From: a virus
Length of the DNA: 37,400 nt
Virus record (IMG/VR): IMGVR_UViG_3300017527_000241
Coordinates: 1-37,400 of that record
Reading direction: 5' to 3' (one strand)
Each line of letters starts with the position of its first letter. Positions within the stretch are counted from its first letter, which is position 1. The position numbers were made by a program, and so were the translations under genes. Positions 1 to 37,400 of this stretch are shown here, one piece after another. Under the pieces are notes generated by a model. It was not told the origin of the DNA. It saw only the letters and a program-made list of their open reading frames with translations, and did not search any database.

Positions 1-64
1 ACATATTCTTGTGAAAGAAATGTTGATCAGCCGTAAACCACATTTTATCGCTTGAAAAAAGCAT
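1..64 (-). CDS. Metallophosphoesterase, N-terminal fragment
   Basis: Only the first 21 codons lie in the window; the gene runs off the left edge. The start is fixed by a strong AAGGAG ribosome site at 73-80. Residues 8-21 contain a D-x-H signature (FTADQHFFHKN), matching the first metal-binding motif of calcineurin-like phosphoesterases, whose N-termini commonly read WFTSDTHFGHKN. Enzymes of this fold hydrolyse phosphate mono- or diesters with two metal ions. The remaining motifs are outside the window, so activity and substrate cannot be judged. It is the most downstream gene of the left minus-strand block. Confidence 0.7.
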   Translation of the reverse strand, partial: MLFSSDKMWFTADQHFFHKNM

Positions 65-111
65 TTTTGTTTTTCTCCTTGCTAAAAATAATGTATAGCT
101 ATACCTTATTT

Positions 112-405
112 TTAACGTGTTTTTATTGATTCTGCTTCTGTAAGCAGTTTTCTCTTCAACCAGTTCTTACAATGCTCACATTCTATGTAGTCATATTGAG
201 AATATCCCCAAGAACACCATTGGAACCTTTTTGGTGCAGTTTCGGAATTGTCTTTGACTACACCATCATCGACCCCTTTTGAAATTTGACTACCACAAAC
301 AGGATTACCAGTTTCACAATCTCTAATATGAGTTTGAGTCCACCGTTTTGTGTTAGCCCAATATCCGATTTGATATAGACTACCATATTCATTTTTTGGA
401 TTCAT
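112..405 (-). CDS. Hypothetical 97 aa protein with Cys residues
   Basis: Not a recognised family. The protein is rich in aromatic residues in its first half and ends in a basic tail after a C-E-H-C motif (about residues 76-79). Earlier cysteines at about 30 and 37 could complete a zinc site. Its start overlaps the end of the upstream gene by 17 bases, which suggests translational coupling, although the ribosome site is weak. It is probably a small early phage protein. Confidence 0.6.
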   Translation of the reverse strand: MNPKNEYGSLYQIGYWANTKRWTQTHIRDCETGNPVCGSQISKGVDDGVVKDNSETAPKRFQWCSWGYSQYDYIECEHCKNWLKRKLLTEAESIKTR

Positions 406-760
406 ATTTGGTCTTCAATTTTTTTAATAGCGCAAGTTCTTTTCTTTTAGCTTCTTGTTTTTTTCTACTCTCTTCCTTTGCTTCTATCTCTTTAATTTCA
501 TCTTCAAGAATTTTAAATTCTTCTTCTTCGTTTATGAAAAATTTTTCAGGTATAGAACATGACATATTATCATAACATCCCATACATCCATCTGACCCAT
601 GAAAATAAATAGAACCACCTTCAACTTTCCAATCATGAGGACTATTGAAGCGAATTTTCTTTAGAAGAACATACCTATTAAAAATTTTCCAGATGTGAGT
701 ATCAATTGAGTCTTGAATTTCATCCATGATTCTTAATTTTCTTTTAATAGTATGATTCAT
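389..760 (-). CDS. Hypothetical 123 aa protein, coiled-coil C-terminus
   Basis: Not a recognised family. The N-terminal two-thirds contain a small Cys cluster (GCMGCYDNMSC, about residues 58-68). Residues from about 77 onward are almost entirely Glu, Lys and Leu and should form a charged coiled coil. An AAAGGGAAAG stretch precedes the chosen ATG; an internal Met at residue 12 is an alternative start. It belongs to the small-gene array at the left end of the window. Confidence 0.6.
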   Translation of the reverse strand: MNHTIKRKLRIMDEIQDSIDTHIWKIFNRYVLLKKIRFNSPHDWKVEGGSIYFHGSDGCMGCYDNMSCSIPEKFFINEEEEFKILEDEIKEIEAKEESRKKQEAKRKELALLKKLKTKYESKK

Positions 761-804
761 TTTCTTTCCCTTTCTAATAGCTCATTCAATTTAAAATATT
801 CATT

Positions 805-1131
805 TTAGAATATCCATTTAAGGATTGAACAGCAACCCCAAATCCAAGGTAAAACTCCGAAAAGCAAACCACAGATAAGTAGTAAATATACAAAGGCTCT
901 GGCTTTCCATCCATCATAGATTCTTTCAAATGTCCATTTGTCTTCTGGTTCCAAATATTTTTTACATGATTCCCATGAATCTATATCATCGAATTCTTTA
1001 CCTCCGCATGTTGGGCAATATCCATACTCAACAAAATCATTCATCCAATGAGCATCTTGAATAGCTCCAGACCAATGACATTTGGAGCAAATGACTACAA
1101 GATCCTCTGACATTTTGACTGTAATTTTCAT
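805..1131 (-). CDS. Zinc-ribbon membrane-anchored protein, 108 aa
   Basis: The N-terminal half carries two CxxC knuckles (CSKC near residue 15 and CPTC near residue 39), typical of a zinc ribbon. The C-terminal segment from about residue 78 is a single strongly hydrophobic helix (AFVYLLLICGLLFGVLPW), so the protein is probably tail-anchored in the inner membrane with the zinc domain in the cytoplasm. Its ATG overlaps the stop of the upstream SLOG-type gene in an ATGA junction. Function unknown. Confidence 0.7.
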   Translation of the reverse strand: MKITVKMSEDLVVICSKCHWSGAIQDAHWMNDFVEYGYCPTCGGKEFDDIDSWESCKKYLEPEDKWTFERIYDGWKARAFVYLLLICGLLFGVLPWIWGCCSILKWIF

Positions 1132-1544
1132 ACTAATATTATCTCCCCATCCATTTTAAATCTTTTTTCTCTTATCTTGTCTTTTTCAAATTTCTTTAAT
1201 GTATCTTCTGTTCCACCAGTTCTATCATCAGCGACACAAGCAATGATAACATCTGAATGTTCGGCTATAGGCCCATTCCTTATGAAACCAGCGGCTTGAT
1301 TGTATTTACGGATAAACTTCTTTTCTTCATCAATCCATTTATGGTTCCATCTGGCATGAAGTGTAAGAATAGGAATACCAAAGTCTCTAGCTATTTTTTC
1401 AGCGAAGGCATCTCCACCTTCTGGACATCCACCAGAGACAATCCAATCTCCGTCTTCATAAACTTCAAAGAAAGCATCTTTGACCTTTATAAAGTCAGTT
1501 CGGATATTTCTCCGTCTGGTTCCTATGATTCCTATTTTCTTCAT
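1128..1544 (-). CDS. SLOG-family protein (DUF2493/YspA-like)
   Basis: A 138 aa protein. The start was placed at the ATG at 1544, not the longer reading to 1586, because an AGGTGA site lies just upstream of it. Residues 3-10 (KIGIIGTR) form a Rossmann-type first strand, followed by a SGGCPEGGD loop near residue 38. Both are hallmarks of the YspA/cpYpsA-related SLOG superfamily (DUF2493), which binds nucleotides or nucleotide-derived ligands and is common in phages and plasmids. The exact ligand is unknown. A consensus sigma70 promoter sits immediately upstream, inside a small overlapping ORF. Confidence 0.8.
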   Translation of the reverse strand: MKKIGIIGTRRRNIRTDFIKVKDAFFEVYEDGDWIVSGGCPEGGDAFAEKIARDFGIPILTLHARWNHKWIDEEKKFIRKYNQAAGFIRNGPIAEHSDVIIACVADDRTGGTEDTLKKFEKDKIREKRFKMDGEIILV

Positions 1545-1714
1545 AATTTTTTCACCTTTTTTTGCATTGTAACAGATAAACCACATAATGTCAAGCCTAA
1601 ATAAAAATATTTTGGTTCATTGATGTAAACCTTAGAGCATAGCCAATGTATGAATCTCATATTATTTTTATAATTGATGGAAATTTCAGTTCCGTTATTA
1701 AGTAGGAATATCAT
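1541..1714 (-). CDS. Possible 57 aa gene bridging SWIM and SLOG genes
   Basis: An open frame from ATG at 1714 to TGA at 1541 joins its neighbours by ATGA overlaps on both sides, exactly as expected for a coupled operon gene. The product would be a small basic protein with a hydrophobic segment (YFYLGLTLCGLSV, about residues 36-48). Against it, a perfect sigma70 promoter and the SLOG ribosome site lie inside the frame, and no strong ribosome site precedes it. It may be a real overlapping gene or a fortuitously open leader. Confidence 0.5.
   Translation of the reverse strand: MIFLLNNGTEISINYKNNMRFIHWLCSKVYINEPKYFYLGLTLCGLSVTMQKKVKKL
1566..1594 (-). promoter_or_regulatory. Sigma70-type promoter
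   Basis: Reading the minus strand: TTGACA (1594-1589), a 17-base spacer, then TACAAT (1571-1566). Transcription would start near 1559 and run into the SLOG-family gene. It shares the CTTGACATT core with other promoters in this window. Confidence 0.8.
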
Positions 1715-2028
1715 AATACAAATTCCTCTTCTGTAAAAAAATCATCATGAGTAACATTATCTGGATATATAAATCGTTTTTCTTCTTCCCATTCTTCGGC
1801 AATCAGAATTTCTTCTTGTTCTTCTTCTTCTGCAAATCTCATTTCTTCAATAATATGCTGGATCTGCCGAATGTGTTTACAGATACCATCTCTAATTCGA
1901 TGACGTTGAAACTTCCATGCAGGACATGAACAGCCCCATGTCTCTCCGTCATCGGCTAGTGAAACTACATATTCTTTATCAGAGTTAGTATGGCTTCTTA
2001 CACGCCAGCGTTCTACCCATATAGGCAT
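1711..2028 (-). CDS. SWIM zinc-finger protein, 105 aa
   Basis: Residues 33-52 fit the SWIM zinc-finger pattern CxCx(n)CxH: C33-S-C35, then C50-K-H52 with 14 residues between. SWIM domains bind DNA or protein partners and occur in transposases, helicases and stand-alone phage proteins. The rest is a very acidic tail (runs of Glu from about residue 66), which may mediate protein contacts or mimic DNA. A GGAGAA site precedes the ATG. The partner is unknown. Confidence 0.75.
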   Translation of the reverse strand: MPIWVERWRVRSHTNSDKEYVVSLADDGETWGCSCPAWKFQRHRIRDGICKHIRQIQHIIEEMRFAEEEEQEEILIAEEWEEEKRFIYPDNVTHDDFFTEEEFVL

Positions 2029-2056
2029 GATTTATTCTCCTATAACAAATATTTTC

Positions 2057-2476
2057 CTATGATCCCATGCTAAAATGGCAAATTTTAATTTCTGTCATAT
2101 CTTGAAGAGTCAAAACTTTACCAGTAGGAATAACTGCTTCAAGATAGATATGGTGTAAGTCTTTGGTAGTAAGGATCATTTCATTAGCCGCTACGCAAAG
2201 CTCTAACCATGTAGGATTGTCTAAGGTCTTACCCTTGTAGGCTTCACCATTACCATAGAAATCACTTCCTGCATCGACTAGCAGAATTTTTCCTTCTATC
2301 GGAATGGCATCCAAATTATCAATAGGAATTCCTTCTTCCGTAGATTCATATGCGCTATAGAAAACTACGGATTCTTCTTGACCGCTTGCATGTACAGCGT
2401 CATCAACTTTTTTAGTCATAGGATCAGCGGCTTTACGATATTTTTCTTGGAAACTTTCTTCGTATGTGCTTACCAT
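2057..2476 (-). CDS. Hypothetical 139 aa protein
   Basis: Not a recognised family. The start at 2476 is preferred to an upstream ATG at 2497 because AAGGAG sits immediately before it and because it clears the end of the DUF932 gene by 13 bases. The protein is acidic, with a mixed alpha/beta composition and no obvious motif, signal or membrane segment. Its position directly behind the DUF932 gene suggests joint expression. Confidence 0.7.
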   Translation of the reverse strand: MVSTYEESFQEKYRKAADPMTKKVDDAVHASGQEESVVFYSAYESTEEGIPIDNLDAIPIEGKILLVDAGSDFYGNGEAYKGKTLDNPTWLELCVAANEMILTTKDLHHIYLEAVIPTGKVLTLQDMTEIKICHFSMGS

Positions 2477-2489
2477 TTTTTTCTCCTTG

Positions 2490-3401
2490 TTAGTCAATCA
2501 TGAATTCTTCTTTATCAAAATAATCATTGGTTAATTTTGTAATTCCTTTTTGCATCATAACATTACCAGTTCCAAAGTTGATTGTCTGGAATCTTACTTC
2601 TTCTGGATTTCTATCATTATGAACTCTGATAGTTCTATGGTGATTGATGTATTGAGCCAACGCACACCAAGCTCCGTAAGACGTTCCAGCGACCCCCGAA
2701 ACCCCTCTTGCGTTTTCGATACGTAGTAATGTTTTGAATTTGTCTATAGCGTTATTAAGCATCCGTGTAGATCTAATAGTAGTAGCTTTAGGGAATAATG
2801 TTTTGAACCAATCAACTGCTAGATCTTCGCTCATAGGTTTAGTAACAAGCTTATTCATAAGCATGTCAAAGGATCTGATTTCTTGATTATAGTACTTGAG
2901 CATATCCTTGACTACTTCAATTCGATTGCCTACAAATTTCGTATGCTTTAAATTGAAGACTTTGTTGCTGGTATTTGCCATGCTATCATTGGCATGTCGA
3001 TAGGCTATAGCACTTCCAGAAAGCCCATATTGACCATTAAAAGCAGTAAGCATAAGGAAGTTCAAATCAATTTTATCATCGTCTACAAACTCACGTTCCG
3101 CAAGTTTAAATGATATTCCTATAACTGCTCCGTCAAACATATTCAAAAGACCGTTAATTGAACCATCGGTAGCTTCGATAAGTTCCTGTGCCATACTGTA
3201 AAGTACTTCTGGTTGGACTGGTTCCCATCCTTTACCTACCGTACCTAAATATTGGTTAGTATCCCTTCTTACGATTGCTTTCTTATCGGGAATCCAAATA
3301 TCTCTTTCTGTTTTTATGTCTTGACTTTCTACCGTGAAGTTGTGAGAAAGTAACATAGCTTCATCTGGATTTTGAGTATCAATAGGAATATAATGTTGCA
3401 T
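2490..3401 (-). CDS. DUF932 family phage/plasmid-like protein
   Basis: A 303 aa protein that I recognise as DUF932 (phage/plasmid-like protein) from its overall pattern: an N-terminal strand region with YLGTVGKGWEPVQ (about 51-63), the SGSAIAYRHAND segment (about 129-140), and a C-terminal all-helical half. The family is widespread in phages and plasmids and is sometimes found near recombination genes, but it has no proven biochemical role. GAGGAAA precedes the ATG. It follows the small 51 aa gene by 10 bases, so the two are probably cotranscribed. Confidence 0.8.
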   Translation of the reverse strand: MQHYIPIDTQNPDEAMLLSHNFTVESQDIKTERDIWIPDKKAIVRRDTNQYLGTVGKGWEPVQPEVLYSMAQELIEATDGSINGLLNMFDGAVIGISFKLAEREFVDDDKIDLNFLMLTAFNGQYGLSGSAIAYRHANDSMANTSNKVFNLKHTKFVGNRIEVVKDMLKYYNQEIRSFDMLMNKLVTKPMSEDLAVDWFKTLFPKATTIRSTRMLNNAIDKFKTLLRIENARGVSGVAGTSYGAWCALAQYINHHRTIRVHNDRNPEEVRFQTINFGTGNVMMQKGITKLTNDYFDKEEFMID

Positions 3402-3411
3402 GATTTTTCCT

Positions 3412-3567
3412 CTAAGTAAAGTATAGTTTCCAAAAGGAAATTATAGTTTCCTTTTGTAGACAGAGGATAATTGTTTCGATAAAGAGAATCACACCATAAA
3501 CTTGTGGGAATCTGGATTCTCCCATGCTCTTATCAATTGTTAAGATGTCTTCAAACATAGGTTTCAT
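3412..3567 (-). CDS. Small 51 aa hydrophobic protein
   Basis: The ATG at 3567 overlaps the stop of the pseudopilin-like gene (ATGA), and the frame closes 10 bases before the DUF932 start, filling an otherwise empty stretch. Longer readings to 3660 run far into the pilin gene and are not favoured. A hydrophobic stretch (VYGVILFIETIILCL) in the middle could span a membrane. With a pseudopilin just upstream, a membrane role is plausible, but nothing identifies it. Confidence 0.5.
   Translation of the reverse strand: MKPMFEDILTIDKSMGESRFPQVYGVILFIETIILCLQKETIISFWKLYFT
3431..3456. repeat. Inverted repeat inside a small gene
   Basis: A perfect 10-base inverted repeat (CAAAAGGAAA / TTTCCTTTTG) with a 6-base loop lies in the last part of the 51 aa gene, just before the DUF932 gene. 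No U-tract follows on the minus strand, so it is not a typical terminator. An RNA stem between the cistrons is possible. Confidence 0.5.
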
Positions 3568-3923
3568 ATTTTTTTCCATATTCCTGGATGTTTTCTGGTA
3601 GCTGGAATTCTTTCTAGTGAAAAAGAAGATCCACCTAAAGATAGAGTAGTACCATTCCAAACATAATCAGTCATATTCAAATCTACTTCTTCAATTATAG
3701 CGGCATCAAATTCTTCATTGTTATTAAAAGAAGTGGAAGAAATTTTTAGATTAGTCCAAACAAGCTTTTCTCTGGTATTGATCTCCATTAGCCCTATCTC
3801 AAGACCACGTATTTCAGCGGTATGATCAATACGTATAAATTTAACTACACCAAAGGTAGTTACTATACCTAGTATGATCATAACTGCTATAAGCTCTATA
3901 AGAGTAAAGCCTTTATTATTCAT
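3564..3923 (-). CDS. Type IV pseudopilin-like protein
   Basis: A 119 aa protein whose N-terminus is a textbook prepilin signal: MNNKG then FTLIELIAVMIILGIV. The prepilin peptidase site would be after Gly5, with Phe+1 and Glu+5 in place, followed by a hydrophobic helix to about residue 30. The remainder resembles a small globular pseudopilin head with no obvious cysteines. Type II pseudopilins build secretion or competence pseudopili in bacteria; a phage copy could enter or jam the host assembly. The start is translationally coupled to the upstream 45 aa gene (TAATG). Confidence 0.75.
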   Translation of the reverse strand: MNNKGFTLIELIAVMIILGIVTTFGVVKFIRIDHTAEIRGLEIGLMEINTREKLVWTNLKISSTSFNNNEEFDAAIIEEVDLNMTDYVWNGTTLSLGGSSFSLERIPATRKHPGIWKKI

Positions 3924-4060
3924 TAGAACCCTGTAATGATAACGGTATAATGGTTAGTTAAATCATCCAACTGATAAGCCATTCCTTCTCTGGTCAATTG
4001 AGCAACGTAGATAGCTAGTAACTTGACACCTTCATCTGTTTTCTGAAATTTTGCTTTCAT
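3923..4060 (-). CDS. Small 45 aa protein
   Basis: The gene has a GAGGAG ribosome site lying in the end of the preceding gene and ends in a TAATG junction with the pseudopilin start. The product begins MKAKFQKTDEGVKLL and reads like a compact alpha/beta peptide, with no membrane segment. It is not recognised. The tight coupling on both sides is the main support. Confidence 0.7.
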   Translation of the reverse strand: MKAKFQKTDEGVKLLAIYVAQLTREGMAYQLDDLTNHYTVIITGF

Positions 4061-4063
4061 GGA

Positions 4064-4519
4064 TTAAATCTCCTCTTCGTCTTCGTTTTCGATATCAGTT
4101 AATGGGGAATCACAATTAAAGCATCTACCGTTATTTGAAATTTTCTCTAATTTGTTTGATCTTAATCCACATACAGCACATTCATAAGGAAAATTTATTT
4201 CTATATCTTCTGGAGTTCTTCCTACTACCATAGCGCCAGGAAGATTTAAATCTTTTAATTTTTTTATTGAATCTAATAGGAGTTTATTTGTATTCTCCAT
4301 ATTATCTACTACCAAAACTTTTTTCTCTTCTTCGTCCTCTGGCCCATTTATATATTCTTCCCATTGTTCCTTATTATAGTATTTGCCTTTGAACCAATGG
4401 GCTTTACAATTTGGACAAAAGAAATGTTCTATATGTTTTTCGTCACCGAAAGACCATGTAGTAAAGTCTATTTTTCTTTTATGTTTACAAGCTTCTGGTT
4501 TTTTATCCATCCAATCCAT
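4064..4519 (-). CDS. Zinc-ribbon protein, 151 aa
   Basis: Two separate cysteine pairs sets are visible: C-K-H near residue 11 with CPNC near 35, and CAVC near 114 with CFNC near 133. These suggest two zinc ribbons joined by an acidic helical linker with an EDEEEKK stretch. The last residues are strongly acidic. A GGAG site precedes the ATG. Zinc ribbons usually bind nucleic acid or protein; the target is unknown. Cotranscribed with the neighbouring small genes. Confidence 0.7.
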   Translation of the reverse strand: MDWMDKKPEACKHKRKIDFTTWSFGDEKHIEHFFCPNCKAHWFKGKYYNKEQWEEYINGPEDEEEKKVLVVDNMENTNKLLLDSIKKLKDLNLPGAMVVGRTPEDIEINFPYECAVCGLRSNKLEKISNNGRCFNCDSPLTDIENEDEEEI

Positions 4520-4523
4520 TTTT

Positions 4524-4994
4524 CTATCTCCTATGTTTTTCTAACCAGCGGTTTTCAACTTCTCCTTCTGAAACTTTCCTACCTAATTTTCTTTCCACTT
4601 CTTTCCATTCGGCTCTCAAGGCACTTGCTTTTCTCAGTCCAGCAGATCTGGAAATTTCACCGTCACAGAAAAGATTCTCAGGTGAAAGCTCATTGCAAAG
4701 AACATCCAGAGCATCTAGCAATTCTTCTTCTGTCTCTGGCAACTTCGCATTTCGATCAAAAATTTTTCGATAAGCTAAACGCTTTTCCATATGAAAGGTA
4801 GCGGATCTTTTTTGCCGTTTTCGTTTTCCAACACCGATACCATTTTTATTTTGCTCCTGAATTTTTTTCATCATGTTAGAAGTTGCCTTGTATTGCTTTC
4901 CATCTTTCTCCAGAAGCCAAGACCTTTTAACAGTACCAGCAATTTTGTAGATACTACCATTTAAAGTAACTTCTTGTCCGATTTCAAAATTCAT
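4524..4994 (-). CDS. Hypothetical basic 156 aa protein
   Basis: Not a recognised family. Residues 1-40 look like a small beta-barrel (VTLNGSIYKIAG, SWLLEKDGKQYKA), followed by a very basic linker (KRKRQKRS, about 57-64) and a helical C-terminus. Such an arrangement suits a nucleic-acid-binding protein. AAGGAAAA precedes the ATG, and a sigma70-type promoter lies just upstream at 5024-5052. Confidence 0.65.
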   Translation of the reverse strand: MNFEIGQEVTLNGSIYKIAGTVKRSWLLEKDGKQYKATSNMMKKIQEQNKNGIGVGKRKRQKRSATFHMEKRLAYRKIFDRNAKLPETEEELLDALDVLCNELSPENLFCDGEISRSAGLRKASALRAEWKEVERKLGRKVSEGEVENRWLEKHRR

Positions 4995-5023
4995 TTTGTT
5001 TTCCTTTTTTTGAGTTTTCTTTA

Positions 5024-5052
5024 AGTCTATATTAAATAAGATAGAATGTCAA
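5024..5052 (-). promoter_or_regulatory. Sigma70-type promoter
   Basis: Minus strand: TTGACA (5052-5047), 17-base spacer, TAGACT (5029-5024). It drives the 156 aa gene and those behind it. With its surroundings it looks like a diverged copy of the repeated promoter cassette at 5227-5291. Confidence 0.7.
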
Positions 5053-5060
5053 GCATTATT

Positions 5061-5219
5061 TTAGTCGAAATCTTTTTCACAAATTTCACAAGTATCTTGT
5101 AAAGCCTTGCTACGCTTGACTTTGCTGAAAGGCATCCCACAAGCGCAACAAATTTTCTTAGCTTTCAGATCCTTTTCAATTTCGATGTTCCGTTGAATCT
5201 GTTTTGATGTCAGTCTCAT
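5061..5219 (-). CDS. Small zinc-ribbon protein, 52 aa
   Basis: A 52 aa frame with two CxxC motifs (CCACG near residue 24 and CEIC near residue 44) and a basic N-terminal helix. This is a minimal zinc ribbon of the DksA/TraR-like or general phage type, but too short to assign. The upstream region contains a ribosome site (GGAGAAC) and a strong promoter in an exact 65-base repeat shared with position 26.5 kb. Confidence 0.7.
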   Translation of the reverse strand: MRLTSKQIQRNIEIEKDLKAKKICCACGMPFSKVKRSKALQDTCEICEKDFD

Positions 5220-5226
5220 TGCTCCG

Positions 5227-5291
5227 TTCTCCTTTTTTGAGTTTCTATACCCATTCTATCTTATATTAGATACAATGTCAAGAACTATTTT
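5227..5291. repeat. 65-base exact repeat, copy 1 (promoter cassette)
   Basis: This stretch is identical to 26498-26562 and contains, on the minus strand, a ribosome-site core, a leader, a -10 and a -35 element. A degenerate third copy spans roughly 5001-5063. The repeat places the same promoter and leader in front of unrelated genes. Confidence 0.85.
5253..5281 (-). promoter_or_regulatory. Sigma70-type promoter in 65-base repeat
   Basis: Minus strand: TTGACA (5281-5276), 17-base spacer, TAGAAT (5258-5253), upstream of the 52 aa zinc-ribbon gene. Confidence 0.8.
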
Positions 5292-5346
5292 GATTTATTT
5301 TTCCAATGATTTTAGGTATATGCAAGATTCATGCCAAAAATAACAC

Positions 5347-5375
5347 TTGACAAAAAAAATATATTAGCGTATGAT
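5347..5375 (+). promoter_or_regulatory. Sigma70-type promoter, plus strand
   Basis: TTGACA (5347-5352), 17-base spacer, TATGAT (5370-5375). It is divergent from the 5253-5281 promoter and drives the two plus-strand genes 5407-5816. Confidence 0.8.
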
Positions 5376-5406
5376 TGCTAATAAACTCTAAAGAAAGGAC
5401 AGAAAA

Positions 5407-5691
5407 ATGGAATTGAAATTAGCTGAAACTTTGGTTCAAGTTTGTGAAGATGAGGGGCTTGACGTAAGCCTTAGAGAATCGTACAACGGCAGAGGTATGT
5501 TCGATAGAACCACTACTGGTGTGGTTTTAAACGATGGGTATGTTCAAGATATTTTGAGAGCGGTCATTAACAATGCTACCTGTTTTATTGCAGATGAAGA
5601 TGAGCCTGTAGAATTTTATGACCTGTCGGAAATTTTTTCGGTTGGTAGTTTTAGAACTGATTCAATGGGTAAAGGGATGATACTTTATTAA
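5407..5691 (+). CDS. Hypothetical acidic 94 aa protein
   Basis: Not a recognised family. The product is acidic with an amphipathic N-terminal helix (about residues 1-18) and no cysteine motif. AAAGGAC precedes the ATG at a good distance and a strong promoter lies 30 bases further up, so early expression is likely. Its stop overlaps the start of a small membrane protein gene (TAATG). Opposite orientation to the surrounding genes. Confidence 0.75.
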   Translation: MELKLAETLVQVCEDEGLDVSLRESYNGRGMFDRTTTGVVLNDGYVQDILRAVINNATCFIADEDEPVEFYDLSEIFSVGSFRTDSMGKGMILY

Positions 5692-5816
5692 TGCAAAAAA
5701 TATTTAACATACTATTCGGACTTGCTGTTATCTGGCTTATTCAAACTAGTACTGCTGAATATGCATTTACTGTTTTACTATTCATATCTCCATATCATAT
5801 AGTATTCAATAGATAA
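5691..5816 (+). CDS. Small membrane protein, 41 aa
   Basis: The start codon overlaps the stop of the preceding gene (TAATG). The product is almost wholly hydrophobic, with two likely short membrane helices (ILFGLAVIWLI and AFTVLLFI). It ends two bases before the convergent baseplate gene. No family recognised; small phage membrane proteins often affect host membrane functions or lysis timing, but there is no direct evidence here. Confidence 0.55.
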   Translation: MQKIFNILFGLAVIWLIQTSTAEYAFTVLLFISPYHIVFNR

Positions 5817-5817
5817 A

Positions 5818-6867
5818 TTAAGCATCGTCTGTAAAATTTCTGTTATCGGCATCGAAACCTTGATTATCTATACCAGAATGTAGTCCAGATTCAATGAGCT
5901 TTTGATCATGTGCTTTTCTTGATGCTTCACTTCCATATAAATTAAAATTAGGATCTGGATTAGCATTAGCATAATCTACTTCTTCTGTTCCTGATCCATT
6001 CTGATTTTTTCTAGTACCTCCCACAACATTTATAACTGTTCCTTGTTCTATAGCTGATCTATATAGAGGAGATAGATCTTTAAAGGTAAGTTGTAAATTA
6101 CAGCTAGATGGATATCCACCTATGTACGGAGAATTATATGTAGGTTGTACGGCAGTTAAAGCCAGAGTAGAAAATTTTATAAATTCATTTGGCCTTGTGT
6201 ATACTTCAAACATATAAGGAAAGTGAATATCTATTCCTCCTGTTCCTTTTAAAGCAGGAGCGGCAAATCTCATTAAATCTTTTACGGTATCTATTATATC
6301 TGATTTTGGATTTCTTTCTGCTACTAACATTACTTCGAATGTAAAAGTTCTTCTATCTGAATTTTCATAATACAATGGAGTATCTACTTTTATTTTTGGA
6401 ATACTATGAGGAGAAAGTCTATTATAAGCTTTTCTAACTAAATTAGCTACACTAAACCCCTTATTGCCAGCATTTTTTTTAATATTATCAATGTATCCTT
6501 TTGCTGATTCTGTTTGTGCTTCTGTATTACCTTCAAATGATCTTACTAATCCATTCCATTCAGCGCCTATCTTAGCGGCTGTTCGTACTTTCTGAGCTAA
6601 TCTACTAGTCATAGAATCATACTCATTCCAATTATGAGCGTTTGTTTCGGTTAAATTTAATGGAGCAAGAAAAGCAAATTGAACTAAAGGCGCACCTTCA
6701 TTTACTGTTATTTTTCCAACACCTTTAGATTGTTGATCTAAAATTTCAAAGGCATTGACATGTATCCAAACAAACCCTTGACTTTCAGGATTTCTAGACC
6801 AAGGATGAGTTGAACTTGGATTCCTTTTAATTATTCCTTTGCTTCTTATATTTTTTTGTTTAGGCAT
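5818..6867 (-). CDS. Baseplate tail-tube cap-like protein (gp48/gp54 type)
   Basis: A 349 aa protein lying directly behind the tape measure gene, which is where T4 places gp48 (364 aa) and gp54 (320 aa), the proteins that cap the baseplate hub and start tube polymerisation. Residues from about 215 to 280 (HFPYMFEVYTRP, IKFSTLALTAVQPTYN, LTFKDLSPL) resemble the conserved beta-rich core shared by tube-like proteins. The N-terminus is basic and the last 60 residues are polar and probably flexible. AAGGAG precedes the ATG. Size and synteny carry the assignment; sequence similarity alone does not separate gp48 from gp54. Confidence 0.55.
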   Translation of the reverse strand: MPKQKNIRSKGIIKRNPSSTHPWSRNPESQGFVWIHVNAFEILDQQSKGVGKITVNEGAPLVQFAFLAPLNLTETNAHNWNEYDSMTSRLAQKVRTAAKIGAEWNGLVRSFEGNTEAQTESAKGYIDNIKKNAGNKGFSVANLVRKAYNRLSPHSIPKIKVDTPLYYENSDRRTFTFEVMLVAERNPKSDIIDTVKDLMRFAAPALKGTGGIDIHFPYMFEVYTRPNEFIKFSTLALTAVQPTYNSPYIGGYPSSCNLQLTFKDLSPLYRSAIEQGTVINVVGGTRKNQNGSGTEEVDYANANPDPNFNLYGSEASRKAHDQKLIESGLHSGIDNQGFDADNRNFTDDA

Positions 6868-6875
6868 AATTCTCC

Positions 6876-8654
6876 TTAAAATCCAGCCCCATTTCCAAAC
6901 ATTCCAGGCGCATCGGATTCATCTGGTATTTGAGTATCAGGAGATCCTGGAGCCGTACCACCACCAGCATTACCACCAAGAGCTATTGCCATAGCGTCAC
7001 CTTGTTGTTTGGATAATTTCTTTTGTTCTTCAATTTGTTTTTCAGTTTGTTTTTCAATAGCATCAGTAATACCAGCATTGGCGTTTCTCATCTTTTCATC
7101 ATACATAGCGGCTTCCGCTTGAGTTACTTGCATAAAGTCATTTGACGCTGGAGCCATAGGAGTATTACTATTACTTTCAGGTGAATCGAATTCTATTCCG
7201 AACCACTCAAGAAGACCTTTAAATTTATCAATTAACATTTCAAAAAAAGCTCCAAAAGCAGTAAAGAATTGAACTATATTTTCTTGCATTGATTCTGGTA
7301 AAAGCCCTGCTATAGTCATGAACATTGATTTTATTCCATCAAAAAATCCTTTAACTCCTCCGATAAGCTTATCCAAAATATTTCCTTCCGTACTAAAGAA
7401 TCCTTCAAAAAATCCAAGTATAGGTTTTAACCATCCATAACTAATCTCAAGAATAGTATCAATCCATCCCATTATTTTATCTGCTACACCTGTTACTTCT
7501 ACTCCAAATAAACCTAAAACTTTTTCTATTACCCATCCTAGTAATTTAACTGGTAATTCAATGAATCCTTTTACTACTTGTTTCAGACCACCTATAATCT
7601 TTTGTGCTATATTTCCTTCTGTAGCATTAAATCCTTTAATGAAGTCAATTACTGAAAAGATAATTTGTATAGGCCAACCTAACCATCTAAAACCCCATCT
7701 CAAAGCTGTAAAAAGATGTCCTAGTACTTTTCCTATCTTTGGAAACCAAGAAAGTAATCCCTTAATCATCTCTCCATACCAGAGAATTTTGTGTTGTATT
7801 TTAAATAATGCATTTCCAAATTTTGAAAAAGCTAGGAAGAACATTTTAATTCTAGCTAATCCTGCTCCGATCCGTAATCCTTTAAAAAGCATTTTAAACG
7901 GCATTAAGATTTTCTTAATCATTCCTCCGACTAATGCGGCAATTATCATACCTATAATTAACCAGAATCCTTTTGCCCCACCAGCGGTTTTACCCATGTC
8001 AACGAAATCTCTTTTTTCTCTTCTTCGCATGAAGTCAACTATTTTTTGTAGAAGTTGATTTCTCTTTCTATCCTGCGGTGGTACTCTAGAGAAGAATCCT
8101 AGAAAAGAATCTTTTATGAAATTAAATGCACTCTTAAAGACTCCTATAACGACATCGAAAACTTCTGCTAGTTCTCCCATTACTTCTCTTACTTGACTAC
8201 CTATTTTTCCGAAGATATTTTTTATTGCACCTATGACATGATCATTTACACCTTTCCATAAAGTTGCACCTAATCTTAATGTTGCTCCTAACATGGTTCT
8301 TTGTTTTTGAGCGGCATTAAACCAATCTTTTATTCCTGTACCCCAAGCTTTAGCTAATCCTCCCCATGTTACTTGATTTCTTTCGGTTTCAGCAAAATAT
8401 TTTTTTGCTTCCATTCCAATGAAACTAGTCATTGAGGAAACTTTTACAGTACGTTTTTTAAGATCATCTTTTTGCTTATCAACAACTTCTACCCATTTGG
8501 CAAGCAAATCCTTTTCTTTATTTCTAAGTTCTTTATCTTCTTTTTTATCTGCTTTGACTTGTGCTGGATTAGCACCATGCATAGCAAGAAGCTCAGATAT
8601 TCTCTTTACACTTTTCGCTACTTCTTCTTGTGTTTTTTGTTCCGCTGTAGCCAT
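6876..8654 (-). CDS. Tail tape measure protein (gp29-like)
   Basis: A 592 aa protein, close in length to T4 gp29 (590 aa), lying between the gp51-like and gp48-like genes as in T4. The N-terminal 110 residues are charged and coiled-coil-like. From about 225 to 480 there are repeated hydrophobic helices (WLIIGMIIAALVGG and others) separated by Gly/Phe-rich turns. The C-terminus is low-complexity and Gly/Pro-rich. Tape measures thread the tail tube and set its length; about 1.5 angstrom per residue would predict a tail near 90 nm. The start follows a weak AAGGAT site. Confidence 0.75.
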   Translation of the reverse strand: MATAEQKTQEEVAKSVKRISELLAMHGANPAQVKADKKEDKELRNKEKDLLAKWVEVVDKQKDDLKKRTVKVSSMTSFIGMEAKKYFAETERNQVTWGGLAKAWGTGIKDWFNAAQKQRTMLGATLRLGATLWKGVNDHVIGAIKNIFGKIGSQVREVMGELAEVFDVVIGVFKSAFNFIKDSFLGFFSRVPPQDRKRNQLLQKIVDFMRRREKRDFVDMGKTAGGAKGFWLIIGMIIAALVGGMIKKILMPFKMLFKGLRIGAGLARIKMFFLAFSKFGNALFKIQHKILWYGEMIKGLLSWFPKIGKVLGHLFTALRWGFRWLGWPIQIIFSVIDFIKGFNATEGNIAQKIIGGLKQVVKGFIELPVKLLGWVIEKVLGLFGVEVTGVADKIMGWIDTILEISYGWLKPILGFFEGFFSTEGNILDKLIGGVKGFFDGIKSMFMTIAGLLPESMQENIVQFFTAFGAFFEMLIDKFKGLLEWFGIEFDSPESNSNTPMAPASNDFMQVTQAEAAMYDEKMRNANAGITDAIEKQTEKQIEEQKKLSKQQGDAMAIALGGNAGGGTAPGSPDTQIPDESDAPGMFGNGAGF

Positions 8655-8664
8655 TAATTATCCT

Positions 8665-8862
8665 TTACTTTATATTACTGGTCGATTTCTTTAATGCTTT
8701 TTCTTCCTCTTGAAGTTCTTTGATTAACAGATTTATATAAATTTGTCTTTCAAAATCAGGCATTAAATTACTCACATCTGGACTTATATTTATTTTTCTC
8801 GCAAGTATATATTGTTCTTCAATTACACTTTTAAGATTTGTTGCCCACAGATTAATTAGGAA
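8665..8862 (-). CDS. -1 frame extension of the gp51-like gene (frameshift product)
   Basis: An open frame of 65 codons without a usable start codon at its head fills the gap between the gp51-like gene and the tape measure. It is in the -1 frame relative to the upstream gene and connects to it at a T-TTT-TTT slippery heptamer (8868-8862) two codons before the upstream stop. Shifted ribosomes would make a 313 aa fusion. The extension is helical and charged (for example VIEEQYILARKIN and LLIKELQEEEK). This matches the lambda G/GT arrangement, where the shifted extension of a tail chaperone precedes the tape measure. An internal ATG could yield only 32 residues. Confidence 0.65.
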   Translation of the reverse strand, partial: FLINLWATNLKSVIEEQYILARKINISPDVSNLMPDFERQIYINLLIKELQEEEKALKKSTSNIK

Positions 8863-9605
8863 AAAAAATTGTTTTCAATCGGAACCATTGTTTTTTGTTC
8901 GTAATCACATTGTCTGCATGAAGTATTATAAGCTAAATCTACTCCAAAAGACATCTCATCAAGTTTATCTCTGATCTTATCATACTCTCCAGTAGGAATA
9001 TTTTCTAAAAGAAATTTCTTATCTGATAATCTCAAATTATCATCTACTCCACCTTCACTTTCTACTTTATCTATAGCGCAAGCATGATATAGTATTTGTA
9101 CTTCTGCTTGTTTCTGTAGATCCGTTAGATGTTGTGCGATCATAGACGGATGTATTTCCTTCTGGTGTTTTCTTTTTAATCGTCTTAAATAAATTTTTAT
9201 ACCGTTACCAAGATCTACTACATTATCGGCTTCTGGATCTAATGGTGTTACAGGCATTTTATCAAGATCAATTCTTTGTAATGATTGTGAATTACAGTTA
9301 GGACATGTTAGAGAGAATTCAAGAACTTCACCTTTTGTCTTCTTCCTTAATTCTACTAGAAGAAAGAACCTATCTTCTAAGTAAAGTTCATTAATATTGA
9401 AGTCCTCAGTTAAAACACTAGCCAATATCATATCGTCTAGTGCTTGTTCTTGAATTAAAAGACTGGTTTCTTTCTCATAGGTTAAAAGTTTTTTCAGCGT
9501 TCCAGTATTGACAGGCTTAAATTTTACTTCGTTTCCGTCTCCTGGTAAGTTACAAGTAAATTCATACGTGTTAATGTGATCATAAAACTTCGGTTTATCT
9601 GACAT
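8856..9605 (-). CDS. Baseplate hub / tail assembly chaperone (gp26/gp51 family)
   Basis: A 249 aa protein, the same length as T4 gp51, placed before the tape measure and behind the tube gene. It has the family's helical layout and two CxxC pairs (CPNC near residue 106 and CRQC near residue 232) that could bind one zinc. T4 gp26 and gp51 help assemble the baseplate hub; related proteins act as tape-measure chaperones. GAGGAGG precedes the ATG, and a TATAAATA late box lies 22 bases upstream. The end of the gene carries a probable -1 frameshift site giving a 313 aa variant. Confidence 0.7.
   Translation of the reverse strand: MSDKPKFYDHINTYEFTCNLPGDGNEVKFKPVNTGTLKKLLTYEKETSLLIQEQALDDMILASVLTEDFNINELYLEDRFFLLVELRKKTKGEVLEFSLTCPNCNSQSLQRIDLDKMPVTPLDPEADNVVDLGNGIKIYLRRLKRKHQKEIHPSMIAQHLTDLQKQAEVQILYHACAIDKVESEGGVDDNLRLSDKKFLLENIPTGEYDKIRDKLDEMSFGVDLAYNTSCRQCDYEQKTMVPIENNFFS
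8862..8868 (-). promoter_or_regulatory. Slippery heptamer T TTT TTT for -1 frameshift
   Basis: In the zero frame of the gp51-like gene the codons read AAT TTT TTT TCC TAA, giving an X-XXY-YYZ heptamer made of U only within a run of eight U. The upstream stop follows two codons later. No strong downstream pseudoknot was identified by eye. Confidence 0.65.
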
Positions 9606-9626
9606 ATTTGTTCCCTCCTCACATAG

Positions 9627-9634
9627 TATTTATA
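9627..9634 (-). promoter_or_regulatory. T4-type late promoter box
   Basis: Minus strand TATAAATA followed by CTATG, 22 bases before the gp51-like start codon. It sits in the narrow gap after the tube gene. T4 late promoters consist of this -10 element alone, read by the gp55 sigma factor. Confidence 0.65.
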
Positions 9635-9636
9635 TT

Positions 9637-10206
9637 TTAAAGTGCTGGAACATACGGTATACCTGATCCTCCAGCTTCATTAAAGCTTACTTCATGATAA
9701 CTATAAGTAAATGTTACATCGAATGTGGCTACTTCTGTAGAAGAGTAATCCACAGCTATCTGACCGACTTCTTTAGGCCAAGCATCATGTAATATAAACT
9801 CAAGTATTACTTCACCTTCATATCCAAGCATCTGTAGTCTTTGATCTCGCATATGAATATTATGTGTAGTATAAAAGTTAGTCAATGGATCATGAATTAA
9901 ATTACTCCATGATTCGAATAACATACGTACCTTTGCTTTTAAGTCAACATTAAAAGTAATGGTAACATCGGTATAGGTATGTTTTCCAGCGAACTTCCAA
10001 TCAAACCCTTGCCAATTGATTGTTACCTCTTCCAATGCGGTTGAAGGCATCTGAGCGGTTTTGACTAGAAAAATAGTCTCTTGCTCTGTTAACGGAGCGT
10101 TCATTTGCGTAGGCCAAGATGGTTGGTAGTAAAATAATGAACTCTTTGCTCCATCTCCGAATCCTGCTTTAAACCCTTCAATGTTAAAATTCCGTATATC
10201 TGGCAT
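9637..10206 (-). CDS. Tail tube protein (gp19-like), paralog 1
   Basis: A 189 aa protein located directly behind the sheath gene, as gp19 follows gp18 in T4 (gp19 is 163 aa). It is beta-rich, with the conserved pattern of a strand-helix region (LFESWSNLIHDP, about 94-105) and a C-terminal block (EVILEFILHDAWPKEVGQI) that also appears in the second tube-like protein of this window. It should form the inner tube of the contractile tail. A hairpin with a GCAA tetraloop separates it from the sheath gene. Confidence 0.75.
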   Translation of the reverse strand: MPDIRNFNIEGFKAGFGDGAKSSLFYYQPSWPTQMNAPLTEQETIFLVKTAQMPSTALEEVTINWQGFDWKFAGKHTYTDVTITFNVDLKAKVRMLFESWSNLIHDPLTNFYTTHNIHMRDQRLQMLGYEGEVILEFILHDAWPKEVGQIAVDYSSTEVATFDVTFTYSYHEVSFNEAGGSGIPYVPAL

Positions 10207-10237
10207 GTTTCTTCTCCTCTAAATAATTTCTATTAAA

Positions 10238-10255
10238 GGGAGGGTTGCCCCTCCC
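10238..10255 (-). terminator. Intercistronic hairpin, GNRA loop
   Basis: On the minus strand a 7-pair stem (GGGAGGG / CCCTCCC) closes a GCAA tetraloop and is followed by TTTAAT. It lies between the sheath and tube genes. It could partly terminate transcription or protect the 3' end of the abundant sheath message. Confidence 0.65.
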
Positions 10256-10266
10256 CATTGTACCTA

Positions 10267-12096
10267 TTAAACTGCTTGAGCAGAAATTAACTCTGTAAAG
10301 CTTGCTCCAGTTTTGGTGGCAACTAAGTTAAGTACGATAAATTCAGCGGCCCTTGTAGGCTTAATGTAGATATCACACCATAACTCGTTTCTATCAATTC
10401 TTTCTGGAGTATTATTTCTACCGTCACAAACGATCATGTAGTCAAATATTCCTCTTCTGGCTACAACATCTCGTAAGAAAGGATCAATTAAATTGATTAC
10501 CTGTAGTCTGGTAAAGGTATCATTTGGTTCGAATAAGAAGAACTTCAAAGCAGTTGAAATTGCTTTAGCTAGTATGATAAAAAGTCTTCTAATATTAACT
10601 CGGTTAAATGCAGAAGTTTTGTCTAGCATATTCTTCTGACCCCAAATTACTTTACCTTGACCTGGAAAACTTACGATTGGATTAAGACCATTCTTATAAA
10701 GGATGTCTCTTTCACCAATTACAGGATTCCAAGAAAGTTTTCTTACGTTATTTAGAATAGCTCTATTCAATCCAGCAGGAGCAAACCAAGCTTCCGCTAC
10801 ATCGTCAGTATTAGCGTAGATACCAGCCGCTTGTCCAGAAGCAGGAATCCATCTATATACACTATTCCATTTATCATAGACGTTTAACCAGTTAGCATAA
10901 AGAGCAACATAACTAGAATTCTCATTAAAATCCTCAAACGGAGCAGGATTACTTAATGTTCCAATTCTCCAATCTCTACAATCGGTTGCTTCGTTACCTC
11001 TATTATTTACTACTAATGCTTTAGGAACATCTAGTACTCCTACAGCATCCTTTCTGCTTTCACAAACACTTAGAATATGTCTCTTTACAGTAGAAGACTT
11101 ATTACTGTCGATAAAGATATTGACATCTATTCTTTCAGCGTCCGAATAAAGATCAATTGCATCTATAATATCTCCATCTTGAACAAGATCTCCCTGATTA
11201 TTGACTCCACCACCAAGATTAGTATAGTCAATCATCCATTTGTTTTTCATACTAGTGTTTTTAAACTCGGCTGTTACTGCCATTCTAATATATTGTGATC
11301 TGGCATTAATTACATTTATACAGTATTGTGTACCCCCTTCATCGTCTATAGCTAGAGGATCTGTACTTACTAAAAATGACTCTACTACAGAATAAGGGAT
11401 TACGGTTTTATTGAGATCAAATTGTTCTGCGGCTTTGACTATAACGATAAATTCTTTGTCATCGTCAAACGCTAAGTCTACTTGACTATCAATATCATCG
11501 TATAAATCAGCGGAAATACCTGGACTTCCTGTAGGTGATCCACCAGCGATATCATTATCAATTCCTTTTCTAACATTGTTATAAGTGTCTCTTCCTACAA
11601 TTGCTACCTTTACATAGTTACCCCAATCTCCTCTACTATTAGCTATAAAGGAAAGTTGTGAACCAAAATCAGGTCTTGCGGGCGGGCCAGCATCAAATAC
11701 TGTATCCTCTTCACCAAATTCATCTGGATCTTCTGAAACGAAATCCGATAACTGGTAAGCACTTCCTGAAACGTATGGAGTTAAAGAACTTCCAGATAAT
11801 ACAGTTCCATAAGCTCCAGCGAATGTTGCACTAGGTGGCATTACTCTTGTACAATATAGATTATTTCCATATTGCAAGAACCCTACTGATGCCATAAGAT
11901 CTTCATAAGAGTCATCACTAGGCGCTCCGAAAATTTGAGTCAATTCATCAATAGTATTGACTAGTTGAACTTTTAGTTCTGGCCCCTTCCAAGTATTCCT
12001 CAACACATTCACACCAATACTTGTTGCTACGGCAGGGATAGTAGTCGTAAGATCTATTTCATTAACGTCTACTAACGGTGATAAATATTGTGTCAT
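10267..12096 (-). CDS. Contractile tail sheath protein (gp18-like)
   Basis: A 609 aa protein (T4 gp18 is 659 aa). The C-terminal 110 residues hold the characteristic sheath core: NVRKLSWNPV, FNRVNIRRLFIILAKAI, FEPNDTFTRLQVINLIDPF and WCDIYIKPTRAAEFIVLNL. The N-terminus also fits, with PAVATSIGV followed by a variable, surface-exposed middle region. The protein polymerises around the tail tube and contracts on infection. It is preceded by a TATAAATA late box and AGGAGG, consistent with very high late expression. Confidence 0.93.
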   Translation of the reverse strand: MTQYLSPLVDVNEIDLTTTIPAVATSIGVNVLRNTWKGPELKVQLVNTIDELTQIFGAPSDDSYEDLMASVGFLQYGNNLYCTRVMPPSATFAGAYGTVLSGSSLTPYVSGSAYQLSDFVSEDPDEFGEEDTVFDAGPPARPDFGSQLSFIANSRGDWGNYVKVAIVGRDTYNNVRKGIDNDIAGGSPTGSPGISADLYDDIDSQVDLAFDDDKEFIVIVKAAEQFDLNKTVIPYSVVESFLVSTDPLAIDDEGGTQYCINVINARSQYIRMAVTAEFKNTSMKNKWMIDYTNLGGGVNNQGDLVQDGDIIDAIDLYSDAERIDVNIFIDSNKSSTVKRHILSVCESRKDAVGVLDVPKALVVNNRGNEATDCRDWRIGTLSNPAPFEDFNENSSYVALYANWLNVYDKWNSVYRWIPASGQAAGIYANTDDVAEAWFAPAGLNRAILNNVRKLSWNPVIGERDILYKNGLNPIVSFPGQGKVIWGQKNMLDKTSAFNRVNIRRLFIILAKAISTALKFFLFEPNDTFTRLQVINLIDPFLRDVVARRGIFDYMIVCDGRNNTPERIDRNELWCDIYIKPTRAAEFIVLNLVATKTGASFTELISAQAV

Positions 12097-12203
12097 AATT
12101 CCTCCTGTTATATCGGATTATTTCCCGATAGCTTTTCTAAATTATTAAAGATATTACTATCCCATGTTATTTATGAGATAAAGTAAGTACTTCTTCTAAT
12201 ACT

Positions 12204-12211
12204 ATTTATAT
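12204..12211 (-). promoter_or_regulatory. T4-type late promoter box for the sheath gene
   Basis: Minus strand TATAAATA followed by GTATTAG in the 147-base gap before the sheath gene, giving a leader of about 95 bases. The leader also contains a small TATCGG/CCGATA hairpin (12111-12130) just before the AGGAGG site. Confidence 0.7.
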
Positions 12212-12243
12212 TTTTTTAATGTTTTTGAAGAAAAAATAAGGTT

Positions 12244-12777
12244 TTATGAGGAAATTGGTCTGATAACTTCAAAGTAGTCATATGTAAAATTTACAGTACT
12301 TTCTAATTGTACGTCACCTTCTCTTGTACTAAAGGAAACTTCTCCCAAAGTACTAGGCCAAATATCTATAAATCTAAGCTCAAGAACTGGTGTTCTATAA
12401 TTATTTGTAGTAACCAGACTTGCATCAACACCATATACACTATGTAGTTCTGCTATCTTATCATTATTATTGTTTATAAATGACATCCAATCATAAAGAA
12501 GTTTCCAATTTGCTAATTGAGAATCCACTACATAACTAACTAGCCATGAATCATATTCCAAAGGTACAAGAGCATGTTTTGTTTTGTTACTCTGCCAACG
12601 TAACTCTTCTTCTGCCATTGATAAACTAGGTATAACAGCAGAAAAGATATTCATAACAAACGGATTATTAGCAGATATAGTTTCTTCTGTAGGAAGTTTC
12701 GGAAATATCAACTGAAAATTCGTAGGTGTAGCTTTGTCTAGATTAGTTAAACCTGATTGTCCACATGTAATAGTCAT
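12244..12777 (-). CDS. Tail tube-like protein, paralog 2
   Basis: A 177 aa protein clearly related to the gene at 9637-10206: both share a WxxLYDWMSF/LFESWSNLI-type helix and a C-terminal block with ELRFIDIWPSTLGEVSFST and a following VNFTYDYFEV strand. It lies on the other side of the sheath gene. One of the two probably forms the main tube and the other a terminator, cap or minor ring; T4 itself has a single gp19. AAGGAAAA precedes the ATG. Confidence 0.7.
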   Translation of the reverse strand: MTITCGQSGLTNLDKATPTNFQLIFPKLPTEETISANNPFVMNIFSAVIPSLSMAEEELRWQSNKTKHALVPLEYDSWLVSYVVDSQLANWKLLYDWMSFINNNNDKIAELHSVYGVDASLVTTNNYRTPVLELRFIDIWPSTLGEVSFSTREGDVQLESTVNFTYDYFEVIRPISS

Positions 12778-12788
12778 TTATTTTCCTT

Positions 12789-12806
12789 CCGCTCTAACTA
12801 GAGCGG
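12789..12806 (-). repeat. Intercistronic hairpin before tube-like gene
   Basis: A perfect 7-pair stem (CCGCTCT / AGAGCGG) with a 4-base loop lies between the gp15-like stop and the tube-like ribosome site. No U-tract follows, so an RNA-processing or stability role is more likely than termination. Confidence 0.6.
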
Positions 12807-12818
12807 TTCTGCGCTCTG

Positions 12819-13586
12819 TCATGGTTCAAAGAGATTGTATTTAATAATTAAATCTCCATCCTCAATTTTTCCTCTTAGATCTATATGTGTTCCTCCCGAA
12901 GCTCCAGAGGAAAAGGTAGAATCGGTATCCCCAACGTATTCACAAAATGCTTCTGGATTAGTCCAAATACTATTGAAGATCTTACCTACCAATTTACTTG
13001 TCTCTACTGGTTTAAAGAACCATGTCTGTAATTCGAAATCCATAGTGTAGTTAATTACTCTGTATTCGTCATCTCCCATTTCATGACTTATTTCTGGAGT
13101 GGCACTTCTAAAAATTACTTTGACATCAAAATCAATACCTAGTTCTTCTAATCCAACTCTAACAAAAATATGTGGAGCAAAAAATGGAAGTATTTGTTCC
13201 ATAATTTGATCAATATCTACCATATGCAACGCCCATATATTCATAGTAACTGTAAGGTTATATGGAATAGGATGTAAAAATTTCTGGAACTCTTCTGTCT
13301 CTGTATTGGCTCCTTTACATATTTCGAAGAAGTTATTTACCGCTCTGTCAGCGGCAAAATCAATTGAAGATATCCATGCAGTAATCATAGGTAGCATTAT
13401 ATCGTCTTTTCTTGTATTCAACCAATAGTAAACCTTTTCTTTTGCGGATAGCTTTATTGGTACTTCAACATATTTTTCAATTGCTGATCCATCTGGAGTA
13501 TATCTAGCAATCTTAATATCATCGAAAGCATCTAAAAATTGTATCAATGTTTTTCTAAAAACATGAAAAAAGAAATAATCTTTCAT
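12819..13586 (-). CDS. Tail sheath completion/stabiliser protein (gp15-like)
   Basis: A 255 aa protein (T4 gp15 is 272 aa). It shows the gp15 layout: N-terminal FFFHVFRKTLIQFLDAFDDI, a central block with IPYNLTVTMNIWALHMVD and QIMEQILPFFAPH (about residues 108-140), then a beta-rich region ending in FELQTWFF. In T4 gp15 forms the hexamer that caps the tail and joins it to the neck. Its start overlaps the upstream gene by four bases (ATGA). T4 places gp15 next to gp14; here four extra genes intervene. Confidence 0.75.
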   Translation of the reverse strand: MKDYFFFHVFRKTLIQFLDAFDDIKIARYTPDGSAIEKYVEVPIKLSAKEKVYYWLNTRKDDIMLPMITAWISSIDFAADRAVNNFFEICKGANTETEEFQKFLHPIPYNLTVTMNIWALHMVDIDQIMEQILPFFAPHIFVRVGLEELGIDFDVKVIFRSATPEISHEMGDDEYRVINYTMDFELQTWFFKPVETSKLVGKIFNSIWTNPEAFCEYVGDTDSTFSSGASGGTHIDLRGKIEDGDLIIKYNLFEP

Positions 13587-14563
13587 TTTTTATCTGTCCT
13601 ACTAAAATGTATTGTTTGTACTCTTCTAAATTCTTTTGCACTAATATACTTAACTATATATTTACCTTTTAATTTTTTATCAATTCCATCTGTAAGTTTT
13701 ATCCACCTTATTATCCCTTCTTTTGTCCAAGAATCCATAAGCTTTTCAGGATTTTCTTTATATGATTTTACTTCTTCCTTTGGGTATTTTTCCATTACAT
13801 ATAAATATGATTTTTTAGGAACATTTAGAACTTTTGTTTTGACTACCCATTCTCCTTCACTACCGTAAATCCTTTTTATTTCATCAAAGGCTTCTTGTAC
13901 TACACTAGCGAATTCTGCATCTGATATCTTATCGAACTTCTCTTCAAATCCACCTCTGGTATTAGTTTCTTCTTCGGATTTCCTCATGAATTCTCTATGA
14001 TTCCAATGATCCTCTTTTCTTTCTTTAGCCGCTATGGTTCTATATGTCTTTCTAAAAACTTTTATATAATCTTTAACTCCGTTTATTTTAGCGTTCCCTA
14101 CAAGATGTTTACTTGCCATTGTTTGATATGGTGCGGAGTATTCTATATCATATTTAGTTATATGTCCTCTTCTTGCAAGAATTATAAATACTTCTTTATT
14201 CAAATTAAAAAGAATTCCAGGAGTATCATCCCCTTCTCTTCTCTGGTACATTCTTCTCAACCATTTCATGTTATTACTTAACATATAATGAGGATTGTCA
14301 TATAGGAATCTGGATATTTTATTATTATCGACTACTTCTTGTCCTTTCATTACTAGAAGTATATCTCTTCCTGCTCCTATCCATTGAAATGTTAAATCTC
14401 CAGCGTCACTAATACCAGTCAACCCTTTTAACTGCATATTCTCTAGTTGTTTTAAAGTTTTAAAAGCTTTTTCATCATATCCCCATTCCATAGCTACTCT
14501 AAAAACTCTAGGTATATCTGATTGCATAAATGATTTTTCTACTAAGTATTTCTTTAATCTCAT
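13583..14563 (-). CDS. Putative internal head protein with capsid-targeting-like N-terminus, 326 aa
   Basis: Residues 1-9 (MRLKKYLVE) match the peptide shared by three adjacent genes and end in L-V-E, fitting the T4 prohead protease rule [ILF]-x-E. The mature protein would have two parts: residues about 10-180, with a GRDILLVMKGQE strand region, and a C-terminal domain from about 205 (FEEKFDKISDAEFASVV, EWVVKTKVLNVPKKSYLYV). No enzyme family is recognised with confidence; an ADP-ribosyltransferase-like fold was considered on weak grounds. Head packaging is inferred from the leader and the neighbourhood. Confidence 0.7.
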   Translation of the reverse strand: MRLKKYLVEKSFMQSDIPRVFRVAMEWGYDEKAFKTLKQLENMQLKGLTGISDAGDLTFQWIGAGRDILLVMKGQEVVDNNKISRFLYDNPHYMLSNNMKWLRRMYQRREGDDTPGILFNLNKEVFIILARRGHITKYDIEYSAPYQTMASKHLVGNAKINGVKDYIKVFRKTYRTIAAKERKEDHWNHREFMRKSEEETNTRGGFEEKFDKISDAEFASVVQEAFDEIKRIYGSEGEWVVKTKVLNVPKKSYLYVMEKYPKEEVKSYKENPEKLMDSWTKEGIIRWIKLTDGIDKKLKGKYIVKYISAKEFRRVQTIHFSRTDKK

Positions 14564-14667
14564 GGTGTCGGTTTTCCTGAAAACAGTATATCTACTTTTT
14601 CTTGTACTTGAAGCTCAACGGCTTGATTGAATAGCTCATTTATATAATTTTGAAATCTTTCTCCTAT
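14560..14667 (-). pseudogene. Start-less 35-codon frame between two internal-protein genes
   Basis: An open frame with protein-like composition (RFQNYINELFNQAVELQ) fills the gap between the 270 aa and 326 aa genes and ends in an ATGA overlap with the latter. It has no ATG, GTG or TTG start. It is in the -1 frame of the upstream gene and meets it at A-AAA-T beside that gene's stop. It may be a remnant gene, a frameshift extension, or use a rare start after the AGGAG site at 14659-14663. A near-late box (TATAAATG) lies inside. Confidence 0.35.
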
Positions 14668-15476
14668 TTTACTCTATTCACCGAAGTAAGTTTGTATGGT
14701 ACTTTATTCCATCTGTTTACTTCCGCTGGATCATGTCCTTTTACTGTGAAGTCAACTTTTTTCTTATCACCTTTTTTGAGTTTGTTTCTTCCGAAATGTT
14801 GAATCATATTTCCATCATTATCTTTCATTACAGTTATGGCACTCCAGCCGAATTGCGTTTCAAATTCATGCTTACGGAGTACTTCTATATCATGTCCTTT
14901 TACTCTTTCACCAATAACACCTACATATTCACTCTTCATCAATTCGGCTGTACTGGCTTTTATTTTTTTGTCTCTAGCCATATCTTCTTGAGCAACTAGT
15001 TCACGAAATTCTTTTACTGCATCATTTTCATCTCTTTTCCATTGCTGTTTAGTTTTACTATTCTCTAATTGAGATGCATGTCCACCATCTGAATAGCTAA
15101 ATCCGTATTTATATTTTTCTCTTACTCCTACGTCATCCACTACATAACCCCATTCTAAACGCCTTGTTCCTTGACCAGCGCCTTTTTTTCCGAAAACCAT
15201 ATAAGCATCTATCTCAACTAGATAATCACCTTTCTTGAGTCCACTAAACCCTCTCATTTGCTTTGAACTAAAGTCGCTACCTAAATCGCTATTTTTACCA
15301 CCTATTTGTCTATGTTTAAATTGCTTCTCAAGTAGAAACCATCTTTGCTTCATACTTTTGAATATGCCGTTATTAGACTTGACTAGGCTTTCAAGAGTAC
15401 GATGATTATCAGCATCCATATTAGAAGTATAACCAAATCGTCCTGCTCCTTCTGTAAGATATTTTAAAAATCTCAT
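14664..15476 (-). CDS. Putative internal head protein, OB-like C-terminal domain, 270 aa
   Basis: Begins MRFLKYLTE followed by Gly, the same leader as its neighbours, with L-T-E as probable protease site. The C-terminal domain (about 183-270) has the pattern GVIGERV, then a strand pair around GWSAITVMKD, DNDGN, a KLKKGD turn and DFTVKGHDP. This resembles a small OB-like domain found in phage replication proteins (G-x-x-G-x-R ... D-x-x-GN ... GTVK-x-H). A nucleic-acid-binding role after injection is therefore possible. The middle region is unrecognised. Confidence 0.7.
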   Translation of the reverse strand: MRFLKYLTEGAGRFGYTSNMDADNHRTLESLVKSNNGIFKSMKQRWFLLEKQFKHRQIGGKNSDLGSDFSSKQMRGFSGLKKGDYLVEIDAYMVFGKKGAGQGTRRLEWGYVVDDVGVREKYKYGFSYSDGGHASQLENSKTKQQWKRDENDAVKEFRELVAQEDMARDKKIKASTAELMKSEYVGVIGERVKGHDIEVLRKHEFETQFGWSAITVMKDNDGNMIQHFGRNKLKKGDKKKVDFTVKGHDPAEVNRWNKVPYKLTSVNRVK

Positions 15477-15488
15477 AATTACCTCTTC

Positions 15489-16178
15489 TTATGCTTTGGC
15501 TTTATTCCCTATTGCTTCTCCGTATCTCTTTCCCATTTTAAGGAGAGTCTTAACATCTAGTGGAATATGTAAAGCTTGCATTTTCAAACTTGGATCTGTC
15601 AACATTACTTGTCCATGTCTATGATGTCCATCTAAAATATATCCTTCTTTAGATACAATAATAGTGGTCTTTAATACAGGAGATCCGACCTTTGGCGCTC
15701 CGAATTTTTTAATATTACCGACTAACTTCTCTAGCCATAGTTGACCTTGTAGTGGTTTTAATTTTTGTCCAGCTAACGTAGTCCACTTTGCAGGAACTTT
15801 ATCGTCATTAGGATCACCATCTTTTTGACCTAGCTTTACCCATTTCTCTCCTTCTTTCTGAGCAATTTTATCAAAATCCTTTCTTCCTTTAGCAAATGGT
15901 TTGAAGATATCAATTGATCCACTTTTTAATCTCTCATCAAATTTCTTCATATCGTCTGGTTCAATGACAGGCATTTTAATTCTTTGAATGTCTAGTGCTT
16001 CCTTTTTATATAAATTCTGTAATCCTTGATAATTCTTATCAAAGTTAGGAATTGCTTTATCTAGTGCTTCTTTACTTCCAAATATTTTTTCAGCATAAGC
16101 CCTTGCTTTATCTAGCGGTACTTTAGCGACATTCAGATTGTAATTTCCACCTTCGGTTAAATAATTTTTAAATCTCAT
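15489..16178 (-). CDS. Putative internal head protein with ParB/Srx-like motif, 229 aa
   Basis: Begins MRFKNYLTE followed by Gly-Gly, the shared leader with L-T-E as probable protease site. Near residues 175-187 it contains VSKEGYILDGHHRHGQ, which fits the ParB/sulfiredoxin-superfamily motif GxxxDGHHR that binds a nucleotide phosphate. Members act as CTPase clamps, nucleases or other phosphotransfer enzymes. The N-terminal two-thirds are helical and lysine-rich. In this setting it may be a DNA- or nucleotide-acting protein packaged in the head. The exact activity is open. Confidence 0.72.
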   Translation of the reverse strand: MRFKNYLTEGGNYNLNVAKVPLDKARAYAEKIFGSKEALDKAIPNFDKNYQGLQNLYKKEALDIQRIKMPVIEPDDMKKFDERLKSGSIDIFKPFAKGRKDFDKIAQKEGEKWVKLGQKDGDPNDDKVPAKWTTLAGQKLKPLQGQLWLEKLVGNIKKFGAPKVGSPVLKTTIIVSKEGYILDGHHRHGQVMLTDPSLKMQALHIPLDVKTLLKMGKRYGEAIGNKAKA

Positions 16179-16187
16179 ATTAATCTC

Positions 16188-16961
16188 CTATTTTGGAAAA
16201 GTCCTCATATTCTTTCCTAATATTTTTTCTCTAGCCATTCTTTTCAATAGCATTTTCTTCCATATATTGTTTACTTCTTTTCCATACTGCTTTGTAGCTT
16301 CCCATGTTCCGTATATCGGTGGATATAGATCCATCATATCAGCCAGAGTCAATTTATTCCATTGCGCTGTAGTATGTTGTTGCTTCAATGTCTTAATACC
16401 GTGTATCTGAGCATCTATTTCAAAATGAGTCATGTTAACATCTTCTTTGCCCAATTTAAGAATACTTGGATCATTATATTCACCCGCTAGATCTACTATC
16501 TTTTCTATATGACTATTATGTAGTACATCATTCATCCAATGTGAAAGTTCATGAGCTATTGTTGCTTTTATTCTATTCGGTGAAGTTTCAGCTTTAAATC
16601 TTCTTTGTTGATTTACTGGTAAACTTATCCCTTGCCTTAGTATATCTAAAACATGTGGAGAAAAAGTTAAATGTATTTTATTTTTAGTTGGTTGATATGC
16701 TGGAGATGGAAAAACCCCTACTTCTATTGATACAGGTTTTATAGCATGAGCCGCTCTAGCTGATTTACTTCTTAATAGATCACTAGACATTGAATCTCTA
16801 GAATATCCAATTCCTTTCATTGATCCTTGAATAATTTCGGTTGGAGGTAATTCCCCTCTTTCTATTTCAGCTACAAAACCTTTCATCAGTTTATTATAAA
16901 TTAAATCAACATCCTTTTTAATATTAAAAGTTTTTTCTACTAGGTATAATTTAAATCTCAT
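16188..16961 (-). CDS. Putative internal head zinc metallopeptidase, 257 aa
   Basis: Begins MRFKLYLVE, the shared leader with L-V-E as probable protease site. Residues 137-141 are HELSH, a HExxH zincin motif in the typical IAHELSHWM context; Glu181 (MTHFEIDA) is placed to be the third zinc ligand. This is a complete metallopeptidase signature. A packaged protease could act on host proteins on entry, on capsid proteins during maturation, or on the cell wall if the fold is different from a standard zincin. It lies directly behind the gp14-like neck gene. Confidence 0.75.
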   Translation of the reverse strand: MRFKLYLVEKTFNIKKDVDLIYNKLMKGFVAEIERGELPPTEIIQGSMKGIGYSRDSMSSDLLRSKSARAAHAIKPVSIEVGVFPSPAYQPTKNKIHLTFSPHVLDILRQGISLPVNQQRRFKAETSPNRIKATIAHELSHWMNDVLHNSHIEKIVDLAGEYNDPSILKLGKEDVNMTHFEIDAQIHGIKTLKQQHTTAQWNKLTLADMMDLYPPIYGTWEATKQYGKEVNNIWKKMLLKRMAREKILGKNMRTFPK

Positions 16962-16962
16962 A

Positions 16963-17616
16963 TTAGTATCCGTATATTTTTGAATCTATATCTAAATCTT
17001 TTGAATAGTCAAAAATCTCATCACTTTCTTCTGTAATTTCTTCGTTATCTCCGTATGCAGTTAACGGAGTAGTCAAAGTATCTCTGATCTCTGGACTTGG
17101 ATCTCTATTGAACCTTGAAATTTCTCTAGCTGAATCTGATTCTTCGCTAAATCTGTAAGGTTTAAGTACGAAACCCCAAATCATTTTTTTCAGTTGGAAT
17201 ATCTTCTCTTCTTCTGCTACGTCTGCTATTTCATAAGCTCTATTATTCCATAGAGTAATTATAGCATCTCCAGGCTTCGGATGATATCCAGCACTAACAT
17301 CTCTAGTCATAGTTAATTTAGGAATAGAAGCAAATGAAATCATCTCTTCCGAATAGATACCAAATCCAGTAGTTAATGTAGGCTCCTCTGTAGGCTCATA
17401 TATTAATCTAGTTAAATGTGAATTTAGATATCTTGTACGGTCTGATTCACCATAGAAATAATCTTTTGGTGTTCCTTCATCTCTTATATAATATAGACAT
17501 TGTATTCCTGATATATCTGTAAATTCTACTATTACGGATTCGAATAAATCATGTTCTACGTTATCTTGTAACTGATGAAGATCCCATTTAGGCTTTATTA
17601 GTTTATGTGACTTCAT
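16963..17616 (-). CDS. Neck protein (gp14-like)
   Basis: A 217 aa protein (T4 gp14 is 256 aa). It has the gp14-type outline: an N-terminal segment leading to FESVIVEFTDISGIQCLYYIRD, then KPGDAIITLWNNRAYEIADV (about 122-141), FQLKKMIWGFVLKPYRFSEES. In T4 gp13 and gp14 complete the head and make the neck that receives the tail. Position between the gp13-like and gp15-like genes supports it. Its upstream neighbour stops one base before its start. Confidence 0.7.
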   Translation of the reverse strand: MKSHKLIKPKWDLHQLQDNVEHDLFESVIVEFTDISGIQCLYYIRDEGTPKDYFYGESDRTRYLNSHLTRLIYEPTEEPTLTTGFGIYSEEMISFASIPKLTMTRDVSAGYHPKPGDAIITLWNNRAYEIADVAEEEKIFQLKKMIWGFVLKPYRFSEESDSAREISRFNRDPSPEIRDTLTTPLTAYGDNEEITEESDEIFDYSKDLDIDSKIYGY

Positions 17617-18000
17617 TTATCCCTTTATTAATTTAGATTGAGTTTCCATGACTAGTGTAAGAGCTTGCTCCAATAAGTCTATTCTTTTTATGAGCCTTTT
17701 AATAACATCAGGTTGCACATTAACATTCGGATTGTTATCCTGCGTATTTCTAGTTCTCATTTCATTAATTTTACCTTCCATGTAGGCATCGGATTCTGAA
17801 TAATCAGGCTGTCCATCGTTTTGAAAGTTATCCCTGTTTACTTGATCACCTAAAGGAATGTTAGGTTTTTCTTCTACTACTCCTGCTCCTTCCATTTCTG
17901 CCATGCTTGGTTGAGGTTGAGACAAGCGAATAGGTTTATAAGCACTACCATCTTCAAACATTTTTTCATACTTCTCTAAAATTTTACTATGTTCTGACAT
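17617..18000 (-). CDS. Hypothetical 127 aa protein, probable virion component
   Basis: Not a recognised family. The middle is polar and probably disordered (Gln, Asn, Pro-rich from about 28 to 90), and the last 30 residues form a leucine-rich amphipathic helix (IKRLIKRIDLLEQALTLV), likely a coiled coil. GGAGG precedes the ATG. It sits between the neck genes, so a structural or assembly role is plausible. It lacks the [ILF]-x-E leader of its neighbours. Confidence 0.65.
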   Translation of the reverse strand: MSEHSKILEKYEKMFEDGSAYKPIRLSQPQPSMAEMEGAGVVEEKPNIPLGDQVNRDNFQNDGQPDYSESDAYMEGKINEMRTRNTQDNNPNVNVQPDVIKRLIKRIDLLEQALTLVMETQSKLIKG

Positions 18001-18009
18001 ATTCCCTCC

Positions 18010-18393
18010 TTAATGTTCACCTTCCATTTTAGTTAATCTAGTATAGTAATCTGGTAACTCCGCTAAATGGTCTAAGGCTATACGTTTAGCCACAGCTTTG
18101 TTTTTAGTATGTTCCATTTCTACTTTAACTCCCATTTCCAATTCCTTCTTATCAGCGTCTTTCTCTGTAAACTTCTTTTTCTTTGCTTCTCCAGTTCCTA
18201 AGATAGAACCTAAGATAGAGTAAATGTAAGCTTCAAATTTATGAGTATCAATACCTAGTTTCTCTGCAAGGTCGTGTATATCTTCATCTGGTGGATTTGG
18301 ATTATCTGCAAAAAAATCCATAATTGCATTATAGATCTTTTCGTCTTTTTCTGATCCTTCTCTTATGAATTCACCGAATGTTCTTCTGATCAT
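18010..18393 (-). CDS. Putative internal head protein with DUF5661 domain, 127 aa
   Basis: The N-terminus MIRRTFGEFIRE followed by Gly is strikingly like the T4 internal-protein capsid-targeting peptide MKTYQEFIAE. The C-terminal part (about 86-124: KELEMGVKVEMEHT, then AKRIALDHLAELPDYYTRL) matches the DUF5661 pattern of GxxxExEHT and IAxDHLxExPDYYxxL. DUF5661 has no established function but recurs in phages. Packaging in the head is inferred from the leader. Confidence 0.72.
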   Translation of the reverse strand: MIRRTFGEFIREGSEKDEKIYNAIMDFFADNPNPPDEDIHDLAEKLGIDTHKFEAYIYSILGSILGTGEAKKKKFTEKDADKKELEMGVKVEMEHTKNKAVAKRIALDHLAELPDYYTRLTKMEGEH

Positions 18394-18404
18394 TTAATTC
18401 CTCC

Positions 18405-18620
18405 TTACTTTTTTACTTTGACTCCAATTGCTCCTAATGCGTCTTCCATATCAGGCCAATCATCGTCACCATGAAGCCCCTCTTCTGCCATTGCACTAGT
18501 AACTACGCTGGATTTAACATTCTTACCGTATTTTTTCTTGATATGTTTTGCTAAACCTTCAATACTCATACCTCTATATGGCCCACCTTCACCTAAATAT
18601 TTATCTAATAAATTACCCAT
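18405..18620 (-). CDS. Putative internal head protein, 71 aa
   Basis: Begins MGNLLDKYLGE followed by Gly-Gly, with L-G-E as probable protease site. The remaining 60 residues form a small basic-to-mixed helical domain (IEGLAKHIKKKYG, VVTSAMAEEGLHG). Ribosome site GGAGG is present. Function unknown; grouped with the packaged-protein set. Confidence 0.65.
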   Translation of the reverse strand: MGNLLDKYLGEGGPYRGMSIEGLAKHIKKKYGKNVKSSVVTSAMAEEGLHGDDDWPDMEDALGAIGVKVKK

Positions 18621-18629
18621 ACTTCCTCC

Positions 18630-19523
18630 TTAACCCCAAAAAATAGGATATCCTTCATATACTTCTTCTAATCTTAATGTCTCTTCAAGTTTTTCTTTTT
18701 CGGCAGTACCTTCTCCTATCAAATCCGCTCCGTCTAAATCAATTCCAGTATTACCGATAGAAGTAAATCCAGCGAACTTACTTCTAATCCTCCCTAGAAT
18801 TATTTTACACTCTGCAAGTGCATAGTCAAATAACCAATCACTAGTAAAGAAGTTTTCATTTACATTCCCACTATGAAGATCTGTTTCTCTTCTCTTCCAA
18901 GGATCTGCTTGTTGATTGTTAGATTGCATACCTGAATAATGACTACCTTCGATCATGAAAGTTCTTAACAGTACGTATCCAGGAGAATCTACGGTAATCT
19001 CTTGTCCTTGATCATTGATTACTTGTATGTAATTTCCAGACGGTGGAGCAGGATGTACTTCTACCTGATTTGTAAATGGATGGTATTTATAATTGTATGC
19101 TGTAGGTGTATATCTATCTATAGTTTTTAGATAGTCAAGTGATAAGTGATAACTGACAAAGCTATAGTCATAACTATTTCCTGTGGCCCATATCCAATTA
19201 TAAAGACCGTTGTTGAAAAAGAAATTGTCTATAGTGAAGAGAGTATTTATTCCTCCCCATCCAGCACCTCTATCATCATAGTCAATTACTTCTACTACTC
19301 CAACTGGAAGATCGTAAAAATTCTGATCAGCCCGAAGCAGGAGAGTCATGTATGTTTCAGCGGTAGCTTGTCCTACAGCCCATTTAACCCATTTGTCTCT
19401 TGCATAATCAATAGCATCAAAAATTTGTTGAGGATCTAACTCTACCTTTACTACAGGATGACCTAGCCTTCTTTTAATTCTTTCTGCTAAATCAGATTTT
19501 GATTGTCTAATGTCTAGTGCCAT
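18630..19523 (-). CDS. Neck protein (gp13-like)
   Basis: A 297 aa protein (T4 gp13 is 309 aa). Residues 15-45 (RIKRRLGHPVVKVELDPQQ then IFDAIDYARDKW) are the conserved head-completion/neck signature in which RLGxPVxxVEL is followed by an Ile-rich helix. The centre is aromatic and beta-rich (NTLFTIDNFFFNNGLYNWIW), and the C-terminus is helical (FDYALAECKIILGRIRSKF). It should form a ring between portal and tail. Its start overlaps the preceding small gene (TAATG). Confidence 0.75.
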   Translation of the reverse strand: MALDIRQSKSDLAERIKRRLGHPVVKVELDPQQIFDAIDYARDKWVKWAVGQATAETYMTLLLRADQNFYDLPVGVVEVIDYDDRGAGWGGINTLFTIDNFFFNNGLYNWIWATGNSYDYSFVSYHLSLDYLKTIDRYTPTAYNYKYHPFTNQVEVHPAPPSGNYIQVINDQGQEITVDSPGYVLLRTFMIEGSHYSGMQSNNQQADPWKRRETDLHSGNVNENFFTSDWLFDYALAECKIILGRIRSKFAGFTSIGNTGIDLDGADLIGEGTAEKEKLEETLRLEEVYEGYPIFWG

Positions 19524-19675
19524 TATTTCCCCTTCTTCATTTGGTCTTTTTCTTTCTTAGTAAACATAGATGTTGAAAGGTATCCATGTTCTTTCTTTTT
19601 CTTCTTCATTTTATGTTTAAGAAGTGATTTTACTTCAGCCTTTTCAAATACTTCTAGCTTTTCTATAATATCCAT
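19523..19675 (-). CDS. Very basic 50 aa putative internal head protein
   Basis: A 50-codon frame joined to both neighbours by TAATG overlaps. It begins MDIIEKLEVFE followed by Lys, a near copy of the leader of the next gene upstream (MEIIEKLKLFE), with V-F-E in place of L-F-E at the expected site. About a third of the residues are lysine (for example KHKMKKKKKEHG). Small basic packaged proteins occur in the T4 head core, so DNA binding inside the capsid is plausible. Confidence 0.65.
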   Translation of the reverse strand: MDIIEKLEVFEKAEVKSLLKHKMKKKKKEHGYLSTSMFTKKEKDQMKKGK

Positions 19676-20064
19676 TAGTATCTCCTGTTTAATGCTTTAG
19701 CTAACTGGTAATCTAAAAAGTCATCCCAATTATTTTTAAATTTAGATTTTACGGAAGAAGGCATAGGATCAGTAAATTCCATGACATGTTTTCTTAATTG
19801 TTTAGGAAATGCTTGACCATATCTATATCTCTTTCCCATATAATTAACATTTTCACCGAATTTAACTTCTTCTACTTCAAATCTTTCACTATAACCTACA
19901 TCTGGATCTTCTGGTTCATGCCACCAATCAATATCTATGTTTACTTCTTCACATGATTCTCCGCTATCATCTTTAGGATTGCATATTCGCCAGTTAACGG
20001 TAACAGTATTACCTTTTGGATAATTTACTCCTTCAAATAATTTTAATTTTTCGATTATTTCCAT
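19675..20064 (-). CDS. Putative internal head protein, 129 aa
   Basis: Begins MEIIEKLKLFE followed by Gly, with L-F-E as probable protease site. The rest is a compact beta-rich domain with many acidic and aromatic residues (IDIDWWHEPEDPD) and a basic helical end (SKFKNNWDDFLDYQLAKAL). Two cysteines near residues 28 and 38 are the only ones. No family recognised. Coupled to the 50 aa gene behind it. Confidence 0.65.
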   Translation of the reverse strand: MEIIEKLKLFEGVNYPKGNTVTVNWRICNPKDDSGESCEEVNIDIDWWHEPEDPDVGYSERFEVEEVKFGENVNYMGKRYRYGQAFPKQLRKHVMEFTDPMPSSVKSKFKNNWDDFLDYQLAKALNRRY

Positions 20065-20073
20065 TTTATTTTC

Positions 20074-20361
20074 CTATGATAGATTTTGTATTCTAGCAGT
20101 AAGTTCTTTTTTAAGAGTAATAAGATCCTGAATTTCTTCTTTAGAAGCCTTTATCCCTTCTGGAGTATAGATTTCAAACTTTCTGGCATCAGCAAGTTTT
20201 TTAATTGCTAATTCAATATTATCTACAGCCATTTTAAGCTTTGATACTCCACGTTTATCCCAATTTTCAGGCTTTGTTCTACCTTTTTCTCCTAGTCTTT
20301 CATTCAAGATAGTTTTTTCGTATGCTTCCATTATAGCGTCTTGTGCTTTGTCATCAATCAT
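20074..20361 (-). CDS. Putative internal head protein, 95 aa
   Basis: Begins MIDDKAQDAIMEAYEKTILNE followed by Arg, the longer leader type seen also at the right end of the window, with L-N-E at residues 19-21. The body is helical and lysine-rich and probably forms a coiled coil (LKMAVDNIELAIKKLADA, ITLKKELTARIQ). A GGAGG site and a TATAAATA box precede the gene, so late expression is expected. Confidence 0.65.
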   Translation of the reverse strand: MIDDKAQDAIMEAYEKTILNERLGEKGRTKPENWDKRGVSKLKMAVDNIELAIKKLADARKFEIYTPEGIKASKEEIQDLITLKKELTARIQNLS

Positions 20362-20392
20362 TATTACCTCCTAAAGTATAGTCTTCCAATAT

Positions 20393-20400
20393 TATTTATA
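20393..20400 (-). promoter_or_regulatory. T4-type late promoter box
   Basis: Minus strand TATAAATA followed by ATATTGG, immediately behind the terL stop codon and 32 bases before the 95 aa gene. It would drive the neck and internal-protein block. Confidence 0.65.
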
Positions 20401-20404
20401 TTTT

Positions 20405-22951
20405 TTATTCCCAAAGTGTAGACTTTGTAAGCCAACTCCAGTCATCTATATCATCTTCTATATCAGACAAGATACCCCACGCATCATTTTCATCCATTTG
20501 ACTATCTTTAAATTGCCAATCTTCTTCTAGTATATCCATTTGAAAAAGATAAGTTGCCCAAAATAAAGCACAAACTAAATCGTCTGGTTTATCTTTACCA
20601 AAAAATTTATTTTTCTCTTCTATGAATGATCCTAATTGCTCAATGGTTTCTTTGTCATAGAGCCGTACACTACCATCTTCGATTAACTTCTTCATTAAAA
20701 GTACTGCTTTTGGTTTTGTGTCTTTCTGTGAACGAACTCCAAGGCTTTTCTCTTTACTACCTGAATTGACTAGGTTTTCATTTTCAAATGTATGCCATAA
20801 TTGACTAATAACTGCGGCTCCTTCTCCATTGTTTTCACACATGATAAAGGCATTATTGAAGTAATACGATAACTTATTAATGATTTGTGCAAATTCATAA
20901 ACATCAGTTAAGTTATCTTCAAATGCTCCTATCTGTACTAAGTCTACAGGCATAACAGAATTTAGTTTAAAGATTTGAATACAAGAAGAATTTTCTCCAG
21001 TTCCTTTCGCTGGATCTACTCCCATAATATACCTTGCTCCGTCTTTCGGTTTCTCCCATAATCTAAGTCTATCTTGTAGATCATAGAAGACTGGAGGTTC
21101 ATCCATGCTCATTAATGTTCTTAAACATTCTGGATGAATGACTGTATTGGTAGATCCTAAAAATTTACAAGCATATTCCTGATTAAACGCTTGTATGCCC
21201 ATATTAGCAATTTCTGTTTTAGCCCATTCTTTGTCTCTGCCTGGAACCCTATCCCATATGACTTTATAAGGTTTGAACATATTATCACCAACTTGAGCTT
21301 GAGTCCAAATTCGATGAAAAATATTAAACATACCATTAGGAGTAGAAATAATTATAAGCTTTGATTTCTTAGAAGAAGAAATGGTAGGATAATTAGCGGC
21401 CCAAAATTCTTCGGCTTGATTACTAGGCACAAATGCAAATTCGTCACAGATAACCATGTTCATAGGCCAGCCCCTAAATGCATCAGAAGTAGTAGCTGAT
21501 ATGATCATGTTAGTGCCATTGTCAAAGTGTACAGAAGTCTTTTGATATTCCGTAACTCCAGGCTTTAGCCATACTGGAAGACTTTCATACATTCTTTTGA
21601 TTGTGTCAAGGATTCGTTTAGCGGAAGATTCTTTATTGGAAACAATACCTACATTCTTATCTGAATGGAAGATAGCATACCATAGCGCATAAGCCGCTAC
21701 AATAGTGGTGTTGTGAGTCGGTATCATTGTTTCTCCACAAAGAAACAAATGATCTTCATTATCAACTTGTATACATCTAACAGGAACAGAGTCTATTTTT
21801 TTAATATTTTTAATATATATTCTATTATTTTTAGGATGATTTTTACATTTTTTTTGTTCTTCTCTTTTCCTTTTCAGATTGAATACATAGAATTTTCTTG
21901 TAGTAAAAGAAATAGTATAGTAAATTTCTCCATCTATTTCTTTATCTCTTATTCTATTTTTTATTCCAAGAGAAGATAAAAGTTCTCTGACTTGTAATAT
22001 AAGATCATAATTCTTTTGGTAGAATTCACATGAACCATTTGAACAATGTCCATCTGAATCAAGCAATCCTCTTAAAAGTTGAATTCTTTGATATTTAGAA
22101 GCGGAAAAATATATTCGTGGTATATGTTTTTTGTTTACGTTGTTTATTTTCTTTAAATCTGTTATAAGTTTATAAACATTAAAATAACCACTATGTTCAG
22201 TCCTTTTATCGTCTTTAAAATCAGAAGTATTATATTTTTTTTCTATTATTTTTGATAGTTCTTTATAATCTTCATCATTAGTAGATATTCTACCATTTTC
22301 AGAATGACCATCTCCTAACCAAAGTCCATAAATATATGGATCAACGGGTAAATTTATTTTTTTATTTTTTATTCCATGATGATAATCTATATAAAGACAT
22401 TTATCTTTTAAATTAAATAATTCTTCTGTAGTTAAAATTTTTTCTAAATGTCCTATTCTTCCATTTTTTGTTCTTTTTCTAAAATAAGAAGAACCAACTT
22501 TCCATAAATGCTCTTTGTCTGCTATAATTTTTTCTTGATTATCAAATTCTATTTCATAACAATCATGGTTATGCATTATTTCTGTAGCAAATTTTACTTT
22601 AGTTGAGTTTCCATTTTTATCTAAAATAAAATCTCCTACTTTGATATCTCCCATAGTAGTCCATTTACCATTAGGTTTAGGTATAGGAGTATCAATACTC
22701 AAGGCTTTTCCAGACTGTCTGGCCCATAGACCAACGAAAAATCTATTCTCATCTAGTAATTTAATTGTCTCTAGCTGGTACTCATATGGATCAAATTGTA
22801 CTTCTCCAAAGTCCAACGTAACGATCTTTATATAATTAGTTGCAAAGTGGAGAATATCATCTCTACATTTTATTAACTCAGCTATTTGTTCTGGAGTATA
22901 TTCTAATTCCTCATTAGGACGTTTAACATAATCATCATATCGAATTGCCAT
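20405..22951 (-). CDS. Terminase large subunit (gp17-like) with intein
   Basis: An 848 aa precursor: residues 1-82 and 415-848 form a 516 aa packaging motor; 83-414 is an intein. The ATPase has Walker A ARQSGK-TT split by the intein, Walker B (MVICDEF, Asp503-Glu504) and IIISTPNG (about 533-540). The nuclease domain starts with MGVDPAKG (Asp646) and ends with DDLVCALFW. It cuts concatemeric DNA and pumps it into the prohead using ATP. The protein can work only after splicing, because the nucleotide-binding loop is interrupted. The ribosome site GAGG lies within a hairpin that also holds a late promoter. Confidence 0.95.
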   Translation of the reverse strand: MAIRYDDYVKRPNEELEYTPEQIAELIKCRDDILHFATNYIKIVTLDFGEVQFDPYEYQLETIKLLDENRFFVGLWARQSGKALSIDTPIPKPNGKWTTMGDIKVGDFILDKNGNSTKVKFATEIMHNHDCYEIEFDNQEKIIADKEHLWKVGSSYFRKRTKNGRIGHLEKILTTEELFNLKDKCLYIDYHHGIKNKKINLPVDPYIYGLWLGDGHSENGRISTNDEDYKELSKIIEKKYNTSDFKDDKRTEHSGYFNVYKLITDLKKINNVNKKHIPRIYFSASKYQRIQLLRGLLDSDGHCSNGSCEFYQKNYDLILQVRELLSSLGIKNRIRDKEIDGEIYYTISFTTRKFYVFNLKRKREEQKKCKNHPKNNRIYIKNIKKIDSVPVRCIQVDNEDHLFLCGETMIPTHNTTIVAAYALWYAIFHSDKNVGIVSNKESSAKRILDTIKRMYESLPVWLKPGVTEYQKTSVHFDNGTNMIISATTSDAFRGWPMNMVICDEFAFVPSNQAEEFWAANYPTISSSKKSKLIIISTPNGMFNIFHRIWTQAQVGDNMFKPYKVIWDRVPGRDKEWAKTEIANMGIQAFNQEYACKFLGSTNTVIHPECLRTLMSMDEPPVFYDLQDRLRLWEKPKDGARYIMGVDPAKGTGENSSCIQIFKLNSVMPVDLVQIGAFEDNLTDVYEFAQIINKLSYYFNNAFIMCENNGEGAAVISQLWHTFENENLVNSGSKEKSLGVRSQKDTKPKAVLLMKKLIEDGSVRLYDKETIEQLGSFIEEKNKFFGKDKPDDLVCALFWATYLFQMDILEEDWQFKDSQMDENDAWGILSDIEDDIDDWSWLTKSTLWE
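21710..22705 (-). mobile_element. Class 3-type intein with LAGLIDADG homing endonuclease
   Basis: A 332 aa insertion from Ala83 to Asn414 of the terminase precursor, ending PTHN before Thr+1. Position 1 is Ala, not Cys or Ser. The three residues that define class 3 inteins are visible: Trp two residues after the block B His (EHLW, Trp150), Cys at block F position 4 (VRCIQV, Cys393), and Thr before the final His-Asn (Thr412). Two LAGLIDADG motifs (YGLWLGDG and LRGLLDSDG) indicate a homing endonuclease. The region is more AT-rich than its flanks, consistent with separate origin. Confidence 0.88.
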
Positions 22952-22956
22952 AAAAA

Positions 22957-23013
22957 AACCTCACATAAATAAATATAATCTTCTTACTTATATTTATATA
23001 ATTATGTGAGGTT
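22957..23013 (-). promoter_or_regulatory. Long hairpin over the terL ribosome site, terminator-like
   Basis: The outer arms AACCTCACATAA and TTATGTGAGGTT pair perfectly, and the inner arms ATAAATATAA and TTATATTTAT continue the stem, leaving a 4-base bulge and a 9-base loop, about 22 pairs in all. On the minus strand the 3' arm ends in T-tract just before the terL ATG, so it can act as a terminator for the tRNA transcript. The terL ribosome site GAGG is inside the 3' arm. Confidence 0.75.
22991..22998 (-). promoter_or_regulatory. T4-type late promoter box within the terL hairpin
   Basis: Minus strand TATAAATA lies in the 5' arm of the hairpin. Transcription would start about six bases further on, in the loop, so the late message would lack the 5' arm and leave the ribosome site free. 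Confidence 0.65.
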
Positions 23014-23038
23014 ATTTCAAAAAGTTATTTCAAAAAAG

Positions 23039-23117
23039 CGGTGAATATCGGATTTGAACCGATGACTTCTTGGCTGACAACCAAGCACTCTTTCCAGACT
23101 GACTGAGTTAATCCACC
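23039..23117 (-). tRNA. tRNA-Asp (GTC)
   Basis: Acceptor arms GGTGGAT / ATTCACC pair with one wobble, discriminator G as expected for Asp. Anticodon stem CTTGG/CCAAG closes loop TTGTCAG, giving anticodon GTC. T arm ATCGG-TTCAAAT-CCGAT is intact. The D loop is somewhat long (about 14 bases). CCA is not encoded. Confidence 0.85.
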
Positions 23118-23120
23118 GTT

Positions 23121-23194
23121 TGGCAGGGGTAGAAGGAATTGAACCCTCACAGCAAAGATTTGGAGTCTCGCTGGCTCAACCTACGCTTACCCCT
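23121..23194 (-). tRNA. tRNA-Trp (CCA)
   Basis: Acceptor AGGGGTA / TACCCCT, discriminator G, and an encoded CCA end. Anticodon loop CTCCAAA gives CCA. T arm GAGGG-TTCAATT-CCTTC is intact. The anticodon stem has a mismatch at the outer pair and the D arm is short and irregular, so function may be reduced or depend on a phage-specific fold. Confidence 0.8.
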
Positions 23195-23273
23195 ATGCGT
23201 TCATTTTTAAACCATCATCGTACTTTCTTTTCTGAAAAGTCTTCGTATTTGATCCGTAAAATTTAAGATAAAT

Positions 23274-23516
23274 TTAAACAATTTCAAAGTCCTCTGGAAA
23301 GAAAGTAATATCAGCGGCTATTTCTTTTACACAAGACGGACATTTACTTCCTTTGTTAACTGGATCACGTTGATTGCACCATTTTTCATACTCATGAGGA
23401 ATTTTATGGTGACAATCCATAACACATTTATCTGTTTTAGGACATTGCCATAACCCCTTCAAGTCTTCCTCCATTTTCTCTAAATAACTAATTATTTCAT
23501 CATTATGTATAAGCAT
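23274..23516 (-). CDS. Cysteine-rich protein, 80 aa
   Basis: The start at 23516 was chosen over a longer reading to 23564 because AAGGAA lies just before it and it avoids a 47-base overlap. The product has seven cysteines in pairs (CPKTDKC, CVMDCHH, CPSC), suggesting two zinc sites or a redox fold. No family recognised. It sits between tRNA-Trp and the 65 aa gene. Confidence 0.6.
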   Translation of the reverse strand: MLIHNDEIISYLEKMEEDLKGLWQCPKTDKCVMDCHHKIPHEYEKWCNQRDPVNKGSKCPSCVKEIAADITFFPEDFEIV

Positions 23517-23517
23517 A

Positions 23518-23715
23518 TCATTCCTTATGTGCATATGCTGTATAGACTTTTGCGTTATAGTCATATCCTACTCCAATGCCTTTGACTACAAAACCAAGTT
23601 TTTGAAGTTCGCTAAAATCACCATCGGTTTCGGTTACTAGATATCCCTCACACCATTTTTCGCCAACTCCAATGTTAAGTGGTTTGCATATTTTTTTCCA
23701 TTCTGTTTTAGTCAT
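23518..23715 (-). CDS. Hypothetical 65 aa protein
   Basis: Not a recognised family. The composition suggests a small alpha/beta fold with a C-terminal strand pair (GFVVKGIGVGYDY, KVYTAYAH). A weak AAGAGA site precedes the ATG. Follows tRNA-Thr and runs into the Cys-rich gene with one base between stop and next start. Confidence 0.6.
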   Translation of the reverse strand: MTKTEWKKICKPLNIGVGEKWCEGYLVTETDGDFSELQKLGFVVKGIGVGYDYNAKVYTAYAHKE

Positions 23716-23740
23716 TTTATATATCTCTTTGTATTTTTTT

Positions 23741-23815
23741 TGGAGCCGCTGATCCGATTCGAACGGACATCCTGATCCTTACAAGGGAACTGCTCACCAA
23801 TTGAGCTACAACGGC
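23741..23815 (-). tRNA. tRNA-Thr (TGT)
   Basis: Acceptor GCCGTTG / CAGCGGC with one wobble, discriminator T and an encoded CCA. D arm GCTC-AATTGGT-GAGC is standard. Anticodon loop CTTGTAA gives TGT; the anticodon stem GTTCC/GGATC has one mismatch. T arm GTCCG-TTCGAAT-CGGAT is intact. Confidence 0.87.
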
Positions 23816-23846
23816 TTTTTAGGATTTCTATAACAATTTCTATGTT

Positions 23847-24071
23847 CTAAAATAACACCATTATTATTAGCATTAGGATGATCATGATATCCACATAATT
23901 GTATCCAGATGGATCTTGATACCAATTATAAAGATTATATGTCCATAAAATACCAATACCAATCCAAAATACTTTATTAAAATCTTTTTTCCATATCAAA
24001 TTGACTACATTTCCGATACTAAATATCAGAATAAACAAAATAGCAGATGCAAGAGCTTGTAATTTCTTCAT
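23847..24071 (-). CDS. Small membrane protein, 74 aa
   Basis: Three hydrophobic segments are visible: LASAILFILIFSIGNVV (about 7-23), VFWIGIGILWTYNLY (about 34-48) and VDIMIILMLIIMVLF at the C-terminus, so it is an integral membrane protein with very short loops. No family recognised. Its start overlaps the methyltransferase stop in ATGA. Confidence 0.7.
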   Translation of the reverse strand: MKKLQALASAILFILIFSIGNVVNLIWKKDFNKVFWIGIGILWTYNLYNWYQDPSGYNYVDIMIILMLIIMVLF

Positions 24072-24733
24072 TTAGACCTCCTAGAAGCGATTATAAGAGC
24101 ATTTTTCGGTGATAATACACTTTCGTCTATTATTAATCTCTTCTTCCCTTCTACAAGGTCTAAGAGGTACACACACCATGTTAAATAATTTCCTACCTTC
24201 TCCCTTATTGCATCAGGAAGAGAGTACTTATATTTTTGTCCAGAACAGCAAGGCATCAGAATTAAATGATCTGCTTTTGACTTATTATAGATTTCAATAA
24301 TTCTTTGAGCTAAATTTCCACATGGATGTACTCCAATAATAATAAAATTACTACGTGCTGGATGAACATTGTAGATTGCTCCTAATTCATGTAGTATATA
24401 ACTCCAATTTTCAGTTTTGATGTTGCTCTGGATGTACTTAAAATTTCGTATTAAATTCCATTCACGCACCCGAATCTGCTTATCTATAGCATAAGAGTTT
24501 AGATTAGGGAAGAGAAAAGAAGAAATGGTACTAGTCAAAGCATTTCCAGCGCAAAAATCGAATAGAGTATTTTGATTCTTATGCTTAAATACTATTTTCC
24601 GAATATGCTTTACTACTGCCATTGATTCAGTAATTTCCTTCTTTCTACCTGATATCGGATTAAGGATATCAAGGATATCAGGCATACAAGTCAATTCAAA
24701 GAATTCATTTATGTATTTGTTTGAAGTATCCAT
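24068..24733 (-). CDS. SAM-dependent methyltransferase (Methyltransf_32-like)
   Basis: A 221 aa protein with a Rossmann SAM-binding loop LFDFCAGNALTST (about residues 57-69) and an acidic residue at the end of the next strand (SYAIDKQ). The later motifs GVHPCGNLAQ and LILMPCCSG resemble the Methyltransf_32/TRM13-like pattern of HxCG and PCC. Such enzymes mostly methylate RNA. With three tRNA genes next to it, a tRNA target is attractive but unproven. Four bases separate it from the J-domain gene. Confidence 0.72.
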   Translation of the reverse strand: MDTSNKYINEFFELTCMPDILDILNPISGRKKEITESMAVVKHIRKIVFKHKNQNTLFDFCAGNALTSTISSFLFPNLNSYAIDKQIRVREWNLIRNFKYIQSNIKTENWSYILHELGAIYNVHPARSNFIIIGVHPCGNLAQRIIEIYNKSKADHLILMPCCSGQKYKYSLPDAIREKVGNYLTWCVYLLDLVEGKKRLIIDESVLSPKNALIIASRRSK

Positions 24734-24736
24734 ATT

Positions 24737-25105
24737 TTAATAATATTTGTTCAAATTGACTCCATTAGTTTTTTCCCACTCATAGCGTTTTTTGAAATCA
24801 GCTTCTCCAATATCCCAAAGATAACCAATTCCACCACCATTTAAATTAATTTTAATTTCTCCTATACCTAACGGAGCTTCGCTAGTAAAAGAAGTCGAAG
24901 CTTGTTTTTCTTTACCTTTACAATATTTTTTTAATTCGGCAAACCCTTCTTGTACAAATTCAAAATGCTTTTGTAATCCACCTTTATCTGGATGATACTT
25001 TTGACAAAGTATTCTCCATCTCCGCTTTAACTCTGTAAGAGAGAATTCTTCAAGAGGACATTCAATGCCAAACATTCTCTTATATTTTGGTATTAGATCT
25101 TGCAT
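24737..25105 (-). CDS. J-domain (DnaJ-like) protein, 122 aa
   Basis: Residues 24-60 form a J domain: a basic helix LKRRWRILCQKY, the invariant HPD at 38-40 within HPDKGG, and a following helix. J domains stimulate the ATPase of Hsp70/DnaK. The C-terminal 60 residues lack the Gly/Phe and zinc regions of full DnaJ and are unrecognised. A phage J protein may recruit host DnaK to phage assembly or replication. It overlaps the upstream gene by 13 bases. Confidence 0.85.
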   Translation of the reverse strand: MQDLIPKYKRMFGIECPLEEFSLTELKRRWRILCQKYHPDKGGLQKHFEFVQEGFAELKKYCKGKEKQASTSFTSEAPLGIGEIKINLNGGGIGYLWDIGEADFKKRYEWEKTNGVNLNKYY

Positions 25106-25353
25106 ATGAAAATTACTTTCCGTTTTGCTTTTTTACCCCTAGTTATAATGTTAAATCCCCAAGGAATAGGAGTATCTTGATTATTCTTTCTTGCTTGAGT
25201 AACAGACGGAAACACTCCAGCGGCAGTAAGTAAATGAGCCATTGTCCAATTTTCTTCAATGACTATAAACTCTTCTTCATCCAAAGGCCCAAAGAATAAA
25301 TCTTTGTCTTCTTCCGAAAGGTTTGGAGCTATGAAATTAAAAGTATTATGCAT
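25093..25353 (-). CDS. Hypothetical 86 aa protein, S4-like segment
   Basis: The N-terminal 35 residues are acidic. Residues about 36-84 (MAHLLTAAGVFPSVTQARKN, then a basic strand pair KKAKRKVIFI) resemble the S4 RNA-binding fold seen at the C-terminus of tyrosyl-tRNA synthetase. The likeness is modest. Next to tRNA genes and a methyltransferase, an RNA-binding role would fit. Two bases separate its start from the 46 aa gene's stop. Confidence 0.6.
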   Translation of the reverse strand: MHNTFNFIAPNLSEEDKDLFFGPLDEEEFIVIEENWTMAHLLTAAGVFPSVTQARKNNQDTPIPWGFNIITRGKKAKRKVIFICKI

Positions 25354-25354
25354 G

Positions 25355-25495
25355 TTAATACCTTTCTAATTCTTCCCATTTTTTATAATGTTTACATTCC
25401 ATTTGATCTACAATATTTTCATAAAGATTACGAGTAGCTAAATTTGCCAATGGAGTATTTACCAAAAGTTCTGCAAACCATAATAAAGTTGTCAT
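25355..25495 (-). CDS. Small 46 aa protein
   Basis: A frame preceded by AAAGGAAA and ending two bases before the next gene. The product begins MTTLLWFAELLVNTPLANLA and is helical with a charged C-terminus containing one Cys. Unrecognised; supported by ribosome site and tight packing. Confidence 0.55.
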   Translation of the reverse strand: MTTLLWFAELLVNTPLANLATRNLYENIVDQMECKHYKKWEELERY

Positions 25496-25532
25496 TATAT
25501 TTTCCTTTTATCATTCATATAAAATTTTATAA

Positions 25533-25694
25533 TTAGTTTTTGAGTGGCAGGGATACCGATTTCAAATTATCAATTATAAATGTTAAAGGAACATGATTGT
25601 CAGTATCCCATAAAAGTTGTCTCTGAATTTCTTCGGCAATTTCTTTTTTACTTCCTTTTTTGCCTTTAGCTAATTCTTTGATCCGCTTTTCCAT
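25533..25694 (-). CDS. Small 53 aa protein
   Basis: Begins two bases after the stop of the DUF6573-like gene, with GAGGAAAA as ribosome site. The N-terminal 25 residues are very basic (MEKRIKELAKGKKGSKKE), followed by a short strand-rich end. Unrecognised; nucleic-acid binding is possible. The 37 bases to the next gene hold nothing visible. Confidence 0.6.
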   Translation of the reverse strand: MEKRIKELAKGKKGSKKEIAEEIQRQLLWDTDNHVPLTFIIDNLKSVSLPLKN

Positions 25695-25695
25695 T

Positions 25696-26058
25696 TTAAT
25701 TTTCCTCTGGAGTTATAATGTGAATTGCAGGGCCGCTAGTGGTATCCAGCATTGCCCAAAGTTTTAATTTTTTTCTTCCAAGCTTACAATAAAATTCTAC
25801 AAGATCTCCTTGTGAAGCATTACGAATAGCATCTCTAGCAACATTCAAGACATTCAAAAGTCTATCAGCGTTGAACATTGAACCCTCACAACAAGCATCC
25901 TGCACGTTTACGGAGATTCGATATTTCCAAGTCATATCACAACCGACTTGAAAAACATGACTAGCTATTTCGGTTACATCAAATAAGATTCCATCCTTAA
26001 CCGCTTGTTCTGCGGTATATTTGAAAATCACATCTACATTTTCAAAAAAATCATCCAT
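25696..26058 (-). CDS. DUF6573-like protein, 120 aa
   Basis: The opening YTAEQAVKDGILFDVTEIA (about 14-32) is the signature of DUF6573 proteins, which recur in phages and plasmids next to early genes. The remainder fits the family's beta-rich layout (RISVNVQDACCEG, VEFYCKLG, LWAMLDTTSGPAIHIITPE). Function unknown. A strong promoter and AAGGAG precede it. Confidence 0.75.
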   Translation of the reverse strand: MDDFFENVDVIFKYTAEQAVKDGILFDVTEIASHVFQVGCDMTWKYRISVNVQDACCEGSMFNADRLLNVLNVARDAIRNASQGDLVEFYCKLGRKKLKLWAMLDTTSGPAIHIITPEEN

Positions 26059-26076
26059 TTTTATCTCCTTTAAAGT

Positions 26077-26105
26077 AGGATATCAGAATATGATTTAAAT
26101 GTCAA
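26077..26105 (-). promoter_or_regulatory. Sigma70-type promoter
   Basis: Minus strand: TTGACA (26105-26100), 17-base spacer, TATCCT (26082-26077), just upstream of the DUF6573-like gene. It may drive the whole block down to the tRNAs. Confidence 0.7.
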
Positions 26106-26108
26106 CAA

Positions 26109-26492
26109 CTAAAATTCAGCTATTTCAGATTTATAAGCATCGGCATATTCAAAACCTAGACCTTGCATCCAAAAGAAATATTCTACGTCCTGTTTATAAT
26201 CTATGTTTAATCCTTCACCTTGGATCAACCAACGTATAGCGGTCTTACGATCACCAGCACCATAATTAATGGTTTCTTGGATAAGCTCCTCAAAACGCAC
26301 CTGTTCATGCTCAAAGCGGATATACTCCGCTTCTTGATTGGCTTGACAGATTAAATCTAACCTATCATATTCCGCATCTAACTCTTCCTGAGTCCACCAG
26401 TCTTTATAATGACCTCTAGGACGAAACCCAAAGGCATCTTTGTGAAAGTCAGAAAGAAGGGTATCGAAAATATGAATTAGATTGTCAGCCAT
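26109..26492 (-). CDS. Conserved phage protein, 127 aa
   Basis: The start at 26492 follows AAAGGAGA, so the longer reading to 26525 is not used. The N-terminus FDTLLSDFHKDAFGFRPRG and a later GAGDRKTAIRWL segment belong to an unnamed family that I have seen widely in phages and plasmids of Gram-negative bacteria. It is helical and acidic. No function is known. It is driven by the repeated promoter cassette at 26498-26562. Confidence 0.7.
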   Translation of the reverse strand: MADNLIHIFDTLLSDFHKDAFGFRPRGHYKDWWTQEELDAEYDRLDLICQANQEAEYIRFEHEQVRFEELIQETINYGAGDRKTAIRWLIQGEGLNIDYKQDVEYFFWMQGLGFEYADAYKSEIAEF

Positions 26493-26497
26493 GTTTT

Positions 26498-26562
26498 TTC
26501 TCCTTTTTTGAGTTTCTATACCCATTCTATCTTATATTAGATACAATGTCAAGAACTATTTT
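26498..26562. repeat. 65-base exact repeat, copy 2 (promoter cassette)
   Basis: Identical to 5227-5291. Includes a complete minus-strand promoter and leader. Confidence 0.85.
26524..26552 (-). promoter_or_regulatory. Sigma70-type promoter in 65-base repeat
   Basis: Minus strand: TTGACA (26552-26547), 17-base spacer, TAGAAT (26529-26524), upstream of the 127 aa gene. Confidence 0.8.
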
Positions 26563-26578
26563 CACTTTTTTTGAACGC

Positions 26579-26611
26579 ACGAATCCCGACAATTTCCATG
26601 CCAAGATTCGT
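26579..26611. repeat. Inverted repeat behind the SpoVR gene
   Basis: ACGAATC and GATTCGT form a 7-pair stem with a 19-base loop in the gap after spoVR. No T-tract follows on the minus strand, so termination is doubtful. Confidence 0.35.
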
Positions 26612-26636
26612 AACTTATTGATTTAACTGTGGAATT

Positions 26637-28127
26637 TTAGCCAGATTCAGTATAAGGATCACCCTTATAATTTTTTACGGCTTTATTTTGAATTGTGCTT
26701 AAATGAACGTCACTTCCCCATAGATAGGCTAAATGCTCAAGCGTCTTTTGTGTGTACTCTGGATCAAGATCCATTCCAACATGACGATGTTCAAGATGCA
26801 ATTGATTTCTACCATCTTGCACAACAATTTTAGGAATCCCTGAATGAGCAAAACTTTTGATTATCAATTTTCTGACTTCCTTTTTCGTCTTATCGGTTAC
26901 AACAATTTTTTCGGAGTAAGGATCTTTTTGTTTTACGTAAAGATAGAGTTCCAGTTCCCTAACCATTTCATTAGTTAGAAAATTTTGCATGAAGAACCAA
27001 TCATTATGAGTTCTTAAAATTTCAAACATTTTTTCGATACCCTTCATATCTCCAGTATCCCATTCTTTGCGCTTCTTCATGTTAGTCTCTTCTTCATAAG
27101 CGTCACCGTGTAAGCCCTTATCCCAACGCTCTACAATGTTATACCACATCTCACTACCTATCAGATAAGGATTCATGGAGAAAGGATTTTTAGCTTTGAC
27201 TAGTGAGTTCATGAAATTATATTCAGCATGTTCTTCGCTAGTCAAAAATCCTTCATTGAAAAGTTGTCTTAAAATTCTTTCATGCCAGAACGTAGCAAAC
27301 CCTTCATTCATATACTTTGTTTTGACATGGGGCCAAGTATATCTACCCTGATATCTTAGAATCTCAAGAATATCTTTTTGCCAATCCGACAACACCCTTG
27401 AGTTATCTATAACGAAACGGAGCATATCTTCTGTAGGCTCTACAGGAATCTTATTTTTTAGACCCATCCAAAGATTATGATTGTAAAGATCCCTTTCTAT
27501 TTCCGCTTGACTAGCTGGTGACTTATCAGTAAATAGATCATCAAACTCTGTAATTTTTCTTTCATGAGCTTGCTGTTTTTTCTGTTTAAAGATTCTTTCA
27601 CGTTTAGCTTCTTCTGTCTCATTGGATTCAAAAGGAGAAGAATGTAGAAAAATAGAATGTCCAGCGTCCACCGTTCTTTCCAGAATGTCTATACCATATT
27701 TCCTTTCGTAATCTTTGAACCTATGAGAAGCGGCAATGAACTTAGACACAATATCTTTATCTAGTTCATCATGATATCTATTCATTGTAGAAAAAGAAAC
27801 ATGTCCTACAACGTGAGCTACCACAAGAGCTTGAATAGCAAAGGTATTGTTTTTCATTAAATAGGATCTAGCAGGATTTGTAGTAATGACTACTTCCATA
27901 GGAATACTACCCATTGAATGTTCATAGATAGTTCTAATTCTTTCGTAGTCTCTACCAAACTTCCAGTTAGAAATCTGACCAGGCATACCATAAGCCATAA
28001 TTTCAAGCATCTTATTTTCTGGTACAATATCAAATTCAATAGGAACAAACTTCAAACCTTGCTCCTCTGCTATTTGATATACTCTTTCTTCTAACTTGAC
28101 TAGTCTTTGAAGATCTAATTTATTCAT
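26637..28127 (-). CDS. SpoVR/YcgB family protein
   Basis: A 496 aa protein (E. coli YcgB is 510 aa). Family blocks are visible: VEERV-type N-terminus, IQALVVAHVVGHVSFSTMNR near 130-150, YMNEGFATFWHERILRQL near 275-295, and NPYLIGSEMWYNIVERWDKG near 320. In bacteria SpoVR-family proteins act with PrkA and YeaH in stress and stationary-phase responses; SpoVR affects spore cortex formation in Bacillus. The biochemical activity is uncertain. It overlaps the YeaH-like gene by 8 bases and ends the three-gene set. Confidence 0.92.
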   Translation of the reverse strand: MNKLDLQRLVKLEERVYQIAEEQGLKFVPIEFDIVPENKMLEIMAYGMPGQISNWKFGRDYERIRTIYEHSMGSIPMEVVITTNPARSYLMKNNTFAIQALVVAHVVGHVSFSTMNRYHDELDKDIVSKFIAASHRFKDYERKYGIDILERTVDAGHSIFLHSSPFESNETEEAKRERIFKQKKQQAHERKITEFDDLFTDKSPASQAEIERDLYNHNLWMGLKNKIPVEPTEDMLRFVIDNSRVLSDWQKDILEILRYQGRYTWPHVKTKYMNEGFATFWHERILRQLFNEGFLTSEEHAEYNFMNSLVKAKNPFSMNPYLIGSEMWYNIVERWDKGLHGDAYEEETNMKKRKEWDTGDMKGIEKMFEILRTHNDWFFMQNFLTNEMVRELELYLYVKQKDPYSEKIVVTDKTKKEVRKLIIKSFAHSGIPKIVVQDGRNQLHLEHRHVGMDLDPEYTQKTLEHLAYLWGSDVHLSTIQNKAVKNYKGDPYTESG

Positions 28128-29430
28128 TGGTTTCCTTTTCTTTATATTTTTTAATGTCTGTAGCTAGCATATGTTGTAAAGCCATTCTAATATGCTTCTT
28201 ATTACGAATGACAGACATAAAGAAATGTTTATCATGGTTGATCCAAAAATTTCCCTGATTACCAATTGTTCTTTCTTTAAATTCCCATTTTTTCTTAATT
28301 GCTGGCATGAGATTTGAGTAGTCGCTTTCTGGTTTTACTTCTATGTAACTAAACATATTGACTCGCTCAAGAAGATCCTCAATACTTGATACAGTCAAAT
28401 CTTCTCTAAAATCCTCACCATCGGAGCAATATAGACTGTAAATGTTCCATTCATCAGTAGGATATTCGGAATCTATGACAGAAATAGCTTTATCTATAGC
28501 AGTATGACAGAAAGTTCCACCTGTAGTTCCTCTATGGAAAAACGTATCTTCGTCTACCTCTTTAGCTGTATCCGAATGTTGAATAAATCTAATCTGTACA
28601 TGTTCATATTGACTCTTCAAAAATTCAACCATCCAGAAAAGAAGACTTCTGACAAGATATTTTTTCTTAATATCCATAGATCCAGAAACATCCATTTTAG
28701 CAATGACTACAGCATTAGAGCAAATTTCAATATCTTCTTCGATTGTCTTATACCTTAAATCAACATCGTCAATAGCAAAAGCGGCTTCTGTATCACCATT
28801 AAGTCTACCCTCTTTAATGATAGCAATTGCTTTTAACAAATCAAATTTAGCTTGCTTTAATGCTCTACCAGCATCTTCAACCGTACAGTCTGTTTCTTTC
28901 ATTACTTCACCAGAAAATACAGCGTTCCGTTTAATAGCTTCAAGCATAGTACGTTTTTTATGGATTCTGGATTGTGGGCCTACTTTGGAAACTGACTCTG
29001 ACTTCCAGCCCTTAGAAATAATGGTACTGTTTTTATCTTTATCTTCTAGATAAGGCAATCCAAGATCTTCGAACATGATTTGAATAAGGTAGTCAATATC
29101 TACTTCTGTTTCCAGAAAATCTCTACCTCTTTCATCACCAGAGCCACCATTACCACCACCAGTAGCCCTTTCATCCAGAATATCACCAGCTTTCTTATCA
29201 CCTTGACCGACTCCAGCCACACCTTGTTTTCCGTATTTAAATTGGAAGTCTCTGAGTCCTCTGACTGGAACCTTTACAGTTCTCTTTCCATCTCCTCTAG
29301 TGATAATAGACTCTTCACCAATGACATTCTGGATATTATCCCTGATTGCCTTGTCTACTTTTTTTCTATGCCTTGCGGCATCTTTAGTACCTTTGTTTAT
29401 TTTCCAATCGTCATGAAATACGATAGTCAT
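28120..29430 (-). CDS. YeaH/DUF444 family protein with VWA domain
   Basis: A 436 aa protein (E. coli YeaH is 427 aa). The N-terminal third has the family's basic region (RHRKKVDKAIRDNI) and a Gly-rich linker. Residues from about 245 form a von Willebrand A-type domain with the metal-site sequence MDVSGSMD. YeaH is a partner of the YeaG kinase in bacteria. Gene order between PrkA and SpoVR is the usual bacterial one, which strongly supports the assignment. Confidence 0.93.
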   Translation of the reverse strand: MTIVFHDDWKINKGTKDAARHRKKVDKAIRDNIQNVIGEESIITRGDGKRTVKVPVRGLRDFQFKYGKQGVAGVGQGDKKAGDILDERATGGGNGGSGDERGRDFLETEVDIDYLIQIMFEDLGLPYLEDKDKNSTIISKGWKSESVSKVGPQSRIHKKRTMLEAIKRNAVFSGEVMKETDCTVEDAGRALKQAKFDLLKAIAIIKEGRLNGDTEAAFAIDDVDLRYKTIEEDIEICSNAVVIAKMDVSGSMDIKKKYLVRSLLFWMVEFLKSQYEHVQIRFIQHSDTAKEVDEDTFFHRGTTGGTFCHTAIDKAISVIDSEYPTDEWNIYSLYCSDGEDFREDLTVSSIEDLLERVNMFSYIEVKPESDYSNLMPAIKKKWEFKERTIGNQGNFWINHDKHFFMSVIRNKKHIRMALQHMLATDIKKYKEKETNE

Positions 29431-29471
29431 TTTATATTACCTTTCTATGTCTTTTGGTGGTGTCCTCTTTT

Positions 29472-31511
29472 TTAGTTCTCTCGTCTGAGGATTTCACCTA
29501 CAAAGCTCATGAGATGTTTAGCACAATTCTTACAGTACCCTTTTTCCATTAAAGCATCCATAGCCGTTTCTCTTCTCCTGATTGCTTTCGGAGAAGTAAC
29601 GGTAGTATCAGCGATAGAAAGAGTGACAACATTTTTAAGATCACTCATAAGCTTCTTTTCTATGGCATCTTTTAAGGTCTTGTAAGTCTTCCATGTAAAC
29701 TCTTTTCCTTGACTTAACGCATCAGCTTGATAGACAAAGATACCTTTACGAAAATCCTTTTTAGATTCTTGAGGAATTCCGATTTGTTCTTCAATTGCTC
29801 TCATGATATCTTCATCAGGTTCTTTGAATTCACCGCTGATTTTATCCATAACGGTTTCATTCTTGCAGAAAGACAAGACATTAACCATGTATCGACCAAA
29901 TAATTCATCGGCCTGATCATCATAGGCATGGACAAAAGAAGTACTTACTTCTTTTTTAGCAAACTCCCTGTATTCCGCTAAAATAGAATCTTCATCAGCG
30001 GTAAGGAGTTCTTCAAAACGCTGTCTCTGTTTATCATCATGTCCAATATGATGATCAAAGGTATTACGAATAGAGCGGATCATATCCAATGCAGTAATAC
30101 AACCACAGTATTCGCTATCTCCTGTATCAACATTTTCTTTAGCGGCTAAAGCAATGTTGAGAGCGTTCATAATAAACCTTGGAGAAATACCGCTCATACA
30201 TTCACCGTTCTCTTTCCCCTCTTCACGTAGTTTTCTGGCATCGAAATCTTTACCTTTAGAAAACTCTTCAAGAAAATCTCCATTGTATAGCTTCATTTTC
30301 TTGATCAGGTTTATTTGCTCAGAGTCATGATACCTTGAAAGTACTGCAAATTGAGCGGCAACTTCCAGAGCTTGCGGAGAAATATGAATATTGATGAATT
30401 CAGATTCAGCAATAATCTTCTTATAGATATTCACTTCATCTTTTACTCTGTCATTCCATCCTACATTGACTATATACATCCTGTCATGTAGTGCTTCATT
30501 ATCCGTATTGTTTTTGAATTTGACAAATTCACTCTGGTTCGTATGAGACAAAATTAAAGTATCAATATACATCTGCGGAAATCTAGGAGCTTTAATGGTT
30601 TGCTCTTGAGCGGCAGTAATAAGGACGTAGTGAAATTTGGTATCCGCTTTTAAGATCTCAATGTACTCAATCAGACCACCATTGGCAACCTGTAATTCAC
30701 CATCAAAGGTATACCCTCTAGGATCTGATTCTCCGTACAATGCTACCTTACCCATATTAACACTTCCAATGAGTTCGGATACATCTTGACTCTTAGGATC
30801 GGAAGGAGTAAAAGTTCCGATACCGACTCTTCTCTGCTCCGATATCTTAATCATCTCCACAGGAATGTTATGCCATTCAACGGTAGCTTTACCATCGTCA
30901 CCAATCTTCGTAAACTCATTGTCTACTCGTAACTGGCAAACAGGACATAAATCTCCTTCGATTTTAACTCCTAATTTATCTTCCCAAAATTCCCTATTGG
31001 ATTCTGGAATTGCATGTAAAGGTTCTTCATGCAAAGGACATCCAGCAATAGCAAATTTAGGAGTATCATCTCTTTCTAGTCCTTTTTTAATAAGGGAAGA
31101 GATAGTAGACTTTGCGGTAGCTACTGGCCCGACAAGCATAAGAATTCTTTTGCCTGTTTCTGTTCGCCTAGCAGAAGCTTTAAGGAATCTCATAATATCA
31201 TGGATTGCTTCCGCTGTACGATTGCCAAAAATTTTACCATCAAAGAACTTATACCATACAAGGTCTTCGTATCCCTTTGTTAAGATAGATTCCTCTACAG
31301 GTTCCGTTCCATGCTTCATGATCATGTTAAAGATCCTTGCAGGAGACAGATTTGAAATCTCTGGATTTTCCTCTACCAGTTTCATGTAGTCAATCAATCC
31401 CCCCGACCATTTAGCATTAGGTGTATCTTTTTGCTGATCAAGGATGATATCCCTGAAATCCTGATTGTGATTGGCAACTTCATCGGTTAATTCCAAAATT
31501 TCATCACTCAT
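29472..31511 (-). CDS. prkA: PrkA/YeaG-family serine protein kinase
   Basis: A 679 aa protein (E. coli YeaG is 644 aa). It has the family's AAA+-like ATPase domain and C-terminal kinase-like part: residues 128-136 read GPVATAKST, then a Zn-like CPL/CPVC region (about 175-205), IGSVNMGKVALYGESDPR and FKFNN-type sensor segments. The Walker A is altered: the usual GPVGGGKS has become GPVATAKS, with Ala before the Lys. YeaG phosphorylates proteins during nutrient stress. AAGGAAAA precedes the ATG; it follows the terS gene by 19 bases. Confidence 0.93.
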   Translation of the reverse strand: MSDEILELTDEVANHNQDFRDIILDQQKDTPNAKWSGGLIDYMKLVEENPEISNLSPARIFNMIMKHGTEPVEESILTKGYEDLVWYKFFDGKIFGNRTAEAIHDIMRFLKASARRTETGKRILMLVGPVATAKSTISSLIKKGLERDDTPKFAIAGCPLHEEPLHAIPESNREFWEDKLGVKIEGDLCPVCQLRVDNEFTKIGDDGKATVEWHNIPVEMIKISEQRRVGIGTFTPSDPKSQDVSELIGSVNMGKVALYGESDPRGYTFDGELQVANGGLIEYIEILKADTKFHYVLITAAQEQTIKAPRFPQMYIDTLILSHTNQSEFVKFKNNTDNEALHDRMYIVNVGWNDRVKDEVNIYKKIIAESEFINIHISPQALEVAAQFAVLSRYHDSEQINLIKKMKLYNGDFLEEFSKGKDFDARKLREEGKENGECMSGISPRFIMNALNIALAAKENVDTGDSEYCGCITALDMIRSIRNTFDHHIGHDDKQRQRFEELLTADEDSILAEYREFAKKEVSTSFVHAYDDQADELFGRYMVNVLSFCKNETVMDKISGEFKEPDEDIMRAIEEQIGIPQESKKDFRKGIFVYQADALSQGKEFTWKTYKTLKDAIEKKLMSDLKNVVTLSIADTTVTSPKAIRRRETAMDALMEKGYCKNCAKHLMSFVGEILRREN

Positions 31512-31530
31512 AAGTTTTTTCCTTTCTTGA

Positions 31531-32040
31531 TTATTTTTTAACTTCTTCTATTTCGATTATATCACCTTCTATTTGTTTTGGTTGTTCCTTATCCATGATC
31601 TTTAAAAGATCTTCTCTTGAGGTAACGATAATATTTTGATTAGTAGTTCCACCACCTCTTACTCCAGACTTTTCTTTAATGACTACTTCTCTTTCTTTAA
31701 GATTTTTTAGATCTTTTCTAATTTCAAGATAACCATCATAATTATCTTTACCAATAATTTCCTTGCTAGCGGCAGTTATACCGTTTATAATATTACCAGC
31801 AACTTCAACCATCCTTGCGGTAAAATTTCCACCGTCAATCTCATCTTGGATCTTATCTAAAATTTGATTGGCCTTTTTAATATTACCTTTTAATATGTCA
31901 ACTGGATCATCGAAATTAATATCAACTTCTTCTCTTTGATTTGGCGCTGGAGCATTTTCAGTAGTCGGTAAGTCATTATAATTAACCCCAAAGGCTTCAT
32001 CTAACATATTCAAATCTAATTCTTGCTGTTTGTTTCCCAT
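31531..32040 (-). CDS. Terminase small subunit (gp16-like)
   Basis: A 169 aa protein; T4 gp16 is 164 aa. The start at 32040 follows GGGAGG and is preferred over the longer reading to 32079. The layout fits gp16: acidic N-terminus (LDMLDEAFGVNY-like region with LNMLDEAF), a central helical oligomerisation core (ILKGNIKKANQILDKIQDEI, VAGNIINGITAASKEII), and a C-terminal TTNQNIIVTSREDLLKIM segment like those of T4-type small subunits. It helps recognise DNA and stimulates the large subunit. It is about 8.6 kb from terL, unlike T4, where the two are adjacent. Confidence 0.7.
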   Translation of the reverse strand: MGNKQQELDLNMLDEAFGVNYNDLPTTENAPAPNQREEVDINFDDPVDILKGNIKKANQILDKIQDEIDGGNFTARMVEVAGNIINGITAASKEIIGKDNYDGYLEIRKDLKNLKEREVVIKEKSGVRGGGTTNQNIIVTSREDLLKIMDKEQPKQIEGDIIEIEEVKK

Positions 32041-32069
32041 AAATTCTAAACCTCCCATCTTATAATAGA

Positions 32070-32098
32070 TACTTATCACATCTAAAATAAAATGTCAA
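32070..32098 (-). promoter_or_regulatory. Possible promoter for terS-prkA-yeaH-spoVR
   Basis: Minus strand: perfect TTGACA (32098-32093) with the CTTGACATT core of the other early promoters; 17 bases on, TAAGTA (32075-32070) is a poor -10 but is preceded by TGA as in an extended -10. Weaker than the other promoters in the window. Confidence 0.5.
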
Positions 32099-32114
32099 GT
32101 CCAAAATTAGTATG

Positions 32115-32142
32115 TTTACAAATTGGTAAATTCTGTTATAAT
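32115..32142 (+). promoter_or_regulatory. Sigma70-type promoter, plus strand
   Basis: TTTACA (32115-32120), 16-base spacer, TATAAT (32137-32142). Divergent from the terS promoter; drives the dCMP deaminase gene. Confidence 0.7.
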
Positions 32143-32146
32143 GGTC

Positions 32147-32167
32147 ATATCAAATATCAAATATCAA
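32147..32167 (+). repeat. Three tandem ATATCAA repeats
   Basis: Three perfect head-to-tail copies of a 7-base unit lie just behind the plus-strand -10 and before the GGAGG of the deaminase gene. They could be an operator or leader element. Confidence 0.6.
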
Positions 32168-32187
32168 ATAAATGGAGGTTTGTCAAT

Positions 32188-32808
32188 ATGAAAAAAGATG
32201 TTATTAATCATTACACGGTAGATGCTGAAAATCCTGAGTCTTGGGATGAATACTTTTATAGATTTTGTGTTACAGCGGCAGGGAATTCTAAATGCTTGTC
32301 AAGAAAAATTGGTGCTGTAATTGTAAGGGATAAAACAATTCTGTCAACTGGCTATAATGGGCCACCTAGAGGAGTCATGACTTGTGATAAACGCTGGCTT
32401 CATGATATTGAGATTAGAAAAGAGTATGAAACAAAATCAGGAATGGGTATCTCCCATTTATCACTATCTTCTCCAAGATATAAAGAAGAGTTCCAAGGTA
32501 AGTGTCCACGCTATGTTCCAGCTATGGGCTTTAAATCTGGTCAAGGTTTGGAATGGTGTGTAGCTGGTCATGCCGAAAGAAACGCTATAGTCAATGCGGC
32601 TAGAATGGGTATGCCTGAATTAAAAGAATGTACAATTTATATGTCTTGTGGAGTGCCTTGTACTCCTTGTTTGATTGAAATTATAAATGCTGGTATAGTG
32701 GAAATCGTATGTACGGAGATTGCATTTTATGATTTTGATAGATCCTGTAAATATCTACTTGAGAATTCAGATTTGAAAATTAGGAAATTCGATTTTATTG
32801 AGGAGTAG
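32188..32808 (+). CDS. dCMP deaminase
   Basis: A 206 aa protein from the ATG at 32188, preceded by GGAGG; the earlier ATG at 32092 is in the promoter and rejected. The zinc-dependent deaminase signature is complete: His128-Ala-Glu130 and PCTPC with Cys158 and Cys161. It resembles T4 dCMP deaminase (193 aa) and ComEB. It converts dCMP to dUMP and so feeds dTTP synthesis for an AT-rich phage. Substrate is inferred from family and phage context. Confidence 0.87.
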   Translation: MKKDVINHYTVDAENPESWDEYFYRFCVTAAGNSKCLSRKIGAVIVRDKTILSTGYNGPPRGVMTCDKRWLHDIEIRKEYETKSGMGISHLSLSSPRYKEEFQGKCPRYVPAMGFKSGQGLEWCVAGHAERNAIVNAARMGMPELKECTIYMSCGVPCTPCLIEIINAGIVEIVCTEIAFYDFDRSCKYLLENSDLKIRKFDFIEE

Positions 32809-32811
32809 TCT

Positions 32812-33192
32812 ATGGCTAAACTGAAAGATCTATCAAGTGAAGATAGAAGAGATGTAGAAGAAATTTTAGAAGTAAAAGCTACTGAATTAGGAATGGACTC
32901 CTATGATGCATATTTAGGAGGAAGTGATTATAAACTTCTAGGTGAATTAATAGGTATGTGTGCTTCCTGTAAAAGTTTACAGTATTGTAAAACTGAATTT
33001 CATAATGTCTTCGCTAGATGTGGGCATTATGAAATTAATTTGTCTGGTAACAATCGAATAGTAGAATGTAACAGTCATAATCCTAGAGGAGTTTTATCTC
33101 TGGAAGAGATGTATGCATTAGCTACTCTGATAGATCCAGGTGATAAAAAAATAAAAGGATTTGTTCCTGCTCAAAGGAAATTAAAAAAATGA
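32812..33192 (+). CDS. Hypothetical Cys-rich protein, 126 aa
   Basis: Begins three bases after the deaminase stop with GAGGAG as ribosome site. The middle has CASCKSLQYC and further cysteines (ARCGHY, VECNSH), giving a likely zinc or iron site. The C-terminal SLEEMYALATLIDPGDK is helical. No family recognised. Coupled to the next gene by ATGA. Confidence 0.7.
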   Translation: MAKLKDLSSEDRRDVEEILEVKATELGMDSYDAYLGGSDYKLLGELIGMCASCKSLQYCKTEFHNVFARCGHYEINLSGNNRIVECNSHNPRGVLSLEEMYALATLIDPGDKKIKGFVPAQRKLKK

Positions 33193-33395
33193 AAATAGTA
33201 GCAATAAAAGATGAAGCGGCTGGAAATGAAAGAGTAGGGGAGATGTGGCAGGAAACCAAAATATTTGATTCCGAAACTTCTCTACTTGAAGTTATGAAGT
33301 GGGTAGGTAGTTATAAAAAGAAAGTAGTTTTAACTATTCCAGAAGATTCATTAGAAGAATATCATAGAGCGATACGTAAAATACCTATTAAATAA
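33189..33395 (+). CDS. Hypothetical 68 aa protein
   Basis: Starts in an ATGA overlap with the preceding gene. Small alpha/beta composition, with a VLTIPEDSLEEYHRAI segment; unrecognised. Supported by coupling and by coding composition. Confidence 0.65.
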   Translation: MKIVAIKDEAAGNERVGEMWQETKIFDSETSLLEVMKWVGSYKKKVVLTIPEDSLEEYHRAIRKIPIK

Positions 33396-33425
33396 GATAT
33401 GGTTTACAAATTGAATAAAATATGA

Positions 33426-33433
33426 TATAAATA
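33426..33433 (+). promoter_or_regulatory. Possible late promoter box, plus strand
   Basis: TATAAATA followed by GGTATGG, in the 41-base gap before the 50 aa gene. Transcription would begin at or near that gene's start codon, so it may be a chance match. Confidence 0.35.
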
Positions 33434-33436
33434 GGT

Positions 33437-33589
33437 ATGGAAAATCAAAGATTCGGAAAATTAGTGGTTATGAACGATGAAATGCCTTTGAGTGATCATT
33501 CAGTTACATTTAAAAATGCTTTGAAGAAAGAATTTCCTGAAATATGGGAATATTCAAATAGTTGTGAGTTATTAGAGGTTAATAGATAA
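33437..33589 (+). CDS. Small 50 aa protein
   Basis: A 50-codon frame with protein-like composition (MENQRFGKLVVMNDEMPLSD, ending in a short charged helix) just before the bidirectional terminator. No proper ribosome site precedes the ATG; an internal Met at residue 12 is another possible start. Last gene of the plus-strand block. Confidence 0.5.
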   Translation: MENQRFGKLVVMNDEMPLSDHSVTFKNALKKEFPEIWEYSNSCELLEVNR

Positions 33590-33594
33590 AAGCA

Positions 33595-33628
33595 AAAAGG
33601 GATATCCTGTTAAGGAAATCCCTTTTTT
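33595..33628. terminator. Bidirectional rho-independent terminator
   Basis: Outer stem AAAAGGGAT / ATCCCTTTT, inner stem TCCT / AGGA, loop GTTA, with TTTTTT following on the plus strand and TTTTT on the minus strand. It ends both the plus-strand deaminase block and the convergent capsid gene. Confidence 0.9.
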
Positions 33629-33664
33629 ATTACTCATCTATTTGAAATACTACTTAGCTAACTC

Positions 33665-34906
33665 TTATTGTGGAATGTTGGCTAGTCTAATCAACTGGTA
33701 GTATTCTCTCGCCCCGAATAAGTGGTTGTGAATGGCATAACGACTCATTAAACCAACTGTCGGATGAAAAGAATTCTCAAATACTGCTCTGCTTGCTAAC
33801 AACTGAATGTACGGCAAGTAGATAACACCAGTATCATATTCACTCGGCCCTTTATAACCTACAATAAATTGATCTCTGCTTTCAAAGGTATCTCTGTAAA
33901 CTACCAGTCTACCGTCAAGCGAACCAATTCTTGAAACACCTGTAGGTTGAGTTGAAACATCTCCTGGAACAGGAGCGATAGCGAAAGCCGCTAAAGTTTC
34001 CAGAATAGCTACACCTCTAGGATTACCAACGATCCAATTTGCAGATCCTCTACGAGTATTGATTGCAATATCCTGAGTTTTTCTTATGATGTTGTGATAA
34101 AGCTCTCTGTAACGCTCCATCTCCCAACGTCCTTTAACGCCTTGAGCAGACGCTAAGAAATCCCATGTAGTATCGTAACCACTAACACCACGTACTGTAG
34201 CGTCAATAGCCGCAATAAGTTCACGGTCAATTTCCTGCGTAATTTCGTAGGCAAGAATGTCCATCATTTCTTCCTCAAGATCAAGACCATGCATAGCTTT
34301 TAAATCTTGTGCGATCTCTAAAGACCAGCGACTTCTAAGCTTTCTTGTCTTGGCTTCAATCTGCGTTTTTTCTACGGTTAGGTTTACTTCTCTGATATGT
34401 GTACCAGCCCCAACACCTAAACCAATATCATTTCCTACACCGACTCCAGCTTTAGAACCTAAAGCTTCACCAGCGGAAGTAATGTATGATCCAGAATAGG
34501 TTGAGTCAATGGTATTGTAACCAAGCTCGGTCACATTAGCAGTATAGCTACCAGCGGTTGTTCCTGCTCTAAAACGCAAAGCAAAAGCAAGTCCGACTGG
34601 CCCTGTCAACGGTTGAACACCAACTAGTTGATGAGCTACGAGTTCTGGAAAAGTACGTCTTACCATAGGAACAGCAATTTTATTGAACATACCAGAAGTA
34701 GGCCAATTAGCCAAACCTCTACCATCTCCAGTTCCAACTGCATCATTCCCACCAGGCGCACCACTCCAAGTGACTCCTTCACTCATTAAAAAGTTATGCT
34801 GGTTTTCAAGCATGACAGCGGTAGCTTTCTTAACTTTATCAGAAGTAATAGCCTTACCCTCTGAGAGAACCGCTTCCCATTTTTTAACCAGATCATTAAT
34901 ATTCAT
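33665..34906 (-). CDS. Major capsid protein (gp23-like)
   Basis: A 413 aa protein (T4 gp23 is 521 aa). Conserved blocks: MVRRTFPELVAHQLVGVQPL (about 81-100), GPVGLAFALRFRAG, EAKTRKLRSRWSLEIAQDLK (about 187-206), HGLDLEEEMMDILAYEI and NPRGVAILETLAAFA. The N-terminus (MNINDLVKKWEAVLSE, then Gly) resembles the leader of the internal-protein family; further [x]-S-E sites (LMSE before Gly44) could be the maturation cut. AGGAGG precedes the ATG. It forms the head shell. Confidence 0.94.
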   Translation of the reverse strand: MNINDLVKKWEAVLSEGKAITSDKVKKATAVMLENQHNFLMSEGVTWSGAPGGNDAVGTGDGRGLANWPTSGMFNKIAVPMVRRTFPELVAHQLVGVQPLTGPVGLAFALRFRAGTTAGSYTANVTELGYNTIDSTYSGSYITSAGEALGSKAGVGVGNDIGLGVGAGTHIREVNLTVEKTQIEAKTRKLRSRWSLEIAQDLKAMHGLDLEEEMMDILAYEITQEIDRELIAAIDATVRGVSGYDTTWDFLASAQGVKGRWEMERYRELYHNIIRKTQDIAINTRRGSANWIVGNPRGVAILETLAAFAIAPVPGDVSTQPTGVSRIGSLDGRLVVYRDTFESRDQFIVGYKGPSEYDTGVIYLPYIQLLASRAVFENSFHPTVGLMSRYAIHNHLFGAREYYQLIRLANIPQ

Positions 34907-34939
34907 ATGTCATTTCCTCCTGTACTATTTTACTTCTTT

Positions 34940-35758
34940 TTAAACTGTGTTCTCTTTTAGAACTTCCACATAACCTTTGAGATGTTGAGCGAAAGGACTG
35001 TTATCGACATCGGATTCCTCATTTAACTGTTCATCCTCATCTACTTTTCCCTTTCCGTCTTCCTCTTTCATCTCTTTCTTTTTGTCTTTCTTGTCTTTCT
35101 TTTTGCCGTTTTCATCTTCGTCATCGTCATCGTCTTCATCATCGTCACCATTCTTACCGTTTCCGTTATAGGCTTCTACAATGATTTCGAATTTCTTGTC
35201 GATTTCTTCTCTATCAGTAACACCGTCAAGCATCTCAATGACATGCTCTTTTTGGCTTTCGGTTAAGCCTTTGGTTTTACGATGGAGATAGACTTCTGCG
35301 GCTAACTCTGTAGCGTCTTGTTTAGTCTGTAATTTATCAGAAATGGACTCATTTAACTCATCTCTAAGTTTTACAATCTCTTCTCTGGCTTCTTTCAGAA
35401 GTGCTTTTACTTCTTCATCTAACAAGCCTTCATCAACGCCCAAACGAACTTTGAATTGCTCAATCAGGTCAGCGTAAAGCTCACCCTTTCTTGCGTATTC
35501 CAATACCTTTTCAGGAATTTGAAGTTCTTGCTCCAGAATCTCATCCACGAAATTTGAAAACTTACCAGTAATGTCTTCTTTGTAAGCGTCAAACTTCTCT
35601 TCGTAAGTTTCGATAAGTTTATTTTTCTCCTCATCCAACTTAGATTCTGATAGCTCTTGTGCCTTGACTTCGATAAGAGTTTGTAGCTTCTCTTTGATGA
35701 CTTCCTGTTCACTTTCTTCCAATTTCTGAACACCTAACAACTCAAGAAGTTTTTCCAT
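34940..35758 (-). CDS. Prohead scaffold protein (gp22-like)
   Basis: A 272 aa protein, close to T4 gp22 (269 aa), directly before the capsid gene as in T4. It is almost entirely helical and charged, with TEESQKEHVIEML-like and YLHRKTKGLTESQKEHV segments (about 155-172). A very acidic tract (runs of Asp/Glu, about 206-220) and a Lys-rich stretch (KKKDKKDKKKE) follow. The scaffold forms the prohead core and is later degraded by the head protease. A late box and GGAGG precede it. Confidence 0.8.
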   Translation of the reverse strand: MEKLLELLGVQKLEESEQEVIKEKLQTLIEVKAQELSESKLDEEKNKLIETYEEKFDAYKEDITGKFSNFVDEILEQELQIPEKVLEYARKGELYADLIEQFKVRLGVDEGLLDEEVKALLKEAREEIVKLRDELNESISDKLQTKQDATELAAEVYLHRKTKGLTESQKEHVIEMLDGVTDREEIDKKFEIIVEAYNGNGKNGDDDEDDDDDEDENGKKKDKKDKKKEMKEEDGKGKVDEDEQLNEESDVDNSPFAQHLKGYVEVLKENTV

Positions 35759-35791
35759 AAGCTATAATACCTCCTATACTATTTCTATATA

Positions 35792-35799
35792 TATTTATA
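35792..35799 (-). promoter_or_regulatory. T4-type late promoter box for scaffold and capsid genes
   Basis: Minus strand TATAAATA within an AT-rich stretch, about 34 bases before the scaffold start, in the 187-base gap. Confidence 0.65.
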
Positions 35800-35853
35800 T
35801 ATAAAACATATGTTTTTAAAAAACGGTGTCTTTGTAGGATATACAAGGAATTA

Positions 35854-35879
35854 AAGGGGCTGAATTACTTCAACCCCTT
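35854..35879 (-). terminator. Intercistronic hairpin, GNRA loop
   Basis: Minus strand: 11-pair stem (AAGGGGTTGAA / TTCAGCCCCTT, one wobble) closing a GTAA tetraloop, followed by TAATT. Located between the 117 aa gene and the scaffold promoter. It could end the upstream message before the late promoter. Confidence 0.65.
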
Positions 35880-35945
35880 CAATAGTGAATTGCTTACTGA
35901 AATATCTTTGCGGTTTTCATGAGTATATCATGAAGTTCATCAAAC

Positions 35946-36299
35946 TTATGAGAAATCGGATTCCTTATATCTTAATCTGTCATCGTCATCTCTAGTTGCA
36001 ACTCTGGTAACACCAGGTCTTGTAGTAGTTTTACTTTCTTGAGCGGTGGCATCTGATTCAAGAATATCGAATACTTGAACATAACCATTCACATTACTAG
36101 TATCTCTTCTGTAATAATGAACTCTATGTCTCAAAGGAGTTACCTTTTGTTGACTACCTAATTTATTACCGTACCCTGCCATTGTTCCATTACCATGAAT
36201 TTGAGTTTCATTGAATAGAAAATTTGTTCCGTTAACCAGTAGTAAAGCATCTGCTACCGTATCTACACTTGCTAATGCGTTAAATGCTGTTTGTTTCAT
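35946..36299 (-). CDS. Hypothetical 117 aa protein, possible head component
   Basis: Not a recognised family. The first 60 residues are small, apolar and beta-prone (ALASVDTVADALLLVNGTNF, LGSQQKVTPLRHRVHYY), and the C-terminus is polar and highly charged (TRDDDDRLRYKESD). Its location just before the scaffold and capsid genes suggests a virion or head-assembly protein. It lacks the [ILF]-x-E leader. Confidence 0.65.
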   Translation of the reverse strand: MKQTAFNALASVDTVADALLLVNGTNFLFNETQIHGNGTMAGYGNKLGSQQKVTPLRHRVHYYRRDTSNVNGYVQVFDILESDATAQESKTTTRPGVTRVATRDDDDRLRYKESDFS

Positions 36300-36322
36300 A
36301 TTATTTTCTCCTATTTTTCGTT

Positions 36323-36703
36323 TTAAAATCTTTTTATATATCTACTATAATCCTTTTCTATGTCTGCTCTCCATTGTCTAGCTAGAGCATTTATATGTCT
36401 TAAATTTAAAGCTTTAAAAAGTGTATCTGTATCTTCTATGATATCATTTAGTGAGCTTTTTAATTGATCCAATCCTGCGGTAACACCAGACATATCAACA
36501 TTTCCTTGATCTTCTACGGCTGTAATTACTTTATCAAATGCTTCTAAAGCATTAGGTAGCCAATCTCTACTCAAAGCGTCAATATGTTTTTTGAATTGCT
36601 TTTGAAATGCAATTGAATCTTTTGTAAAATATTTAACGTAGTTATTACTTTCAGTTATTACTACATCATATGCTTCAATAATTCGTTTATCTAAATCATC
36701 CAT
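36323..36703 (-). CDS. Putative internal head protein, 126 aa
   Basis: Begins MDDLDKRIIEAYDVVITE followed by Ser, the longer leader type with AYxxxI and I-T-E at residues 16-18. The body is helical with a heptad-like pattern (ITAVEDQGNVDMSGV, LDQLKSSLNDIIEDTDTLF). Followed within 12 bases by the upstream paralog's end. Unrecognised otherwise. Confidence 0.65.
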   Translation of the reverse strand: MDDLDKRIIEAYDVVITESNNYVKYFTKDSIAFQKQFKKHIDALSRDWLPNALEAFDKVITAVEDQGNVDMSGVTAGLDQLKSSLNDIIEDTDTLFKALNLRHINALARQWRADIEKDYSRYIKRF

Positions 36704-36714
36704 ATTGGTTTCTC

Positions 36715-37119
36715 CTAAACTAATTTCAAATACATTCCTGTATTTTTTTCAATAATCTTATGCATCTGATCAGCATAAATCCCCTTTGCTTCGTATTTTA
36801 CTTTATAATTCGTACCTCTAATAGCGCCAAATTCAATATCGTATAGATCCATAGAAGTTAAAGTAATTTTAACGTAGTTAATACCTTTTGAATTCCTACC
36901 AATTCTAAATGAGAGATAGTTTTTTCCTCCAACAAGGTTCTTTGCTCCCATCATTGCAAAGGCTTGATTGCCTAATTGCTTCTGAATAGTCTTTGCAACT
37001 TGCATACCTTCATCTAAAGAATTTTCAGATAGATATTCTGTAAATTGTTTCATTTTTGCTTCATTTATTAATATATCTTGATATGCTTTTTGTATTTTTT
37101 CATTTAAGTCATCGGTCAT
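36715..37119 (-). CDS. Putative internal head protein, 134 aa
   Basis: The start at 37119 is coupled to the stop of the next gene upstream (TAATG) with GAGGAG as ribosome site, so the longer reading to 37155 is rejected. The leader MTDDLNEKIQKAYQDILINE ends in I-N-E before Ala, as in the T4 cleavage rule. The body has a beta-rich basic domain (YLSFRIGRNSKGINYVKITL). Function unknown. Confidence 0.68.
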   Translation of the reverse strand: MTDDLNEKIQKAYQDILINEAKMKQFTEYLSENSLDEGMQVAKTIQKQLGNQAFAMMGAKNLVGGKNYLSFRIGRNSKGINYVKITLTSMDLYDIEFGAIRGTNYKVKYEAKGIYADQMHKIIEKNTGMYLKLV

Positions 37120-37400
37120 TATAACTCCTCTACTTCTATAGTTCTTCCTTTCCATTCGATTATAGAGTCTTTATACTTCTTTTTTATGAAGTCATCTACA
37201 GCGTCAATCTTAGGAAAGTTATCAAATTCTCCATTGTCTACAAAGTCAGAAAGGTGAAAAATAAGTTTTCGCTTAACATCCACCTTTTTGACTTTAACAG
37301 TAGGGAATACCTTAGATATAATTTGAGATACCTGTCTTTCGCTGGATTCGCTTAATACAGTTGTCTCATATGCTTCTTGAATTCTTTCTTTCTCAAACAT
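37119..37400 (-). CDS. Putative internal head protein, 93 aa
   Basis: The ATG coincides with the window edge; the leader MFEKERIQEAYETTVLSE before Ser aligns with its neighbours (AYxxxV, L-S-E at 16-18), so this is probably the true start, although a longer protein cannot be excluded. The remainder is basic with a beta-alpha pattern (VKVKKVDVKRKLIFHL) and an acidic end. Unrecognised. Confidence 0.6.
   Translation of the reverse strand: MFEKERIQEAYETTVLSESSERQVSQIISKVFPTVKVKKVDVKRKLIFHLSDFVDNGEFDNFPKIDAVDDFIKKKYKDSIIEWKGRTIEVEEL

Follow-up and report, generated by a model that had tools for sequence, protein, structure and literature searches.

Comparative sequence analysis places a rewired marine phage tRNA-Trp in a recurring class of Trp and Tyr tRNAs

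The window analysed here, a 37,400-nt stretch of marine phage DNA, carries genes for tRNA-Thr(UGU), tRNA-Trp(CCA) and tRNA-Asp(GUC), all on the minus strand. Next to them are genes for a Methyltransf_32 protein, for a protein with a J-domain-like match and for a small protein that may at most be called S4-like (Table 1). The three tRNAs had been called in a previous, sequence-only reading of this DNA, and the calls hold: Rfam and/or ARAGORN recover tRNA-Thr and tRNA-Asp, and an alignment of relatives confirms tRNA-Trp. The tRNA-Thr is also present downstream of the methyltransferase in four related loci (L001, L003, L005 and L007), and the tRNA-Asp was missed by ARAGORN. The hairpin and T run that follow the tRNAs (-23.6 kcal/mol, z -7.17; related sequence in L003) are likely to be a terminator or a leader. 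Because the minus strand carries 39 of the 41 picked ORFs of at least 100 aa in the window, and a simple scan for terminator-like sites returned none at 22900-26200 (this hairpin is also absent from its output), it is plausible that the tRNAs and proteins share one transcript. The window shows no enrichment of TATAAATA (10 against 6.75 expected).

Table 1. Features of the tRNA cluster, with positions in the window
Feature	Coordinates	Strand	Remarks
Strong hairpin, then T run	22950..23020	minus	between tRNA-Asp and terL; from folding
tRNA-Asp(GUC)	23039..23117	minus	Rfam 56.2 bits; long D loop; no encoded CCA
tRNA-Trp(CCA), rewired class	23121..23194	minus	74 nt including encoded CCA
Cys-rich small protein, 96 aa	23274..23564	minus	between tRNA-Thr and tRNA-Trp
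ORF, 65 aa	23518..23715	minus	no known family in profile searches
tRNA-Thr(UGU)	23741..23815	minus	ARAGORN; Rfam 57.5 bits; CCA encoded
Putative membrane protein, 74 aa	23847..24071	minus	overlaps the methyltransferase stop codon
Methyltransf_32 (PF13679) class I methyltransferase, 221 aa	24068..24733	minus	Pfam E 1e-12
J-domain-like protein, 122 aa	24737..25105	minus	DnaJ E 3e-4, below Pfam cut-off
Small protein, 86 aa	25093..25353	minus	PHROG 11006 (uncharacterized family), E 5e-7

Several small proteins accompany the tRNAs. The putative membrane protein has longer homologues in L003 and L007, and homologues of the Cys-rich protein occur in five near-relative contigs (L013, L022, L016, L018 and L015). 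What had been read as a J protein does match the J domain, but weakly and short of the Pfam threshold, and a J-domain-like protein also occurs in relatives that lack the methyltransferase. The 86-aa protein has homologues in L003 and L005, and a radical SAM gene occupies its position in L001. It matches the C-terminal domain of TyrRS weakly (E 0.087), has no NCBIfam match, and a pattern search of viral contigs gave no relative of it. Its assignment as S4-like is unproven, because its structural model is of low confidence (pLDDT 56).

The earlier call of a Methyltransf_32-like enzyme was borne out by a domain match of 48.7 bits against a Pfam cut-off of 27, and the motifs DFCAGNALTS and MPCC are conserved. 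Relatives of the enzyme were found at six IMG/VR loci (identity is 64-76% in L001-L007) and none in the phage or plasmid collections searched; the enzyme shares its domain with PF13679, where we found no characterised close relative. A sequence search of the PDB gave one weak match (6nkd, 'Lip_vut3, C2L', E 0.0047), and no TRM13 model is among the Pfam matches listed. The AlphaFold2 model (pLDDT 71.8) resembles a generic Rossmann methyltransferase, with TrmK, FtsJ, KsgA and METTL16 in the top structural matches listed. The match of the model to TrmK (Z 13.8) is tied with those to many class I, small-molecule and protein methyltransferases, and the predicted fold appears to single out no substrate.

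Might this enzyme modify phage or host tRNAs, so that the locus forms one tRNA-protection module? The window, L013, L022, L016 and L018 have the enzyme as well as the tRNA cluster, as expected of such a module, but a single ancestral event may explain this co-occurrence, and L005 has the enzyme with a cloverleaf tRNA-Trp. In agreement with the module, a search of 20 TerL loci of more distant relationship, 10 of which include 9 kb upstream of terL, did not detect the enzyme, and ARAGORN reports no more than a single tRNA-Ala in these loci. Nor was the enzyme found in 11 other records, nine of which have rewired tRNAs; this argues against the module, although such an empty answer weighs little. 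The RNA methyltransferases among the top matches of the predicted structure fit a tRNA substrate, yet small-molecule and protein methyltransferases match it equally well. On this evidence we consider the module unlikely.

The window tRNA-Trp has a 7-bp acceptor stem, a 14-nt linker that includes a probable 2-bp D stem, and a normal T arm. Its anticodon helix consists of 4 bp, a 1-nt bulge and 4 further bp, which leaves a variable region of 1 nt, and C25 stands opposite U41, so that the top pair of the anticodon stem is open. ARAGORN misses the gene, and its Rfam score of 26.8 bits lies under the RF00005 gathering cut-off of 29; among other members, L010 (26.4) is also below this cut-off, and L001 (31.6), L003 (30.1) and L009 (33.6) are above it. 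The low score and the ARAGORN miss might be expected of a decaying pseudogene, an explanation to which we give practically no credence. Comparison identifies a real gene despite the low score, because it is 93.7% identical to L003 over 79 bp and covaries in the window and four related phages: 100 of 100 cells form over 20 helix pairs, 10 of which changed on both sides (in the shuffle control, the value for 'further pair types' was reached by 51 of 500 and the other measures by none). Compensatory changes affect the acceptor, anticodon and T helices, in the five close relatives and in the wider family, and this covariation refutes decay at the level of sequence. The mismatched anticodon stem and short D arm described by the sequence-only reading were thus correctly seen, but they are traits of a class and not damage. 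A close relative, L005, has a cloverleaf tRNA-Trp at the same place, and L018, in the clade of the window, also has a cloverleaf form.

Covariation across this class supports a structure in which the D stem is shrunken and its usual 3' strand pairs with the variable loop instead. This lengthens the anticodon helix to about 8 bp, interrupted by a bulge or a small internal loop, and leaves a variable region of 1 nt. In 26 Trp sequences, 94.9% of the cells pair, the true structure does better than all slid versions, and both sides changed in 10 at pair 23-44 and in 11 at pair 25-42; the shuffle control reached the both-side-change value in 42 of 500 and the other measures in none. The acceptor cells of these 26 members are paired in 90.1% and those of the T stem in 100%. 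All 285 cells of the 15 Tyr sequences pair, with column 25 left unpaired. Pairs 22-45, 23-44 and 24-43 can form in 42, 41 and 41 of the 43 Trp members, respectively, and each in all 15 Tyr members, and pair 25-42 in 37/43 Trp and 0/15 Tyr. The fifth anticodon pair of textbooks, 25-41, is found in 10/26 and 14/43 Trp sequences and in 0/15 Tyr. Measured against the cloverleaf, the window and four relatives have the 7-bp acceptor stem and the 5-bp T arm with a TTC-A-T loop, but the class has neither a 5-bp anticodon stem with a free variable loop nor a D stem of 3 to 5 bp, since only 9-21 and 10-20 can pair.

The search patterns fixed columns 8-11, 14, 15, 17, 18, 20 and 24 and thereby made most pairs of the D arm invariant in advance; only the free column 21 counts for the D stem, because columns 9, 10 and 20 were set by the pattern. 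Pair 9-21 is G-C or G-U in 58 of 58 genes, and a D stem of 2 bp closing a 9-nt loop is probable. RNAalifold proposed another D arm, a hairpin of 8-10 with 15-17; we did not adopt it, since G faces A at 9-16 in 6 of the 58, whereas 9-21 pairs in all. Single-sequence folding of three members gave the merged long helix in two and did not give the family structure in L001; the family structure rests on covariation, not on energy. A short helix alone is not diagnostic, since a structure scan of the studied loci without the linker rule also flagged ordinary tRNAs making three chance pairs.

How widespread are these tRNAs? An anticodon-free pattern search of viral contigs returned 67 stretches, 65 of which passed a structure filter that made no demand on the 22-25/42-45 helix. 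These 65 comprise 49 Trp(CCA), 16 Tyr(GUA) and no other anticodon; the two that failed read UAU and GUA. All finds together make 58 distinct genes (43 Trp and 15 Tyr), namely 67 distinct 74-mers from all loci minus 9 that failed the filter (7 of 35 in the first round). Outside the anticodon-free scan, the window, a genome scan (in which 5 of 8 stretches pass the filter) and blastn contributed seven of the 58. The members, often unannotated, are present in Streptomyces, Citromicrobium and Cellulophaga phages, as well as in the tRNA arrays of five MAGs, each of which has further weaker matches (27.8-44.5 bits) that are presumably in part the MAGs' own tRNA-Trp. In one array, L049, of which 13 kb were scanned, the 21 tRNAs listed by ARAGORN cover 19 amino acids but not Trp, and this vacant slot is filled by the rewired gene, the sole tRNA-Trp found there. 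In Citromicrobium phage RXM, the rewired gene is reported as the sole tRNA (PMC8953757).

A model of the class, R1, scored valid members at 62.1-95.2 bits and other tRNAs, mostly uninspected, at up to 49.9; the window tRNA-Trp, which is among the sequences used to build R1, scores 88.5. The separation is imperfect, as Annadreamy has a divergent rewired Tyr with a score of 47.9 bits. Outside the 58 genes, a 75-nt relative (L044, record LR745206) and a Tyr-like one (L098) score 69.5 and 59.6 bits with R1, and a plasmid search with the L086 gene gave one partial match. No description of such tRNAs was found in the open-access literature, among the matches listed. By these comparisons, the window tRNA-Trp belongs to a recurring phage-associated class of Trp and Tyr tRNAs.

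The window tRNA-Trp carries G73, CCA, A1-U72, G2-C71, G3-C70 and G4-C69, which are the bacterial Trp determinants named in PMC9976931. G73 is present in 43/43 Trp and A73 in 15/15 Tyr members. The acceptor pairs vary more: G2-C71, G3-C70 and G4-C69 occur all together in only 9 of the 43 Trp members and A1-U72 in 26, 12 of these members have a U-U mismatch at 2-69 and 14 have one at 3-68, and the bacterial G1-C72 is found in 7/15 Tyr. The anticodon loop is CUCCAAA in 42/43 Trp members and UUCCAAA in L052. We searched the window tRNA-Trp for anticodon-loop mutations and found none, its loop being identical to that of the D29 tRNA-Trp. Like a canonical bacterial tRNA-Trp(CCA), the rewired form has the CUCCAAA loop, G73, the T arm and, in the window, the acceptor identity pairs; unlike it, its D stem has 2 bp instead of about 4, its variable region 1 nt, and its anticodon helix is extended and interrupted. 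A long or interrupted anticodon stem, a short D arm and a small variable region also characterize tRNA-Pyl and type I/III mitochondrial tRNA-Ser, for which 6-bp anticodon stems or the lack of a D arm are reported (PMC7609411). In the rewired class, by contrast, the anticodon helix reaches at most 8 pairs and a bulge, the D stem has 2 bp, GG is retained, and the identity is Trp or Tyr.

The purpose of phage tRNAs was long unclear and is now linked to tRNA-cutting immunity (PMC10264068). The rewired class resembles the loop-mutated tRNAs of that report in being phage-encoded, and the latter are proposed to survive host tRNases, but its anticodon loop is unmutated and its core altered. Because the loop of the Trp members is unmutated, an escape route would differ from the published one, and nucleases that read only this loop should still cut. 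Septu and retron-Eco7 are reported to cut in the variable loop, to which the tRNA-Tyr of phage T5 is resistant (PMC13096335). As described, this tRNA offers a parallel as a phage tRNA that rescues translation (PMC11555353, PMC13096335); yet what reportedly protects it from cutting is a distinctive variable loop, whereas the variable region of the rewired class is nearly absent. The tRNA-Tyr of T6 is said to be cut and yet to rescue when amplified (PMC13096335), and under retron-Eco7 infection was likewise restored by the tRNA-Tyr of E. coli when strongly expressed (PMC11555353). In the reports consulted, variable-loop cuts concern long variable arms (Tyr, PMC13096335; Ser for VapC52) and not the short loop of an ordinary tRNA-Trp.

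We think it slightly better than an even bet that the window encodes a functional tRNA-Trp and that, through its altered core, this tRNA evades those host enzymes that recognise or cut the D or variable region. In bacteria, Trp(CCA) and Asp(GUC) each form a family with a single isoacceptor, and Tyr likewise has one isoacceptor; the Trp and Asp tRNAs thus cannot add missing codon capacity. The cluster would provide the phage with its own tRNAs. The 3' strand that usually closes the D stem pairs with the variable loop and lengthens the anticodon helix, and the acceptor end, T arm, discriminator base and anticodon loop remain tRNA-like, which makes use by TrpRS and TyrRS (class Ic) and by EF-Tu plausible. 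Taking as established by sequence comparison the gene, its long helix, its anticodon and discriminator identity, its wide spread and one array in which a rewired gene is the only Trp found, we infer that the rewired tRNA is charged and translates UGG. With less assurance, its core may have been selected because host enzymes that target tRNAs are thereby denied the D arm and the variable loop. For the whole Trp/Tyr-confined class, it is a tentative and rather doubtful proposal that the fold hardens these tRNAs, hiding the core from cutting or modifying enzymes with charging and decoding intact. The class could also be a spreading structural variant without special advantage. Host-tRNA replacement is the better-supported half of what the sequence-only reading had proposed, given the isoacceptors, the Trp identity set and L049; the other half, modification by the methyltransferase, draws its support from gene neighbourhood. 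Against escape, one may set the non-uniform acceptor identity, the rescue that supply alone can bring and the cloverleaf tRNA-Trp kept by L005.

Ordinary supplementation would require no defence role: the Trp, Asp and Thr tRNAs would raise or replace a falling pool, and a neutral core would persist as class Ic synthetases ignore it. Codon demand in the window is ordinary (TGG 179, GAT 579, GAC 146 and ACA 176 among the 10,442 codons of its ORFs), but compensation of codon bias is ruled out for the single-isoacceptor Trp and Tyr. Overexpressed ordinary tRNA is reported to rescue phages (PMC11555353), and in L005 an ordinary tRNA-Trp stands in the place of the rewired one; yet compensatory changes keep the long helix across unrelated phage families and two isoacceptors. 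The conservation of the linker weighs little against supplementation, since the search patterns selected for it. Supplementation is in our judgement a serious contender, although we would not expect it to be the answer.

Much less probable is readthrough, in which the rewired tRNA-Trp would read UGA, and the Tyr version UAA and UAG, as near-cognates and extend proteins past stops. Trp and Tyr are indeed the isoacceptors next to stop codons, and a tRNA-Trp(CCA) with a 4-bp anticodon stem is reported to raise UGA readthrough in E. coli (PMC13092985). The window tRNA shares with it the open top anticodon pair and has a 4-bp apical anticodon stem with position 43 unpaired, but the rest of that tRNA is treated as a cloverleaf, whereas the rewired helix continues into the variable loop, and the fifth pair 25-41 is possible in 14/43 Trp members; the word 'phage' does not occur in the available part of that text. 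Reduced use of UGA stops was looked for in carriers (Manuel and the window clade) and not found: UGA ends 31 of the 63 genes of Streptomyces phage Manuel and 18 of 104 ORFs in carriers of the window clade (window 8/47, L013 2/19, L022 3/24, L016 5/14), compared with 5/25 in L018, which has the cloverleaf Trp, and 26/130 in seven more distant loci. The methyltransferase gene itself ends in TGA. UGA readthrough by the rewired tRNA-Trp is therefore unlikely.

A rewired core so far seen only with Trp and Tyr anticodons offers a direct test of fold-based tRNA hardening by phages. It also bears on the tolerance of TrpRS, TyrRS, EF-Tu and the ribosome, which matters for orthogonal tRNAs. As ARAGORN misses 23 of the 43 Trp and 3 of the 15 Tyr members, it undercounts the tRNA sets of phages.

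The tRNA-Trp(CCA) of the window is not detected by ARAGORN and scores 26.8 bits with the Rfam model, under its cut-off. It aligns without gaps over 74 nt with its relatives in four related viral loci (L003, L001, L009 and L010). In these five sequences the structure we propose pairs in 100 of 100 combinations of sequence and helix pair, with both-side changes in 10 of the 20 pairs; no shuffle matched either value, and slid versions of the structure paired at only 43-54%. Judged from this alignment, the window tRNA-Trp is a real gene. The mismatched stem and short D arm that the sequence-only reading had noted are there, but they mark a structural class rather than a defect, and helix pairing is kept in the relatives. 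The related locus L007 also has such a tRNA-Trp (81.7 bits with R1, a model built partly from the window gene), while L005 has an ordinary one instead (65.1 bits, Rfam).

In this rewired class the variable loop pairs at roughly 24-47, 25-46, 26-45 and 27-44 in the usual numbering (43 being bulged; the mapping is our own), so that it occupies the 3' strand of the D stem. Comparison among members leaves the structure well supported. Across 26 Trp members 94.9% of the combinations are paired, pair 23-44 (gene columns) being G-C in 13, A-U in 10, G-U in 1 and otherwise in 2, and pair 25-42 being U-A in 11, C-G in 4, A-U in 3, G-C in 3, G-U in 1 and otherwise in 4. All 15 Tyr(GUA) members hold the three outer pairs, with 22-45 occurring as C-G, U-A and G-C, and leave column 25 without a partner, in a small internal loop. 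Of the D arm, probably only pairs 9-21 and 10-20 remain; since the search pattern fixed columns 9, 10 and 20, the evidence lies in the free column 21, where all 58 distinct members carry C or U. U-U mismatches occur in Trp acceptor stems at the second pair (2-69, 12/43) and the third (3-68, 14/43), though other pairs covary; their holders include L041, L042, L048 and other Streptomyces-type members.

Positions of the structural elements (columns of the 74-nt rewired gene) and of genomic features
Feature	Sequence	Position	Remark
Acceptor stem	rewired gene	1-7/64-70	
Linker	rewired gene	8-21	14 nt
Extra helix	rewired gene	22-25/42-45	
Helix	rewired gene	26-29/37-40	
Anticodon loop	rewired gene	30-36	
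Single free base	rewired gene	46	
T arm	rewired gene	47-63	
Discriminator	rewired gene	71	
tRNA-Trp(CCA)	window	23121-23194, minus	
tRNA-Asp	window	23039-23117	closely like L010 4370-4444; D loop lengthened by a 4-base AGTC duplication
Hairpin, T run, TATAAATA	window	22950-23020	strong hairpin directly before terL; TATAAATA presumably T4-late-promoter-like; L003 similar
terL	window	20405-22951	LAGLIDADG-type intein in Walker A region (profile match, residues 291-348)
496-aa gene	window	26637-28127	
874-aa counterpart	L001	171-2795	insert intein-like by eye
Pilin-type ORF	L001; L003; L005	4756-5988; 4802-5989; 4901-6001	pilin-type N-terminal segment
Radical SAM protein	L001	3748-4506	at the position of the window's small 86-aa protein
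349-aa ORF	L005	7770-8819	opposite strand, between tRNA-Trp and terL
Second rewired tRNA-Tyr	NC_048719.1 (L128), Streptomyces phage Annadreamy	71390-71464	divergent, different linker, unannotated; adjoins annotated tRNA-Tyr
Rewired tRNA-Trp relative	LR745206.1, 634-kb uncultured phage genome	about 342880-342957 (L044 1496-1570)	75 nt, no encoded CCA, 69.5 bits

Our first pattern found the class in 5 contigs. In viral contigs, 41 stretches matched a looser Trp pattern and 40 an anticodon-free one, which when loosened matched 67; of these, 65 passed the structure filter (49 CCA and 16 GUA, corresponding to 36 and 15 distinct genes). A near-identical Trp pattern gave 8 stretches in a set of 84,980 species genomes; the 5 real ones sit in tRNA arrays (three Saprospiraceae, one Lewinella and one Deltaproteobacteria MAG). 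When one Saprospiraceae MAG and its relatives (60 in all) were scored, only that MAG and one other of the five exceeded 80 bits. Searches by blastn with the 74 bases added copies in Streptomyces phages, some unannotated. The anticodon-free, genome and blastn finds, with the window, amount to 58 distinct valid genes (43 CCA, 15 GUA). A midpoint-rooted FastTree of the 74-nt sequences groups the Tyr members in a single clade (support 0.975). Cultured carriers include Streptomyces phages Manuel, Percastrophe, Annadreamy and Gilson, Citromicrobium phage RXM and Cellulophaga phage phi10:1; the feature tables of Gilson and Percastrophe list the gene as tRNA-Trp, and those of the other four lack it. 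Among the open-access papers listed in our searches, we found no description of the class.

The window tRNA-Trp has every bacterial Trp identity element given in the available text of PMC9976931. Across the family, however, conservation of the acceptor pairs is not strict: all three G-C pairs occur in 9 of 43 Trp members. In the tRNA-array locus L049, ARAGORN finds 21 tRNAs for 19 amino acids, Trp being the sole gap, and the rewired gene brings these to 20; RXM has no tRNA besides the rewired one, according to the available text of PMC8953757. The filled Trp slot and the solitary RXM gene argue for a working translation tRNA. Its top anticodon pair is open, as in a UGA-reading tRNA-Trp (available text of PMC13092985), but this pair can form in one third of the Trp members and UGA is freely used as a stop in the carriers, making UGA reading unlikely. 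The presence of only Trp and Tyr identities among these putative translation tRNAs may, by analogy, reflect tolerance of their class Ic synthetases: TrpRS and TyrRS are described as that pair, and plant TyrRS reportedly binds a tRNA-like viral RNA whose free form is not L-shaped.

Any selective reason for the class would be testable. VapC52 is reported to cut the variable loop of tRNA-Ser and, in vitro, also to cut, at a site that the available text does not give, the tRNA-Trp of phage D29, which scores as ordinary (39.6 bits). A tRNA lacking the variable loop would evade a cut made there. We infer such escape, a better fit for Tyr than for Trp, and it has to be balanced against reports, in the available text of PMC13096335 and PMC11555353, that dose alone can rescue.

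The window, a 37.4-kb IMG/VR virus record with 34% GC, encodes a T4-type terminase; the best annotated matches of the C-terminal piece of terL are cyanophage and Methylophilales phage counterparts (35-37% identity). The minus strand reads PHROG-11006 small protein, J-domain-like protein, Methyltransf_32, 74-aa putative membrane protein, tRNA-Thr(UGU), two small ORFs, tRNA-Trp(CCA), tRNA-Asp(GUC), a strong hairpin and terL with its intein. The tRNAs, methyltransferase and J-domain-like protein proposed from sequence alone are thus present; the S4 label given to the small protein is unproven, and its match is to PHROG-11006. For the most part the cluster is ordinary for a phage tRNA region. METHYLTRANSFERASE (Methyltransf_32) is a conserved class I enzyme that accompanies the tRNA cluster in the window and in four near relatives; two further near relatives (L015, L017) are too short to decide. 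A search of 20 more distant TerL loci, 10 of them including 9 kb upstream of terL, did not find the enzyme, nor did one of 11 other records, 9 of them with rewired tRNAs, where an empty answer shows little. The neighbourhood makes a tRNA a possible substrate of the methyltransferase.

Three relatives have the pilin-type ORF, which lies between the genes of the J protein and the methyltransferase and is absent from the window and L007; it is PilX-like by eye, the L001 copy has no NCBIfam match, and it may hint at the identity of the host or at interference with pili. The radical SAM protein of L001 has MoaA- and viperin-like profile matches, all under curated cut-offs among the matches listed. 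In L001, L003, L005 and L007 the terL ORF, at about 516-522 aa, does not contain the intein of the window terL.
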